NCBI RefSeq assembly: GCF_024171765.1
Contig: NZ_JAMTCI010000001.1
Span: forward strand, 1,651,137 to 1,715,136
Direction: 5' to 3'
Origin: Williamsia deligens
GTDB lineage: Bacteria > Actinomycetota > Actinomycetes > Mycobacteriales > Mycobacteriaceae
Length of the DNA: 64,000 nt
Made by a program: the position numbers and the translations under genes. How positions within the stretch are numbered: position 1 is the stretch's first letter; the number at the start of each line of letters is the position of its first letter. Of this stretch, positions 1-64,000 are shown in pieces. Below the pieces are notes generated by a model. It ran no database searches. It was not told where the DNA came from and saw only the letters and a program-made list of their open reading frames with translations.

Positions 1-247
1 GACGTTGTTCGCGTGGGTCCTGCGGGAGTCGGTGACGAACGTCGTGCGCCACAGCGGTGCGGCGCGGTGCGTGGTGTCGGTCGATGCGGAGTCGATCCGT
101 GTCTGCGACGACGGCCGCGGTATCGCCGAGCACGCGTTCGGCAACGGGCTGCGGGGCCTGACCGAACGGGTCGAGGCCGCGGGCGCCCACCTGTCCGTCA
201 CCGGCAGCGCCGCCGGCACCGTCGTGAGAGCCGCGTTCGATGGGTGA
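1..247 (+). CDS. Sensor histidine kinase, C-terminal fragment (5' end outside window)
   Basis: Only the last 81 or so codons of the gene are present; the reading frame is open from the left edge. The fragment is the end of a HATPase_c ATP-binding domain. An N-box-like stretch (ESVTNVVRHSG) is followed by a G1-type DDGRG motif and a glycine-rich LRGLTERVEAAGA segment, as in NarL-partner (HisKA_3/DesK-type) kinases. The stop codon overlaps the ATG of the response regulator, so the two are translationally coupled partners. The sensed signal cannot be told, because the input domain is not in the window. Confidence 0.85.
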   Translation, partial: TLFAWVLRESVTNVVRHSGAARCVVSVDAESIRVCDDGRGIAEHAFGNGLRGLTERVEAAGAHLSVTGSAAGTVVRAAFDG

Positions 248-854
248 GCCGATCCGACTGCTCCTCGCCGATGATCAGGCGCTGGTGCGTGGGGCCCTGG
301 CCGCGCTGCTCGAGCTGGAGCGCGACATGACTGTCGTCGCCCAGGTCGGGAGGGGCGACGAGGTCGTCGACGCGGCACGCGCGAACGACGTCGACGTCTG
401 TCTGCTCGACATCGAGATGCCCGGGGCCGACGGCATCGAGACGGCGGCTGCCGTGCGGGACGCGTTGCCGCGCACCCGATCCCTGATTGTGACGACGTTC
501 GGACGGCCTGGTTACCTGCGGAGGGCGATCGACGCGGGCGCATCCGGCTTCATCGTCAAGGACACGCCGGCGGCTGAGTTGGCCGACGCGGTGCGCCGTG
601 TGCACTCGGGGTTGCGGGTGATCGACCCGACGCTGGCGACGGAGAGCCTCACCGACGGCACGAGTCCTCTCACCGCGCGGGAACGGGATGTGTTGCGGGC
701 CGCCCTCGACGGCGCCACCGTGGCGACGATCGCCGGGAGGGTGCACCTCTCGGCCGGCACGGTCCGGAACTACCTGTCGAGCGCGATCGGCAAGACCGGC
801 ACATCCACCCGTGCCGAGGCAGCAGCCACCGCCGAGCGGCGGGGGTGGCTGTAG
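240..854 (+). CDS. NarL/LuxR-family response regulator
   Basis: 204 aa. The receiver domain covers about residues 5-120, with the acidic pair D11-D12, the phospho-acceptor D57 (in LLDIEMPG) and a conserved Lys in GFIVKDT. The LuxR-type HTH covers about residues 140-200 (SPLTARERDVLRAALDG, then HLSAGTVRNYLSSAI). Its start overlaps the stop of the upstream kinase gene by 8 bp. Sequence style is close to actinobacterial DesR-like regulators, which often control a nearby membrane or transport operon. That target would be upstream, outside this window. Target assignment is inference; the domain call is secure. Confidence 0.92.
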   Translation: MGEPIRLLLADDQALVRGALAALLELERDMTVVAQVGRGDEVVDAARANDVDVCLLDIEMPGADGIETAAAVRDALPRTRSLIVTTFGRPGYLRRAIDAGASGFIVKDTPAAELADAVRRVHSGLRVIDPTLATESLTDGTSPLTARERDVLRAALDGATVATIAGRVHLSAGTVRNYLSSAIGKTGTSTRAEAAATAERRGWL

Positions 855-870
855 GCCCGGTCCGGGCCGG

Positions 871-2415
871 TCAGAAGGGCGGTGGGTCGGCGTCCTCGGC
901 GCGTTGGATGGCGCGGAGGTGTGCGGCGCGTTCTGTGTCGCGTCGGGTCGCGAGTGTGGTTCGCGCAGGGTGGTTCTCGGGTTTCCTGGGTGGTCCGAGG
1001 GCGGGGAAGATGTCGACGGCGGTGTAGGCGTTGCCGAGGAACATGTGCCCGGTGGGGGATTCGAAGAACGCTTCCCTGAGCGGTGTCTGGTAGTCGCGCC
1101 ACGCGCGATCGAACGTCTTGATGCGGTGGTGGAACCGGCACAGTGGTTTCAGGTTGTCCCGGATCGTCTGGCCGCCGTCGCTGGGGTGGCGGTGATCGAA
1201 CGGGGTGGTGTGGTCGAGATCGATGTTCCATGCCGGTGCTGAGCAACCCGGGAAGGTGCAGCAGAGCTCCGAGCACCGAATCAGCGCGGCCAGCTTCTTC
1301 GACGGGACATAGGTCGACGCTGCTGCGGCGGCCTGTGCGGGGTCGTCGCGGCGCAGGAACTCCCGCTCGGCATCGGCGAACAGCCGACGCATGGTGTCGG
1401 CGTCGATGATCCCGCGGCCGTCCAGGTAGCCGGGGTCGTCGTCGAGACCCAGCAGCGTCGACAGGTTCGCGACGATGTGGAGGTACGGCCGCGCGGGCCC
1501 GACGGGTGGTGTGATCGGCTGCGTCGGCGCGGTGTCAGTCTCATCGCCTGCCTGCGTGCAGGTGTCGCAACCGCACACGAGGTGATCCACGCCGGCGGCG
1601 AGAGCAATCAGCGCATCCGCGCGGCGCTGTGCACGAGTTCGCGGATCACCGGTGTGAACGGCGTCGGCCATCGCCGACAGGCGCGCGTCGATGGCGGTCG
1701 CGTCGATGTCGGGGAGGGTGGCGGTCACTCGGGAAGCGCCGGGCTGGAAGCGGTCAGGACGGATCGTGACGTCCCGGTCGGCGGTGACGCGTTCCCGGCG
1801 TCGGATCAAGGCATCCGGGTCGATCAGTGCCACGATCCGGTCGATCAACGCGACCAGCCGGGCCCGCGACAGCGGTGGCCGTTCGAACAGGGTTTGGGCG
1901 ATGTGGGTGTCGACGATCTTGATCAGATCGGGGTCGATCACGAGTTTCGTGCGACCGCAGATCAGGAGAAACCCAGCGAGGTCGATACGACCGACCGCCA
2001 ACGCCTGCGCGGTGAACACCAACCGGTACCGAGCGGTGTCGCCGGCGGTTATCAGCTCCCGCGCCTTCGACGCAGGCACGTTCAGTACGGCCCCGACCTC
2101 AGCGGTCGCGCGCTCCAACCCATCCGGACCGAATTCGGCTCGGGGATCGATCCCGGCGATGCGATCCATCTGCCCGGCCATCAACTCATCCAGCGAGAAC
2201 TTCTGCCCGGAGTCGCGTTCGGCGACCGACACCAGATAGTCCTCGCACCGTTCGTCGTGGATGAGCGACGCGGCGCACACCATCCGGTAGTCGGCCGAAG
2301 CGGTGATCGCCCGACAATGCGACAGGATCTCCACCAGCTCATGAGCGGGGAGCGCCGAGTCGACAGCCAACGACGCCATCACACCCGAGGTGTCGAAGGT
2401 CGTTGTCTCGCTCAT
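871..2415 (-). CDS. DUF222/13E12-type HNH endonuclease domain protein
   Basis: 514 aa from the ATG at 2415. A longer open frame runs upstream, but it is antisense to the lipase gene and is not credible. The large N-terminal part resembles the DUF222 region of the multicopy 13E12-repeat family of mycobacteria and relatives. The C-terminal part (about residues 380-440) is an HNH module: paired cysteines (CCTFPGCS), then the DLDHTTPF core, a conserved Asn and the LCRFHHRIKT zinc/HNH signature. Catalysis on DNA is predicted from the family; the biological role of the family is poorly understood and often linked to mobile 13E12 insertions. It faces the two-component genes convergently, with only 16 bp between. 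Confidence 0.88.
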   Translation of the reverse strand: MSETTTFDTSGVMASLAVDSALPAHELVEILSHCRAITASADYRMVCAASLIHDERCEDYLVSVAERDSGQKFSLDELMAGQMDRIAGIDPRAEFGPDGLERATAEVGAVLNVPASKARELITAGDTARYRLVFTAQALAVGRIDLAGFLLICGRTKLVIDPDLIKIVDTHIAQTLFERPPLSRARLVALIDRIVALIDPDALIRRRERVTADRDVTIRPDRFQPGASRVTATLPDIDATAIDARLSAMADAVHTGDPRTRAQRRADALIALAAGVDHLVCGCDTCTQAGDETDTAPTQPITPPVGPARPYLHIVANLSTLLGLDDDPGYLDGRGIIDADTMRRLFADAEREFLRRDDPAQAAAAASTYVPSKKLAALIRCSELCCTFPGCSAPAWNIDLDHTTPFDHRHPSDGGQTIRDNLKPLCRFHHRIKTFDRAWRDYQTPLREAFFESPTGHMFLGNAYTAVDIFPALGPPRKPENHPARTTLATRRDTERAAHLRAIQRAEDADPPPF

Positions 2416-2492
2416 GTGTTCGATTCTACGATCGCCCACCGACACCGACAAGGCAGATGTACGAGTCTGTGGACAACTGCAGAACGCGGGTG

Positions 2493-3422
2493 TCAGACCC
2501 CCGACAGGCTCGACGAGAAGACGCACGGCGCAACCGGATACGACGGGTCGAGCGCATGGAGGACATGGCTCAGAGCGAGCCGGTCGTAGGTGATCGCCAG
2601 GTGGTCGGTGTAGTCCTGCGGGCACCCGTCCTGCAGGGTGATGTTCGTGACCCCCGGGCCGGTCAGGAACGCTGCGGTGTACGGGGTCACGACCTCGTCG
2701 TGGCGGGTCTCGATGACCGTGTAGCGGACGCCGGGGACCATGTCGCCACCCGCGTTGAGCCGACGGAGGAAGTCCGACCCGACGATCTGTTGACGGATCG
2801 CGGTGCCGAGGCCGAGTCGCAGCGCCTCGGGTACGCCGGGGATCGACGACAGTCCCAAGACCGTCGTGCCGTGGTTCGACGGCGAGAGGCCGATCAACTG
2901 ATCGACGGAACGCGCTCCGTCGAGGAACTTCAGGTAGTGGCGCGGCATGGTGCCGCCCTGCGAATGGCCGACGATGTCGACCTTCGCGGCACCCGTGGAC
3001 GACTTCACACGGTCGACGAACGCGGCCAGCTGTCGCGCTGACTGCTCGATCGGGCCGGTCCCACCGGTCGTCGACGCGCCGGGGAAGCCGAGGTACGTCG
3101 ACGACGGCTGCTGCCCGTAGTTCAGGGCGTAGACGCAATACCCCTGGTTCTTCAGCAGTGGCGCGAGCGCCTGCCAGTCGATGGTCCTGTTGAAGAGGGT
3201 CCCGTGCGCGAGCACGACGGGCACCGGGTGCCGCGTCGACGGCCGACACGACCAGTCGTCCGCCCCCGGCGGTGGCGAATCCGGCGACCTCACGGCGGTC
3301 GCGGTCGCCGCGCCCAGCGAGTAGACGACCGGTAGCGGTCGGGCGCCGGCGGTGCCTGCCACGAGTCCGCTCGCGATCGTCACGATCGCCACCACCACGA
3401 TGCCCCGCGCCCACCGACCCAT
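2493..3422 (-). CDS. Secreted alpha/beta-hydrolase lipase (lipase class 2-like)
   Basis: 309 aa. The ATG at 3422 opens a clear signal peptide (MGRWARG, then a hydrophobic stretch ending in AGTAGA), so the longer upstream frame is rejected. The mature enzyme has HGTLFNR (oxyanion region), the nucleophile elbow GHSQGG near residue 152, a late Asp/His region and several cysteines. This arrangement is like the EstA/LipA-type triacylglycerol lipases of actinobacteria (Lipase_2 family). It probably hydrolyses acyl esters outside the membrane. It is separated from the HNH gene by 77 bp that carry one perfect mycobacterial-type DnaA box (TGTGGACAA, 2468-2476). Confidence 0.85.
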   Translation of the reverse strand: MGRWARGIVVVAIVTIASGLVAGTAGARPLPVVYSLGAATATAVRSPDSPPPGADDWSCRPSTRHPVPVVLAHGTLFNRTIDWQALAPLLKNQGYCVYALNYGQQPSSTYLGFPGASTTGGTGPIEQSARQLAAFVDRVKSSTGAAKVDIVGHSQGGTMPRHYLKFLDGARSVDQLIGLSPSNHGTTVLGLSSIPGVPEALRLGLGTAIRQQIVGSDFLRRLNAGGDMVPGVRYTVIETRHDEVVTPYTAAFLTGPGVTNITLQDGCPQDYTDHLAITYDRLALSHVLHALDPSYPVAPCVFSSSLSGV

Positions 3423-3892
3423 GACAGCCTCCGCGTCCGTCGGGCCGTCGACGTCGACGGCCTCGTCCGCGACGCTACGACGGATCACTGACCACTGTTC
3501 GCGGATCGAAAGACCTCGTCCGATCGGGTCGCGTCCGGGCCACGGGTGGGGGATCCTCGACCATGTACGCCAGAACGGTTCCGTGACCGGGCCGACACCC
3601 TCGGTCACGTTTGTTTCGTTGATTTCTGTCCGAGCCGTCCGGCGTGAGAAAATGGTCCGAATGACCAGGTGACGGTGACCCCGTCGGACGAGGTCATCGG
3701 ACGCTGTGGCCCGCGAGGGCACGGTATGTGCCGACCAGCAACGGCGCTGGACGTGCGCAACCATCGGTCAGGCCCGCATCGGTGCAGGTCACGACCGATC
3801 TTAGGTTGGACTCATCACGACTGGACCAGCACGCCGTCGTACCCTCGGTCGAGATGAGAGTTGTCGCGAGAGCGACGTAAGGGCGGATACGA
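3423..3892. other. Intergenic region between lipase and gltB
   Basis: 470 bp between the divergent lipase and gltB genes. It must hold both promoters. I see no convincing coding frame, strong inverted repeat or riboswitch-like structure; a partial iron-box-like half (TTAGGTTGGA near 3803) is too weak to call. Confidence 0.5.
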
Positions 3893-8492
<4,600 letters not shown>

Positions 8493-8500
<8 letters not shown>

Positions 8501-9959
8501 CCAACGGGGTTTTCTGAAGTACACCGAGCGGGAGCTGCCCCCGCGGCGTCCTGTGGACCTGCGACTGCAGGACTGGAAAGAGGTGTACGAGAAGCACGAG
8601 CACGAGGTGCTGCAGCGCCAGGCCAGCAGGTGCATGGACTGCGGTATCCCGTTCTGCCACAACGGCTGCCCGCTGGGCAACCTGATCCCGGAGTGGAACG
8701 ACCTCGTCTACAAGGGTCAGTGGGCCGACGGTATCGAGCGCCTGCACGCCACCAACAACTTCCCGGAGTTCACGGGTCGTCTGTGCCCCGCCCCCTGTGA
8801 GGCGTCGTGTGTGCTGGGGATCAACCAGCCCGCCGTCACCATCAAGCAGGTCGAGGTCGAGCTCATCGACAACGCCTTCGACAAGGGCTGGGTCCACCCG
8901 GTCATGCCGAGCACCAAGACCGGCAAGCACGTGGCGGTCATCGGGTCCGGGCCGGCGGGACTGGCTGCGGCGCAGCAGCTCACCCGCGCAGGCCACGACG
9001 TGACCGTGTACGAGCGGGCAGACCGCGTCGGTGGTCTGCTGCGGTACGGCATCCCCGAGTTCAAGATGGAGAAGCGCCACATCGACCGGCGCATCGCCCA
9101 GATGGAGGCCGAGGGCACGGTCTTCAAGACCGGCATCACCGTCGGCACCGACATCTCCGCCGACGATCTCCGCGCCCAGCACGACGCGGTGGTCCTGGCC
9201 AACGGCGCCACCTCGTGGCGGGACCTCCCCATCGAGGGGCGTGACCTCGAGGGCATCTACCAGGCCATGGAGTTCCTCCCGTGGGCCAACAAGGTGCAGC
9301 ACGGCGACGAGGTCACCGGCCCCGACGGCCAGCCGCCCATCACGGCCAAGGGCAAGAAGGTCGTCATCATCGGTGGCGGCGACACCGGTGCCGACTGCCT
9401 CGGCACGTCGCTGCGCCAGGGCGCCGAGATCGTGCACCAGTTCGAGATCATGCCGCGGCCGCCGGACGAGCGTGCCGAGAGCACACCGTGGCCGACCTAC
9501 CCGCTCATGTTCCGCGTCTCCTCGGCACACGAGGAGGGCGGCGAGCGCGTCTTCTCCGTCAACACCGAGAAGTTCATCGGGGAGAACGGCAAGGTCACCA
9601 AGCTGGCCGCGCACGAGGTCGTCATGAACAAGGGCAAGTTCGAGAAGGTCGAGGGCTCGGAGTTCGAGCTCGAGGCCGACCTCGTCCTGCTGGCCATGGG
9701 CTTCGTCGGTCCCGAGCGGACCGGACTGCTCGACGGCATCGGCGTCGAGTACAACGAGCGCGGGAACGTCAAGCGCGACGACGACTTCCAGTCGACCGTG
9801 CCCGGCGTCTTCGTCGCCGGTGACGCCGGCCGCGGTCAGTCGCTCATCGTGTGGGCGATCGCCGAGGGTCGCTCGGCGGCCGCCGGTGTCGACCGGTACC
9901 TGACGCAGGACTCGTTCCTGCCCTCACCGATCCACCCCACGCAGGCGCCGCAGCGGTAA
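8493..9959 (+). CDS. gltD: Glutamate synthase small subunit
   Basis: 488 aa from the GTG at 8493, which gives the usual [15 protein letters not shown] start and overlaps the gltB stop. The N-terminal domain carries two cysteine sets for [4Fe-4S] clusters ([14 protein letters not shown] and [10 protein letters not shown]). The FAD motif is [13 protein letters not shown] followed by [13 protein letters not shown]. The NADPH Rossmann motif is [20 protein letters not shown] last FAD-contacting segment is [13 protein letters not shown]. It passes electrons from NADPH to GltB. In the same operon as gltB by overlap. Confidence 0.98.
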
Positions 9960-9966
9960 CCGTCGA

Positions 9967-10839
9967 TCAGCGAAAGGCCACCGACAGCAATCTGCCGTCG
10001 GTGGCCTCTTTGCGTGCGTGCTCGTCGAAATCGGGTGCGGCGCACACGAACAGCGTGTGTCCGTCCTCGCCGCCGAACCCGCAGGCGAAGACGCCGGAGT
10101 CGAAGTCGAGCTGGTCGGTGATCCCCTCGCCCTCGACGACCCGCGCGATCCGGCCGTTCAGGGCGTCGGCGACCCACAGCACGTCGTCACCGTCGATCGC
10201 ACACCCGTCGGGCGCCAGGACGATCTGACCCATCGCGGTGGCGGTGTCCGCCATGTCGGGCAGCTCACCGAAGACGGCCCAGTCGCGTCGCTCGCCGAGT
10301 CCGCCGTCGTCGTGGATGTCGAAGACGCTGATCCTGTTGGCGACGGTCTCGTCGACGACGAGACGGCCGTCCGACGTCAGCGCCATGCCGTTCGGGAACC
10401 ACAGACCGTCGGCGACGACGCGTGACGACCCGTCGGGCTCGACGAGGATGAGCGAGGTCGATGCCGGGTCGCCACCGTTCATCAGGTCGAACCCGAAGTT
10501 CCCGACGTAGGCACGCCCATTCCCGTCGACGAGCATGTCGTTGAGGTGGTGCTCGACGAGATGGGACAGGTCGGCGTGGACGGCCAGCGATCCGTCGTCC
10601 TCGCGTCGGAGGATGGTGTGGTCGCGCATGGACACGATCAGCAGTCGCCCGTCCGGCAGCCACCCGAGGCCGGACGGCTGTTGTGGGACCTCCGCCTCGA
10701 CCCGCACGTCGGACCCGTCGGCCTGTGCCGAGATCACCTGGTGGGTATAGAAATCCGACACCCAGATGCGACCGTCGTGCCAACGCGGGCACTCGAAGTA
10801 GGTGTAGTTCTCGAGGACGACGGTCGCGTCGGTTGTCAT
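9967..10839 (-). CDS. SMP-30/gluconolactonase/LRE family protein
   Basis: 290 aa from the ATG at 10839. It is a six-bladed beta-propeller of the SGL family: repeated motifs CPRWHDGRIWVSDF, PSGLGWLPDGRLLIVS, GRAYVGNFGFD, FPNGMALTSDGRLVVDET and CAIDGDDVLWVADA. The conserved metal-ligand positions (Glu near the start, Asn in GNFGF and in FPNGM, Asp in VADA) can be seen. Likely a lactonase or esterase for sugar-type lactones; the substrate is unknown. It converges on gltD with 7 bp between, and its last codons overlap a hairpin likely to end transcription from both sides. It lies just downstream of the TetR gene on the same strand. Confidence 0.88.
   Translation of the reverse strand: MTTDATVVLENYTYFECPRWHDGRIWVSDFYTHQVISAQADGSDVRVEAEVPQQPSGLGWLPDGRLLIVSMRDHTILRREDDGSLAVHADLSHLVEHHLNDMLVDGNGRAYVGNFGFDLMNGGDPASTSLILVEPDGSSRVVADGLWFPNGMALTSDGRLVVDETVANRISVFDIHDDGGLGERRDWAVFGELPDMADTATAMGQIVLAPDGCAIDGDDVLWVADALNGRIARVVEGEGITDQLDFDSGVFACGFGGEDGHTLFVCAAPDFDEHARKEATDGRLLSVAFR
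9975..10007. terminator. Bidirectional hairpin terminator, gltD / SMP-30
   Basis: A perfect 11-bp stem, AGGCCACCGAC and GTCGGTGGCCT, with an 11-nt loop. It is flanked by GAA(A) on the left and CTTT on the right, so it can work as an intrinsic terminator for gltD and perhaps the other way too. It lies inside the last codons of the SMP-30 gene. Confidence 0.7.
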
Positions 10840-10861
10840 CACCCGATGCAACCACGCGGTG

Positions 10862-11527
10862 TCATCGCTCGGGTGCGTATCCGACGATCGGGGCGATCGT
10901 GCGCCGGGCGAACTCGCGGACGGCATGGGCGTCGGCGAGGTCGACCGCGAGTCCGGGCGCCATGAGGTAGGCGAAACCGAGATGGACCAGCGCGTCGGCC
11001 TGCATGTCCGGGTCACCGACGGTCAGCGTGCCCTCCCGATGCGCGCGCCGCAGGTTTGCCGCCACCGCGCGGTAGGCCAGCGAGAGGGGAGACGGGTCAC
11101 CCGCACAGAGTGCGGCGAGCAACTCGGCGCGGTGGTCGCGGGAGCGGGCGAGCAGCGGGTCGGCGTCGAGACCCATGCAGATCACGAACCCCTCGACCAC
11201 CTGGTCGACGGGATCGCGGACGACGGCGAACCGCGCGACCATCGCCCCGATCACCCGCCCGACAACGCGCGTCAGCGCGGCCTCGAACAGCTGGTCCTTG
11301 GTGGCGAACCGCCGGAACACCGTGGCGCGACCGACATCCGCCTGCCGGGCGACCTCACCGATCGAGGCGTGGGTGGTGCCCCGCTGCGCGAGCACGGCGA
11401 TCGCGGCGTCGAGGATCCGGTCCGAGACCGGGTCGTCGGGCGCGGGGTGAGAGCTGCCCGGGGACCCCATCGTGTGCCCGACCGCGCGCGCGAACAGATC
11501 TCCCAGCGGAGCTCCCGGACGCGTCAC
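10862..11527 (-). CDS. TetR-family transcriptional regulator
   Basis: 221 aa from a GTG at 11527; an internal ATG at 11470 (MGSPGSS) is a possible later start. N-terminal HTH around residues 35-80: ILDAAIAVLAQRG, then IGEVARQADVGRATVFRRFATKDQLFEAAL. The C-terminal ligand domain is not assigned to a known ligand. It is divergent from the thiolase-like/crotonase fusion, and a strong inverted-repeat operator lies between them. The most likely arrangement is autoregulation plus repression of the fusion gene, relieved by an acyl-CoA-like ligand (inference). It ends 22 bp before the SMP-30 gene start. Confidence 0.9.
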   Translation of the reverse strand: MTRPGAPLGDLFARAVGHTMGSPGSSHPAPDDPVSDRILDAAIAVLAQRGTTHASIGEVARQADVGRATVFRRFATKDQLFEAALTRVVGRVIGAMVARFAVVRDPVDQVVEGFVICMGLDADPLLARSRDHRAELLAALCAGDPSPLSLAYRAVAANLRRAHREGTLTVGDPDMQADALVHLGFAYLMAPGLAVDLADAHAVREFARRTIAPIVGYAPER

Positions 11528-11533
11528 CCGGTG

Positions 11534-11578
11534 ATGGTCTCATGCCCGTGTGAGACCATTACGGTCGATATGGTCTCA
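11534..11578. promoter_or_regulatory. TetR-type operator, three half-sites
   Basis: ATGGTCTCA (11534-11542) and TGAGACCAT (11551-11559) form a perfect 9-bp inverted repeat with an 8-nt spacer. A third copy of ATGGTCTCA at 11570-11578 makes a second, overlapping inverted pair with the middle half-site. The array fills the divergent promoter between the TetR gene and the thiolase/crotonase gene. It is therefore the probable binding site of that TetR, perhaps as two cooperative dimers. Confidence 0.75.
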
Positions 11579-13993
11579 CAACAGGTCGGAGAACCGGTGG
11601 ACGGCGACATGCAGGACCTCGACCCGCGGACACCGGTGATCGTGGGTGTCGGGCAGGCGAGTGAACGCCTCGGCGAGGACGACTACCGGGCACGGTCCGA
11701 GGCCGACCTCGCCGCGGATGCGGTGGTGCGGGCGCTCGACGATGCGGGTGTGGACCGCACCGCCCTCGCGGCGGCCGTCGACACCGTCGGATCCATCCGC
11801 TCTTTCGAGATCTCGAGTCCGCTGTCATCCTCGCCGTTCGGTCGGCCGGACGTGATGCCCGCTGCCGTGGCGTCGCGGGTGGGGATCTCCGCCCGCCGGC
11901 TCATCGCCGAGGCCGTGGGCGGGCAGAGCCCACAGCATCTGCTGACCGAACTGGCCGGGGAGATCGCCGCAGGCCGCTCTGAGGGCGCGGTGGTCGCGGG
12001 CGCCGAGGTCATCTCGACCAAACGGCACATCGCCGAGAGTGAAGCCGCCGCCCCGGACTGGTCCGAGCATCACGATGTCGCGGTCGAGGACCGCGGTTTC
12101 GGCATCGCCGGCATCGTCACGGCCCAAGAGGCACGCCACGGTCTGCGTGAACCGGTGCTGCAGTACTCCGTCCTCGAGACCGCACGCCGGGCGACGCTCG
12201 GGGCTGCCCGCGACGACTACGCGCGATCGATGGCGGAGCTGTTCGCGCCGTTCTCCCGGGTGGCCGCGAAGAACCCCCACTCCGCGTCGCCTGTCGAGCG
12301 CAGCGTCGACGAGATCGCCACCGCCGACGACGCCAACCGCCGACTCACCGACGCCTACACGCGTCTGATGGTCGCGCGCGATCAGGTCAACCAGGCCGCC
12401 GCGGTCGTCGTCATGTCGGTGGGTCGCGCCCGCGAACTCGCTGTGCCGCAGGACCGGTGGGTGTTCCTGCACGGCCACTGCGATCTCGTCGAGAAGCCGC
12501 TCATGCACCGCCCGGACCTGTCGGCGTCCCCGGCTGCCGCTGCATCCATCACCCACGCGCTCGACGCCGCCGGCATCGGTCTCGAGGATGTCGCCCACAT
12601 CGATCTCTACAGCTGCTTCCCGATCGCCGTGTCCGTGGTCTGCGACGCACTCGGGCTCACCGCGGACGATCCTCGTGGACTGACCCTGACCGGTGGACTG
12701 CCGTACTTCGGCGGTGCCGGTAACAACTACTCGATGCACGCGATCGCCGAGGTCGCCGACCGCGTCCGCGCGGACCGGGGGTCATACGGGCTCGTCGGCG
12801 CCAACGGTGGTGTGCTGAGCAAGTACTCGACCGGGATCTACTCGACGCTGCCCGCGCCGTGGCACACCTCGGTGAGCGCGGCGCATCAGGCGGACCTCGA
12901 CGCGGTCGCATCGGTGGAGACCGTCGAGCGCGTCGACGGCCCGGCTGTCATCGACTCGTTCGTCGTGCCGTTCGGCAAGAAGGGTCCGCGGTCGGCGATC
13001 GTCGTCGGACGTGTGCTCGACGCCGCGGGCGAACCCGGGCCGCGGTTCATCGCGACCGTCGACCGCGACGACACGGCGACGATGACCCATCTGCTGGACG
13101 CCGACCGGCCGGTCGGCAGCAGGGTCGTCGCCCGCTCGTTCGCCGACGGGAACCGCGTGTGTGTCGACGCCGCGACGATGGACCGGTTGCACCCGGCGCC
13201 CGCTGTCGGCTTCCGCGACGAGTACACGGGTGTGCTGGTCCGTCGCGACGGCCACGTGCTGGAGGTGACCATCAACCGGCCGGACGCCCGGAACGCTCTG
13301 GACGCCGCCACGAACCTCGAGCTGGAGTCGGTGTTCGACGCGTACGTGGCCGATCCGGACCTCTGGGTCGCGATCATCACCGGCGCCGGCGAGAAGGCGT
13401 TCTCCGCCGGCAACGACCTCGCCGCCACCGCGAGTGGAGGACTGGGCGCGGTGCCGCTCACCGGCTTCGGCGGGCTGACCAGCCGCGCCGACCTGATCAA
13501 GCCCGTGATCGCCGCGGTGAACGGCCACGCGTTGGGCGGTGGATTCGAGATCGCCCTCGCCGCGCACATGATCGTGGCCGATGAACGCGCGACGTTCTCG
13601 CTGCCCGAGGTGAAGGTCGGCCTCGCCGCAGTGATGGGTGGTCTCGTGCGTCTCCCCCGGCAGCTCCCGCGGTCGATCGCGATGGAGATGATCCTGACCG
13701 GCCGTCGGATGCCCGCGGCCGAGGCCCTCGACCGCGGGATCGCCTGCCGGGTGGCATCGGCGGGCACGGTCATGGACGCAGCGCGGGAACTCGCCGCCGA
13801 GGTCATCGCCTGCTCACCGACCTCGATCCGCGCCTCGCTCATCGCGATCGCCGAATCCGCCCACATCGCCGACCCCGTCGCCGCGGCCGCCCACCCGACC
13901 ACCGCTCTCGACGAACTGATCGTCAGCCAGGACACCCTCGAGGGCATCACGGCATTCGTCGAGAAGCGGCAGCCGGTGTGGAAGGGCCGCTAG
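11570..13993 (+). CDS. Thiolase-like (TLP1-type) / enoyl-CoA hydratase fusion protein
   Basis: Up to 807 aa. The start is uncertain: ATG 11570 lies inside the operator; GTG 11597 has a GGAGA 4 nt upstream; ATG 11609 gives the usual family start (LDPRTPVIVGVGQ). Residues about 15-420 are a thiolase fold (TGGLPYFGGAGNNYS, IDLYSCFPIAV). At the usual nucleophile Cys position it reads VGGQSPQ, so the catalytic Cys seems missing, as in SCP2-like thiolase-like proteins. Next comes a beta-rich linker like the extra domain of mycobacterial TLP1. From about residue 555 there is a complete crotonase domain (AFSAGNDLA, AVNGHALGGGFEIALAA, LPEVKVGLAAVMGG). Acyl-CoA metabolism is likely; the substrate is unknown. 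Confidence 0.85.
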   Translation: MVSQQVGEPVDGDMQDLDPRTPVIVGVGQASERLGEDDYRARSEADLAADAVVRALDDAGVDRTALAAAVDTVGSIRSFEISSPLSSSPFGRPDVMPAAVASRVGISARRLIAEAVGGQSPQHLLTELAGEIAAGRSEGAVVAGAEVISTKRHIAESEAAAPDWSEHHDVAVEDRGFGIAGIVTAQEARHGLREPVLQYSVLETARRATLGAARDDYARSMAELFAPFSRVAAKNPHSASPVERSVDEIATADDANRRLTDAYTRLMVARDQVNQAAAVVVMSVGRARELAVPQDRWVFLHGHCDLVEKPLMHRPDLSASPAAAASITHALDAAGIGLEDVAHIDLYSCFPIAVSVVCDALGLTADDPRGLTLTGGLPYFGGAGNNYSMHAIAEVADRVRADRGSYGLVGANGGVLSKYSTGIYSTLPAPWHTSVSAAHQADLDAVASVETVERVDGPAVIDSFVVPFGKKGPRSAIVVGRVLDAAGEPGPRFIATVDRDDTATMTHLLDADRPVGSRVVARSFADGNRVCVDAATMDRLHPAPAVGFRDEYTGVLVRRDGHVLEVTINRPDARNALDAATNLELESVFDAYVADPDLWVAIITGAGEKAFSAGNDLAATASGGLGAVPLTGFGGLTSRADLIKPVIAAVNGHALGGGFEIALAAHMIVADERATFSLPEVKVGLAAVMGGLVRLPRQLPRSIAMEMILTGRRMPAAEALDRGIACRVASAGTVMDAARELAAEVIACSPTSIRASLIAIAESAHIADPVAAAAHPTTALDELIVSQDTLEGITAFVEKRQPVWKGR

Positions 13994-13994
13994 G

Positions 13995-14495
13995 TCAGGG
14001 GACGAGGATGTACCAGTTCGTCCCGTACGCCTGCGGGAGTCGGACAGGGGTGTTGGTGGAATAGGCGTTCGCGCCGAACAACACGAGACCAGAACCGGTC
14101 ACGACGTCCCGCACCACTTTTTCTCCGGGTGCGCGGCCGAAGGACGCCGGGACGAGAATCTCTTTGGCATAAGCGCTCGCGCTCGTGAAGTTGAGGCCGA
14201 TCAGAACGCGGCACCGCGGGTTCTTCGCCCAGCCTGGTCCGTCACCGGTGAAACCGTTCGAGGTGATCGTGGCACGAGTGACGGATCGCTTCGGTGAAGT
14301 GAGGCGGACGTTGACGCTGCCACGGCAGAAGTCGTGGTCGCCGAACATCCCGTAGTTGTCGCCTAGCACGGTGAACCGGGGCAGATCGCGCGGCGGCGGT
14401 GCAGCCCCCGCCGGCCCGCTGGCGACGACCCCTCCGGTGACGGCTGCGGCGACCACGGCGGTGGCGGCGATGAACGAGCGGAACGGCATGCGCAT
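13995..14495 (-). CDS. Small secreted protein of unknown function
   Basis: 166 aa from the ATG at 14495 (a second ATG lies at 14489). It starts with a clear signal peptide (MRMPFRSFIAATAVVAAAVTG, cleaved about GPAGA-A). The mature part of about 130 residues has two cysteines (one in HDFCRG, one in PRCRVL) that may form a disulfide. No enzyme motif is recognised. Similar small exported proteins are common in Mycobacteriales and usually uncharacterised. It converges on the thiolase fusion with 1 bp between the stops. A perfect palindrome sits 45 bp upstream of its start. Confidence 0.75.
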   Translation of the reverse strand: MRMPFRSFIAATAVVAAAVTGGVVASGPAGAAPPPRDLPRFTVLGDNYGMFGDHDFCRGSVNVRLTSPKRSVTRATITSNGFTGDGPGWAKNPRCRVLIGLNFTSASAYAKEILVPASFGRAPGEKVVRDVVTGSGLVLFGANAYSTNTPVRLPQAYGTNWYILVP

Positions 14496-14803
14496 GTGGA
14501 TCTCCCCGAAGATCGTGTGGATGTCGAACGAGACCGTACTGTACGGCCGTACACAGGCGCCAACCGGTCATCCACAGGTCGACCCGCGCGTGTCCTTGTC
14601 GGGCATCACCGAGTCACATCTGTAACATCCGTCACACGGAATCAACCGACCTCAGGGAGTGATCCGTGTGAGAGTGCCTCACGTACCGTCTGTCCTCCGC
14701 CCCTCCACGATCACGCCCCCCACAGCGCCCGCAACGCGGCCGCCGGGACGCCTGCACCGCCACCGCCTCGCCCGCATGTGGCCCGAGGAAGCCGAGCGGC
14801 TCG
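14496..14803. other. Intergenic region upstream of the small secreted protein
   Basis: About 308 bp. It holds the 14-bp palindrome at 14540-14553, a short inverted repeat GTGAG-AGTGC-CTCAC near 14668, and one TCATCCACA DnaA-box-like 9-mer near 14570. I see no convincing gene in it. Confidence 0.5.
14540..14553. promoter_or_regulatory. Palindromic operator candidate
   Basis: TGTACGGCCGTACA is a perfect 14-bp palindrome about 45 bp before the ATG of the small secreted protein, where a promoter would be. It looks like a small dimeric repressor site (TetR/MarR type). The cognate regulator is not identified. Confidence 0.4.
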
Positions 14804-15715
14804 TCACGGCAACGGATCTGGCGATCCTCCAGACCTGAGCCACACGCCGTCCGCGCGGCGGACAAGCCGCCGCAGTGCGTCGGCGACGCGCGCCGGGTGC
14901 GTGATGACCACCAGGTGTCCGGCGGGACTGATCTCCTCGTAGGTCGCTCCGAGCATCTGCGCGTACCGCCGCTGCCGCGACCGCCAGGCGGATCGCCACC
15001 CGCCGCCGTCGCCGAGCGCGGCGAGCACGGTCGCGGGGACTGCCGGCTTCCCCCGCGCCCCACGGACCGTACGGAGGTCGTCGTCGATCGCGGGGAACGC
15101 GGCGTTCTCCACGAGGGTCGCCCGCAACATGTCGCTGCGGCGGAACACATCTCGGATCCACCGGCGCTGGTCCTCGTCGTACCCGCCGGGAGGCGTCGGC
15201 AGTATCGACGCGTGCGCCGCGGGTCCGAACCGGGCCGGCAGCCCCACCCGGTCGGCGATGTCGGCAGCACGGTGACAGTTCGCCACGCGGATCGCGGTGG
15301 GAACGGCCCGCACCGAGAACAGAGTGAAGGTGCCGTCGATCATCATCACCGCCCGCGTGCGGTCGGGGTGGAGCACCGCGAACGCCTCGGCATACAGCGA
15401 CGACATCGAATGTGCTGCCAGCGCAACCGGTTCCCGCACGTCGAGGTGATCGAGGACCGCCGCGATGCGCCGTACCTCCCCGTCGAGTGTCGGCCAGGTG
15501 TCCCGGGGCAGCGAGGCGCTCAGGCCGTACCCGGGACGGTCGTAGCGGATGACGGTGAAATCGGACGCGAGGTCGGCGGCGAGCGCGTCGAGATCGAACC
15601 AGTTGCTCCCGAGAGCAGCGAGCAGCAGGACCGGTGGGCCGGCGCCCTCGACGACGACATGGGTGGGCTGACCGTCGATCTCGACGACCGCTCCCGGCCT
15701 GCGCGTGTCGGTCAT
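14804..15715 (-). CDS. Alpha/beta-fold hydrolase
   Basis: 303 aa from the ATG at 15715, which overlaps the lysX stop as ATGA. The motifs are [13 protein letters not shown] (oxyanion region), [10 protein letters not shown] and the nucleophile elbow AHSMSS (a variant of GxSxG with Ala first). A late GH ([11 protein letters not shown]) is the catalytic His candidate. It is probably co-transcribed with lysX. The substrate cannot be named; a role in lipid or envelope ester turnover would fit the neighbour but is inference. Confidence 0.82.
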
Positions 15716-18700
15716 CGCGGCCGGACCAGGGGGAACGGGAGGGTGTCCCGGATGGGTCGACCGGTGATGAGCATGATGATGCGGTCGACGCCGAGCCCCA
15801 GCCCGCCGGTCGGGGGCATCGCGTACTCGAGTGCGGTGAGGAAGTCCTCGTCGAGCTCCATGGCCTCGACGTCCCCGCCGGCGGCACGCTCGGACTGCGC
15901 CGTGAGTCGCGCCCGCTGCTCGACCGGGTCGGTCAACTCGCTGTAGGCGGTGCCGAGCTCCATCCCCCAGGCGACCAGATCCCACCGCTGCGCGACACCG
16001 GGGCGATCGGGATGTTCGCGGGTCAACGGCGAGACCGAGGTCGGGAAGTCGACGTAGAACGTCGGCGACGTCGTCCGCGACTCGACGAGGTGCTCGTAGA
16101 GCTCGAGGACGACCTGGCCGACGTCCCAGTCGGGGTGGTGGGCGATCTGCACCCGGTCGGCGAGGTGACGCAGTGTCGCGAGATCCGTCGTCGGATCGAC
16201 GACGACGTGGTCGCCGAGCTCGAGCGACACCGCCTCACCCACCGCCTCGTGGACGTCGCGTACCGCCCAGTCGCCGCTGATGTCGATGCGGTCCAGGCCA
16301 CCGTCTGCGGTGGGCCGCAGGGCGATCGGCGTCCCGTGGGCCGCCGTCGCCGCCGCCTGGACGAGCTCCCGGGCGAGCTCCATCATCGTCCTGTAGTCGC
16401 CGTGGGCCTGATACGCCTCGAGGCTGGTGAACTCGGGGTTGTGGGTGGCGTCGGCGCCCTCGTTGCGGAAGTTTCGCCCGATCTCGAACACCCTCTCAAC
16501 ACCGCCGACGCAGAGGCGCTTGAGGTACAGCTCCGGGGCGATGCGTAGATAGAGGTCGAGATCGTAGGCCTCGATGTGGGTCTCGAACGGGGTGGCGTTC
16601 GCACCGCCGTGCACCTGTTGCAGCACCGGGGTCTCCACCTCGAGGTAGCCGTGCGCGCCGAGGGTGGTCCGTAGCGCCGACACCGCGGCCCCGCGGGCGA
16701 CGAGCATCGCCCGCGCATCGGATCCGACAGCGAGGTCGACGTGCCGGAGTCGGACCCGGGCCTCCGGGTCGGAGAGACCGTTCCACTTGTCCGGCAACGG
16801 GTGCAGGCACTTCCCGAGCATCGACCACCCGTCGCCGAGGACCGAGAGTTCGCCGGACCGGCTGTGCCCGAGGGTCCCCGAGACCCGGACGAGGTCACCG
16901 AGGTCGACGGTGGAGGTGAAGCGGCGGACGTCGTCCCCGGCGACGGACGTGTCGAGGACTGTCTGCACCGTCCCGGTCCAGTCGCGGACGTCGGCGAACA
17001 CGACGCTGCCGAAGTCGCGGATGCGCAGTACCCGCCCGGCGACGGAGACCGGTGTCCCGAGGCCGGCGTCCCGCGCATCGGAGATCCGATGGCTCGGCGG
17101 ATCGGCCGGGGGATAGGCGTTCTCGCCGGTGGCGGTCAGCGCGGCCAGCTTGTCCATCCGGACGCGGACCTGTTCCGGGCGGCGCGGCGGCGCCACCGCG
17201 GCGGCGGCCTCCGCGGCGATCGCCGCCACGAGCTCGTCGATGTCGAGGTCGGCCGGCACCGCCGACTCGGTGCCGACGTGTCGCGCGGCATCCGCCCGTC
17301 GCCGCCACGGGACGGCGACGAAGCCCTCGGCGAGGACCGCTGCGAGCCCGGCGCGGATGATCAGTCGGGCGTCGGCCGCGCAGAGGAACCGCGGTTCCCA
17401 CGTCGGCAGGTACTTCGCGTTGGAGCGGTACAGCGACTCCATCTGCACGAACCGTGATGCGAAGACGAGAAGGCCGTGCGCACCGCGCATCACCGGTCCG
17501 GCGCCGATGGCGTCGCCCTGTTCGAACACCGCGCGGAACGCGGCGAAGTTCAACGAGATCCGGGTGACACCGAGATCGGTGGCCTGCGTGGCGATCTCGG
17601 ACACCATCGCCTCGACGACGCCGTTGATCGCATCGCGATCGCGCCGCATCAGGTCCAGGGACAGGCCAGTGCGCCCCCAGGGGACGAAGGACAGCATGCC
17701 GACGACGCGCTCCGCCGGTGTGTCGGCATATTGGACCGCCTCGACGAGGAGGCACTGGCCGTCGGCGGGGTCACCGAGCCGGCTCAACGCCATCGCGAAG
17801 CCGCGCTCCTCGGCGGTGTCCCGCCAGGCGTCGGCGCGGATGGCGACCTGGGCCAGTTCGGATTCCGACAGCTCGCTGTGCCGCCGGATGCGCACCGTCA
17901 CCCCGGCGCGGACGCTGCGGGTGACGGCCTGTCGGACGCCCCGCATCCGCGGGCCGGTGATGCGGTACTGCCGTGCCTCGACGATCGCCTCGTCGCCCAT
18001 CGTCAACGCGGTCATCCCGGAGTCGATGTAGGCCTGCGCGCCGCGCTCACTGGCGCCCATCGCGCCCGGTGACCAGCCGTAGCGCTCGCACAGGGCGTGG
18101 AACTGCGCGATCGCGTCGGGCCAGTGGCGGGGGTCCCCGATCGGGTCGCCGGACGCCAGACACACACCGAGCTCGACGCGGTAGGTGATGACCGCGCGGC
18201 CGGAGCGAGCGAAGACCGCGGCGATGTCCCGGCGGGTGGAGAAGTAGGCGAGGGAGTTGTTGTCGCCGTGGGCGGCGATCAGCGCGCGGATGACCCGCTC
18301 GTCGGTGGGCGTGACCAGCCCCGACAGGCGCTGGGAGCGGAACAGCACGACCGCGGCGACCATCAGTGCGAGCGCGCCGAGGAGGCCGAGGAGACCGTTG
18401 ACCGGTGTGTAGGAGCGGTGACCGTCGAAGGTGCGGGTGTCGACCGCGGCGAACGCGACCACCCGGTTGAAGGCGTAGGCGAGCCGCTGATCGGGGGTCA
18501 GATCACGCGGGAACGCCTCGACGAGCCCCCAGCCGATGCCGGTGGCTGCGATCAGTCCGCCGCCGAGGACGGCGAGCGCCAGGAGCACCGACCCCCGTCG
18601 CACGCGGGTGAAGAACTGCCGGTAGGTGACGAGCAGGAACACGAGCACCACGGCGTCGATCACGAGACCGATGACGAGGTTGACGCGGTTGAGAAGGGTG

Positions 18701-19005
18701 AAGTCGTAGCCCTCGGCGACGGCGGGCACGAAGTAGAGGGCGTTGGTGACGGCGAAGACCACCAGGTAGCCCGCGGTCACCCACCAGGCGACCCTCTTGC
18801 GCGCCGACAGGGCGATCGCGACCAGGGCCAGGACGAAAGCCCACGCGAAGCTGGTGTCGGGCATGGAGATGACGTAGGAGTCGACCCAGTCCCGGGGGAC
18901 GGCGATGAGGTGGCGGAACGTCGTCGAGACACTGCCGGTCAGCGACATCGCCGAGAGGACCCCCACGACGACGCCGGCGAGGTGCGGCGCACGACGCATC
19001 TCCAT
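15712..19005 (-). CDS. lysX: Bifunctional lysylphosphatidylglycerol synthase / lysyl-tRNA synthetase LysX
   Basis: 1097 aa, similar in layout and near in length to mycobacterial LysX. Residues 1-230 hold about six membrane segments. Residues about 240-560 are the MprF-like/DUF2156 acyltransferase (GNAT-like) domain that moves lysine from Lys-tRNA to phosphatidylglycerol. From about residue 600 follows an OB-fold anticodon domain, then a class II LysRS core with motif 2 ([21 protein letters not shown]) and motif 3 ([12 protein letters not shown]). The enzyme gives membrane lipid a positive charge and so resistance to cationic peptides. It is divergent from an S4 gene and overlaps the hydrolase downstream. 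Confidence 0.95.
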
Positions 19006-19092
19006 CAGCGCCTCCTCTCCTGCGACTGTCGGCCGCGTGCAATCGTGTCAGGTGGACACGGCCACCTCCCGTCGAACACCAAGGAGAACCCG

Positions 19093-19317
19093 ATGAGCGC
19101 TGTTCCGGAGGTGCCCATCCGCGACGACGGCATCCGACTGGGCCAGTTCCTGAAACTGGCCAACCTGATCGAGTCCGGCGCCGAGGCGAAAGAGGTGATC
19201 GCCGACGGTGCCGTCTCGGTCAACGGCGAGGTGGAGACCCGTCGGGGACGACAGCTCGTCGTCGGCGACGAGGTGACCGTCGGCGGTGTCGCGGTACGGG
19301 TCGGCAGCGCTCACTAG
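19093..19317 (+). CDS. RNA-binding S4-domain protein (YbcJ/RlbA-like)
   Basis: 74 aa with a good Shine-Dalgarno (AAGGAGAA, 19081-19088). Almost the whole chain is one S4 fold: [33 protein letters not shown], then [16 protein letters not shown]. Proteins of this type bind structured RNA, often on ribosomes. It is followed 11 bp later by rraA, so both small RNA-linked proteins may be one transcript. Confidence 0.88.
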
Positions 19318-19328
19318 ACTTCTCAGCC

Positions 19329-19814
19329 GTGACCGAGCAGACCTTCACCCCCACCGCTGACCTCGTCGACGAGATCGGCCCCGACGTGCGCAGCTGCGAT
19401 CTGCAGTTCCGCCAGTTCGGCGGGCGCCGCGAGTTCTTCGGCCCCGTCCGCACCGTGCGCTGCTTCGAGGACAACGCGCTCCTCAAGTCCGTCCTGGGAA
19501 CGCCCGGGGACGGGTCGGTCCTGGTGATCGACGGTGGCGGATCGCTGCACACCGCGCTGGTCGGCGACCTCATCGCCGAGCTCGGCCGGTCGAACGGGTG
19601 GGCCGGGGTCATCGTGCACGGCGCGATCCGCGACTCCGCGGTCATCGGCGGCATGGAGTTCGGCTGCAAGGCCCTGGGCACGAACCCGCGGAAGTCGACC
19701 AAGTCCGGCGCCGGGGAGACCGACGTCGACGTCGCGTTCGGCGGCGTCACCTTCGCGCCCGGCGATGTCGTGTTCAGCGACGACGACGGGATCGTGGTCA
19801 CCTCCGCCTCGTGA
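19329..19814 (+). CDS. rraA: Ribonuclease E activity regulator RraA / HMG-aldolase family
   Basis: 161 aa from a GTG. The family signature is clear: [22 protein letters not shown], then [26 protein letters not shown] and [13 protein letters not shown]. The Gly/Arg/Asp residues that bind pyruvate-like ligands and metal in the related aldolases are present, so both RNase E inhibition and 4-hydroxy-4-methyl-2-oxoglutarate aldolase activity are possible. The small size and the neighbour (S4 protein) favour RraA naming. In mycobacteria the orthologue was earlier called menG. Confidence 0.93.
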
Positions 19815-19868
19815 GGTGACAACCTCCCCGAGCCTTTCGACCTCGGTGCGAGTGCGCTTACACTCTTA

Positions 19869-19888
19869 CTGACAACACGCGTTGTCAG
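19869..19888. promoter_or_regulatory. 20-bp inverted-repeat operator before the SSADH gene
   Basis: CTGACAAC and GTTGTCAG are perfect inverted 8-mers around ACGC, ending 31 bp before the ATG of the aldehyde dehydrogenase. Size and symmetry fit a TetR-type repressor. No TetR gene is beside it, so the regulator acts from elsewhere. The upstream TTACA-like hexamers may be the promoter. Confidence 0.65.
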
Positions 19889-19919
19889 ATCTGTTCGCCA
19901 CCTCGACGAGGAGTTTCCG

Positions 19920-21473
19920 ATGGGCCGTCCCGATCGCGCGACGTTCGACCGTCTGCGTCAGCTGATCGCCATCGATCGCCACGACACCCGCCCCACGCGG
20001 TCGGTGCTCGAGGCGTTCACCGGCGAGGAGATGGCCACCATCCCCATCGGGACCGCCGAGGACCTCCAGCTCGCGGTGAGCCGGGCACGCGCCGCACAGG
20101 CGCGGTGGGCCGAGCGGAGCCCGGCGGAGCGCGCCGCGGTCATCACCCGCTTCGCCGACCTCGTCTTCGCCCGGCGCAACGAACTCATCGACATGGCGCA
20201 GGCCGAGACCGGCAAGGCACGCGCCTATGCGCAGGAGGAGGTCGTCGACGTCGCGCTCACCGCGCGCCACTACGCCGCGACCGGCCCCAAGACCCTGCGT
20301 GCGCACCGGGTGAAGGGCATGATCCCGGGCGCGACCGACGTGCGGGTGCGCTACCAGCCCAAGGGCGTCATCGGCATCATCTCGCCGTGGAACTACCCGC
20401 TCACCCTCGCCGCGTCCGACGCCGTCGCCGCGCTGATCGCCGGCAACGCGGTCGTCATCAAGCCGGACAGCCAGACGCCGTACTGCGCGCTCGCCGTCGC
20501 CGAGCTGCTGTACGAGGCGGGCCTCGAGCCGGAGCTGTTCGCCGTCGTCCCCGGACCGGGCACCGTCGTCGGCCTCGCGCTGGTGGAATCCGCCGACTAC
20601 CTGATGTTCACGGGGTCGTCGCAGACCGGCGCCGTCCTCGCCGCACAGGCCGGTCGTCGCCTGATCGGGTTCTCCGCCGAGCTCGGCGGCAAGAATCCCA
20701 TGATCGTCACCGCCAACGCCGACATCGATCGGGCGGTGGAGGGCGCCGCCCGCGCGTGCTACTCCAACTCAGGCCAGCTGTGCATCTCGATCGAGCGCCT
20801 CTACGTCGAGAAGTCCGTGGCCGCGGAGTTCTCGCGGAAGTTCGCCGACCACGTCGCGAAGATGAAGGTCGCCCCCGTCTACGACTTCAGCGCCGACATG
20901 GGCTCGCTCGCCTCGCAGGCGCAGGTCGACACCGTCGACGCCCACGTGCGTGATGCGGTCGAGAAGGGCGCGACCGTCCTGGCCGGCGGCCGCAAGCTCG
21001 ACGAGGTGGGCCCGTTCTTCTACGCGCCGACCGTTCTCGCCGACGTCAACGAGCAGATGGAGTGCTTCGGGACCGAGACGTTCGGACCCGTCGTGTCGAT
21101 CTACGAGGTCGACTCGGTCGACGAGGCAGTAAAGCTCGCCAACGACACCGAATACGGCCTCAACGCGAGCATCTTCGCCGGCTCGACCCGTGAGGCACGG
21201 TCCATCGGCGCCCAGCTGCACGTCGGCACCGTCAACATCAACGAGGGCTACGCCGCAGCCTGGGGCTCGACCGCCGCGCCGATGGGCGGCATGGGCATCT
21301 CGGGTGTCGGGCGCCGCCACGGCACCGAGGGCCTGCTGAAGTACACCGAGCCGCAGACGATCGCCGCTCAGCGCGTCATCGGCATCGACGGCATCCGCGG
21401 CGTGCCGCGCTCGCTGTTCCTCAAGCTGGTGCCCGTCACCATGAAGATGCTGCGGTTCCTGCCCGGTCGCTGA
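19920..21473 (+). CDS. Succinic semialdehyde dehydrogenase (NADP+), GabD2-like
   Basis: 517 aa, full-length aldehyde dehydrogenase. Seen: PWNYPLTLAASDAVAALIAGN, FTGSSQTGAVLAAQAG (cofactor loop), the catalytic Glu in ELGGKNPMIV, the nucleophile Cys in SNSGQLCIS, and the late ETFGPVVSIYEVD. The closest family I recognise is the actinobacterial succinate-semialdehyde dehydrogenase group (GabD2-like), feeding GABA or the 2-oxoglutarate bypass into succinate. Substrate assignment by pattern is moderate. A palindromic operator is just upstream and a strong hairpin follows. Confidence 0.88.
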   Translation: MGRPDRATFDRLRQLIAIDRHDTRPTRSVLEAFTGEEMATIPIGTAEDLQLAVSRARAAQARWAERSPAERAAVITRFADLVFARRNELIDMAQAETGKARAYAQEEVVDVALTARHYAATGPKTLRAHRVKGMIPGATDVRVRYQPKGVIGIISPWNYPLTLAASDAVAALIAGNAVVIKPDSQTPYCALAVAELLYEAGLEPELFAVVPGPGTVVGLALVESADYLMFTGSSQTGAVLAAQAGRRLIGFSAELGGKNPMIVTANADIDRAVEGAARACYSNSGQLCISIERLYVEKSVAAEFSRKFADHVAKMKVAPVYDFSADMGSLASQAQVDTVDAHVRDAVEKGATVLAGGRKLDEVGPFFYAPTVLADVNEQMECFGTETFGPVVSIYEVDSVDEAVKLANDTEYGLNASIFAGSTREARSIGAQLHVGTVNINEGYAAAWGSTAAPMGGMGISGVGRRHGTEGLLKYTEPQTIAAQRVIGIDGIRGVPRSLFLKLVPVTMKMLRFLPGR

Positions 21474-21490
21474 CCGGGGTCCAGAACCCT

Positions 21491-21541
21491 CACCGCCGAG
21501 GACCGGCGCGTGCCCATCGCACGCGTCGACCCTCGGCGGTG
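21491..21541. terminator. Large hairpin after the SSADH gene
   Basis: Outer stem CACCGCCGAGG / CCTCGGCGGTG, 11 bp perfect. Inside it lies a second stem, CGCGTGC / GCACGCG. There is no T-run, as is usual for high-GC actinobacterial terminators. It starts 17 bp after the dehydrogenase stop. Confidence 0.65.
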
Positions 21542-21617
21542 TCGTCTGTGGACGTGAGCGCGGCGGAACCGGCACCGACTGGGACTACACGGTCGGCTGC
21601 CCCAGCTGATGGCCGGA

Positions 21618-21655
21618 CGATGACGGGCGGGCCGGGGAAGGTCCGCCCGTCATCG
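21618..21655. terminator. Hairpin after the copC gene
   Basis: Stem CGATGACGGGCGG / CCGCCCGTCATCG, 13 bp perfect with a 12-nt loop. It lies 5 bp beyond the copC stop on the minus strand. With the hairpin at 21491 it separates the two convergent units. Confidence 0.65.
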
Positions 21656-21660
21656 CGGCC

Positions 21661-22191
21661 TCAGACCTCGGCGGTGCGGCGTCGGAGGAGCAGGACGCCC
21701 CCACCGACGGCCACGACGACCACCACGGCGACCGCGTAGGGCCACCAGGTGACGCCGCCGTCTCCGGACGACGACGAGGTCGCCTCGGCGCCGGGGGTAC
21801 CGGTGCCGGCAGTGGTCAGCGTGAACCGCACCTGGCCGCTCACCGGATGGCCGTCGGCCGAGGTGACGCGGTAGTTGATGCGGTACTCACCGGCCGGACC
21901 CAGCGGCCGCAGACCCACGCTGATGCGTGGGCCCTGCACCGTGGCCTTCTCCTCGGACTGCCAGTACCGGTTGTCGGGACCGACGACCGTCAACGCGTCG
22001 TACGCCTCCTGCAGCGCCTCGTTGAAGGTCAACGTCACGCTGCTCGGACCCGACGACACACTCGAGCCCGACGCCGGATCCGACGACACCAACGTGGAAT
22101 GGGCCGACGCCGGTGCCGCGAGCAGGGTGGTCAGGACCACGAGCACCGCCGCGACGACGGCGGCGAACGGCGTACGTCGCGTCGTCGTCAT
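21661..22191 (-). CDS. CopC-domain copper-binding protein
   Basis: 176 aa, ATG at 22191 overlapping the upstream ycnI stop. A signal peptide ends in APASAHS, so the mature protein begins with His, the first ligand of the CopC Cu(II) site. The CopC domain follows (SDPASGSSVSSGPSSVTLTF, YRVTSADGHPVSGQVRFTL, with the Asp-His pair). A Ser/Gly linker, one C-terminal membrane helix (WWPYAVAVVVVVAVGGGVLLL) and an Arg-rich tail anchor it. It is thus a membrane-tethered extracytoplasmic copper chaperone, next to YcnI. Confidence 0.9.
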   Translation of the reverse strand: MTTTRRTPFAAVVAAVLVVLTTLLAAPASAHSTLVSSDPASGSSVSSGPSSVTLTFNEALQEAYDALTVVGPDNRYWQSEEKATVQGPRISVGLRPLGPAGEYRINYRVTSADGHPVSGQVRFTLTTAGTGTPGAEATSSSSGDGGVTWWPYAVAVVVVVAVGGGVLLLRRRTAEV

Positions 22192-22823
22192 GCCGACTTC
22201 CTCCGCAGGGCCAGAACCGCTGCGACGACGCCGACGACACCGACCGCGAGCCCTGCTCCGCCGAGCCACCGCGCCGTGGTGTCCGAGGCGTCCGCGCTCG
22301 TCGCCGTCGACGACTCGTCGGCGGCCAGCGTCAGTTCGGGCGCGGGATGCTCGGGCTCGGAGCCGTCGGCGTTGGGCGGCTGGTTCCAGTCGACGACCTC
22401 GCCGTCGGAGTAGGTCTGCACCGCGGGGAGGCTGACCTTCTCCTTCTCGGGCAGCGGACCGGCGCTGAGCGCGAACCGCTGGAACCCTCCGGGTGCGATG
22501 CCCGCGGTGCCCGGAGCGGTCTGCCAGGTGATCGACGTGATCTGGTCGTTCCCGTCCTTCGTGACCGTCGACTGCCACCCGGGAACGGCTTCCGGGCGTG
22601 CCGACTTCAGGTTCGGCAGCGTGACCGTGAGCTTGGTGGTGGTCGCGTTGTCGGCGGTCTCGTTGGGCACGTTCAGGGTGATGACGCCGTACCCGCCCTG
22701 CACCAGGTCAGGGCCCTTGGCGATGACGTGTGCCGAGGCGACGCCCGGGCCGACGAGACCGGCGAGTCCGAGCGCGGCCGCGCTCGCGGCGACCGCACCG
22801 ATGGTGCGCAGAGATGTGTTCAT
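22188..22823 (-). CDS. YcnI family copper-binding protein (DUF1775)
   Basis: 211 aa from the ATG at 22823. A signal peptide ends in GVASAHV, leaving an N-terminal His (the histidine-brace type copper ligand of YcnI). The DUF1775 domain is about residues 32-165 (GYGVITLNVPNE, the conserved Trp in PGWQS, ITWQT). A linker leads to a C-terminal membrane helix and a short RRKSA tail. The gene is directly followed by copC through a 4-bp overlap, a common pairing for copper handling outside the membrane. Two palindromes lie in the short gap upstream. Confidence 0.9.
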   Translation of the reverse strand: MNTSLRTIGAVAASAAALGLAGLVGPGVASAHVIAKGPDLVQGGYGVITLNVPNETADNATTTKLTVTLPNLKSARPEAVPGWQSTVTKDGNDQITSITWQTAPGTAGIAPGGFQRFALSAGPLPEKEKVSLPAVQTYSDGEVVDWNQPPNADGSEPEHPAPELTLAADESSTATSADASDTTARWLGGAGLAVGVVGVVAAVLALRRKSA

Positions 22824-22844
22824 GATGTGTCCTCGTGATCGAGT

Positions 22845-22890
22845 GTGCGCCTCGCAGGCGCACGACGGCGACCCCGAGGTGACCTCGGGG
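22845..22890. promoter_or_regulatory. Two tandem palindromes upstream of ycnI
   Basis: GTGCGCCT-CGC-AGGCGCAC (22845-22863) and CCCCGAGGT-G-ACCTCGGGG (22872-22890) lie side by side in the 68-bp gap between the membrane protein gene and ycnI. They may be hairpins that end or attenuate transcription, or dimer sites for a copper regulator. The G/C-run second one is loosely like a CsoR site. The sequence alone cannot decide. Confidence 0.5.
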
Positions 22891-22891
22891 C

Positions 22892-23515
22892 CTAGTGGGT
22901 CGGGGCGAGGACGCCGGGTGGGCCGCGTTTCCCGGGCCCGGCCGCGCGGTCGATGCGCACGCAGACGACGACGGCGGCCACCGCCGGCGCGAGGCGGGGC
23001 AGCGGATCGGCCTGCGGGCCCCGGTCGGTCAGTGCGGCGACGGTCGACGTCGCCACGGACGTGACGGCCGCGGCGAGCGCGATGAGGATCGCCGCCAGAG
23101 GCACGGCGACCAGGTGCGTGAGGACCATGACGAGGCCGTCCGCGGACCACGGGGTCATCAGCTCGTGCAGGTGGTGGGCGAGCATGCCGTCGCCGACCGC
23201 CGGCATGGACGACCCGTGGCCCATGCCCGGGTGGCCCATCGCGGCGTGGTCCATCGCGTCGCCGGACATGGCGTGGGAGCTCGTCGGCGCCGCCCCGGCG
23301 CCGTGATCCCCGACGGACAGGGCGAGGTGGGTGATGCCCTGGGCGACGGTGAGCACCCCGCAGAGTGCGAACCACCCCAGGCGGCGTACCCGCGACAGGC
23401 CGTCGACGGCGACCGCGGCGATCAGCCCGAGGAAGACACAGAGCAACACCGCAGAGGCGGTCGGGGGCCGGGCGGACGCGGCAGCGTGCGCGGCGACACC
23501 CAACGCGGGGACCAC
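22892..23515 (-). CDS. Membrane protein with Met/His-rich segment, copper-associated
   Basis: About 207 aa from a GTG at 23515; the frame is open further upstream but I find no better ATG/GTG, so the start is uncertain. It has about four hydrophobic segments. Between the second and third is a stretch rich in Met and His (HAMSGDAMDHAAMGHPGMGHG), followed by HHLHELM. Such stretches bind copper in CopB/PcoE-like and DUF6153-like proteins. It comes directly before ycnI and copC on the same strand, so a role in copper uptake or tolerance is inferred. No named family is certain. Confidence 0.65.
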   Translation of the reverse strand: MVPALGVAAHAAASARPPTASAVLLCVFLGLIAAVAVDGLSRVRRLGWFALCGVLTVAQGITHLALSVGDHGAGAAPTSSHAMSGDAMDHAAMGHPGMGHGSSMPAVGDGMLAHHLHELMTPWSADGLVMVLTHLVAVPLAAILIALAAAVTSVATSTVAALTDRGPQADPLPRLAPAVAAVVVCVRIDRAAGPGKRGPPGVLAPTH

Positions 23516-23577
23516 GACGGCGACAGCTCCGGCACGGACCCGCCTGTCGAGATCGACCGCACCCCGTGCCGCGTCGT

Positions 23578-24273
23578 TCAGGGGCGGACCCCGAGACGGG
23601 CGAGAAGGTCGGACTCGATGCCGCCGAGCTCGCGGGCGATGGCCTGGTGCGCGGACCGGCGACGTGACCCCGGCATGTGCTCGGCAGCCGAGACCGCCGC
23701 GGTGAGGTCGCGCAGACGACCCTTCATGGCGGACACGAACTTCGTGGTCTCGGCGTCGGCGTCGCGGGTCCCGGCCAGCGTGGTCACGGACTTCTCCGCA
23801 CCCGCGATCCGCGCCGACAGGGCGGCACCGTGACCGCTGTACCTGGCCAGCTCCTCGACGGGCACGCCGGCCCGGTTGGCCTCCCACACCGTCAGCTGCT
23901 CGCGCGCGAGGGTCGCGCCGCGGTAGGCGAGTGGCACGACGATCGGCGACGCGACCTTCGCGATGGACAGGTAGCGTCGCAGTTTGCGCGGGGTGATCGC
24001 GGTGCCGTTCTGGGCCAGCTCGATCCGGGACTGCGCGAGCTTCTCGGTCGCCTTGTTGGTGTCGGCGGCGATCTTGGCGGCGGTCTCGTCGGACTTGCGC
24101 TGCGCCTTGATCTGCTTGTCCACGATCTTCTTCTCGTGGCGACGCCGCGCCTTGCGCTCCTTGCGCTGGCCCCGGGACTCCAGGCGGGCCTCCAGCTCGG
24201 CCTTCGCCTTGAGTGCCTTGGCCTGCGCCCGACGCTGTGCACGGGTGGTACGGCTCGGGGTGAACAGGCCCAT
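23578..24273 (-). CDS. DUF6474 family protein (coiled, charged N-terminus)
   Basis: 231 aa from the ATG at 24273 (MGLFTPSRTTRAQRRAQ). Residues about 10-95 are very rich in Lys, Arg, Glu and Ala and should form a coiled coil. The rest is a helical domain with one weakly hydrophobic segment (AKVASPIVVPLAYRGATLA). No catalytic motif is seen. By position near an espR-like gene it may match Rv3850 of M. tuberculosis, a conserved hypothetical; this is from memory. It is the first gene of the minus-strand run leading to the copper genes, but its stop is about 60 bp from the next start. Confidence 0.75.
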   Translation of the reverse strand: MGLFTPSRTTRAQRRAQAKALKAKAELEARLESRGQRKERKARRRHEKKIVDKQIKAQRKSDETAAKIAADTNKATEKLAQSRIELAQNGTAITPRKLRRYLSIAKVASPIVVPLAYRGATLAREQLTVWEANRAGVPVEELARYSGHGAALSARIAGAEKSVTTLAGTRDADAETTKFVSAMKGRLRDLTAAVSAAEHMPGSRRRSAHQAIARELGGIESDLLARLGVRP

Positions 24274-24419
24274 GTCGGGTGACCTTCCGGGTCGAGGGTG
24301 CATGTCCTGCCCGCCACCGCCGGATCGACGGAGGCGTGAGCGGGACATGTGTCGGTCCTAGGGTAGAAGATCAGCCCCGACCGGCGACGAGGCCCGGGGT
24401 CGAGCAGGAGGACAGAACC

Positions 24420-26129
24420 GTGGACGGGATCGCGACGGCACCCGGTGCCCCGACCTCCGCACGCGTCCCGATGCTCACCGCGCGCGACCTCGCCGGGTGC
24501 GAGCACCGTCTCGCCCTCGATGCGGGGGTCGTCCCCGACAGCCCTCTGCCCGGCGTGGGCGAGCCGTCCGACGACGCCGTCGTCCCGGTGGAGGACCCGT
24601 CGGCGACACGTCGCAAGGAGGCCGCCGCACTGCACCGTCGGCGCGTCGCGGAGATGCTCCGCGAGTCCCACCCGGGCAACCCGGACGCCGTCGTGACGGT
24701 CGTCGGGGACACGGCGGCCGCGCGGGTCGCCGCCACCCTCGCCGCCTGCGCCGCCGGGGCGTCCTGGGTCCTCGACGCCGTCCTGCCCGACGACCGCGCC
24801 GCAGGTCGCCGCGGGTCGTCGGAGGCACTGGTGCGTGTCGACGACGGGTACGTCCCGGTCATCGTGGTCAACCACCGGATCACCGTGGCCGACACCGACG
24901 GCACGGCGATGACGAGCCCGCTCGGCGAGTGGTCGCCCGCCCGCGACGTCACCCGGTCGGTCCGGCGCCACCGTCGCGACGTCCTGCGCGTCGCGCATCT
25001 CACCCGACTGCTCGAACACGCCGGCCTCGCGAGTTCCGAGCGTCGTGCCGGTGTGATCGGGCTCGACGCCGACTGCATCCTCGTCCACGACCTCGCGGCC
25101 ACCGCGGCGTCCGGCGGCGTCGGACCGCGCGACCCGCTGGCCGACTACGACGCGACGCTCGCGGTCCGACGCGCCGTCGCCGCAGGCACGGTCGTCACGA
25201 CGCCCAGCCGGATCGGCGAGTGCCGGTCGTGCCGATGGTGGGGTCGGTGCGGCCCGGAACTCGTCGCCGCCCACGACATCAGCCTGGTGGCCACCGGCAA
25301 CCAGACCGCCGTGCTCCGCGTGGCCGGGATCACCACTGTCGACGACCTCGCCCGCGGTGACGTACCCGAGCCTGTCGTCGCCGAGTTCCCGGGTGGCGAC
25401 GTGGGGGACGCGGTCGTGGTCGCCCGGGCGTGGCTGGCGGGTGTCCCGCTCGTGCGCCGGGTCGAGAGGCCGGCGGTGGTCCGCGCCGACGTCGAGGTCG
25501 ACGTCGACATGGAGAGCCACGGCGAGGACGGCGCCTACCTCTGGGGGACGCTGCTGACCGACCGCACGGACCCGTCGGTCCCCGTCGTCTACCGGCCGTT
25601 CGCGACGTGGGACCCGTTGCCCACCACCGACGAGGGGCGATCGTTCGCCGAGTTCTGGTCGTGGCTGACGGCGCGACGCGAGGAGACCGTGGCGGCCGGG
25701 AAGACCTTCGCCGCCTACTGCTACTCGCAGTCGGCGGAGAACCGGTGGCTGATCGGCTCGGCGCGGCGGTTCGCGGGGATGCCCGGCGTACCCGCACTCG
25801 ACGACGTGACCGCGTTCATCGGCTCGCAGCACTGGGTGGACGTGTACGAGGCGGTCGGTGCGGGGTTCATCTGCCCACAGGGCAAGGGGCTCAAGAAGAT
25901 CGCGCCCGTGGCCGGGTTCTCCTGGCGTGACCCCGACGCCGGCGGCGAGGCGTCGATGGAGTGGTATCGGCTGGCGGTCGGGTACGAGGGCACCGTTCCC
26001 GACACCGCATCCCGCGAGCGGATCCTGCGCTACAACGAGGACGACGTGTGGGCCACGAAGGTGCTGCGTGAGTGGATCGACGAGCGGGCCGCCTCGGCGG
26101 TGCCCCATCGTGACGATCTCCACGCCTGA
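24420..26129 (+). CDS. TM0106-family RecB-like nuclease with RNase H-like exonuclease domain
   Basis: 569 aa from a GTG with a strong AGGAGGA 7 nt upstream (24406-24412). The N-terminal half is RecB-nuclease-like and has the cysteines of an AddB/Cas4-type Fe-S cluster: one near residue 25 (LAGCEHRLAL) and three in CRSCRWWGRC near residue 270. The C-terminal half (from about residue 355) is a DEDD exonuclease-like RNase_H_2 domain: DVDMES at the start, YSQSAENRWL in the middle, and YNEDDVWATKVL at the end. Probably a single-strand DNA exonuclease in repair. The physiological role of the family is not settled. It is divergent from the DUF6474 gene. Confidence 0.88.
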   Translation: MDGIATAPGAPTSARVPMLTARDLAGCEHRLALDAGVVPDSPLPGVGEPSDDAVVPVEDPSATRRKEAAALHRRRVAEMLRESHPGNPDAVVTVVGDTAAARVAATLAACAAGASWVLDAVLPDDRAAGRRGSSEALVRVDDGYVPVIVVNHRITVADTDGTAMTSPLGEWSPARDVTRSVRRHRRDVLRVAHLTRLLEHAGLASSERRAGVIGLDADCILVHDLAATAASGGVGPRDPLADYDATLAVRRAVAAGTVVTTPSRIGECRSCRWWGRCGPELVAAHDISLVATGNQTAVLRVAGITTVDDLARGDVPEPVVAEFPGGDVGDAVVVARAWLAGVPLVRRVERPAVVRADVEVDVDMESHGEDGAYLWGTLLTDRTDPSVPVVYRPFATWDPLPTTDEGRSFAEFWSWLTARREETVAAGKTFAAYCYSQSAENRWLIGSARRFAGMPGVPALDDVTAFIGSQHWVDVYEAVGAGFICPQGKGLKKIAPVAGFSWRDPDAGGEASMEWYRLAVGYEGTVPDTASRERILRYNEDDVWATKVLREWIDERAASAVPHRDDLHA

Positions 26130-26324
26130 CCGCCTGGGATTGGGACACGTCCTACGTCGGCGTGTGTCGGCCGTCATGTGGTAAGGCATCGCGGCCCTCA
26201 GTCGTCTATTCTTCGAGGCGGGTCTGTCCGACACGGGGAGGTGTCGCAGACCTGGTGTGACGGGCGATCAGTCGAGCGCCGGGTCCGTCGGACACCACAG
26301 GCGCACGTGTAGGGGGAGAAGTCC

Positions 26325-26858
26325 ATGTCAGGCGACACACGTCCGGCGCAGCGGGTCACCGACTCCGAGGCCTCGGAGATCGGTCTGTTCGCGCGCCGCC
26401 TCGAGGAGTTGTTCCGCACCGTGCCCGGGCCGAACGGCCGGGCCTACAGCGCCAAGGCCATCGCGGCCCGGTCCACCGAGCGCGGGTTCCGACTGGGCGA
26501 GTCCTACCTCAGCCAACTGCGGTCGGGGAAGGCCAAGTCGCCGTCGTTCCGGACCGTGGAGGGCATCGCCGCGGCGTTCGGCGTCGACGTGCACTACTTC
26601 CTCGAGGACCGCGAGGCGGAGCGCACCCGCGATCAGATCGATCTCATGCGGTTGCAGGCCGACGCAGACGTGCAGCGCACGGCACTGCTGCTGGCCGGCA
26701 TGCCGAGTGACTCGGTGACCATCGTGCGGGAACTGATCAAGGTGCTGCGGTCACAGCAGGGGCTCTCGGCGGAACCCGAGGGTCTCACCGACCTGGCGAC
26801 GGCCTACGCGGGCGATACGCGGTCGTCGCTGCGAGTGCTGCCCGCACCTGTCTCCTGA
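26325..26858 (+). CDS. EspR-like HTH transcriptional regulator
   Basis: 177 aa. The layout is that of mycobacterial EspR: N-terminal FARRLEELFRTV, an HTH with the recognition segment ESYLSQLRSGKAKSPS, and AAAFGVDVHYFLED. Next comes a helical dimer domain (LLLAGMPSDSVTIVRELIKVLR). EspR is a nucleoid-associated protein that controls ESX-1 and cell-wall genes; the ortholog call is supported by its place beside the GDT1, hypothetical and sodA genes. It is longer than M. tuberculosis EspR by a short N-terminal piece and a C-terminal tail. The 3' end overlaps the convergent GDT1 gene by 55 bp. Confidence 0.85.
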   Translation: MSGDTRPAQRVTDSEASEIGLFARRLEELFRTVPGPNGRAYSAKAIAARSTERGFRLGESYLSQLRSGKAKSPSFRTVEGIAAAFGVDVHYFLEDREAERTRDQIDLMRLQADADVQRTALLLAGMPSDSVTIVRELIKVLRSQQGLSAEPEGLTDLATAYAGDTRSSLRVLPAPVS

Positions 26859-27553
26859 TCGCCGGCCGCTGAGGCGCTGACGCTCCTGCGTCGGCGGTGG
26901 GTGGTGACCACTGCTCGCGTACCGATCGCGACGATCGCCACCGCGGCCGCGATGGCGGCGACGGTCACCGGGGTGCTGTGCGCCGCGGTGATCCCCTCGA
27001 CCAACAGCCATCCGGCGAACACGGAGAACAGCGCCGCCGCAGCCAGTGCGATGGTGCGCTCGGGCAGTTTCCGTCCGAGCGCCATCCCGACGGCGATCGC
27101 CAGCGCGTCGGCGACGACCATCCCCACGGTCGACCCGATCCAGACGCCCAGCCAGTCGTGGTCGGTGGCGAGGGTGATCGTCGCGAGCATCGTCTTGTCG
27201 CCGAGCTCGGCGAGGAAGAACGACGACATCACGGCCAGCAGCACGGAAGCGCCCGTCCGGGCGGCCCTGCTCTGCTCGTCGGCGTCGAGTTCGTCGCCCC
27301 GCAGCGTCCACAGGGCGAACACGAGCATCGCGAGACCGCCGACGATGGAGATCAGGTCGACCGGGATCGACAGGCCCAGGAAGTGGCCCACCACGACGGA
27401 GACGGCGTGGACGGCCGTGGTCGCGACGGTGATGCCGATCAGCACGATCCACCAGCGATAGCGCAGGGCGTACGTCATCGCCATCAACTGCGACTTGTCG
27501 CCGAGCTCGGCGACGAAGACGACGCCGAAGCTGACGAGCAGAGCGGTGAACAT
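26804..27553 (-). CDS. TMEM165/GDT1 family membrane protein (UPF0016)
   Basis: 249 aa, six to seven membrane helices in two repeated halves. Each half holds the family motif E-x-G-D-K-S/T: AELGDKSQLMAMT near residue 15 and AELGDKTMLATIT near residue 95. Family members are cation/proton exchangers for Mn2+ or Ca2+. A divergent GTAAGGGTTCCCTAC sequence just before the ATG might be a metal-regulator site but is an imperfect palindrome. The last codons overlap the EspR-like gene on the other strand, so the Arg/Ser-rich tail may be longer than needed. Confidence 0.9.
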   Translation of the reverse strand: MFTALLVSFGVVFVAELGDKSQLMAMTYALRYRWWIVLIGITVATTAVHAVSVVVGHFLGLSIPVDLISIVGGLAMLVFALWTLRGDELDADEQSRAARTGASVLLAVMSSFFLAELGDKTMLATITLATDHDWLGVWIGSTVGMVVADALAIAVGMALGRKLPERTIALAAAALFSVFAGWLLVEGITAAHSTPVTVAAIAAAVAIVAIGTRAVVTTHRRRRSVSASAAGDQETGAGSTRSDDRVSPA

Positions 27554-27659
27554 GCCTCGACCGTAGGGAACCCTTACTTCATGTGCAACAGTTCACAAGC
27601 ACGTGAAACCGCAGTTCGGAGGCCCTTTTCGCCGAGTTCGGGAAGCCGAAGAGACGGTC

Positions 27660-28196
27660 TCAGGCGGCGAGCACCATGGCCAGCACGGCCGTGTCCGGGT
27701 CGGCTGCGGGGTCGACGCCGGTGGCGTTGCGCAGTCCCACGACGGTCCCGTCGGCTTCTGCCTCCGCCCATCCCGCCCGGTGATCGAGACCCAGCTCGGG
27801 CACACCGGGGAGCAGGACACACCCCGATGCGACGTCGGAGCACTCCGGCAGCGAGGGGCGCGTCGCCGACGGCGGGTGCAGCATCACCAGGGCCGGCAGC
27901 GTCCCCAGCGCCTGCCCGCGTTCGACGAACTCGGCGCCCGCGACGGTCCCGATGGACAGCATGATCCCGACGACGTCCGGGCCGCAGGACTCCGGGCGGT
28001 CCTCGATGACGCCGAAGACGGTGGTCGTGCTCAGGAGGCCGGGTCGACAGGCGATGCGCACCGACGCGACGAGCGTCTGCGACCACTCGAGGGTGGTGTC
28101 CGGCCACCGACCGGAGATGACCATGCCCCGCAGTTCACCGTCGGCATGGAAGGGCATGAGACCGATGGGGACGCAGTGACGGGCGGTGTTGTCCAT
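27660..28196 (-). CDS. Conserved hypothetical protein (Rv3847-like by position)
   Basis: 178 aa from the ATG at 28196. Soluble, acidic, no signal peptide and no motif that I recognise. It has DGELRGMVISGRWPDTT in the N-terminal part and a Pro/Gly-rich middle. It lies between the GDT1 and sodA genes, the same place and nearly the same length as the hypothetical Rv3847 of M. tuberculosis (177 aa), so it is probably its orthologue (from memory). Function unknown; conservation of position suggests a real gene. Confidence 0.75.
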   Translation of the reverse strand: MDNTARHCVPIGLMPFHADGELRGMVISGRWPDTTLEWSQTLVASVRIACRPGLLSTTTVFGVIEDRPESCGPDVVGIMLSIGTVAGAEFVERGQALGTLPALVMLHPPSATRPSLPECSDVASGCVLLPGVPELGLDHRAGWAEAEADGTVVGLRNATGVDPAADPDTAVLAMVLAA

Positions 28197-28289
28197 GGCT
28201 CAGCCTGCCGTGGACCGGTGCTGGCAGACAAGAGGACGCGAGTGCTAAACGACGGTGTTGACGGCGTGTGACAGATCGATGACACACGA

Positions 28290-28316
28290 GACCCCCGACC
28301 GCGTCGGCCGGGGGTC
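28290..28316. terminator. Hairpin terminator of sodA
   Basis: Arms GACCCCCGACCG and CGGCCGGGGGTC (12 bp, one mismatch) around a CGT loop, 25 bp beyond the sodA stop on the minus strand. Confidence 0.7.
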
Positions 28317-28340
28317 CCGTGGGGTCGTGCAGGCGGCGGC

Positions 28341-28970
28341 TCAGGCCGGGACGATGAGGCCCTTGCCCTGGCTCGAGGCCTTCGCGAAACGCTCGGCGGC
28401 GTCGGCCCAGTTGACGACGTTCCACCAGGCCTTCACGTAGTCCGGCTTCACGTTCTGGTAGTCGAGGTAGAAGGCGTGCTCCCACATGTCGAGCATGACG
28501 ATGGGGACCAGCCCGACCGAGGTGTTGCCGTGCTGGTCGGTCAGCTGCTGGATGACCAGCTTGCCCTCGATGGTGTCGTAGCCGAGGATCGCCCAGCCGC
28601 TGCCCTGCAGGGTGGTGGCGGCCGCGGTGAAGTGCGCCTGGAACTTGTCGAAGCCGCCGAACTGGTCGTCGATGGCTGCGGCCAGCTCGCCCTCGGGCTT
28701 GTCGCCACCGTTGGGCGACAGGTTCTTCCAGAAGATCGAGTGGTTGGTGTGGCCACCGAGGTGGAACGCCAGGTTCGCCGAGAGCTGGAACACCTTGTCC
28801 GCGATGGTGCCGTCCTCGCGGGCGGCGGCGGCCTTCTCCAGGGCGGTGTTCGCACCCTTCACGTAGGTCGCATGGTGCTTGCTGTGGTGCAGCTCCATGA
28901 TCCGGCCGGAGATGTGCGGCTCGAGTGCCGCGTAGTCGTAATCGAGATCCGGCAAGGTGTATTCACCCAC
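28341..28970 (-). CDS. sodA: Superoxide dismutase, Fe/Mn type
   Basis: 209 aa. All four metal ligands are visible: His in [13 protein letters not shown], His in [10 protein letters not shown], and Asp/His in [14 protein letters not shown]. The [10 protein letters not shown] segment is also typical. It removes superoxide. There is no Sec signal peptide, as in the mycobacterial enzyme, which is nevertheless exported. The residue set does not safely tell Fe from Mn. The gene has its own hairpin and a 600-bp upstream gap, so it is transcribed alone. Confidence 0.97.
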
Positions 28971-29585
28971 GGTGGTACCTCTCCTGTTGAGTCGAGTCTT
29001 CTTATCGGCTGTACGTCACCAGACTTCCCCAGGGTGACAGCGATTGCAACGATCGGTCCTGACGGGAACAGACCTCGACCACGGTGGAGGTTTTCGCGGC
29101 GCGTTGTGCGACCGCGACGCCCGGCTCGGACTCCGGGTGGGGGACAGGCGATCAGAGCGCCAGCAGGCTCACCAACACGACGACGAGGACGGCGATGCTG
29201 ATGCCGATGGAGACACAGCGCCCGCGAATGTCGAGGTTCTCGTCCAGATGGAGGCCGCGGCCCTGACGTCCCACGCCGGACGCGTGATCGTTGTGGGTGG
29301 TCGTCGCCACTGGACTTCCCCTGTCGTCGTCGACTGGTGGGACACCACGTCGCCGACGTGGTCGCGGACTCCCGGCGGGACATCGTGTTCCCACCGGGTG
29401 AGTGAGAACTGTCACAATCGCGGCAGTGTCGCCATCATGGCACGGCCCGCTAGCCATCTCAAACCGAGGACGTCGTGGGGTGACGGAGCGCTCGACACGC
29501 CACTGCCGCACCGCCCGTCACAGGTTGTCCCCAGGGCCCGGCCCGTGCGGTCGACCAGGGCCGTCCACGCACTAGTCTCGCCCGG
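28971..29585. other. Intergenic region between sodA and the Jet operon
   Basis: About 615 bp, divergent, with the promoters of sodA and of the jetA-like gene. It includes one candidate small membrane-protein gene (29152-29310, minus). No insertion sequence or direct repeat that would mark an integration point is seen. Confidence 0.45.
29152..29310 (-). CDS. Candidate small membrane protein, 52 aa
   Basis: It starts with GTG at 29310 with GGGGAAG about 4 nt upstream. A polar N-terminal half (ATTTHNDHASGVGRQGRGLH) is followed by RGRCVSIGISIAVLVVVLVS and LLAL at the very end. This is one tail-anchored hydrophobic helix. The reading frame and SD look real, but the gene is short and unnamed. A longer frame start at 29511 is less likely. 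Confidence 0.45.
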   Translation of the reverse strand: MATTTHNDHASGVGRQGRGLHLDENLDIRGRCVSIGISIAVLVVVLVSLLAL

Positions 29586-31106
29586 GTGGAGTGGCAGGGG
29601 GCGCGGTCGGCGGAGCTGTACGCCGCCTTCGCCGAGAACGCCGACGCCGACATCACGCTCAAGCTGCTGCGGTCCCGCTCGGCGATGGTGACCCTCGCGC
29701 TGATGGCCGCACGCCTCGGCGACGGCCAGGTCGACGGCGACCACCTCGTGGACGGTCTGCGCGCCGACCTCGACGACCTCGCGTCGCACTGGACCGACCG
29801 TGATCTGTCCGTGCCGGCCCCGGAGGAACTGCTCGACCGCTGGGTCCGCGAGGGCTACGTGGCCCGCACCCTCGACCCGGATCGGGACGTGGAGCGCTAC
29901 CACCTCACCCGCGGCGCGACGACCGCACTCACCCAGGTGCAGGCCGTCCGACACGACCGGTCCGTCGCGACCGAGACGACCATGCAGATGGTCGTCGGGC
30001 GACTCGGCGACATCGCGGTGGCGATCAACCCCGACCCCTCGGAGCACCTGCGTGACCTCGACGCGAAGATCGCCGAGCTGACGGCGCGCCGGGCGGAGCT
30101 CGTCGCCGGCGCCGTGCCCGTCGTCGACGACCGCGGCATCCGGGACGACATCAGGATGGTGACCTCGCTCGCCGAGCGCATGCCCGCCGACATCATCGGC
30201 TACGGCGAGAAGTTGCGGGAGAACTCCCGGACGCTGCTGACGAGTGGCCTCGACGACCGTGCGGGGGCCTACGCCGATGCGCTCAACCGCATGTTCGACG
30301 GTCACGACGAGTTGGCCCGCTCACCGGAGGGCAGCGCCTTCGACGCGTTCTACACGCTCGTCTCCGACCATCGACTCCGCGACGCGCTCGAGGGCCACAT
30401 CGATGCGATCCTCGCCGGACTGCCGGACCTGCCGCGGGATCAGGCGCAGACCTTGGCGCGGTTCATCGACCGCATGTGGGACGAGGTGCAGCGCGTCGAC
30501 GAGATCCGCGGCCAGGTGTACCGACGCATCAACACGTTCGTCAAAGGTGGCGACTTCCTCGACCACCGGGCGCTGCGCGAGCAGCTCGTCGAGGCGCAGA
30601 AGGCGGCGGCCGCTGCGTTCGAGACCGTCTCGGCCGGCAAGGATATCGGGGTCACACTGCCCATCGCCGTGGTCGACGCGAACTCGGTCGGGGCGCTCTC
30701 GCTGCACGACGGCGTCGTGGACCTGCCCGACGACGTCGCCGCCACCGTCGGCGAGATCGACATCGACCCCGCGGCCCTCGTCGGCAGCGAGACCATCGAC
30801 TGGCACCACCTCACCGACGCGGTGAACCGTGCGGTCGGCTCCGGAGAGGCCGACCTCGCCGCGGTCCTCGCCCAGCTCGACACGCCCCGCGTCGGTGACG
30901 TCGTCGGGGTGTGGTCGCTCGCGCAGCGGCACGGCAGCGTGGGGCCGGAGGGGGATCGCATCGTCGTCGATGCGCACACCGCACGGGGCCTGCGGTCGAT
31001 CGCCGTGCCCGTCATGCGATTCCGTGAGGTCATCGACGCCCCGGCGTCGGCCACACCGACCGCCACCCATCTTCTCGACGACCTCGGATCGCAGGGAGTG
31101 TCATGA
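29586..31106 (+). CDS. jetA: Wadjet/Mks component JetA-like (DUF3375, MksF/kleisin-like)
   Basis: 506 aa from a GTG. DUF3375 family: starts with QGARSAELYAAFAEN, then SAMVTLALMAARLGDG and a winged-helix-like region. In Wadjet and MksBEF complexes this protein is the kleisin that links the two ATPase subunits. Its stop overlaps the ATG of the DUF4194 gene as ATGA, so the genes form one operon. Length is normal for the family (about 480-510), with no break. Annotation rests on family recall plus the three-gene order DUF3375-DUF4194-SbcC-like. Confidence 0.88.
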   Translation: MEWQGARSAELYAAFAENADADITLKLLRSRSAMVTLALMAARLGDGQVDGDHLVDGLRADLDDLASHWTDRDLSVPAPEELLDRWVREGYVARTLDPDRDVERYHLTRGATTALTQVQAVRHDRSVATETTMQMVVGRLGDIAVAINPDPSEHLRDLDAKIAELTARRAELVAGAVPVVDDRGIRDDIRMVTSLAERMPADIIGYGEKLRENSRTLLTSGLDDRAGAYADALNRMFDGHDELARSPEGSAFDAFYTLVSDHRLRDALEGHIDAILAGLPDLPRDQAQTLARFIDRMWDEVQRVDEIRGQVYRRINTFVKGGDFLDHRALREQLVEAQKAAAAAFETVSAGKDIGVTLPIAVVDANSVGALSLHDGVVDLPDDVAATVGEIDIDPAALVGSETIDWHHLTDAVNRAVGSGEADLAAVLAQLDTPRVGDVVGVWSLAQRHGSVGPEGDRIVVDAHTARGLRSIAVPVMRFREVIDAPASATPTATHLLDDLGSQGVS

Positions 31107-31927
31107 CCACGGACGAGACAGACGGTGTGACCGAGGGCGGCGTGACCGACGGGGCCGTGATGGAGGGGGACGATCTCTTCGTCGATGCGCCGGAGGCCGA
31201 CGCGACGCCGTCGGTGGACCTGTCGCACTTCTCGTTCGACGGGTCGGACCCGGTGGGCGAGGACACCTCGGGTCCCGTGCAGCCCCGGTTCGACGGTGAC
31301 ACCTCCGAACTGCCCGCGGCGGTGTGTTACGCACTCCAGGAACTGATCTCGGCGGCACACGTCAGCGGGCGGTCGCGGAACTGGCGGGCCATCGAGGCCA
31401 ACGAGACCGTCATCCGGTCGCGGTTGTCGGAGCTGAACCTCGTCCTCGAACTCGACGTGGAGCGGCGTTACGCCTTCACCCGCCAGGTCGCCGACGCCGA
31501 CCCCCGCCAGCGGACCATCCTGCGGTCCTCCACCCTCACCCTGGCGGCGTCGGTCCTCACGTTGTTCCTGCGTCAGAAGTACCTGACGAGCGTGGACGAG
31601 ACGGCCACCGTCGACCGCGCCGAGATGGTGGACCACCTGATGACCTACAAGCCCGTCCGCGACACCGACGAGGCCGGGTTCGCGCGTCGGATCGACGCCG
31701 CCATCAACGTCCTGGAGAACCGCAAGATCATCCGCGCTATCCCCGGCACCGACCGCTACGTCGTGCACGGCGTCATCGCGGCGCTGCTGACACCCGAGAC
31801 CATCGAGTCGTACACGCAGGCCTACCGGCGCCTGTCCGGCGACGGTCCCGACATCACCGACCTCGATCCCGAGACCGCCGGTGATGTCGAGACCGCAGGC
31901 GACACCACCGACGGAGGCGAGCGATGA
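31103..31927 (+). CDS. jetB: Wadjet/Mks component JetB-like (DUF4194, MksE/KITE-like)
   Basis: 274 aa. The first 70 residues are acidic and low-complexity (repeats of D, E, G, V, T). The DUF4194 domain then covers about residues 75-235: AVCYALQELISAAHVSG, RQRTILRSSTLTLAASVLTLFLRQKYL, VDHLMTYKPVRDTDE, RKIIRAIPGTDRYVV. These proteins are winged-helix (KITE) partners of the kleisin. The acidic tail at the end overlaps the start of the next gene as ATGA. Slightly longer than many JetB proteins because of the N-terminal acidic extension. Confidence 0.88.
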   Translation: MTTDETDGVTEGGVTDGAVMEGDDLFVDAPEADATPSVDLSHFSFDGSDPVGEDTSGPVQPRFDGDTSELPAAVCYALQELISAAHVSGRSRNWRAIEANETVIRSRLSELNLVLELDVERRYAFTRQVADADPRQRTILRSSTLTLAASVLTLFLRQKYLTSVDETATVDRAEMVDHLMTYKPVRDTDEAGFARRIDAAINVLENRKIIRAIPGTDRYVVHGVIAALLTPETIESYTQAYRRLSGDGPDITDLDPETAGDVETAGDTTDGGER

Positions 31928-34900
31928 CCGACACACTCGACGCCCCGACACGGGCGGACCACCAGACGTCGACGCGACGGACCGTGGCCATCGGACAGTT
32001 CCGACTGACCCGGATCCAGCTGGTCAACTGGGGGACGTTCCACGGCTACAAGGACTTCCCGATCGACGAGCGGGGTGTGCTGCTGACCGGGCCGTCCGGG
32101 TCGGGCAAGTCGTCGCTCATGGACGGCCATTCGGTGGTGCTGCTGCCCACCTACGACCAGGGTTTCAACGCCTCGGCGGATCTCACCGCGAAGGGCGCCA
32201 AGCGCGCCGCCCGGTCCATGGCCGACTACGTCCGCGGCGCCTGGGCCGAGAACGACGACGAGTACAGCCAGTCGCAGGTGCAGTACCTCCGCGGGGCGGG
32301 GGCGACGTGGTCGGCCATCGCCGCCACCTACGACAACGGCGCCGGGTCCGTCACGACCGCGGTGGCGATCAAGTGGTTCCCGGGGTCGGGAAACGACGGC
32401 GCCAGCCTGCGATCGTGGTACCAGCTGCACACCGGTGAGATGGATCTGCTGGACCTGAACGACTGGGCCGCAGGTGGATTCGACATCCGCTCCTATCGCG
32501 CGTCGCATCCCGACGTGGCCTGCTTCGACGTACAGAGCGCGTATTCCGACGCCCTGCGCCGTCGGGTGGGCATCGGGGCGTCCTCGGCGGCGCTGTCGCT
32601 GATGGGCAAGGCCAAGGCGATGAAGAACGTCGGCGACCTCAACCTGTTCATCCGCACCTACATGCTCGACCGGCCCGACACGTACTCCAAGGCACAGCGT
32701 CTCATCGAGAACTTCACCCAGCTCGACGAGGCGTATCAGGCGGCTGCCCGCGCGCACGCGCAGGAGAAGGTGCTGCGCCCCATCCCCGACGCGTGGGAGG
32801 CCTACCGCGGCGCGGAACGGTCGACGACGCGTGCCGGCGAACTCCTCGGACCGCCGATGCGGGCGTTCATGCGCGAGCACCGCGCGGTCCTGCTGCGCGC
32901 CAAGCTCGACGGTATCGAGGACCAGCGCACCGCACTCGACAACGAGGTGGCCCACTGGGAGAACGTCGCCGACGACCGCGAGGCGCGACACACGTCCCTG
33001 CGGGACCAGCTGACCGTCGACAAGGGCGAGCTCACGACGCTCGAGTCCGAGCTGAAGGCGTTCGAGCAGCAGGTGACCGCGCGCAACCGGGCGTACGAGC
33101 GCTACGCCGCGATCGTCGGTCGGCTGGGGGAGCAGACGCCCACCACGGCAGACGAGTTCGCGGCCCTGCGCGATCGCGCCCCGTCGCTGGGCCGTGCCGC
33201 CACCGAGGCCGCGGAATCCCTCGCGTCCCGGGCGCATGCGGTGTTCACCGCCGAGTCCGACGCGCGGCGTGACCACGATGCCGTCGTCGACGAGCTCACC
33301 ACCCTGACCGCACGGCGGTCGCTGCTGCCGGCGGGTGCGTTGGCGCAGCGGGACGCGATCGCGACGGGCACCGGCCTCGCCCCTGCCGACCTCCCCTACG
33401 CGGCGGAGCTGATGGAGGTCGCGCCGGAGCACCGGGATCGGTGGGCGGGGGCGGCGGAACGGGTCCTGCGAGGGCTCGGGTTGACGCTGCTGGTCCCCCA
33501 CGAGCACCGCGCACGGGTGACCGCCTTCGTCGACCGGACCAACCTCGGCGGGGTGCTGGAGTACCGCACCTACACCGGCGACGCCGATCCGGTGGCGCCG
33601 AGCGCGGGGACACTAGCCGCGCTCCTCCGGGTTGATCACACCCACCCGGCAGCGGGATGGCTGACCGGCGTCCTGGCCCGGACCGCCGACCACGTGTGCG
33701 TGGACTCGCCGGTCGATCTCGACGACCACGACCTCGCCGTCACACCCGCGGGCCTGGTGAAGGCCGGTCGGGACCGGTTCCGCAAGGACGACCGGCGTCG
33801 GGTGGACGACAGGACCCACTGGATCCTCGGCACCAACACCGACGGCAAGCGCGGTGCGCTGCAGCAGGCGCTCGTCGGGCTCGCCGCGCGATTCGAGGAG
33901 GCACGGCAGGCGTCGGCCGACATGCGCGACCTCCTCGACGAGAACCGTGACCGCGCGAAGGCCGCGGAAGCGTTGTCCGCCTACGGGTCCTGGGCCGAGC
34001 TGAACTGGTGGTCGGCACAGCGCGACGCCGACGAGCTCAGCCGTCGCATCGACGCGGTCCGCGAGAACCGGGTGGACCTCGCGGACCTGGAGGAACAGGT
34101 CGACGTCGCCCGCGCCGACTGGCGGGAGGCCGTCGCCCGCGTCGGCGCCATCAACGATCAGTTGCGCCACATCGGATCCGACTGGGACCGGTGGCTCGCC
34201 GAGCTGGAGAACAGCGACGAGACCGACGCCCTCACCGACGACGACCGCGAGTACCTGACGGGCGTGCTGGAGCAGACCCTCACCGCCGGCGGGAAGACGC
34301 TGTCGTTGGAGACCTACGGCGAGGTGCGCTCCGACCTGCGCAACGCGCTCGAGTCGGTACAGGCCGAGGCCGACGCCGAACGGGACAACGCCGAACACCG
34401 CATCGTGCGGGCGGCGGAGGCGTTCCTGCGCGAATGGCCGTCGGCCGGGACCGACGTGACCGCCGACATCCGCAGCGCCGACGACCTCGTCGCCATGCAC
34501 GCCGGCCTCGTCGAACATGGCCTCGCGTCGACCCGGGAGCGGTTCCGGCGGCTGATCACCACCGACATCTCGCACTCGGTGTCGAACCTGTACAAGGAGA
34601 TCGGCGACACGGCGAAGCGGATCCGTCGCGGCATCGGCGAGGTGAACGCCGGTCTGCAGCGGGTCGACTTCAACACCGGTACCTACCTGCAGATCGCCGT
34701 CCACCACACACCGACCGACGAGGCCGCGGAGTTCGCGCGCATCGTGGACGCGATGATCGCCGACGCGCCGGCCGCGCGTGGTGGGGACTCGGCGGTGCTC
34801 GCGCGGCAGTTCTACCGGATCAAGAACCTGGTCACGCGGCTGACGGCGACCGACGCCGAGGGCCGGCGCTGGTGTGACAACGTGCTCGACGTCCGTGCGA

Positions 34901-35334
34901 GTTTCTTCTTCTACGGCAAGGAGATGGCCCGCGACGCCGCTCCGGACGCCCCGCCGGTGCACACCTACCGCAACACGGCCACCAACTCCGGTGGCGAGCA
35001 GGAGAAGCTCGTGGCGTTCTGTCTCGCTGCGGCGCTGAGCTTCTCGCTGGGCACACCGGACGACCACCGGCCCGGGTTCGCGCCGCTCATGCTCGACGAG
35101 GCGTTCTCGAAATCGGACGAGACGTTCAGCTCGCAGTCGCTGCGGGCGTTCGAGCAGTTCGGTTTCCAGCTCATCATCGCCGCGCCGATCCGGATGGCCG
35201 GCATCGTGGAGCCGTTCATCGGACAGGTGATCCTGGTGGACAAGCGAACCGGTGACGACGGCGCCGCCCGATCGGACGGGCGGTCGGCCACCTTCGGGGA
35301 GATCGCCGAGGCGCGGTCCGTCGGCGGCGGCTGA
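31924..35334 (+). CDS. jetC: Wadjet/Mks SMC-like ATPase JetC (MksB)
   Basis: 1136 aa, SbcC/MukB-like. The Walker A is GPSGSGKSS at residues 56-64. Long heptad-rich segments, about residues 290-480 and 640-900, should form the coiled-coil arms. The ABC signature-like SGGEQEKLVAFCLA is near residue 1020, and Walker B is LMLDEAFSKSDE near 1055. All ATPase motifs are intact. The complex is a DNA-loop-extruding SMC that in Wadjet recognises small circular DNA (plasmids). The next gene is not jetD; see the AlkZ-like entry. Overlaps jetB by 4 bp and is followed by the next ATG after 5 bp. Confidence 0.92.
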   Translation: MTDTLDAPTRADHQTSTRRTVAIGQFRLTRIQLVNWGTFHGYKDFPIDERGVLLTGPSGSGKSSLMDGHSVVLLPTYDQGFNASADLTAKGAKRAARSMADYVRGAWAENDDEYSQSQVQYLRGAGATWSAIAATYDNGAGSVTTAVAIKWFPGSGNDGASLRSWYQLHTGEMDLLDLNDWAAGGFDIRSYRASHPDVACFDVQSAYSDALRRRVGIGASSAALSLMGKAKAMKNVGDLNLFIRTYMLDRPDTYSKAQRLIENFTQLDEAYQAAARAHAQEKVLRPIPDAWEAYRGAERSTTRAGELLGPPMRAFMREHRAVLLRAKLDGIEDQRTALDNEVAHWENVADDREARHTSLRDQLTVDKGELTTLESELKAFEQQVTARNRAYERYAAIVGRLGEQTPTTADEFAALRDRAPSLGRAATEAAESLASRAHAVFTAESDARRDHDAVVDELTTLTARRSLLPAGALAQRDAIATGTGLAPADLPYAAELMEVAPEHRDRWAGAAERVLRGLGLTLLVPHEHRARVTAFVDRTNLGGVLEYRTYTGDADPVAPSAGTLAALLRVDHTHPAAGWLTGVLARTADHVCVDSPVDLDDHDLAVTPAGLVKAGRDRFRKDDRRRVDDRTHWILGTNTDGKRGALQQALVGLAARFEEARQASADMRDLLDENRDRAKAAEALSAYGSWAELNWWSAQRDADELSRRIDAVRENRVDLADLEEQVDVARADWREAVARVGAINDQLRHIGSDWDRWLAELENSDETDALTDDDREYLTGVLEQTLTAGGKTLSLETYGEVRSDLRNALESVQAEADAERDNAEHRIVRAAEAFLREWPSAGTDVTADIRSADDLVAMHAGLVEHGLASTRERFRRLITTDISHSVSNLYKEIGDTAKRIRRGIGEVNAGLQRVDFNTGTYLQIAVHHTPTDEAAEFARIVDAMIADAPAARGGDSAVLARQFYRIKNLVTRLTATDAEGRRWCDNVLDVRASFFFYGKEMARDAAPDAPPVHTYRNTATNSGGEQEKLVAFCLAAALSFSLGTPDDHRPGFAPLMLDEAFSKSDETFSSQSLRAFEQFGFQLIIAAPIRMAGIVEPFIGQVILVDKRTGDDGAARSDGRSATFGEIAEARSVGGG

Positions 35335-35339
35335 CGGCC

Positions 35340-36431
35340 ATGCCGCAGGAGATCACCGACCGCGTCTGGACCTCGACGCTGCTGGAGCGCCAGCACCTGC
35401 TCGGGCGGGTGGACGAGGACGTCATCGAGGTGCTGGACCGGTGCGTGGGCGTGCAGTCGCAGGACCCCCGAGCGCCGTTCCCGGCGTTGGCCGCCCGGAT
35501 CGACGGGTTCGACCCGGCTGACCTCGACGCCTTGCTGACCGATCGGACCGTCGTGCGCATGGCGACGCTGCGGGGCACGGTCATGCTCACCGACGGCGAG
35601 GACGCGCGGTGGATCCGGGCACTGGCGCAACCGACGCTCGACGCGGCCGCGCGGCCGCACGTGAGGAAGCTGGTGTCGGCCGGGGCCGACGACGTCGTCG
35701 CCGCGGCGCGGGAACTGCTGTCGGGGGCGGTGATCGGCGGCGCGGAACTGGGATCGGCGCTGACCGAACGGTTCCCCGGCGAGAACGCCGGCACGCTGAC
35801 GACGATCGCCCGCTGCGCGCTCCCGCTCGTCCAGGTGCCACCCCGTGGGCTGTTCACCGGTTCGGGTGCTCCCACCTACGCGCTCCTCGACGACTGGATC
35901 GGGCCGGGTGAACCCGCGGTGACCGGGGACGAGGCACGCAAGGACCTGATCCGCCTGTACCTGCGGGGTTTCGGGCCCGCGAGTCTCGCGGCGATCCAGA
36001 CGTGGTCGGGACTGACGCGACTGCGGCCGCTTCTCGACGCGATGGACTCCGACTGGGAGATCGAGAAGCTGCCCGGTCCGGACGGGGTCGAGCTGTTCGA
36101 TCTCGACGGGCTCGACCGGTCCGACGCCGGCGACTTCCCCGTCCGTCTGCTCGCCCCGTTCGACCATGTCGTGACCGCGAACGCCGACCGACGACGCGTC
36201 CTCGACGAGGACGTGTTCGCCGCCCTGCAGACCCCGAACGGACAGGTCCCGGGAATGGTCCTGGTGGACGGGCGGGTCGTCGGCACCTGGTCTGTGGGCC
36301 CAGACGGCCGGGTGACGGCGGACCTGCTCAGGTCGGTGCCGCGGTCACGGACGCGCGACCTGTCCGACGAGTGCGACGCCCTGACCGAGTTCCTGCGACA
36401 GGGACGTCAGGACGTCATAGCCGGCCGGTAG
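35340..36431 (+). CDS. Winged-helix HTH_42 / AlkZ-like DNA-glycosylase family protein, in the jetD position
   Basis: 363 aa, 5 bp after the jetC stop, so the last gene of the operon. It belongs to the HTH_42 (COG3214, AlkZ/YcaQ) family: VGVQSQDPRAP near residue 36-46 contains Q39-S-Q41, the position of the QxQ/QxD catalytic motif of AlkZ-type glycosylases. It also has VRMATLRGTVMLTD, LIRLYLRGFGPASLAAIQTWSGL and the late LLAPFDHVVTANADRRRVL. It has none of the features expected for JetD (DUF3322 plus a DUF2220 Toprim with paired acidic residues). It may remove damaged bases or unhook crosslinks, or be a structural DNA-binding part. It is not a JetD orthologue. Confidence 0.85.
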   Translation: MPQEITDRVWTSTLLERQHLLGRVDEDVIEVLDRCVGVQSQDPRAPFPALAARIDGFDPADLDALLTDRTVVRMATLRGTVMLTDGEDARWIRALAQPTLDAAARPHVRKLVSAGADDVVAAARELLSGAVIGGAELGSALTERFPGENAGTLTTIARCALPLVQVPPRGLFTGSGAPTYALLDDWIGPGEPAVTGDEARKDLIRLYLRGFGPASLAAIQTWSGLTRLRPLLDAMDSDWEIEKLPGPDGVELFDLDGLDRSDAGDFPVRLLAPFDHVVTANADRRRVLDEDVFAALQTPNGQVPGMVLVDGRVVGTWSVGPDGRVTADLLRSVPRSRTRDLSDECDALTEFLRQGRQDVIAGR

Positions 36432-36493
36432 TCGGGTGATCCGACGCAGTTGTTCCCGTTCAGCGGGAAGAAGTGCGTCGGATCCGGTGGGAG

Positions 36494-37258
36494 TCAGTCC
36501 GTCCCGGGGAGGCGACCGGTCCGGGGGTTCCTCGCGGTGATGCAGTAGGGCCGGCCGGTCGGGTCGGCCATGACCGTCCAGTTGCCGTGGTGCGCGACGA
36601 CCTCGGCGCCCCAGTCCTCGTGTCGCGACACCTCGTCGGCCGGGTGTGTGCTCGCGAGGTCGACGTGCGCGCTGACCGAGCCGGAGGTCAACCGCTGCAA
36701 CAGGATCCGGATCGGCATCTCGTCCGGGCGCTCCAGCGCACGGAACTCGGGCCGGGACGCGGGTTCCAGCGCCCACCCGGTGATGCCGCTGAAGAAGGCG
36801 CACTCGTCGTCGAAGCGACGGGCCGGCACGTCGACGCAGATCTGATCGATGATGCTGATCGTGTCCCCGGGCCAGCGGATCGGCCGGGACCGCTCGTGCT
36901 CGCCGTTCCACGGGACGATGCCGATCGTGAACCCGGACGGGGAGGTCACGGTGATGCCGTCGGGGGTCGACTCACCGACGGTCGCGCCCCAGGCGGCGGC
37001 AGCGGCCGCGCCGGCCTCGACGTCGTCGACGTGGAGATCGAGATGGACTCCGCCCACACCGGTCTCGACGCGCTGGACCCGTAGGTGGGGGTCGCCGGTG
37101 AACGGTTCCAACGACGCGAACTGCCGCCGGTCCCCGCGCGGCGGCGACACGGTGCTCCCCGCGATCGCGCGCCAGAAGGTCACCTCGTCGCCGAACTCGT
37201 CGGCGGGGAAGTCGAAGACGGCGCTGAGCCAGCGGATCTGGACCGGCGCGCTCGTCAC
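36494..37258 (-). CDS. VOC-family protein, two glyoxalase-like domains
   Basis: 254 aa from a GTG at 37258 that overlaps the upstream stop (GTGA). Two vicinal-oxygen-chelate halves: VQIRWLSAVFDFPADEF with GGVHLDLHVDDVEA, and a second from DQICVDVPARRFDDE with VSAHVDLAS. The end has WTVMADPTGRPYCIT, the usual last VOC strand with a metal-type Glu replaced. Function unspecific: possible lyase, dioxygenase or resistance protein. It is co-transcribed with the mycothiol-type gene upstream. Confidence 0.8.
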   Translation of the reverse strand: MTSAPVQIRWLSAVFDFPADEFGDEVTFWRAIAGSTVSPPRGDRRQFASLEPFTGDPHLRVQRVETGVGGVHLDLHVDDVEAGAAAAAAWGATVGESTPDGITVTSPSGFTIGIVPWNGEHERSRPIRWPGDTISIIDQICVDVPARRFDDECAFFSGITGWALEPASRPEFRALERPDEMPIRILLQRLTSGSVSAHVDLASTHPADEVSRHEDWGAEVVAHHGNWTVMADPTGRPYCITARNPRTGRLPGTD

Positions 37259-38076
37259 CAGCGGACCCGCTGCCGGGCTCGCCATCGGTGCAGGGTCTCG
37301 GGGTCGCCGTCGACGGTGACCTCCTCGCCGCGGTTCCACAGGCCGAGGTAGAGCTGGGCCGCGGTGCCCGTCCAGCGTGCGTCGGCGTCGTCGGCCGCAC
37401 CGGGGGTCACCGTCAGCGCCTCCTCGGTGACCGCCAGGGTCCACGCGGCGTCCACGTCGTCGGCGGCCACGACGATGCTCAACGGCGACCCGTCCCACAG
37501 CTTCGATCGGCCGCGGGTCGAGAACCGCACGAGCAACTCGTCGAGACCGTCGACGGCGAACGCCGGCGTCAGCACACCGTCGAGCGCAGCGGTGACCTCG
37601 GCCGCCGTCGGCACCGATCCGCGGGCGACCGCCATCGCGTCGACCGCGTGGACGACGGTCTCGCTAGCCTGACGTCGGTGCCAGAACTCCACCGGCGTGC
37701 GATCGGTGTCCATGAACACCCACGCGTCGAGGTCGGCCGGGGCGTCACGCAGTACGGCGACGAGAGCGTCGGCGCCGTCGAGCAACCACGCCGGCAGGTC
37801 GGGCACACGCACCTGCGACAACACGGCGGCCTCGTCCGCGAACGGTGCCTCGCCGCCGACGAGCTGCGCGCGCGCCCAGCGGTGCACCATCCCCAGGTGC
37901 GCGGTGAGCTGGCGCACCGACCACTGCGGACAGGTCGGTACCGCCGCACCGGACTCCGCGACGAGTACCGCGGTGAACGTCGTGCGCGCGGCCACCTCGA
38001 CGGCCGTCCGGAACTCGTCGGACGACACGGCGCGCACGTCGGGCAGGACGGTGTCGGCGGGTGTGGGGTCGGACAC
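37255..38076 (-). CDS. Maleylpyruvate isomerase/DinB-type mycothiol-dependent family protein
   Basis: 273 aa from a GTG at 38076. The N-terminal DinB-like four-helix fold shows PTCPQWSVRQLTAHLGMVHRWA (Cys plus first metal His) and the later HRRQASETVVHAVDAM (second and third His). A C-terminal MDMPI_C domain follows. Proteins of this kind use mycothiol and a divalent metal; named reactions include maleylpyruvate isomerisation. The exact substrate cannot be told. Its stop overlaps the VOC gene and 5 bp separate it from the LLM gene, making a three-gene minus-strand operon. Confidence 0.85.
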   Translation of the reverse strand: MSDPTPADTVLPDVRAVSSDEFRTAVEVAARTTFTAVLVAESGAAVPTCPQWSVRQLTAHLGMVHRWARAQLVGGEAPFADEAAVLSQVRVPDLPAWLLDGADALVAVLRDAPADLDAWVFMDTDRTPVEFWHRRQASETVVHAVDAMAVARGSVPTAAEVTAALDGVLTPAFAVDGLDELLVRFSTRGRSKLWDGSPLSIVVAADDVDAAWTLAVTEEALTVTPGAADDADARWTGTAAQLYLGLWNRGEEVTVDGDPETLHRWRARQRVRW

Positions 38077-38081
38077 GTCCG

Positions 38082-39023
38082 TCAGTCTGGCACGGGGCCG
38101 TCCAGTCGGGGCAGGACCTCCGCGGCGACGAGCTCGACGTGGTCGAGGTCGGTGAGATCGAGGGTCTGGAAGTAGACGCGGGAGACGCCGAGATCGGCGA
38201 ATCGTCCGATGGTGTCGACGATCTGCTCGGGGGTGCCGGCGAACCCGGTGGCCCGGACCTCCTCGACGTCGCGGCCGATCGCGTCCGCGCGGCGGGCCAC
38301 CTCCGCGTCGTCGCGTCCGCAGACGAGGACGTGGGCGGCCGAGAGCCGCAGCGGTGTCGACCGATCGGCGGCGTCGGCGACCTCGACCACCCGACGCAGG
38401 ACCGGCGCGGCGTCGTCCGGGGTGAGGAAGGGGGTGTTGAACTCCGCCGCGTAGCGCGCCGCCAGCGCGGGGGTCCTCTTCTTGCCGCCCCCGCCGATGA
38501 TGATCGGCGGCCCGGGATGCTGTGCCGGCTTGGGCAGGGCGGGGGAGTCGGCGACCTGGAAGTGCGCACCGTCGAACGCGAACCGGTCCCCCTCGGGCGT
38601 CGACCACAGCCCGGTGACGACCGCCAGGTACTCCTCGAACTTGTCGAACCGCTCGCCCAGCGACGGGAACGGGATGCCGTACGCGGTGTGCTCGGACTCG
38701 AACCATCCGGCGCCGATGCCGAACTCGACGCGCCCACCCGACATCGCGTCGACGCCGGCGACCGCGATGGCCGTGGGGCCGGGAAGACGGAACGTCGCCG
38801 AGGTGACCAGGGTGCCCAGGCGGACCCGGCTGGTGTCGCGGGCCAGCCCGGCCAGCGTGATCCACGCGTCGGAGGGGCCGACGCCCCCGTCGCCGCTCAT
38901 CGCGAGGTAGTGGTCGGACCGGAAGAAGCCGGTGAACCCGCCCGCCTCGGCGGTCTGCGCGACGCGCAGCAGGTCGTCGTAGGTGGCACCCTGCTGCGGC
39001 TCGGTGAAAATGCACGTCTCCAT
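38082..39023 (-). CDS. LLM-class (F420-dependent-type) oxidoreductase
   Basis: 313 aa. TIM-barrel luciferase-like: FFRSDHYLAMSGDG, VRLGTLVTSATFRLPGPTAI, MSGGRVEFGIGAGWFESEH, PGPPIIIGGGGKKRTPALAA and the last GVSRVYFQTLDL. The GIGAGWFESEH pattern is usual in F420-binding members of mycobacteria (LLM, Mer/F420_MSMEG type). Cofactor F420 is likely rather than FMN. It starts the minus-strand operon with the mycothiol-type and VOC genes, which may together act on a xenobiotic (inference). Divergent from the S49 peptidase. Confidence 0.88.
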   Translation of the reverse strand: METCIFTEPQQGATYDDLLRVAQTAEAGGFTGFFRSDHYLAMSGDGGVGPSDAWITLAGLARDTSRVRLGTLVTSATFRLPGPTAIAVAGVDAMSGGRVEFGIGAGWFESEHTAYGIPFPSLGERFDKFEEYLAVVTGLWSTPEGDRFAFDGAHFQVADSPALPKPAQHPGPPIIIGGGGKKRTPALAARYAAEFNTPFLTPDDAAPVLRRVVEVADAADRSTPLRLSAAHVLVCGRDDAEVARRADAIGRDVEEVRATGFAGTPEQIVDTIGRFADLGVSRVYFQTLDLTDLDHVELVAAEVLPRLDGPVPD

Positions 39024-39052
39024 GCCCCCAGCATCCCCCTACAGTTGAGCCG

Positions 39053-39919
39053 GTGACCACACCACGTCAGCGCGGCCCGCTGCATCGCGTCCTCGCCCGA
39101 CTCACCGGCGCCGGCCCCGAGCGGGTCGCGGTGGTGCGGCTCGAGGGCCACATCGGCACCGTCGGTCTCGGCCGCGGCGGCCTCACCGCGGACGGGGTGG
39201 AGAAGACCCTCGAGCGGGCCTTCACCGGTGACCGCCTCAAGGCCGTCGTCCTGGTCATCAACTCACCCGGCGGCTCCCCGGCACAGTCGGAGTACATCGC
39301 CGAGCGCATTCGCCAGCTCGCGTCGGAGAACGGCGTCCGGGTGCTCGCCTTCTGCGAGGACGTCGCGGCGTCCGGCGGGTACTGGATCGCCTGCGCGGCC
39401 GACGAGATCTTCGCCGCGCGGACATCGGTCGTCGGCTCGATCGGCGTCGTGACGAGCGGGTTCGGCGCCGTCGACCTGCTCGCCCGCGCCGGGCTCGAAC
39501 GCCGCATCCACACCGCGGGCAGCAACAAGGCACGACTCGACACGTTCCGCCCCGAGGACCCCGAGGACGTCGCCTGGCTCGAGGCACTCCAGTCCGACCT
39601 CCACGAGGCGTTCATCGCGTGGGTCCGGCAACGGCGGGGGACCAAACTGCACGGCGACGACAGCGAGCTCTTCTCGGGGGACGTGTGGGTCGGACGGAGG
39701 GCCGTCGACGTGGGCCTCGCCGACGCGGTCGGTGTCCTGCGATCGGTCATCGCCGAGCGGTATCCCGACGCCGACATCGACGTGATCGCCCCGCCGAAGC
39801 CGTTGATCGCCCGTCTCACCGGCGGCGGCGTCGAGATGTCCGGCGTCGTCGACGCCGCGGTGACGGGGACCCTGGACGCGGTGGGCCGACGAGCCCGGTG
39901 GATGTCGTTCGGGAGCTGA
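39053..39919 (+). CDS. S49-family serine peptidase (SppA-like)
   Basis: 288 aa from a GTG. The Ser/Lys dyad is seen: Ser in DVAASGGYWIACAAD near residue 107 and Lys in AGSNKARLDTF near 158; the NSPGGSPAQSEYIAERI helix is also typical. No clear N-terminal membrane segment is present, so it may be cytoplasmic, unlike classical signal-peptide peptidase SppA. Single-domain length. Possible roles include membrane protein or peptide turnover. The gene after it is 290 bp away. Confidence 0.88.
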   Translation: MTTPRQRGPLHRVLARLTGAGPERVAVVRLEGHIGTVGLGRGGLTADGVEKTLERAFTGDRLKAVVLVINSPGGSPAQSEYIAERIRQLASENGVRVLAFCEDVAASGGYWIACAADEIFAARTSVVGSIGVVTSGFGAVDLLARAGLERRIHTAGSNKARLDTFRPEDPEDVAWLEALQSDLHEAFIAWVRQRRGTKLHGDDSELFSGDVWVGRRAVDVGLADAVGVLRSVIAERYPDADIDVIAPPKPLIARLTGGGVEMSGVVDAAVTGTLDAVGRRARWMSFGS

Positions 39920-39966
39920 GCGGAACGCCTCCCGAGGGTGTGAACAACCTCGGTCGCCCTCTCAGA

Positions 39967-40053
39967 CAATCCACAGGCAACCGGGGAACGGCTGGCACGA
40001 GACCCGCGAATCGACCCTCAACCTGTGGATGAGGCTGTGGAAACTGTGGACAA
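39967..40053. repeat. Cluster of DnaA-box-like 9-mers
   Basis: Four 9-mers in about 90 bp: CAATCCACA (39967-39975), TGTGGATGA (40024-40032), TGTGGAAAC (40036-40044) and TGTGGACAA (40045-40053). The last is a perfect complement of the mycobacterial DnaA box TTGTCCACA; the others have one to three changes. It lies in the 289-bp gap before the DUF4328 gene. There is no dnaA/dnaN here, so it is not oriC. It may titrate or redirect DnaA, or be chance. Confidence 0.45.
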
Positions 40054-40208
40054 CAGGCCCGAAACCCGGTGGTTTCGTGACCCAGCGCACATCACGCGTT
40101 CCCGATCGCGAAGACGCTCGGGCCCGGCCGAGGGCCCGCGAGACGTGACACCATGGGAGGCGTGGGCAGTTCGACGGGGATCGCCGTGACGCGGGACGGC
40201 GACGACGG

Positions 40209-41171
40209 GTGATCGATTTCTGCCCCCGCTGCCGCATCCAGGCCCCGCACGATCCGCGTCGGTCGCAGTGCCCCCGGTGCCACGGACCGCTGTCGGTGCT
40301 GACGAGCCTCGCCGAGATCCCGCCCCTCCCGCCGGCCGCGGCTGTCCGGTCCGCGGTGCGACCCGGTCCGCCGCCCCGTCCGCGCAGGCAACTCCGCTGG
40401 GTCGCCCGCAGGCCACCCGAGGCGCGCCCCGGCCCGCCCGCCCGCCGTCGGCCGCCGCCCACCCCGACCCCCCGCTACACCCAGATCCCACGCTGGGGAC
40501 TGCACGACGTGGTCAGCCCGCCGGAGACGCCGCGTCCGGGCCGGACCGAGCGTGCGGCGGAGTCGATGCAGGCGTCGCTGCTCACCCTGGGCATCACGCT
40601 CGTCGTCGCCGCTGCGTCGCAGGCGTGGATCTACGGGCTGCTCGTCGTCAACCGCGACGAACCGATCAGCCGCGCGATGGCGACGTGGGCGTATGCGATC
40701 TCGCAGGCGGTCGGCTGGGTCTCCGTCGTCGGGATGGTCGTGTGCGCCGCGACGTTCTGGGCGTGGATGGTCACGCACCGCCGCCGCGCGTACCGCGCGA
40801 TCGACCGCGTCGACCCGCGCCCACGGTGGCAGATCGCCGTCGGCTGCCTCGTCCCGCTCGTCAACGTCGTCGGCGCCCCGGTGCTCATGCATGAGCTCGT
40901 CCGCTGCGGCCACCACCTCCCCGCCGACCGGGTCACCGCGATCCTGCGGGGCTGGTGGGCGTCGTGGGTGGTGCTCAACGCGCTCGCCGTCGTCACCCTC
41001 GCCGTCCGTTTCGGTGCGGACTCCATCCAGTGGGGCGCCAACGCGGTCCTGCTCACCCTCCTCACCGACCTCGCGGGAGCGGCCTTCGCGATCGGGACCG
41101 CCTGGCTGCTCTACCGCGCGTTCGACCCGTCGGCCGATCGCGCACCCACCACCCGCTGGCTGGCCGTCTGA
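40209..41171 (+). CDS. DUF4328 domain membrane protein with N-terminal zinc ribbon
   Basis: 320 aa from a GTG. The N-terminus has two CxxC pairs (FCPRCRIQAP, QCPRCHGPL) for one zinc. A Pro/Arg-rich linker (about residues 40-105) follows, then about six membrane helices of the DUF4328 type: LGITLVVAAASQAWIYGLLV, WVSVVGMVVCAATFWAWMV, QIAVGCLVPLVNVVGAPVLM, WASWVVLNALAVVTLAVRF. Function unknown. Its stop overlaps the next ATG by one base (TGATG), so it is co-transcribed with the phosphodiesterase gene. Confidence 0.82.
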   Translation: MIDFCPRCRIQAPHDPRRSQCPRCHGPLSVLTSLAEIPPLPPAAAVRSAVRPGPPPRPRRQLRWVARRPPEARPGPPARRRPPPTPTPRYTQIPRWGLHDVVSPPETPRPGRTERAAESMQASLLTLGITLVVAAASQAWIYGLLVVNRDEPISRAMATWAYAISQAVGWVSVVGMVVCAATFWAWMVTHRRRAYRAIDRVDPRPRWQIAVGCLVPLVNVVGAPVLMHELVRCGHHLPADRVTAILRGWWASWVVLNALAVVTLAVRFGADSIQWGANAVLLTLLTDLAGAAFAIGTAWLLYRAFDPSADRAPTTRWLAV

Positions 41172-41977
41172 TGACCGGTCCGCTGCCGATCCGCCGCCCG
41201 CACCGCCCGGCCGTCATCGCCCACCGCGGGGCGTCCGCCGAGCGTCCGGAACACACCCTGGCCGCCTATGAGCTGGCCATCGCGCAGGGTGCAGAAGGGC
41301 TCGAGTGCGACGTCCGGCTCACCAGCGACCACCAACTCGTCTGCGTCCACGACCGCACCGTCGACCGCACGTCCTCGGGGTCCGGGGTGGTCAGCGAGAT
41401 GTCGTTGGCCGAGCTGCAGGAGCTCGACTTCGGCAGCTGGCACGCCTGGGGACGCCCGCAGTCGGTGCTGACCCTGGCGGAGCTGCTCACCCTCACGCTG
41501 GATCACGAGCAACCCGTGCGCCTGTTCATCGAGACCAAGCACCCGGTGCGATTCGGCGGTCTCGTCGAGCAGCTGCTGTTGGCCGAGCTGCACCGCTTCG
41601 GTGTCGCGTCGCCGCCGTCGGCGGATCACAGCCGCGCTGCGGTCATCTCGTTCTCTGCGGGCGCGGTGTGGCGGGTGCGGCGCAACGCACCCATGCTCCC
41701 GACGATCCTGCTCGGCGACACCGCGCGGATCCTGGGCGGCAGCGCGGCGACCGCCGTCGGCGCCACGGGCATCGGGCCGTCGATCATGACGCTGCGCGAC
41801 CACCCGGAGGCCGTCGACCGGGCCGCGGCGTCCGGGCGTGCCACCTACTGCTGGACCGTCGACGAGTACGCCGACGTCACCCACTGCGCGCGCATCGGCG
41901 TCGACTTCCTCGCCACGAACCACCCCGCGCGCATCCGGCAGTGGCTCGAACCCACCCGTCGGGGCCGGGGCACCTAG
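41171..41977 (+). CDS. Glycerophosphodiester phosphodiesterase
   Basis: 268 aa. The GDPD signature is clear: AHRGASAERPEHTLAAYELA (catalytic His, Arg), GLECDVRLTSDHQLVCVHD (Glu-Asp metal pair and second catalytic His), IETKHP and VDEYADVTHCARIGVDFLATNHP. It hydrolyses glycerophosphodiesters to glycerol-3-phosphate. By place after the sodA block it probably matches GlpQ1 (Rv3842c) of M. tuberculosis (from memory). No signal peptide, so it is cytoplasmic. Confidence 0.93.
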   Translation: MTGPLPIRRPHRPAVIAHRGASAERPEHTLAAYELAIAQGAEGLECDVRLTSDHQLVCVHDRTVDRTSSGSGVVSEMSLAELQELDFGSWHAWGRPQSVLTLAELLTLTLDHEQPVRLFIETKHPVRFGGLVEQLLLAELHRFGVASPPSADHSRAAVISFSAGAVWRVRRNAPMLPTILLGDTARILGGSAATAVGATGIGPSIMTLRDHPEAVDRAAASGRATYCWTVDEYADVTHCARIGVDFLATNHPARIRQWLEPTRRGRGT

Positions 41978-42006
41978 GCCGCGGCGCGGCCACTACCGTT
42001 CGACGG

Positions 42007-42930
42007 ATGGCGAAGAAGAGCAAGCGGGGCAGCGGACCCCGGCCGGGGAGCAATCGGGCCGAGCGGGTCGCGGCACGCAAGGCGCGGCAGGCCGCCGCGG
42101 CATCGGCACCGGCCCGGCCGTTCGCGGGACTCTCCGCGGAATGTGACCTGGTGGCGCTGCGCGCGTTCGTGGCGTCGGCGACCGTGGCGGTCACGCCCCG
42201 CGGCGAGGGCGTCGGGACCAACGCGGTGTCGCTGGCCACGATCCTCCCGGGCGCGGTACAGGCGCTGACGCGCGACGCCGGCGACACCGGTGTCGAGGGC
42301 CTCGTCGGTCTGCAGACCGAGTTCGAGCCGGCCGACGTGACCGCCGAACTGGCCGGTGCGCTCCTCTGGGCGTCGTCGGCGGAGGCCGGCGAGCCCTACG
42401 CGCCTCTCGCCGACGAGGACGCCCCGGATCTCGTGGACGTGCTCGGTGCCGACGCCACCCTCGACATCACGCTGCACGAGGACTTCGGCTGGTGGTTCTC
42501 CCCCGAGCAGGACGTCTCGCCCGACATCGCCGCGATGGTGGAGCAGGCGTCGGAGTCGATCCTGCCGACCGCGCGGATCAGCGGTGACCTCGGCGGTGCC
42601 CCCTGGTGGGTCGACGCGGGCGAGCGTGCTCACGTGCGGTGGGTGCGACCGGAGTCCGAGGACGATCTGATGACCGCCCTGGCACGTCTGCACGCCGCCG
42701 ACAAGCTCACCCTGGGTGAGGGATCCCGGTTCGCCGGCTCCTTCCGCACGCACGGGCTGCTGGTGCCCGTGTTCGACCTCGACAACGAGATGCACCCCGA
42801 CGAGTGGATCGAGCCCTGCGCACGGTTCGAGGCCGACCTCTCCGCCGCGCTGGCCGAGACGGGCGATCTCACCGCGGCGCAACGTCGTTCGCGCGACGGC
42901 ATCCGCGGTCGCCAGGTCACCCTGCGCTGA
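42007..42930 (+). CDS. DUF5926 family protein
   Basis: 307 aa from the ATG at 42007. A basic N-terminus (MAKKSKRGSGPRPGSNRAER) is followed by an acidic mixed alpha/beta domain, with FGWWFSPEQDVSPD near residue 160, PWWVDAGERAHVRWVRP, and SRFAGSFRTHGLLVPVFDLD. The SEC-C-like or preprotein-type basic start is common in this family of actinobacterial proteins. No reaction is known and I recognise no catalytic motif. It ends before a symmetrical repeat cluster. Confidence 0.8.
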   Translation: MAKKSKRGSGPRPGSNRAERVAARKARQAAAASAPARPFAGLSAECDLVALRAFVASATVAVTPRGEGVGTNAVSLATILPGAVQALTRDAGDTGVEGLVGLQTEFEPADVTAELAGALLWASSAEAGEPYAPLADEDAPDLVDVLGADATLDITLHEDFGWWFSPEQDVSPDIAAMVEQASESILPTARISGDLGGAPWWVDAGERAHVRWVRPESEDDLMTALARLHAADKLTLGEGSRFAGSFRTHGLLVPVFDLDNEMHPDEWIEPCARFEADLSAALAETGDLTAAQRRSRDGIRGRQVTLR

Positions 42931-43084
42931 GCCGCTCCACTTCTGGGGCTGACGCTCCACTTACAGGGCGCGCCGGCGCGGACGCTCCACTTGTGCGAGG
43001 ACGCTCCGCCTGCAGGCGGAGCGTCCTTCGGCAAATGGAGCGGAAACCCTGGAACCGGAGCGTCTGCACCGGAAGTGGAGCGTC
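42931..43084. repeat. Symmetrical intergenic repeat cluster
   Basis: The 8-mer GACGCTCC occurs at 42951, 42981 and 43000, with a one-base variant at 42931. Its complement GGAGCGTC occurs at 43018, 43057 and 43077, with a variant (GGAGCGGA) at 43037. That is four copies one way, then four the other way. Three of the first group continue as CACTT, and 43073-43083 reads AAGTGGAGCGT, the exact complement. The cluster fills the gap between the convergent DUF5926 and LCP genes. It could fold as one long cruciform or a REP-like element. Confidence 0.7.
42998..43027. terminator. 30-bp perfect palindrome, probable bidirectional terminator
   Basis: At the centre of the repeat cluster, positions 42998-43027 read the same on both strands (left arm AGGACGCTCCGCCTG, right arm its complement). 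As RNA it gives a long GC-rich hairpin between two convergent genes, a good place for termination in both directions. It may also be a protein-binding site. Confidence 0.6.
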
Positions 43085-43111
43085 TGCCGCCTGGGGCGCA
43101 GCCGGGCCGCC

Positions 43112-44419
43112 TCAGCCGATGACGCTGCCGGTGTCCTGCAGCAGGTCGGCGGGGACGGTCTGATCCCGGGCGAGCAGCTCGAAGAACTGGGTCGTGTTGT
43201 CCCCCACGGAGAGTGCGTCCCCGTCGCCGGTGGATTCCGGTCCACCGGTGGGTACGGTCGTGGTGACCGGCCCACCCCGCAGCGCCCAGCCGAGGCGTGC
43301 GATGTCCCAGATGTGGGTGTCGTTGTCCACGGTGAGCGTGTCGACCGCACCGTTGGCGAAGGGGAAGAGCCGGAACGGGTTCAGCAGCGTCGACGGTGAC
43401 GCGGCCTTCGCCATCAGGGCGCTGAGGAACTTGCGCTGGTTCACCACGCGCTGCAGGTCGGCGTTCGGGAACGCGCGGGTGCGCACCAACCCGAGCGCCT
43501 GTTGGCCGTTCAGATCCTGGCACCCGGCGCGCAGGTTCAGGCCTGCCTTGGGGTCACGCAGGGGTTGGTCGAGGCAGATGTTCACCCCGCCGACGGAGTC
43601 GACGAGGGAGTCGAACCCCCCGAACCCGATCTCGGCGTAGTGGTCGATGTGGATCCGGCTGACCGTCTCGAGCGTCTGCACCAGCAGCGGAGCCTTCCCG
43701 AAACTGAAGGCGGCGTTGATCTTGTGGTCGCCGTAGCCGGGGATGGGCACGTACAGGTCGCGGGGGATGCTGACGATCATCGCCTTCCCGCTCTCGGGGA
43801 TGTGCACCAGCATGATCGTGTCGGTACGGGCGCCGTCGCTGTCGCCGGTGGCCAGTTCCTGCTTCTGCTCGCTCGACAGCCCCTGTCGGGAATCCGAGCC
43901 GACCAGTACCCAGTTGGTGCCCGGTGTGTCGGCGGGACGTCCGGCGTAGGCGGCGATCGCGTCGGTCCGGTTCAGCTTCGAGTCGTAGTAGAACGTGAGC
44001 CCGGCGGCGCCCACGACGAGGACGAGCAGCAGCACGAGGACGCTCCGGCCGATGGGCAACCGCCGTCGGCGCCGTCGCGGGGGTGCGGGCTGGGGAGGCG
44101 GTGCGGTCCGAGTGCCGCGGCCGTCGGGGCGTCGTGGTGGGGGAGGCGGTGGAGCCCCTCCGGAGCGGGATCGTCGGAGCTCGTCGAGACGCGGGTCCGG
44201 CCGGAACCCGCCGGGGCCACCGCCCGACGGCCGGCCGATCGGGGGAGGCGGGGGGCCGGGCCGACGCGGGGGAGGGCTCGATCGGTACGGCTCGGGCTGC
44301 TGCGGCGGTGCGTATCCGGGGACGCCGGGTCGGGCGGACGGTCCGCGACGATCCGGGCCGCCCGCGGGGCCCTGGGGCCCACGGGGACGCCGGATGAAGG
44401 GTCCGTCCTGCTCACTCAC
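43112..44419 (-). CDS. LytR-CpsA-Psr (LCP) family cell-wall ligase
   Basis: 435 aa. The first 120 residues are a Pro/Gly/Arg-rich cytoplasmic part. One membrane helix is at about residues 124-145 (SVLVLLLVLVVGAAGLTFYY). The LCP domain then has VLVGSDSRQG, ARTDTIMLVHI, SIPRDLYVPIPGYG (Arg/Asp of the pyrophosphate site), KINAAFSFG and GLVRTRAFPNADLQR. It probably joins arabinogalactan or another polymer to peptidoglycan. It is one of several LCP proteins usual for Mycobacteriales. Alone on its strand; the CPBP gene is 36 bp upstream. Confidence 0.92.
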   Translation of the reverse strand: MSEQDGPFIRRPRGPQGPAGGPDRRGPSARPGVPGYAPPQQPEPYRSSPPPRRPGPPPPPIGRPSGGGPGGFRPDPRLDELRRSRSGGAPPPPPPRRPDGRGTRTAPPPQPAPPRRRRRRLPIGRSVLVLLLVLVVGAAGLTFYYDSKLNRTDAIAAYAGRPADTPGTNWVLVGSDSRQGLSSEQKQELATGDSDGARTDTIMLVHIPESGKAMIVSIPRDLYVPIPGYGDHKINAAFSFGKAPLLVQTLETVSRIHIDHYAEIGFGGFDSLVDSVGGVNICLDQPLRDPKAGLNLRAGCQDLNGQQALGLVRTRAFPNADLQRVVNQRKFLSALMAKAASPSTLLNPFRLFPFANGAVDTLTVDNDTHIWDIARLGWALRGGPVTTTVPTGGPESTGDGDALSVGDNTTQFFELLARDQTVPADLLQDTGSVIG

Positions 44420-44455
44420 GGGTCTGACTGTACGGAGACAGTCTGCGGTGAGGGG

Positions 44456-45271
44456 TCAGTGCAGCCAGCTCAGGTGGTCGCGCAGGAGTGCGTAGCCGAC
44501 GAACGCGACCGAGTCGATGAGCGCGTGACCGACGACGAGCGGCCACGTCCTCGAGGTCCGTTGGTGGAACCGGCCGTAGACGAGACCCATCGCCACGTTG
44601 CCGACGCCGCCGCCGAACCCCTGGTAGAGGTGATAGCTGCCGCGGAGCAGCGCCGACGCCAGCAGCGATCGGTTCTCGCCCCACCCGAGCTGGCGGAGGC
44701 GGGTGATCAGGTAGGCGACCACCAGGAACTCCTCTGCGGCGGAGTTGGCCACCGCGGAGACCACGAGGACGGGCAGCCTCCACCACGTGTCCGTGAGGTC
44801 ACTCGGCAGCACCTGCGCGTTGAGCCCGAGTTCCCGGGCGATGACGTAGAGGCCGAGACCGGGCAGTCCGATCACCGCGGCGAGGGCCGCGCCCCAGAGG
44901 AGGTCACGCCCGCCGGGTCGACGTGTGACACCGACCCGCGCCAGCGCCACCCCGCTGCGGTAGAGCAGGTAGATCGCCAACGCGGCGATCGCGAACAGCC
45001 GCGTCACCGACAGCAGCTGTCGGGCCAGATCGATCCAGTCGACGGACGACGACGACGCGTTCAGCGCGACGGTGGTCCGTGCGATGCCGCCCGACCGGAC
45101 CTCCGCCTCGATCAGCGAGAGGATCGACGACGCCGCCGACATCCCGAACGTCAGCACGACGACGATCGTCAGCTCGACACCGATCGCCCGCCGCCGTGCG
45201 GGATCGGTGACCACGGCGATGTCCGTGGGGCGCGCCGGGGTGAGGATCGCGCGCAGACCGGGTCTGATCAC
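44456..45271 (-). CDS. CPBP-family intramembrane metalloprotease
   Basis: 271 aa with seven or eight hydrophobic segments. The CPBP core is in the C-terminal half: the Glu-Glu pair in NSAAEEFLVVAYL, a His in RGSYHLYQGFGG and a last His in VVGHALIDSV. The first motif has Ala-Tyr where the usual Arg of EExxxR stands, as in related actinobacterial members. Possible roles are prenyl-protein-type cleavage or membrane regulation; the substrate is unknown. It may be in one transcript with the LCP gene. Confidence 0.85.
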   Translation of the reverse strand: MIRPGLRAILTPARPTDIAVVTDPARRRAIGVELTIVVVLTFGMSAASSILSLIEAEVRSGGIARTTVALNASSSSVDWIDLARQLLSVTRLFAIAALAIYLLYRSGVALARVGVTRRPGGRDLLWGAALAAVIGLPGLGLYVIARELGLNAQVLPSDLTDTWWRLPVLVVSAVANSAAEEFLVVAYLITRLRQLGWGENRSLLASALLRGSYHLYQGFGGGVGNVAMGLVYGRFHQRTSRTWPLVVGHALIDSVAFVGYALLRDHLSWLH

Positions 45272-45318
45272 CCGGCCGAGACTAGCGACGCGGCGACATC
45301 ACCCGGGACGAGCCGGGA

Positions 45319-46068
45319 TCAGCCGCCGTGCGGGAACGGACACCCGGCGAGCGATCGCAACGCCCGCGACAGTTCCATGACGTCCTGCACGGGGCGAGGG
45401 AACGACAACCGGGTGTCGACGTCGCCGTCGCTGCGCTCGACCCGGAAGCGGATGCCGTAGCGATCGATCCCCAGCGGTCGGACCCGTCCGTCCTGCAGGT
45501 CGGCGGGCAGTCGCCGCGCGAGCCCGACGACGACGTCGGAGTGCTCGGAGTCCAGATGGGCGATCCAGTCCGGCTCGTGCTCCCAGAACGGGTCGGGCAC
45601 CGCGCGGGACAACTCGCCGGCGTCGACGGCCGCTGCGCCCGCCGCAGTCGCGATGACCGCGCCGGAGACGACGAGGCGCGCGAGGGAGAACCCGTGTCCG
45701 AGGTCGAGGAGATCGTCGGCGGGATGCTCGGCGGCGATCTCCAGGGCCAGCTCCCGCTCGAGATCACCCGGCACCGGGTGCAGCACGCCGTTGAGCCAGA
45801 CCAGCGCGCGGACCGGCTCGCGGACCTCGATGGGCGCGCAGTCGGTGACCTCGATCATCGCGGTGACGCCGTCGGGGTCGTCGACGAGCGCGTCGGCCGC
45901 GGCGCTGCGCGAGGGGATCAGGACGAACGCCTGCTCGTCGAAGAGATGGACCATCGAGACCGGCGTCGGCTCGCCGCCCTCGACGGCGACCACGGCGGTC
46001 TGCACCCGCATGCAGGCGGTCTTGATCGATTCCGCGTCACTCGGTGTGGAGGTCAGTGCCTGGGTCAT
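45319..46068 (-). CDS. DUF2470-domain protein, iron-regulated (Rv3839-like)
   Basis: 249 aa. A split-barrel-like N-terminal region (VQTAVVAVEGGEPTPVSMVHLFDE) and a DUF2470 part (DLLDLGHGFSLARLVVSGAVIATAAG) can be seen. DUF2470 occurs in HugZ-type haem-degrading proteins and their relatives. By neighbours (pheA, phosphoglycerate-mutase-like gene, zincin) it matches Rv3839 of M. tuberculosis, which is known as iron-repressed (from memory). An almost perfect IdeR/DtxR box 41 bp upstream fits this. A role in haem iron use is inferred; no catalytic His for haem oxygenase is proven. Confidence 0.85.
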   Translation of the reverse strand: MTQALTSTPSDAESIKTACMRVQTAVVAVEGGEPTPVSMVHLFDEQAFVLIPSRSAAADALVDDPDGVTAMIEVTDCAPIEVREPVRALVWLNGVLHPVPGDLERELALEIAAEHPADDLLDLGHGFSLARLVVSGAVIATAAGAAAVDAGELSRAVPDPFWEHEPDWIAHLDSEHSDVVVGLARRLPADLQDGRVRPLGIDRYGIRFRVERSDGDVDTRLSFPRPVQDVMELSRALRSLAGCPFPHGG

Positions 46069-46108
46069 CGCGTGTCCTCGGTGCTCGGTGGGTCGTCGCC
46101 CGGGTGGT

Positions 46109-46127
46109 TCAGGTAAGGCTAACCTAA
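46109..46127. promoter_or_regulatory. IdeR/DtxR iron box
   Basis: TCAGGTAAGGCTAACCTAA matches the 19-bp mycobacterial IdeR consensus TTAGGTTAGGCTAACCTAA at 17 positions. It is 41 bp before the DUF2470 ATG on the minus strand and 45 bp before pheA on the plus strand. Iron-loaded IdeR should repress the DUF2470 gene; an effect on pheA is possible. Confidence 0.85.
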
Positions 46128-46171
46128 ACGCTCCCGGGGGACCGCGACAACCGGTGATCTACGCTGAGCGG

Positions 46172-47098
46172 GTGCCCGCAGTCGCGTATTTCGGTCCCGC
46201 CGGGACCTTCACCGAGATGGCACTCGACCGACTCCTGCAGAACGTGGTCCCGGGTGTGGCCGGTGTCGACGTCCCGGCCGATCCGGACCGCCTCGCCGAG
46301 CCCAACCCGCGCGCGGTGATCGAGGCGGTGCGGACCGGGGCCGCGCTGTTCGGGTGCGTCCCGATGGAGAGTTCGGTGGAGGGATCGGTCCCGGCGACCA
46401 TGGACGCGCTCGCCTGCGGTGACCCCGTGCAGATCGTCGCCGAGGTCGTCATCGACATCGCCTTCACCGTCGCGGCCCTGGGCGATCGCGCGCCCGGGGA
46501 CGTCGCCACCATCGCCGCGTACCCGGTGGCTGCCGGACAGACCCGCGACAGCATCGAACGGCTCTTCCCGTCGGCCACGGTGGTGCCCGCGTCGTCGAAC
46601 GCCGCCGCAGCGGCCGACGTCGCCGCCGGTGCCGCCGACGCCGCGCTGACCACACCGCTGGCCGCGCGCGCCCATGGGCTGACGCCGCTGGCGGAGGACG
46701 TCGCCGACGCCGCCGACGCCACCACGCGCTTCGTCCTGGTCTCGCGCCCCGCACCCGTCCCGGCGCGCACCGGCCGCGACCGCACCGCCGTGGTCCTCGA
46801 CCTCCCGGACGTCCCGGGCTCGTTGATGCGCGCGATGCGGGAGTTCGCCGACCGCGACATCGACCTCACCCGCATCCAGTCACGCCCCCGTCGGACCGCA
46901 CCCGGGTACTGGTTCTTCCTCGACGCGACCGGTCATCTCGACGACGCGCCGGTGGGTCAGGCGCTGGCCGGCCTGCACGCGCACGGAGGCGTGACCTTCC
47001 TCGGTTCGTGGCCCGCGGATCGCGGCGTCGGCGAACCCCCACCCGACATCGGCCCGTCGCTGGACTGGGTCGACCGACTGCGCCGCGGAGACCGCTGA
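46172..47098 (+). CDS. pheA: Prephenate dehydratase
   Basis: 308 aa from a GTG at 46172. It converts prephenate to phenylpyruvate in phenylalanine synthesis. PDT domain: AYFGPAGTFTEMALDRLL, CVPMESSVEGSVPATMDAL and DATTRFVLVSRP (TRF motif). A C-terminal ACT domain (DVPGSLMRAMREFADRDIDL, IQSRPRRTAPGYWFFLDATG) gives feedback control by Phe. Its stop overlaps the phosphatase-like gene as TGATG. Confidence 0.96.
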   Translation: MPAVAYFGPAGTFTEMALDRLLQNVVPGVAGVDVPADPDRLAEPNPRAVIEAVRTGAALFGCVPMESSVEGSVPATMDALACGDPVQIVAEVVIDIAFTVAALGDRAPGDVATIAAYPVAAGQTRDSIERLFPSATVVPASSNAAAAADVAAGAADAALTTPLAARAHGLTPLAEDVADAADATTRFVLVSRPAPVPARTGRDRTAVVLDLPDVPGSLMRAMREFADRDIDLTRIQSRPRRTAPGYWFFLDATGHLDDAPVGQALAGLHAHGGVTFLGSWPADRGVGEPPPDIGPSLDWVDRLRRGDR

Positions 47099-47757
47099 TG
47101 GGCAGCCTGCACCTCATCCGGCACGGCCAGACGACGTCGAACGTGATGGCCCGCCTCGACACCCGTCCGCCGGGTGCCGGCCTCACCGATTTCGGTGCGC
47201 GTCAGGCGGTCCGGTTCGGGCTGGAGAACCCCGGTGTCACCCCTGCCGGTCTCTACAGCTCGGTCGCGCGACGTGCCCGGGAGACGGCCGAACTCATCGG
47301 CTCGGTGTGGGGCGTCCAGGCGCAGATCGTCGACGGTGTCCACGAGGTGCAGGTCGGCCCGGCGATGGAGGATCGCAACGACGACCGGTCGGTGCGGGCC
47401 TTCCGCGACCTCATCGCCGACTGGTTCGACGGGGACACTGCCCGTCGCGTCGGCGACAGCGAATCCCTCGACGACGTGCTCGCGCGGTACCTGCCCGCGG
47501 TCGAGCTCCTCGCCGAGCGTCACCTCGACGGCCCCGACGCCGCCGGCGACGTCTACCTGGTCAGTCACGGCGCGGCGATCCGTCTCATCGCGGCGCACCT
47601 CGGTGCTGTCGACCGCGGCTTCGCGCACGACAACGGTCTGCCGAACACCGCCTCCATCGAGCTGGCGCGTGTCGGCGACGGCTGGCGCTGCGTGCACTGG
47701 GGTGGGGTGGATCCGGTGCGCCCCACCGCGGCCGCATCCGTCGACCCGATGGGCTGA
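47098..47757 (+). CDS. Histidine phosphatase (phosphoglycerate-mutase-like) family protein
   Basis: 219 aa. The catalytic motif LIRHGQTTSN is near residue 6, SSVARRARETAELI follows, and the second His is in LVSHGAAIRLIAAH near residue 160. It overlaps the pheA stop by one base. The orthologous place in M. tuberculosis is Rv3837c (from memory). Activity as a true phosphoglycerate mutase is not certain; the fold serves many phosphatases. Confidence 0.88.
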   Translation: MGSLHLIRHGQTTSNVMARLDTRPPGAGLTDFGARQAVRFGLENPGVTPAGLYSSVARRARETAELIGSVWGVQAQIVDGVHEVQVGPAMEDRNDDRSVRAFRDLIADWFDGDTARRVGDSESLDDVLARYLPAVELLAERHLDGPDAAGDVYLVSHGAAIRLIAAHLGAVDRGFAHDNGLPNTASIELARVGDGWRCVHWGGVDPVRPTAAASVDPMG

Positions 47758-47781
47758 ACGGAGGTCAGGACTCGGGCGGGC

Positions 47782-48141
47782 TCAGCCCCACCCGTGGTCG
47801 TGCAACCACTCGTCGCTGATCCCGAAGTGGTGGGCTACCTCGTGCACCACGGTGATCGCGACCTCGTCGACCACCTCGTCCCGGTCGGCGCACATCGCGA
47901 GCAGCGGCTCGCGGTAGATGGTGATGGTGTCGGGCACGGCGAAGCCGTACGTGGTGTCGCGGCGGGTCAGCGCGATCCCCTCGTACATCCCGAGCAGACC
48001 CGGCTCGTCCGGATGATGCGGTTCGACGAGGATCACGACGTTGCTCATCGCGTCGGTCAACTCCGACGGGATGGAGTCGAGCGCGTCGCCGACGAGCCCC
48101 TCGAACTCCTCGTCCGACGTGGACACGGCCATCGGTGCCAC
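47782..48141 (-). CDS. Zincin-like metallopeptidase family protein
   Basis: 119 aa from the ATG at 48141 (a second ATG, MAVSTS, is at 48132). PF06262-type: the HExxH zinc motif is in AITVVHEVAHHFGIS near residue 100, with a late Asp/His in DEWLHDHGWG. The middle contains IVILVEPHHPDEPGLLG-like and TITIYREPLL segments typical of the family. The minimal size gives a peptidase core only; the substrate is unknown. Faces the phosphoglycerate-mutase-like gene convergently. Confidence 0.9.
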   Translation of the reverse strand: MAPMAVSTSDEEFEGLVGDALDSIPSELTDAMSNVVILVEPHHPDEPGLLGMYEGIALTRRDTTYGFAVPDTITIYREPLLAMCADRDEVVDEVAITVVHEVAHHFGISDEWLHDHGWG

Positions 48142-48154
48142 CCACCCGCGCCCG

Positions 48155-49477
48155 TCAGCCGACGGGGGCGGGGACCTCGGTCGGGTTGGGCGTGATGCCC
48201 TGCGGGAGCGGAACCGGGGTCGGGTTGAGCCGGCCGGGCGGTCCCTCGGAGGTGGGGGTGGGCACCTTGCCGTTGATCAGCAGGTTGGCCTTCGCGCTGC
48301 CCACGAGGGTGGCGAAACCGTCGCGGTCGGGCAGTGCGACGTAACAGACGACGGTGCCGCTGCCGGCGTCCCAGCTCGCCCTCGTCAGCGTCGACCACTG
48401 CACGTTCAGGGTGCTGTCGGTGAACTTCTGCCGACCACCCAGGTAGGTGTCGGTGATCTGCGGACACGTGGTCTGCAGGAACGCGTTCTGCGTCGCCACG
48501 TCCGGCCACGGGCGCCCGCTGCCGGGCGCCCCGAACCGCTGACCCAGCCCGACCACGCCGGTCACCTCGAAGGCGTGCTGCTCGGCGCAGGCGACGGGAT
48601 CGGTGGGCTGACGGGTACGCAGGTCGATCCCGACGCACGTGCCGGCCGGCCACTGCAGCGACTGGTCCTGGTCGGCGACGCGACCGAGGAAGCCGACCAG
48701 CGTCCCGGTCGAGTCGGCGAGTTGCAGACCGCACCGCAGGGTGCGTTCGCCGGCGTCCCACTGCCGTTTCGACGGGAACAGCATCCCGACGGAGAAACGG
48801 CCGTCGGGGTCGAACCGCCCCTGCAGGTACCCGGAGACCTGCCCCGGGCAGAACTGGTCGCGGATGGCGCCGAACTGTGCGGTGGTCGGCCAGGGGGCGT
48901 CGTCGCCGAACGCGGGCGCCGTCGGTGCGACCGAGGAGGACGGACCCGACGACGGTGCGGGCGACGTCGACGTGGCCGGTGACGACGTGGCCGACGGCCG
49001 GGGTGCCGACGACGACGCCGCGCCGCCGGCGGTGGGTGCGGTGGACGAGGCGGTCGCCGACGCTTGTGCCTCGGCGAACTGCGCGGTGGTGATGGTCGAC
49101 GCGTCGACGATGCCGGCGACCTCGAAGTAGTGCTCGCCGCCGCATCCGATCGCGGTGGGGTGTCCCGGGTCGTTGCGGGGCCAGGTCAGGCAGGTGCCCG
49201 GGACCGACCGGTTGAAGGCGTTGGAGTCGGGTCCGCGTTCGGAGGCGCCGATCTCCGACGTCGCGATGGTCCCCCCGTCGGAGAACCCGCCCACGGAGGC
49301 GACGACGGCACCGGCGGCGAGCGCGCCGAGCACCACGGCGCCCAGGACGGTCCGCAGCGGGTGCGATCGCAGCCAGGAGATCCCTCGAGGGGCCGTCGGC
49401 GAGGTCTCGGGTCGGGTGTCGGGTGAGCCGGAGGTCTCGTCGTGCGAGTCCTCGTGAGGTTCGTTCTCGGTGGACAT
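48155..49477 (-). CDS. Septum-formation-family membrane protein
   Basis: 440 aa. An acidic cytoplasmic N-terminus (about 35 residues), one membrane helix (TVLGAVVLGALAAGAVVASV) and a large outer part follow. Two Septum_form-like units each have Cys pairs: GTCLTWPRNDPGHPTAIGC with EHYFEVAGIV, and GTCVGIDLRTRQPTDPVAC with QHAFEVTGVV. A Ser/Thr/Ala/Pro-rich linker lies between about residues 135 and 190. The orthologous place is Rv3835. A role at the division septum is from family naming, not proven. Only 13 bp from the zincin. Confidence 0.88.
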   Translation of the reverse strand: MSTENEPHEDSHDETSGSPDTRPETSPTAPRGISWLRSHPLRTVLGAVVLGALAAGAVVASVGGFSDGGTIATSEIGASERGPDSNAFNRSVPGTCLTWPRNDPGHPTAIGCGGEHYFEVAGIVDASTITTAQFAEAQASATASSTAPTAGGAASSSAPRPSATSSPATSTSPAPSSGPSSSVAPTAPAFGDDAPWPTTAQFGAIRDQFCPGQVSGYLQGRFDPDGRFSVGMLFPSKRQWDAGERTLRCGLQLADSTGTLVGFLGRVADQDQSLQWPAGTCVGIDLRTRQPTDPVACAEQHAFEVTGVVGLGQRFGAPGSGRPWPDVATQNAFLQTTCPQITDTYLGGRQKFTDSTLNVQWSTLTRASWDAGSGTVVCYVALPDRDGFATLVGSAKANLLINGKVPTPTSEGPPGRLNPTPVPLPQGITPNPTEVPAPVG

Positions 49478-49620
49478 CGCGACCCATCATGCCCGCTCGC
49501 CGATCGGTGACGTAGATCACGCATGTCGCGCGTGCAATCAGCGCATGCGTGCCCGACTACACCTGCGCAACCGATCCGGCCCACAGGGGGCCGGACGTTC
49601 AGAGAGAAGGAGCGATTTCG

Positions 49621-49824
49621 ATGAGCTTCGTGGACAAGGCCAAGGACGCAGCCGGCGACGCGATCGACAAGGCGAAGAACGCCGCCGAGGACGCGGTCGG
49701 CAAGGCCAAGGAGGTCGCCGGTGACGTCACCGACAACAAGGATCTCAAGGCCGAAGGCAAGAAGGACCAGGGCGAGGCCGGCGTGAAGAAGGCCGGACAG
49801 AACATCAAGGACGCCCTGAGCTGA
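49621..49824 (+). CDS. CsbD-like general stress protein
   Basis: 67 aa with AGAGAAGGAG as Shine-Dalgarno. The chain is a repeat of short amphipathic units (DKAKDAAGDAIDKAKNAAED and VGKAKEVAGDVT), with no Cys, Trp or Tyr, as in CsbD/YjbJ and LEA-like stress proteins. These are usually abundant under stress and of unknown mechanism. The next gene follows after 90 bp. Confidence 0.85.
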   Translation: MSFVDKAKDAAGDAIDKAKNAAEDAVGKAKEVAGDVTDNKDLKAEGKKDQGEAGVKKAGQNIKDALS

Positions 49825-49913
49825 TGCTCACGGCAGTGCGGCCGGGCGCGACCTGCGCGGTACCGCTGCCCGGCCGCACCGCCACCCCCGAACTTCCCTG
49901 AAAGGACACCGTC

Positions 49914-50201
49914 ATGACCGACACCATCTCCACCACCCCCCGCCACTCCGCCGCCGAGAGCACCCCGGCCCGTCGCCGCAAGGGCAGCGTCACCGCCAAG
50001 CTCGCCGCCGTCGTGCTCGTGGTCCTCGTCGCCGCGGTCGTGACCTTCGTCCTTCAGAACACCGAGCGCCTGCGCCTGTCGTTCATCGCGTGGGACCTCG
50101 ACATCAACGTCGGCTACGCGATGCTCGGCGCCGTCGCGGTCGGCATCGTGATCACGTTCGTCCTGACCGCCGCGCTCAAGCTGCGCTCCGCGGTCAAGTG
50201 A
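49914..50201 (+). CDS. LapA-family membrane protein (DUF1049)
   Basis: 95 aa. Two membrane helices (KLAAVVLVVLVAAVVTFVLQ and AMLGAVAVGIVITFVL) are separated by TERLRLSFIAWDLDINVGY, the classic LapA layout. The N-terminal 30 residues are polar. Related proteins take part in lipopolysaccharide or envelope assembly in Gram-negatives; in actinobacteria the role is not known. Confidence 0.85.
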   Translation: MTDTISTTPRHSAAESTPARRRKGSVTAKLAAVVLVVLVAAVVTFVLQNTERLRLSFIAWDLDINVGYAMLGAVAVGIVITFVLTAALKLRSAVK

Positions 50202-50217
50202 TCGGCTGACACAACCC

Positions 50218-51057
50218 ATGACGACGCTCTCCGACACCGAACTCCTCGGCATCCTCTACCGGGCGACGGGACTCATCTCCCCCGTCCTGGATGCCCTCGC
50301 CGACAGCGACCCCTTCGACGGGTCGCCCGGCGAGACGGGGGAGAAGGGTCGGGGAGCGTCGTCGTCTGCGTCCGACGATCCGGTCGAGGTCGGTGACGCC
50401 GACAGCGACGCCGACGACCTCAGCTTCGCTGACAAGGCCGTCAACGCCGCCGCCTCGTCGCTCTCGTGGGCGACGAACGCCGCATCCGCACCCGGATCCG
50501 AGAAGTGGCAGGCGATGTCCGTCGCCGAGCGTGACGACTGGTGGGTCACGCGCGTCGGGTCGATCACCAACGTGCTCGTCGCCTACCCGGGTGTCCTCGG
50601 CGCCGTCGCCGACAGGTTGCCCATCCAGGACGTCCTCGGGTTCACCCAGCAGACGTTCGTCCTCTGCGCGATCGCCCGAGTCCACGGGGTCGACGACCGT
50701 CGTGCGCAGGCCCGCATGATCGCGGAGGTGCTGTGCGGGCGCACCATCGACGACGCCGTCGCACACGCCGACGCTGCGACGCTGGAGAAGAGCGTCCCCG
50801 ACGACGTTCCCGACACCACCGGGCAGCAGGGCCGCCCGTGGTCCGCGCGGGAGGTCGTCCGCCGTGTGTGGACCACCGCGAAGGTGCTGCGCGCGGTCGT
50901 CTCCGAGATCAGGCACCGCCCGTCGCCGTCGAAGCTGTGGCGCACGTTGAGCAAGGTGCCCGTCGTCGGCGCCGCCGCCGATTACGTCGGCGAGCGATCG
51001 GCGCTGCGTCACGCGGCCGACGCCGCCGCGGAATGGCTCGACGCCGCCGCTGTCTGA
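50218..51057 (+). CDS. Hypothetical protein
   Basis: 279 aa. Not recognised as a named family. Acidic, low-complexity residues 38-70, then mainly helical segments with conserved-looking [20 protein letters not shown] and [20 protein letters not shown], somewhat like EcsC-type proteins. No signal peptide. It starts 16 bp after the LapA-like gene and is followed by serS 52 bp later, so it may be the last gene of that small transcript. Confidence 0.7.
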
Positions 51058-51109
51058 GCGATCCCGGCGCGTGGTCGGACGGCACACCCCGATCAGTAAG
51101 GTATGCGGC

Positions 51110-52366
51110 GTGATCGACCTGAAGCTCCTGCGTGACGACCCCGACCTGGTCCGTGATTCGCAGCGCAAGCGCGGTGAGGATCCTTCCCTCGTCGACACCC
51201 TGTTGTCCGCGGACGAGAAGCGTCGATCGGCCATCGTCGAGGCGGACACCCTCCGCTCGGAGCAGAAGGCACTCGGCAAGCGGGTCGGCAAGGCCGCACC
51301 GGAGGAGAAGCAGGCTCTCCTCGACGAGGGCAAGCAGCTGGCCGAGCGGGTGAAGGCGGCCGGCGCGGCGCAGTCGGACGCCGAGGCCGCCGTGACCTCC
51401 GCCCACCGCGCGATCGGCAACGTCGTCGCGCCGCAGGCCCCGGCCGGGGGCGAGAGCGACTTCGTCGTCCTCGAACATGTCGGCGAGCCGACGGCGATCG
51501 AGAACCCGAAGGACCACCTCGAGATCGGGGAGTCGCTCGGTCTGCTCGACATGGAGCGCGGCGCCAAGGTGTCGGGCTCGCGCTTCTACTTCCTCACCGG
51601 CAACGGCGCGCTCCTGCAGCTCGGACTGCTGCAGCTCGCGACGCGGTTGGCCGTCGCCAACGGGTTCACGATGATGATCCCGCCCGTGCTGGTCCGCCCG
51701 GACGTCATGGAGGGCACCGGGTTCCTCGGCGCCCACGCCGACGAGATCTACCACCTCGACGACGACGACCTCTACCTCGTCGGGACCTCCGAGGTGCCGA
51801 TGGCCGGCTATCACATGAACGAGATCCTCGACCTGGCCGACGGTCCCGAGCGCTACGCCGGGTGGTCGAGCTGCTTCCGGCGCGAGGCGGGCAGCTACGG
51901 CAAGGACACCCGCGGCATCATCCGCGTGCACCAGTTCGACAAGGTCGAGGGCTTCGTCTACTGCAAGCCCGAGGATGCCGAGGCCGAGCACCGGAAGCTG
52001 CTGGGGTGGCAGAAGGAGATGCTCGCCGCGATCGACGTCCCCTACCGGGTGATCGACACCGCCGCCGGAGATCTCGGGTCGTCGGCTGCGCGCAAGTTCG
52101 ACTGCGAGGCATGGGTTCCCACGCAGGGCACCTATCGCGAGCTGACGTCGACGTCGAACTGCACGACCTACCAGGCACGACGCCTGTCGGTGCGCTACCG
52201 CGACGAGAACGGCAAGCCCCAGACCGCCGCGACTCTCAACGGCACGCTCGCCACGACGCGCTGGATCGTCGCGATCCTGGAGAACCACCAACAGCCCGAC
52301 GGCACCGTGCGCCTGCCGCCAGCGCTGGCGGAGATGGTCGGCACCGAGGTGCTCGCCCCGCGCTGA
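51110..52366 (+). CDS. serS: Seryl-tRNA synthetase
   Basis: 418 aa from a GTG at 51110. The N-terminal tRNA-binding long coiled coil covers about residues 30-100 ([20 protein letters not shown]). The class II core has motif 2 ([20 protein letters not shown]) and motif 3 ([18 protein letters not shown]). [19 protein letters not shown] is also typical. It charges tRNA-Ser. Normal length and intact. The gene order with zincin, septum-formation protein, and an AraC gene nearby recalls the Rv3833-Rv3838 region. Confidence 0.98.
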
Positions 52367-52412
52367 GCGCGTTCGGTGCGGATGTCGCGACGCGTCCTGA
52401 CATGATCAGCCG

Positions 52413-53333
52413 ATGATGATCGCCGGGATCCTCGCGGCCCTGTTCGCCAGCGTCGCCTACGGGGTCTCGTCGGTCCTGCAGGCTCTCGCCGCCCGGCGCT
52501 CGCACGACGAGGCCGTCGCCCGTGGCGAGACCGGGATGGCCACGGCGACCGGCGGACCGACCCTGCGGTCGACCATCGCCGCGATGCTGTCGGTCCTGTT
52601 CATCGTGGGCACGGCCCTCGACGTCCTCGGGTTCGTCGGCGGCGCGGTGTCTGCGCGTCTCACACCACTGTTCCTGTCGCAGACCATCATCAGCGCCAAC
52701 CTGGTCATCACCGCGGTCCTCGGCATCATCGTGCTGAACATCCGGCTGCACGCCCGCGACTGGATCGCCATCGGCGTGGTCATCGCGGCCCTGTGCGCGC
52801 TCGGCGCGTCGGCCAAGGAGAACCCCCGCCAGACCGAGTCGACGACGTTCCACTGGGCCGTCCTCGTCGCGACGGTCGCGCTGGTGGCGGTCTCGATCGC
52901 GATCGTCCGGTGGCTGGGGTCGCGGGCGGCCATCGCCGCGGGTCTCGCCGCCGGCGCCCTCTTCGGTGCGGTCGCGATCTCGGTCCGCATCCTCGACGGG
53001 CTCGACCCGTTCTCGCTGTCGTCGCTCCTCGCCGACCCCGCGCTGTATGCGCTCGCCATCGCCGGCGGCGGCGGGTTCTATCTGCACACCGTCGCACTGC
53101 AACTCGGGTCGGTGAACGGTGCGACGGCGGCGCTGGTCGTCGGCGAGACCGTCGTGCCCGGTGTGATCGGCGTGATCTTCCTCGGCGACGAGACCGTCCG
53201 TGGTCTCGCCTGGCTGGCCGTGCTCGGGTTCATCGCCGCGGTGGTCGGGGCGGTGACCGTCGCGTGGTCGGGAGCGGTCGAGGCGTCGGCACAGTCGGAG
53301 TCGGCCGAGTCCGCAGAACCGGCACGGCCCTAG
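52413..53333 (+). CDS. DMT-superfamily-like multi-spanning membrane protein
   Basis: 306 aa with nine or ten hydrophobic helices and no loop larger than about 25 residues. It resembles the EamA/DMT transporters or the NIPA-like Mg2+ transporters: GILAALFASVAYGVSSVLQA at the start, PLFLSQTIISANLVITAVLG and GATAALVVGETVVPGVIGVI. Substrate unknown. The tail is Ala/Glu/Ser-rich. The stop overlaps the convergent AraC gene by 4 bp (CTAG). Confidence 0.8.
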   Translation: MMIAGILAALFASVAYGVSSVLQALAARRSHDEAVARGETGMATATGGPTLRSTIAAMLSVLFIVGTALDVLGFVGGAVSARLTPLFLSQTIISANLVITAVLGIIVLNIRLHARDWIAIGVVIAALCALGASAKENPRQTESTTFHWAVLVATVALVAVSIAIVRWLGSRAAIAAGLAAGALFGAVAISVRILDGLDPFSLSSLLADPALYALAIAGGGGFYLHTVALQLGSVNGATAALVVGETVVPGVIGVIFLGDETVRGLAWLAVLGFIAAVVGAVTVAWSGAVEASAQSESAESAEPARP

Positions 53334-54145
53334 CGCGTCGAGCGCCCCGCCTCGCGGGTGGCACTCGGTGTCTCGCCGATGATCGCCCGGTACCGCCGGG
53401 AGAGGTGGGCGTGGTCGGCGAAGCCGAGATCCGCGGCGAGGGCGGAGAGATCGGTGGTGGGGTCGGAGTAGAGCCGCGTCGCCGCGTACTGCATGCGGCG
53501 ACACTCGATGAGTTGTTTCGGGGTGAACCCGGTGTGGCGCCTGACCGTCCGTTCGAGCGTGCGTGGCGACGCATGGACGGCATCGGCCAGGGCCGTCGCG
53601 GTGGTGATGTCGTCGCGGTCCTCGGCGAGGCTCGCCGCGGAGTTCGCGAGCAGCCCCGCGTCGTCGACGCGGTCGGCGAGGGGCGCCAGCCAGCCGACGA
53701 GGATCCGCCGCAGGTCCTCCCGGGCGGCGTCGGTGGTCATCGCGGCCACGAGGTCCTCGGCGGGGGAGTCGGCGAACACGATGTCCGCACCGACGAGGCC
53801 GTCGTCGACGAGGTCGGTGAGCACCGGTGTCGCGGCGGGACGGAACAGGACCCCGACGGCCCATCCGCGTCCGGTGAGCGTGCGGGTGCTGACCCGGGGC
53901 TGGGGACCGTAGAGCCCGGTGTGATGCGTGCCCTCGACCTGCGGGCCGGCCTCGGTCACCACGTTCAGCGCCGGATAGTTCAACACGCGCTGGACGAGCG
54001 GTCTCGGCACGTCCCACCGGACCACCCAGACCTGCCGTGCCAGGTGGTCCAGCCCGAGGTCGAAGCGGTCGAAGACGACATGCGGTGACCCGGGGTTGAG
54101 GTGGCCGCGGGACGCGACCGCGCGGCGGATCTCGGACGGGCCCAT
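53330..54145 (-). CDS. AraC-family transcriptional regulator
   Basis: 271 aa from the ATG at 54145; a longer frame exists but the upstream part looks non-coding. The N-terminal part is a DUF6597-like cupin-type region (HARQVWVVRWDVP-like segments). Two HTH motifs lie in the C-terminal 100 residues: TALADAVHASPRTLERTVRRHTG and LSALAADLGFADHAHLSRRY. It is divergent from the VOC gene with 62 bp between, so it probably controls that gene. Rv3833 of M. tuberculosis, next to serS, is also AraC-type. Confidence 0.88.
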   Translation of the reverse strand: MGPSEIRRAVASRGHLNPGSPHVVFDRFDLGLDHLARQVWVVRWDVPRPLVQRVLNYPALNVVTEAGPQVEGTHHTGLYGPQPRVSTRTLTGRGWAVGVLFRPAATPVLTDLVDDGLVGADIVFADSPAEDLVAAMTTDAAREDLRRILVGWLAPLADRVDDAGLLANSAASLAEDRDDITTATALADAVHASPRTLERTVRRHTGFTPKQLIECRRMQYAATRLYSDPTTDLSALAADLGFADHAHLSRRYRAIIGETPSATREAGRSTR

Positions 54146-54207
54146 CGTCGGGTCAGTCTGTCGCAGATGTTCAAGACCCACCAGCGTGTCGCGACGACGA
54201 TCGGTGC

Positions 54208-54711
54208 ATGACCACGACAGAGAACACCGCACCCGCATCGGGCGACCACACCACCGACGGCCGCCCCCACGTCTACTCGTCGCTGACGCCGTTCGTCGTC
54301 GTCACGCCCGCGGCGGACGCGATCGCGTTCTACCGCGACGTGTTCGGCGCGGAGGTGGCCGGCGTGACCGAGATCGGCGGCACCGTCGCGCACGCCGAAC
54401 TGCAGTTCGCCGACGGTCGCCTGCAACTCGGTGAGCCCAACGACGCCTACGACCTGGCGGCACCGGCCGGCGGTGCGCCGGTCGTCTACTCCCTCGCGAT
54501 CTACGTGACCGACGTCGACGCGACAGTGGAGCGTGCGGCGCAGCACGGCGCGACGGTCCGGGAACCGGCGATGACGTTCGTCTCGGGCGACCGGTTCGCG
54601 TCCATCCTCGACCCGTTCGGCGTCCGCTGGTCGGTGATGACCCGCGTCAAGGACCTGTCGCCGCAGGAGAGCGACCGTCGCGTCGCCGAGTGGGCCGCGA
54701 CCCAGGGGTGA
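54208..54711 (+). CDS. VOC-family protein (PhnB/glyoxalase-like)
   Basis: 167 aa. VOC fold: VYSSLTPFVVVTPAADAIAF, YRDVFGAEVAGVTE, HAELQFADGRLQLGEP, and SLAIYVTDVDATVERAAQ with the last strand FASILDPFGVRWSVMTR. Similar to PhnB-like proteins, often a non-catalytic or resistance-type binding protein. Paired with the divergent AraC gene, so maybe induced by its ligand. Metal residues are partly kept (His in HAELQF, Glu near FGEP-type end not clear). Confidence 0.82.
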   Translation: MTTTENTAPASGDHTTDGRPHVYSSLTPFVVVTPAADAIAFYRDVFGAEVAGVTEIGGTVAHAELQFADGRLQLGEPNDAYDLAAPAGGAPVVYSLAIYVTDVDATVERAAQHGATVREPAMTFVSGDRFASILDPFGVRWSVMTRVKDLSPQESDRRVAEWAATQG

Positions 54712-54757
54712 CCTGACGGGGTGTCGATGCCGACGGGTGACCGGGTGCAGCGCGTCG

Positions 54758-55190
54758 TCACGGATGCATGCGGGCGCCCTTGAGGACCTTGTCCACCACG
54801 TTCTTCGGGGCGTGGAGGGCGATCCCCACGAGGTCGAGATCGTCTCGCGACACCGCCCGGACGGCGGCGCGGTTGTCGTCGTCGTTCCCGGTCCGGAAGA
54901 GGTCGGCGGTGAAGATCGCCGGGGTGAGCCCGCGCCCGACAGCTCGTGAGCGCGCCGCCCGCAGCGTCTCCTGTGTCCCCGCGAAGACGAGGACGGGGCT
55001 GACCGAACATCGCGAGATACCGGGTGTCGTCCGCGTCGACATAGGGCTCACCGACGAGTTCCGGTGTCGCCGCCGCGAGACCGCTGACGAGGAAGGCGGT
55101 CACGTTCAACCGCTGCCACACCTCGAGGTCGTCGCGGAGCAGGACGGCGATCTTGGTGGCGAATCTGATCGGGGCACTGTCGGGGGCCAT
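54758..55190 (-). pseudogene. DUF2000 family gene with a frameshift
   Basis: The ORF from the ATG at 55190 reads MAPDSAPIRFATKIAVLLRD and continues as a DUF2000 protein to YLAMFGQP, then leaves the frame. The remaining part (VLVFAGTQETLRAARSRAVG to the end at 54758) is in the next frame. Removing one G from the run of four at 54995-54998 restores MFGQPVLVFAG and a 143-aa protein, the usual family length. So it is a one-base insertion in a homopolymer, real decay or a sequencing error. DUF2000 proteins have a peptidyl-tRNA-hydrolase-2-like fold; function unknown. Confidence 0.78.
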
Positions 55191-55239
55191 GCCCGCAGTC
55201 TGCTCATCGTCGGACCCCGAGGTCTTGTACGTTCGTGAT

Positions 55240-56035
55240 GTGGTCGTGCAGACGCAGGTGCGCGCCTGGGATCCCGGCATCGACGGCGTCGTCGAAGTCC
55301 TCCACGCCCGATTCGTCGACCACGACTACCCGGCCCACACACATGATTCGTGGACGCTGTTGATCGTCGATTCCGGCGCGATCGGGTACGACATGGCCGG
55401 CACGCACCACGCCTCGGTGCGTACGAGCGTGACGCTGCTGCCTCCGCACGTCCCGCACGACGGGCGCACGGTCACCGCATCCGGGTTCCGCAAGAGGGTC
55501 GTCTATCTCGAGGCGGACCTGCTGCACGGCGTCGGACAGGCCGTCGACGCACCGGACATCAGCGACCCGACACTCCGGGACAGGCTGAGTCGGCTGCATC
55601 GCAGTCTCGGCCGACCCGGCGACGAGTTCGAGGCGCAGAGTCGTCTCGAGTTCGTCCTGGAGCGGCTGCAGGCCCATCTCGGCCCCACCGCGCGGGACGG
55701 CGGTCGGGTGTCGCCGACCATCCGGCGTGACGCCGCGATGGCCGGTCGGCTCCGCGACCTCCTCGATGCGCGGATCGTCGACGGTGTGACCCTCGGTGAG
55801 GCCGGCGAGGCCCTGAACGCGTCGCCCACCTACCTCGTGCGGGCGTTCACCCGCGAGTACGGCATCCCACCACCGATATCTGGTCGGGCGCAGGATCGAC
55901 GTGGCGCGTCGCCTGCTCCTCGCGGGTGTGCCCGCGGTCGACGTCGCGACCGCCAGCGGCTTCCACGACCAGGCGCATCTGCACCGCCACTTCCGGCGGT
56001 TCCTCGGGACGACACCGGGCCGGTTCCGGGCGTAG
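55240..56035 (+). pseudogene. AraC-family regulator gene with a frameshift near the HTH
   Basis: The ORF starts with GTG at 55240 (or 55246): an AraC cupin-type sensor domain (HDYPAHTHDSWTLLIVDSGA, LLPPHVPHDGRT), then the first HTH (VTLGEAGEALNASPTYLVRA). Near 55870 the frame changes. The usual G-I-P-P-H-R-Y-L is read only after a shift, and the other frame continues VGRRIDVARRLLLAGVPAVD to FRRFLGTTPGRFRA and a TAG at 56033. Two bases lost (or one gained) explain it. It is divergent from the DUF2000 gene, a common pairing, and that gene is also broken. Confidence 0.75.
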
Positions 56036-56038
56036 CGG

Positions 56039-56713
56039 CTACTCCGCGAGGTCGACCGTCGGCAGCGCACCGAGAACGGCGAACGCGCCGAGACAGGGCT
56101 CGACGTCGCCGACGATCGTCCACGCGCGCAGTTGTGCGGCCGAGCGGCGGGAGACCAGCGCGCGGGCGAGATCGGCGTCGCCCGCGGCGATCACGACGGC
56201 GGGGTCACCGTCGGCCGAGCGCCAGTTCCAGTGGTGACCGCGCAACTCCACCGTCGGCAGGTCGCCGAGTCGGTCACCGAGCCGACCGGCGAAGCGGTCG
56301 CGCACGTGTCGGAAGGCGTCGGTGTCGGTGGCACCACGGATGCGCAACGCGCCCCGCAGATCCTGCTCGTGGATGGTGATGTCGGTGACCGGCCGGTCTC
56401 CCGACTGCCGCAGGTGGTCGCACATGGGCCCGGTGAGGCCGCGCCACTCGGCGATCAGCTCGGCGACGTCACGGTCGCGCCGGGACGCGACCTGCGCGGC
56501 GGTCCAGTCCGCGTCGTGGTCGTCGGGCTCGTGCCCCGCGACGACGTCGGCGCCGATGCCGACCATGTGCGACAGCAGGTCCCGGACGGTCCAGTCCGGG
56601 CACGCCGGCACGCGCGACTCGACGGCTCGGCTGCTCGCGGCCCCCACCAGACCGATCACCCGCTGCTGCGCGGCCGTCCACTCCGTCACCGCGTCGAACG
56701 TCACCGCGTCCAC
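56039..56713 (-). CDS. Maleylpyruvate-isomerase/DinB-type mycothiol-dependent family protein
   Basis: 224 aa from the GTG at 56713, which has GGAGG about 6 nt upstream; GTG 56722 is an alternative. The DinB fold motifs are PACPDWTVRDLLSHMVGIG (Cys and first metal His) and TDITIHEQDLRGAL (second His). The late His is in RGHHWNWRS. It is thus a second member of the mycothiol-type family in this window. Unknown substrate. It ends 3 bp before the broken AraC stop on the other strand. Confidence 0.82.
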   Translation of the reverse strand: MDAVTFDAVTEWTAAQQRVIGLVGAASSRAVESRVPACPDWTVRDLLSHMVGIGADVVAGHEPDDHDADWTAAQVASRRDRDVAELIAEWRGLTGPMCDHLRQSGDRPVTDITIHEQDLRGALRIRGATDTDAFRHVRDRFAGRLGDRLGDLPTVELRGHHWNWRSADGDPAVVIAAGDADLARALVSRRSAAQLRAWTIVGDVEPCLGAFAVLGALPTVDLAE

Positions 56714-56783
56714 CGTCGTCACCTCCGTGTCGGTCGACGGGGCGCGACGCCCGCCGAGGTCGCCCGGCTGTGCCGGGCACTGA

Positions 56784-58352
<1,569 letters not shown>

Positions 58353-58408
58353 CCCCCGGATTCGCGCGGCCGAGAACGGCGCCGCGTGCAGCAGCGGTAC
58401 GTCCGCTC

Positions 58409-58441
58409 ACCGGCCGCACCCGTGACCCGGGTGCGGCCGGT
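58409..58441. terminator. Hairpin terminator after the hydrolase gene
   Basis: Stem ACCGGCCGCACCCG / CGGGTGCGGCCGGT, 14 bp perfect, with a TGACC loop, 57 bp beyond the hydrolase stop. No T-run. Confidence 0.7.
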
Positions 58442-58473
58442 TCGGCGTTTGCCGACGCCGTCGCCGGGGAACA

Positions 58474-58947
58474 GTGGTGGGCGTGTCCCACCGTGAGGCG
58501 ATCAGCGAGACGACCCTGGGTGCGTGGCTGTTCAAGGGCAACAGCGGCCGGTGGGACATCGTCGGTGCGATCGACGACGGCCTGTCGACGGTCGAGAGTC
58601 GGTGTGTCGTCGACAACTACCGCAGCGCGATGATGCGTCGTGGCCAGCGCGCCGTCCTGTGGGTCAGTGGACCGGCGTCCGGGCGGGCGCCGCGCGGTCT
58701 GTGGGGGACCGGCTGGATCACCGGGTCTGCCGTCCCCGACGGCGACGGGCAGCTCGTGGTGCCCACCGACATCACCCTCCTCGGTCCGGACGACCGCCTA
58801 CGCGCCGACGACCTGCGCGAGGTCCCCGCTTTGAGCACCCTCGAGGTCCTCCGCGTGCCCGCGGGCAGCAACCCGTCCTGGATCGACGTCGACCAGTTCG
58901 CCGCGCTGCGGGATCTGCTGCCGCCCTGGCCCACCCGTCCCCGGTGA
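58474..58947 (+). CDS. EVE/PUA-like domain protein
   Basis: 157 aa from a GTG at 58474; GTG 58483 is an alternative. The N-terminal half looks like an EVE/PUA-like fold: GAWLFKGNSGRWDI, then CVVDNYRSAMMRRGQRAVLW and GLWGTGWITGSA. EVE domains bind modified bases in DNA or RNA and are often attached to defence nucleases, but here it stands alone with a C-terminal part of unknown type. Moderate confidence; the similarity is by eye only. No signal peptide. Confidence 0.6.
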   Translation: MVGVSHREAISETTLGAWLFKGNSGRWDIVGAIDDGLSTVESRCVVDNYRSAMMRRGQRAVLWVSGPASGRAPRGLWGTGWITGSAVPDGDGQLVVPTDITLLGPDDRLRADDLREVPALSTLEVLRVPAGSNPSWIDVDQFAALRDLLPPWPTRPR

Positions 58948-58954
58948 GCTGTGG

Positions 58955-60388
58955 TCACCGCCGTGGCGGGTTGCCCAGCTGTCGTTGGACGATCCCGCCG
59001 AGCACGTCGCCGACCTGTGCGACGAATGCCTGACGGACCCGGGGATCACCCGCGATCGTGCCGACGTCGTTGGTCGAACACCCCGTCCGGGCCGGCTTTC
59101 CGTCGAGCCGGTCGTTCAGCCACAGCATCGCCGCGAGGAAGCCCACCACCGCGAGTGAGATGTGCTCGCTGAAGTGGTCGCGCAGGTATTCGACGCGGGC
59201 TCCGGGCGCCGCGCAGTAGGTCCGGACGAGTGCGTCGACCGGCCCCACCGGCGCGATCCAGTCGGGGTGGGACTGGTAGACGAACAGCGGCATCGTGGGC
59301 ACCGTCGAGCCCAGCTTCAGCCGACCGAGGACGCGTCTCGGCACGGGCTGGTCGAGCGGGTCGCCGGGACCGACGAAGAGACCCTTGATGTCGACGAAGG
59401 GTGCGAGCGTGGCCTGATACGCCAGGCACAGTGGGTTCTTCGCCGACAGCAGCGCACGTCCGAGCGGATTCACGCGGGCAGCGATGAACCGGGCGAGCTC
59501 CGGGTACTCGCGGCTGACCCCGATGATCCCGGCCATGATCAGCCCGGACCCGAGGTTCCGGTTCGCCAGGTCCACCAGCGCGCGGATGTCGGCCGGGACC
59601 CCACCCTCGGCGGCCGCGGTGATGTGCAGTTCCGGGGCGTAGCTCTGCTGCAACTCGGCGGCCCACCCCGTCGCGATCGCTCCGCCCGAGTAGCCGATCA
59701 TCCCGATCCGCGCGTCGGGCGCCAGCCCGAGTGGCGTGAACGACCGTGCGGCGCGGATGCCGTCGAGCACGATGCGACCGGCGAGAGGCCCGGCCGCGAA
59801 CGCCGACTGCGGGCCCTCGTGGTCGGCGACCACCACCGATGACCCCGTCGCGAGCAGCGACGCGATCTGCAGCACCTCCAGGGACGAGTCGACCGACCCG
59901 CTGACCGGGCCGGGGACCGAACCCTGTTGCAGGACATAGGACGGCGCGCAGTACTGCGCCGTCGAGTCCTCCGCCGACTGCCACGACACGAGACGCCGTG
60001 TCTTCGCAGGGTTCGTGCCCCGGGGTGTGATGAGGGTGGCGACCGCGGGAATCGGTGCGCCGCGGGTGTTCGTCGAGCGATACGAGACCTGCCAGGCGTC
60101 GACCGCGATCGGCACCACGGAGAACGCGGCGAGACTGATCCGGCGGGCGGCCAGGATCTGACCGGGCTGAGCGGACGCCACCTGCCCGGCGGGCGGTGCG
60201 TAGAAGCGCGGGTCCAACTCCGGGGGCAGCGGGACGGTCCCGAACGGCGGCGGCGGCGCGATCGACGGGGGCGACGGTTGTGGCGCCGCGGTCGCGACCG
60301 GGGCCAGCAGTCCGCTCGTGAGACCCGCGCACACCGCCGCCACGCCCAGGCACCGCGCGAACCATCTCCGCTGTCGTCGACCCCGCAC
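58955..60388 (-). CDS. Secreted lipase family (LIP) protein
   Basis: 477 aa from a GTG at 60388. The signal peptide runs RRQRRWFARCLGVAAVCAG to about APVATA-A. The mature part is the secretory lipase (LIP, PF03583) fold: ILAARRISLAAFSVVPIAVD, the nucleophile elbow GYSGGAIATGWAAEL near residue 225, and the late Asp/His in QSHPDWIAPVGPVD and HISLAVVGFL. These are Candida-lipase-like enzymes common in mycobacteria and relatives. The operator at 60409 is right before the start, so TetR control is expected. Confidence 0.88.
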   Translation of the reverse strand: MRGRRQRRWFARCLGVAAVCAGLTSGLLAPVATAAPQPSPPSIAPPPPFGTVPLPPELDPRFYAPPAGQVASAQPGQILAARRISLAAFSVVPIAVDAWQVSYRSTNTRGAPIPAVATLITPRGTNPAKTRRLVSWQSAEDSTAQYCAPSYVLQQGSVPGPVSGSVDSSLEVLQIASLLATGSSVVVADHEGPQSAFAAGPLAGRIVLDGIRAARSFTPLGLAPDARIGMIGYSGGAIATGWAAELQQSYAPELHITAAAEGGVPADIRALVDLANRNLGSGLIMAGIIGVSREYPELARFIAARVNPLGRALLSAKNPLCLAYQATLAPFVDIKGLFVGPGDPLDQPVPRRVLGRLKLGSTVPTMPLFVYQSHPDWIAPVGPVDALVRTYCAAPGARVEYLRDHFSEHISLAVVGFLAAMLWLNDRLDGKPARTGCSTNDVGTIAGDPRVRQAFVAQVGDVLGGIVQRQLGNPPRR

Positions 60389-60408
60389 GAGACACCCTCT
60401 CGACTATT

Positions 60409-60428
60409 GTGAGACACCGGCGTCTCAC
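60409..60428. promoter_or_regulatory. Operator upstream of the secreted lipase
   Basis: GTGAGAC-ACCGGC-GTCTCAC, a 7-bp inverted repeat with a nearly symmetrical centre, 21 bp before the lipase GTG. It sits between the lipase and a TetR gene on the same strand and is a probable TetR-type site. The half-site GTGAGAC is also close to that of the operator at 11534 (TGAGACC). Confidence 0.6.
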
Positions 60429-60477
60429 TGTCGGGCGAAGCTACCGCAGGGTGAGCCACGCCACAAGGGCCGGGGGG

Positions 60478-61113
60478 TCAGATGCGGATGAAGGCCAGCA
60501 GGATCTGGGCCAGGACGTCGACGATCGCCTCGACGTCGGGCCGGTCCGGCCCGTCGGTGCTCCAGCGGTGGACGACGGCGGTCAGCGCACCGACGAAACC
60601 GATTGCGCGATAGGAGTCCTCGACCGCATCGCCCGCCGGTCGTCCCACGTAGTCGCGCACGGCCGAACCGAGGAAGTCGACCCACACCTCGCGGCCGGCC
60701 AGCCGGTGGTCCTCGACGCGGGGGCTCACGCCGACGATCTCCACGAAGACGATCGCCGCCCGGCGGCGGTCCGTGCCGATGGACCGCATGAACGCCGTCA
60801 TCGACACCCGCGCGAGCGTCGGTACGTCGTCGGTCGCGGCCGCAGCGAGATCGGCGCCGACCTCAGCGCGCGCCTGAGCCTGCACCTCGTCGTAGGCGGC
60901 GAGCAGCAACGACTCCCGGTCGGTGAACTCCTCGTAGAACTGCCGCCGCGACAGGCCGGCCTCCCGGCACAGGGCGGTCACGGAACTCCCCGCGTACCCC
61001 GAGGTCCCGAACACCTCGATCGCCGCGTCGACGAACCGGCGCCGCCGCTCCGCACGCCGATCCGCCACCGACCGACCCGCATAGGTGCGGGTGGAGCCGG
61101 CGTCGGTGGTCAC
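60478..61113 (-). CDS. TetR-family regulator coupled to namH
   Basis: 211 aa from a GTG at 61113, which overlaps the namH stop (GTGA). The HTH is in residues about 25-70: RFVDAAIEVFGTSGYAGSSV, then LCREAGLSRRQFYEEFTDRESL. It lies just upstream of the lipase gene and its candidate operator. It is thus translationally coupled to namH but may control the lipase; both relations are inference. Confidence 0.88.
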   Translation of the reverse strand: MTTDAGSTRTYAGRSVADRRAERRRRFVDAAIEVFGTSGYAGSSVTALCREAGLSRRQFYEEFTDRESLLLAAYDEVQAQARAEVGADLAAAATDDVPTLARVSMTAFMRSIGTDRRRAAIVFVEIVGVSPRVEDHRLAGREVWVDFLGSAVRDYVGRPAGDAVEDSYRAIGFVGALTAVVHRWSTDGPDRPDVEAIVDVLAQILLAFIRI

Positions 61114-62690
61114 GACTCGAGGCGGCGTGCGCGCAGTTCGTGACCCTTCGAGGTCAGGCAGCGACCGGTCGGCAGATCCCAGGACCACCCGTGCAGGTTG
61201 CAGGTCAGTTTCTCGCCCTCGATGACGCCGAACGCCGAGAGGTCGGCCTTGAGATGCGGGCAGCGTCGCTGGATCTCCCAGCCGTCCTTCTCGATCGACG
61301 CGGTGTCGTCGTGGGCCTCGGAGAACCAGCCGTCGGCGTACGCGATCCGTTCTGCGGTCAGGCATTTGAAGAACGTGTAGAGGAACTCGTTGTAGCCGCC
61401 GACGCGCCAGGTGGTGAAGCGTGTCGACAGGAAGATGGTGTTCACCCAGTCGGGCTCACCGTCGCGCAGGACCGTGCGGACCAGCTCGGGCGCGATGCGG
61501 AACCCGTAGCGGTACTTGCCCTCTCCCTCCTTGGGCTCGCGGACGATCCGGTTCGGGAAGTCGAGGACGACGGTCTCCTCGCCGATCACCAGGCCGACCG
61601 GGTACCCGATCCCGTCGGAGATGAGGTCACTGGCGCCCATGATGGGCTCGAACAGCTCGCGCAGCGCGGGCAGCAGTGGACCGGTGTCCTCCGTGGCCCA
61701 CGTCGCCTTCTCGGCGGCGATCACCGGCGCGAACTTCTCCGCCATCCGCTCGAGGTAGGCGGCCTTGTTCTCGCCGAACACCTCGTCGGGCGCGTAGGGG
61801 TGCTCGATCGAGACCAGTTCGGGGCCGGTGAGATCCACCGTCGACCCCGAGACCATCATCAGACCGCGGTGCTTCGTGCCGTCGTCGGTGCCGTGCTCGA
61901 GCATCTGCTCCAGGAACGTCGCCTGGTCGGGGAAGATGCTCGTCGGCCGGCCCTTGTCGTCGACGTCGCCGGTGTCGTTGAGGTACCGCAGCTCGTCGTC
62001 GAGGAACATCGGCGGGCCCGCGGACGGGACGACCCAGGTGGCACCGACCTGCTCGATGTAGGACCGTGCCCGGTCCATGCCGCGCTGCCGCTTCTGCGCG
62101 GCGAAGTTCGCCTTGGTGCGCTTGGGGATGTCGTAGACCATCGGGTACCAGATGGCACCGGAGTACTGCAGCAGGTGGATGTCGACGTGCCCGAACGCGT
62201 CGTGGATCACCGACAGGTCGACAGGGCGCGCGTCGTTCATGTTGAAACACGTGGTCTCGCCGTCGGAGACGACGAGACCCGAGTCACCGATGGGGCCGTC
62301 GGCCGGAGCCCGCAGCGCCACGATCATCACCTCGAGGCTGCCGCGATCGGTCGAGACGGTGGTCTTCACCGAGTCCTCGGTCTCGACGAACCGGTGGAAC
62401 CCGAGCGCCTCGAGTTCGCGGCGCAGATCCGGCACGGGGTAGTCGGGCAGGAGGACCTGGGCGTCCTTGTTCACGTTCTCCGCGAGGTTGCGCGCGTCGA
62501 AGTGATCGCGGTGCAGGTGCGAGACGTAGAGGAAGTCGCAGTCGCCGAGAGCCGCCCAGTCGAGTTCGGAGTTGTCCGGGAACGGGAACCACGACGCGAA
62601 GTACGCGGGATTGACCCACGGGTCGCACAGGATCGTCCCGGCCGTCGTCCGGATGTGGAACCCGGCGTGTCCCACGCTGGTGACCTGCAC
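61110..62690 (-). CDS. namH: UDP-MurNAc hydroxylase NamH (metallo-beta-lactamase fold plus Rieske domain)
   Basis: 526 aa. An N-terminal metallo-beta-lactamase fold has HAGFHIRTTAGTILCDPWVN and the HxHxDH motif (SHLHRDHFDARNL). A C-terminal Rieske [2Fe-2S] centre shows CPH in RRCPHLKADL and CNLH in LTCNLHGWSWDLPTGRC (C-x-H ... C-x-x-H). This combination is that of NamH (Rv3818 of M. tuberculosis), which turns UDP-N-acetylmuramate into the N-glycolyl form found in mycobacterial peptidoglycan. The next genes (TetR, acyltransferase) also recall that neighbourhood. Confident for family, high but not certain for reaction. Confidence 0.88.
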   Translation of the reverse strand: MQVTSVGHAGFHIRTTAGTILCDPWVNPAYFASWFPFPDNSELDWAALGDCDFLYVSHLHRDHFDARNLAENVNKDAQVLLPDYPVPDLRRELEALGFHRFVETEDSVKTTVSTDRGSLEVMIVALRAPADGPIGDSGLVVSDGETTCFNMNDARPVDLSVIHDAFGHVDIHLLQYSGAIWYPMVYDIPKRTKANFAAQKRQRGMDRARSYIEQVGATWVVPSAGPPMFLDDELRYLNDTGDVDDKGRPTSIFPDQATFLEQMLEHGTDDGTKHRGLMMVSGSTVDLTGPELVSIEHPYAPDEVFGENKAAYLERMAEKFAPVIAAEKATWATEDTGPLLPALRELFEPIMGASDLISDGIGYPVGLVIGEETVVLDFPNRIVREPKEGEGKYRYGFRIAPELVRTVLRDGEPDWVNTIFLSTRFTTWRVGGYNEFLYTFFKCLTAERIAYADGWFSEAHDDTASIEKDGWEIQRRCPHLKADLSAFGVIEGEKLTCNLHGWSWDLPTGRCLTSKGHELRARRLES

Positions 62691-62794
62691 GTGTACCCGT
62701 CCTCTCGTGTGGTCGGCTGTTCACCGCGAGGATAGTCGCGGCCCCCACCACGACCCGAGACGTGCAGGTGAGACCGCCCACTAGGGTGGTCGGC

Positions 62795-63550
62795 GTGGAA
62801 CCCGCCTACGACACCGTCATCGCCGTCGCCCGTTCGATGTGGGCGCTGCAGGGACTGAAGTTCACCGTGAACGGCGCCGAGAACATCCCCGACGACGGCG
62901 GCGCCGTGGTCGCGATCAACCACACCGGCTACATGGACTTCACCTACGCGGGCCTGCCCGCGTTCCTGCACAACCGCCGCAAGGTCCGGTTCATGGCGAA
63001 GAAAGAGGTCTTCGACTCGAAGGTCAGCGGGCCGATCATGCGGGCGCTGCGGCACATCCCCGTCGACCGCGAGGCCGGGTCCGACAGCTACAAGGCCGCG
63101 GTGGACTACCTGCGCCGCGGTGAGCTCGTCGGGGTGTACCCCGAGGCCACGATCAGCCGCAGCTTCGAGATCAAGGACTTCAAGTCCGGCGCGGCGCGTA
63201 TGGCGCTCGAGTCCGGCGTGCCGATCGTCCCGCATGTCATCTGGGGCGCCCAGCGGGTGTGGACGAAGGGACACCCCAAGAACATGGGCCGGTCGAACGT
63301 CCCCATCCACATCACCGTCGCCGATCCGATCGCCCCCGAGGGCGACCCCGACAGCCTCACCGCGCGTCTGCACGAGGTCATGGTCGAGACCCTGCGCCGC
63401 ACGCAGGAGGGCTACGGGCCCCATCCGGCCGGCGAGTTCTGGGTCCCCGCCCGGCTCGGGGGGTCGGCGCCGACGCTCGAGGAGGCGAACGCCGCCGACG
63501 CCGAGGAGGCGGCGGAGCGGGCACGCCGTCGCGCGGAGCGCAACCAGTAG
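62795..63550 (+). CDS. PlsC-like 1-acylglycerol-3-phosphate acyltransferase
   Basis: 251 aa from a GTG at 62795. Motifs: NHTGYMDF (HX4D acyltransfer motif), FMAKKEVFDSK, GVYPEATISRS (PEGT-type motif) and SGVPIVPHVIWG. A basic C-terminal coil rich in Ala, Arg and Glu ends the chain. It acylates lysophosphatidate or a related acceptor at the membrane. It is divergent from namH and matches Rv3816c by position (from memory). Confidence 0.9.
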   Translation: MEPAYDTVIAVARSMWALQGLKFTVNGAENIPDDGGAVVAINHTGYMDFTYAGLPAFLHNRRKVRFMAKKEVFDSKVSGPIMRALRHIPVDREAGSDSYKAAVDYLRRGELVGVYPEATISRSFEIKDFKSGAARMALESGVPIVPHVIWGAQRVWTKGHPKNMGRSNVPIHITVADPIAPEGDPDSLTARLHEVMVETLRRTQEGYGPHPAGEFWVPARLGGSAPTLEEANAADAEEAAERARRRAERNQ

Positions 63551-63569
63551 CGGTGGCCGTGCGGCGCGA

Positions 63570-64000
63570 CTAGACGACGTCGAGGGCTGCGCGGTCGCCG
63601 CCGGCCCGCTTGGCCGCGTACATCAGGGCGTCGGCGGTGCGCAGGGCGTCACGGAAGTCGTCGGCCGCACGGTACGACGCCGAGGGGGTCTCGAGCACGG
63701 CGGCGCCCACGCTGACGGTGAGACCCATCGCCGAGTCGGTGTCCTCGGGGACCGGGATCCGCAGCGCCGGCGCGATCGCGTCGACCTGCGCGCGGAGTTC
63801 GTCCGCGGACCCGCTGAGGATGACCATGAACTCCTCGCCGCCCGTCCGGCCCACCACGGCGTCGTCCGGGGTCGCCTGCGACATCGCGCCCGCCAACCGC
63901 TGGAGCACGACGTCGCCGGTGTCGTGCCCGTAGGTGTCGTTGACGACCTTGAAGTCGTCCACGTCGACCACCACGATCGCGATGGCGTGGCCGAGCGCGC
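63570..64000 (-). CDS. GGDEF-domain diguanylate cyclase, C-terminal fragment
   Basis: Partial, the 5' end lies beyond the right edge. Seen: VVVDVDDFKVVNDTYGHDTG (Mg/GTP site Asp and Asn/Asp), the active motif GGEEF in VGRTGGEEFMVIL, and GLTVSVGAAVLE at the end. The G-G-E-E-F sequence is the active form, so it should make cyclic di-GMP. No RxxD inhibition site is seen in the visible stretch before GGEEF. The sensory part is outside. Convergent with the acyltransferase gene. Confidence 0.93.
   Translation of the reverse strand, partial: ALGHAIAIVVVDVDDFKVVNDTYGHDTGDVVLQRLAGAMSQATPDDAVVGRTGGEEFMVILSGSADELRAQVDAIAPALRIPVPEDTDSAMGLTVSVGAAVLETPSASYRAADDFRDALRTADALMYAAKRAGGDRAALDVV

Follow-up and report, generated by a model that had tools for sequence, protein, structure and literature searches.

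The window, a stretch of 64,000 nucleotides from the soil actinobacterium Williamsia deligens, carries the three genes of a Wadjet-like complex, jetA, jetB and jetC, followed directly by an alkZ-like gene (Table 1). ORF coordinates, Pfam and PADLOC bear out the original prediction that JetA, JetB and JetC are all complete, with 4-bp overlaps at both the jetA/jetB and jetB/jetC junctions, and the best PADLOC models, JetA1, JetB1 and JetC1, are those of Wadjet type I, in agreement with the Wadjet-like identity proposed. The HTH_42/AlkZ-like gene was found where it had been placed, 5 bp after jetC. The ATPase motifs of JetC, predicted to be intact, are invariant in 15/15 aligned JetCs (Walker A GPSGSGKS, signature NSGGEQ, Walker B LMLDEAF). 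The PDB matches of the JetABC proteins were to solved JetC and JetA only, JetC matching 8as8 at 1.2e-50.

Table 1. Position and annotation of the genes at the JetABC locus (coordinates within the window)
Feature	Coordinates	Strand	Annotation
sodA, left anchor	28341..28970	-	Pfam Sod_Fe_N and Sod_Fe_C; 20/20 class A and 18/18 g9 loci
jetA (kleisin, DUF3375)	29586..31106	+	506 aa, GTG start; Pfam PF11855, 9.7e-98; PADLOC JetA1, 780 bits
jetB (KITE, DUF4194)	31103..31927	+	274 aa; Pfam PF13835, 105.8 bits, 2.5e-30; PADLOC JetB1
jetC (SMC-like ATPase)	31924..35334	+	1136 aa; AAA_29 and SbcC_Walker_B; PADLOC JetC1, 1057 bits
alkZ-like HTH_42 DNA glycosylase gene	35340..36431	+	363 aa; AlkZ-like PF06224, 5.2e-71; presumably a resident neighbour
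glyoxalase/VOC protein, right anchor	36494..37285	-	PF18029; 15/20 class A and 13/18 g9 loci, in the DNA examined
sppA-like S49 peptidase, far right anchor	39053..39919	+	PF01343; seen in some class A and g9 loci

Loci with the arrangement jetA-B-C-alkZ, hereafter class A, comprise 20 loci in five genera. Among them dN/dS was 0.014-0.091 for JetC and, in seven pairs of loci, 0.033-0.120 for JetA, indicating purifying selection on JetABC, which we take to be vertically kept. The predicted fold of the AlkZ-like protein matched AlkZ (5uuj; E 6.2e-14, TM 0.75) and 9zd6 (TM 0.68). Its putative active site is Q39-S40-Q41, with both Gln invariant in 11/11 aligned sequences; Q-x-Q is kept in 39 of 40 aligned homologs, in which its middle residue is Ser or Ala. 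The window protein shares the full-length HTH_42 domain, the fold and the Q-x-Q site with AlkZ and YcaQ/AlkX, but carries Ser where the catalytic motif published for HTH_42 glycosylases, (Q/H)-aliphatic-Q, has an aliphatic residue (PMC9040887). The gene most likely encodes an ordinary repair glycosylase, its activity being predicted.

JetC fixation and the absence of JetD

The original prediction had noted the lack of jetD and proposed searching the whole genome. The search, carried out with the profile PF09983 alone, for the JetD_C half of the protein as distinct from DUF3322, gave 0 matches in the W. deligens genome (9 contigs, 100% complete), in 0/8 genomes of its genus and in 0/16 of the Tsukamurella-like genus; Corynebacterium glutamicum, the positive control, matched. 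The 12 genomes of g7, g11, g13 and g17 with close JetCs are not among the 59 of 301 genomes positive for PF09983. JetC itself is carried by 33/33 genomes of three genera (8/8, 9/9 and 16/16), which supports the housekeeping Mks complex that the prediction had offered as one alternative. A candidate canonical SMC, its two SMC_N halves encoded in a single frame, is present in 8/8 genomes.

Absence of JetD extends to the Arthrobacter-group JetABC loci (9/9, within the flanks examined). The reading of class B covered 16 loci; G245, a match outside this set that scores about as high, has an adjacent JetD, so that class B is not uniformly JetD-less. In this survey of JetD neighbours jetC was uncalled in L154, L171, L180 and L188, and the partial or contig-end loci L157, L165, L185 and L192 are uninformative on JetD.

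The N-terminus of JetB differs between the JetD-less systems and their JetD-bearing sisters. The motif F-x-x-[VI]-F occurs in 10/10 JetD-bearing sister systems and in 0/35 JetD-less relatives (18 class A, 11 Tsukamurella, 4 Phytoactinopolyspora and 2 Actinocatenispora); the window JetB lacks it and has an acidic DDLFVD motif in its tail. We regard F-x-x-[VI]-F as a candidate JetD-docking motif, an association that amounts to just 1-2 independent contrasts. It is no general mark of JetD, since 25/25 more distant JetD-bearing JetBs lack it (a set of 25 rows that leaves out L093, with JetB uncalled, and the badly called L091 and L089). The acidic tail was dropped as a mark of JetD loss, several JetD-bearing sisters sharing the LF motif, which leaves F-x-x-[VI]-F as the one difference.

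Distances between JetCs and between JetDs are correlated (r 0.94 over 30 JetD-bearing rows, a value given without a null), and JetD therefore looks ancestral. On a tree of 74 selected rows, from which near-copies and incomplete sequences had been omitted, parsimony gave 3 JetD changes, of which starred branches force 2; on a 26-row subset it gave 2, with 1 forced. AU tests rejected neither a single JetD-bearing clade (p 0.35), which makes loss plus regain of JetD possible, nor Phytoactinopolyspora and Actinocatenispora as one clade (p 0.41). We do not claim five independent losses on these values, and are unsure of the number and polarity of the JetD changes.

Probable order of arrival of JetABC and alkZ

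The jetA-B-C-alkZ order is kept in all 20 class A loci, with a jetC-alkZ gap of -4 to 65 bp, indicating adjacency beyond chance; inserts interrupt the neighbourhood at other junctions, while jetC-alkZ is unbroken throughout. The chromosomal site is fixed, with sodA upstream in every case. In genus g9 an alkZ ortholog occupies the same place (sodA-msrA-alkZ) and JetABC is missing, in 18/18 loci read; alkZ directly follows msrA in 17 of them, at a gap of -4 to 68 bp. Four g9 genomes, G015, G140, G256 and G299, have the ortholog and no JetC match. The sodA-msrA pair was also found in three further genera. No alkZ ortholog was found in Tsukamurella, the nearest JetABC relatives, whose JetABC is fixed yet lacks a fixed neighbourhood; by the queries used, class A and Tsukamurella have no adjacent gene in common, most Tsukamurella neighbours being unannotated.

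Because g9 has alkZ at this position and no JetABC, JetABC is most simply the newcomer, having probably entered between msrA and an alkZ already resident there. This is the polarity we infer. A SodA+AlkZ tree built for species polarity required 3 changes under a midpoint root and favoured neither direction. The original prediction had placed the AlkZ-like protein in the position of JetD as a possible effector, a view that finds no support in the 18 g9 loci with alkZ and no JetABC or in the Tsukamurella systems without alkZ; substitution for JetD is rejected on this synteny, including the three further sodA-msrA genera. The prediction had also proposed counting how often HTH_42 follows these genes in relatives, and held that the pairing would be fortuitous if it mostly followed unrelated genes. 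The gene does so in g9, where it follows msrA, but not in class A, where it adjoins jetC in every locus.

JetABC as a mobile element was likewise rejected, JetC being present on 16/72,556 plasmid records and 1/50,697 phages. The best plasmid match (61%) is on a 22-kb record of T. tyrosinosolvens named 'plasmid 2', which resembles a piece of chromosome and has both trpA and trpB.

Function of a JetABC complex without JetD

We consider it probable that the operon encodes a JetD-less SMC complex derived from Wadjet type I and probably chromosome-organising, whose genes would have entered between msrA and an alkZ that was already there. Characterised JetABC binds DNA and extrudes loops using ATP. 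JetC dimers with the kleisin JetA and the KITE JetB would do the same here and, with JetD missing, would be incapable of the terminal cut. The substrate would be the chromosome, in folding, segregation or repair, and the complex would act alongside canonical SMC as an additional condensin. The alkZ gene is now probably co-transcribed with JetABC.

That the complex still defends against plasmids, by sequestering them without cutting or through an unrecognised nuclease in trans, seems unlikely to us. The good fit of the type I models would suit this explanation, and other nuclease-like genes exist, such as that of an RNase_H_2-domain protein at 24420-26129. Against it, a patchy defence gene would not be expected in 33/33 genomes or, in class A, at a fixed site, the queries used gave class A and Tsukamurella no common neighbour, and plasmid suppression in B. 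subtilis is described as needing all four subunits (PMC10586767). Cooperation of JetABC and AlkZ in chromosome repair, with the SMC motor loading at crosslinks or delivering the glycosylase there, is doubtful. It draws on the unbroken jetC-alkZ junction, on reports that AlkZ/YcaQ relatives unhook crosslinks (PMC9040887; PMC7367128) and on correlated distances (r 0.91), which vertical descent predicts too; but each partner occurs without the other in Tsukamurella and g9, and since alkZ is equally tight behind msrA in g9, a shared transcript is enough. We give similarly little credence to a version restricted to the Williamsia lineage, in which JetABC and AlkZ became one machine after JetABC landed, the nuclease-free motor scanning and extruding chromosomal DNA and handing stalled or crosslinked sites to the glycosylase, which would explain why jetC-alkZ is unbroken in 20/20 loci while flanking junctions are broken.

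A Wadjet variant in which JetABC traps a circle and AlkZ, as effector, strips bases to leave abasic sites and breaks is very improbable. The constant adjacency and the conserved Q-x-Q site would fit, but the g9 loci and genomes have alkZ alone, Tsukamurella has JetABC alone, the AlkZ-like protein has no match in PADLOC, and dN/dS shows much faster evolution of alkZ (0.05-0.30) than of JetABC (0.01-0.09 for JetC). The least credible alternative by far, a decaying Wadjet remnant, would agree with the missing JetD and with one split Tsukamurella jetC (L152), but is rejected on selection and conservation: the motifs are intact, dN/dS is well below 1 and JetC is present in all 33 genomes of the three genera.

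The favoured chromosome-organising complex can be placed among known systems. With Wadjet type I (JetABCD, EptABCD, Corynebacterium MksBEFG) it shares the JetA-JetB-JetC order, the 4-bp overlaps and the type I models; it differs in that no JetD/MksG was detected in its genome or genus, in the JetB N-terminus and in the chromosomally fixed class A site. The gene order corresponds to F-E-B with no nuclease gene found, as in MksBEF without MksG. Pseudomonas aeruginosa MksBEF is likewise a nuclease-less three-subunit SMC complex beside canonical SMC, a likeness by description. The window complex belongs to an actinobacterial branch, and its JetB scored 25.2 bits with the MksE model PF21980, below the cut-off of 27, so that in sequence terms it is not a Pseudomonas-type Mks. 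A chromosome-organising role is published for Pseudomonas MksBEF (PMC10586767), while C. glutamicum MksB is described as having no effect on chromosome architecture (PMC7083940); the C. glutamicum Mks system includes MksG. A JetABC-only 'Wadjet' is listed for Paenarthrobacter lasiusi (PMC11719660), which, with the Arthrobacter-group loci, shares JetABC without JetD; the JetC of that group forms a distant branch (28-29% identity) in a different neighbourhood. Among the matches listed, consisting of titles and abstract starts with few subscription papers, none concerned a JetABC-AlkZ pair or JetD-less JetABC in these genera.

A tight neighbour at 5 bp need not be a new effector, and where tools label JetABC 'Wadjet', motors with a housekeeping role may end up counted as defence. 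The idea that Wadjet motors became chromosome condensins by losing JetD has been stated for Pseudomonas MksBEF (PMC10586767); the 33/33 genomes with type I JetABC and no detected JetD, together with JetD-bearing sisters, make it directly testable.

The JetABC-AlkZ locus

Genes of the jetA-jetB-jetC-alkZ locus in the window
Feature	Position	Strand	Basis
Four-gene run jetA, jetB, jetC, AlkZ-like gene	29586-36431	+	ORFs + Pfam
jetA	first of four genes	+	DUF3375
jetB	second of four genes	+	DUF4194
jetC	third of four genes	+	SMC-like ATPase
AlkZ-like gene	fourth of four genes	+	PF06224

ORF coordinates confirmed the 4-bp overlaps within jetABC and the 5-bp gap to the fourth gene described in the original prediction, and the JetC nucleotide-binding motifs, which it had called intact, are invariant among 15 aligned sequences. 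The three proteins correspond to the PADLOC models JetA1, JetB1 and JetC1, and sequence comparison with solved structures matched Wadjet JetC and JetA and nothing else. For the AlkZ-like protein, structure prediction of moderate confidence (mean pLDDT 73, <50 in the stretch around the Q-x-Q site) gave the fold of AlkZ (5uuj) and AlkX (9zd6). The nearest named JetC relatives belong to Williamsia (92%, W. serinedens and uncultured Williamsia; 82%, W. herbipolensis). All four proteins are constrained, JetABC more so than AlkZ, with Nei-Gojobori ratios over seven pairs of 0.014-0.091 for JetC, 0.033-0.120 for JetA, 0.015-0.151 for JetB and 0.053-0.297 for AlkZ. JetABC here is a genuine motor of the Wadjet type that lacks JetD and is well conserved, and it belongs with the nuclease-less complexes derived from Mks/Wadjet.

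Counting upstream from jetA, the fourth called gene (24420-26129) encodes a 569-aa putative nuclease with a C-terminal RNase_H_2 domain. A Williamsia-type sodA-JetABC-AlkZ locus stands in NZ_JNYV01000002.1 (L123, titled Kitasatospora arboriphila), and a JetC 59% identical to that of the window, near the Tsukamurella level, in CAJCHX010000726.1 (L154, titled Acidobacteriaceae); both records are likely mislabelled or contaminated.

AlkZ as a neighbour of jetC

In class A, comprising the window's locus and the loci with close JetABC (L055-L073), five genera in all, alkZ directly follows jetC in 20/20 loci at a gap of -4 to 65 bp, as it does in all 17 named loci, a set overlapping class A. The proposed pairing stood throughout class A, but not in g9, a genus that is probably Gordonia, where alkZ stands apart from JetABC in the loci read. 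When genomes were searched with the AlkZ-like protein as query, orthologs at 49-61% identity turned up in 29 of g9, away from JetC wherever the genome has JetC. Among the 18 of 29 g9 loci read, alkZ follows sodA in all, with msrA between them in 17 and a VOC gene after alkZ, within the DNA examined, in 13; JetABC was present at 0/18. Tsukamurella presents the reverse: its JetABC (JetC at ~62% identity) lies at another genomic place with alkZ adjoining in 0/14 loci, and an AlkZ-like match was found in 0/16 genomes of the Tsukamurella-like genus g30, compared with 138/301 family genomes at 1e-20. Because each gene set thus occurs without the other, gene order indicates that AlkZ is not JetD's replacement by origin, and the earlier view of AlkZ as standing in JetD's place was abandoned.

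Of the 20 loci in class A, six retain msrA between sodA and jetA (L058, identified by PF01625, and L055, L059, L060, L071 and L073, by a profile of seven sequences). At 18 sodA loci outside class A and g9, msrA stands beside sodA in 6 (g4, g14, g24) and not in 12, and JetA was found near none within the 1.5 kb examined. The simplest history would be that jetABC inserted behind msrA, in front of an alkZ already resident there; the SodA+AlkZ tree is compatible with either presence or absence of later JetABC loss in some g9 lineages.

The remaining point in favour of a jetABC-alkZ link is the jetC-alkZ junction, never broken in class A, while the sodA-jetA and alkZ-VOC junctions carry various inserts. 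However, in g9 the spacing of alkZ behind msrA is equally tight, from -4 to 68 bp across 17 loci, suggesting that alkZ simply needs an upstream transcript. AlkZ is unlikely to be an effector, and JetABC may have become functionally coupled with it later. Besides two full AlkZ-like matches (L002, L003), genome G000 contains a partial one (L004, contig C5:21404-21913) inside a 1640-aa open frame, which is probably a C-terminal Lhr helicase domain.

Absence of JetD and descent of JetC

JetD (PF09983) was found neither in the window's genome (0/1), extending the absence originally predicted, nor in its genus (0/8) or g30 (0/16), with C. glutamicum matched as positive control in each search. In a family sample of 301 genomes, JetD occurs in 59 and JetC in 123, and JetD matched 0/12 genomes with close JetC from g7, g11, g13 and g17. 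JetC is present in 8/8 genomes of the window's genus, 9/9 of g11 and 16/16 of g30, the last including two poor matches, one split (G215) and one on a contig piece (G206). In Tsukamurella sp. PLM1 (L152) jetC likewise lies in two frames (549 + 540 aa); sequencing errors are likely in both split cases, as the G215 genome is given as 83% complete. A 22-kb circular record of T. tyrosinosolvens, 'plasmid 2' (L226, NZ_LR134444.1), carries trpA, trpB, an ABC-F gene and JetABC with jetA shortened and jetC in two pieces, and looks like a mislabelled chromosome fragment.

A 74-row JetC tree united the close clade and Tsukamurella at 100% support. In its sister clade of 15 rows, ten have adjacent JetD (Nocardia, Nocardiopsis, Saccharothrix, Lentzea, Actinoplanes, Actinopolyspora and a MAG) and five, from Phytoactinopolyspora and Actinocatenispora, lack it, as judged from flanks of ≤8 kb with a home-made profile. 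By the same measure JetD is absent from 9/9 Arthrobacter-group loci (L181, L183, L184, L186, L187, L189, L190, L191, L193), five of which were included in the tree and group there as a distant branch of JetC. Over 30 JetD-bearing rows, the correlation between JetC and JetD distances is 0.94 (a raw value without a null), which fits joint descent, with JetD lost in the JetD-less lines; the number of losses is uncertain.

According to a review, cross-linking puts JetD on an IFDR motif of the JetB N-terminus (PMC10586767). F-x-x-[VI]-F occurs at JetB residue 7 or 9 in 10/10 JetD-bearing sister-clade rows and in none of 18 class A, 11 Tsukamurella, four Phytoactinopolyspora and two Actinocatenispora sequences. 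We infer this motif to be the JetD dock, and its distribution is what dock loss would be expected to look like, in a comparison comprising only 1-2 phylogenetically independent contrasts; the motif is also absent from 25/25 other JetD-bearing systems.

In a second JetABC lineage, class B (L039-L054; genera g29, g9 and g31; 33-36% JetC identity), JetD is adjacent in 0/16 loci read; 13 of the 16 genomes have no JetD match, and three have JetD elsewhere (G057, G093, G219). In G245, a match of similar score outside these loci, JetD adjoins by match positions. Class B neighbourhoods are varied, whereas the window-type site is fixed.

A probable chromosomal role for JetABC

A candidate canonical SMC, whose two SMC_N halves lie in a single open frame, is present in 8/8 genomes of the window's genus, and JetABC is therefore a second SMC. 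In PMC7083940, C. glutamicum MksB, which has MksG, is described as having no effect on chromosome architecture, in contrast to the role in chromosome organisation outlined in PMC10586767 for the nuclease-less Pseudomonas MksBEF. Judged by this contrast and by what is known of the family, the JetD-less, fixed JetABC most likely acts on the chromosome.
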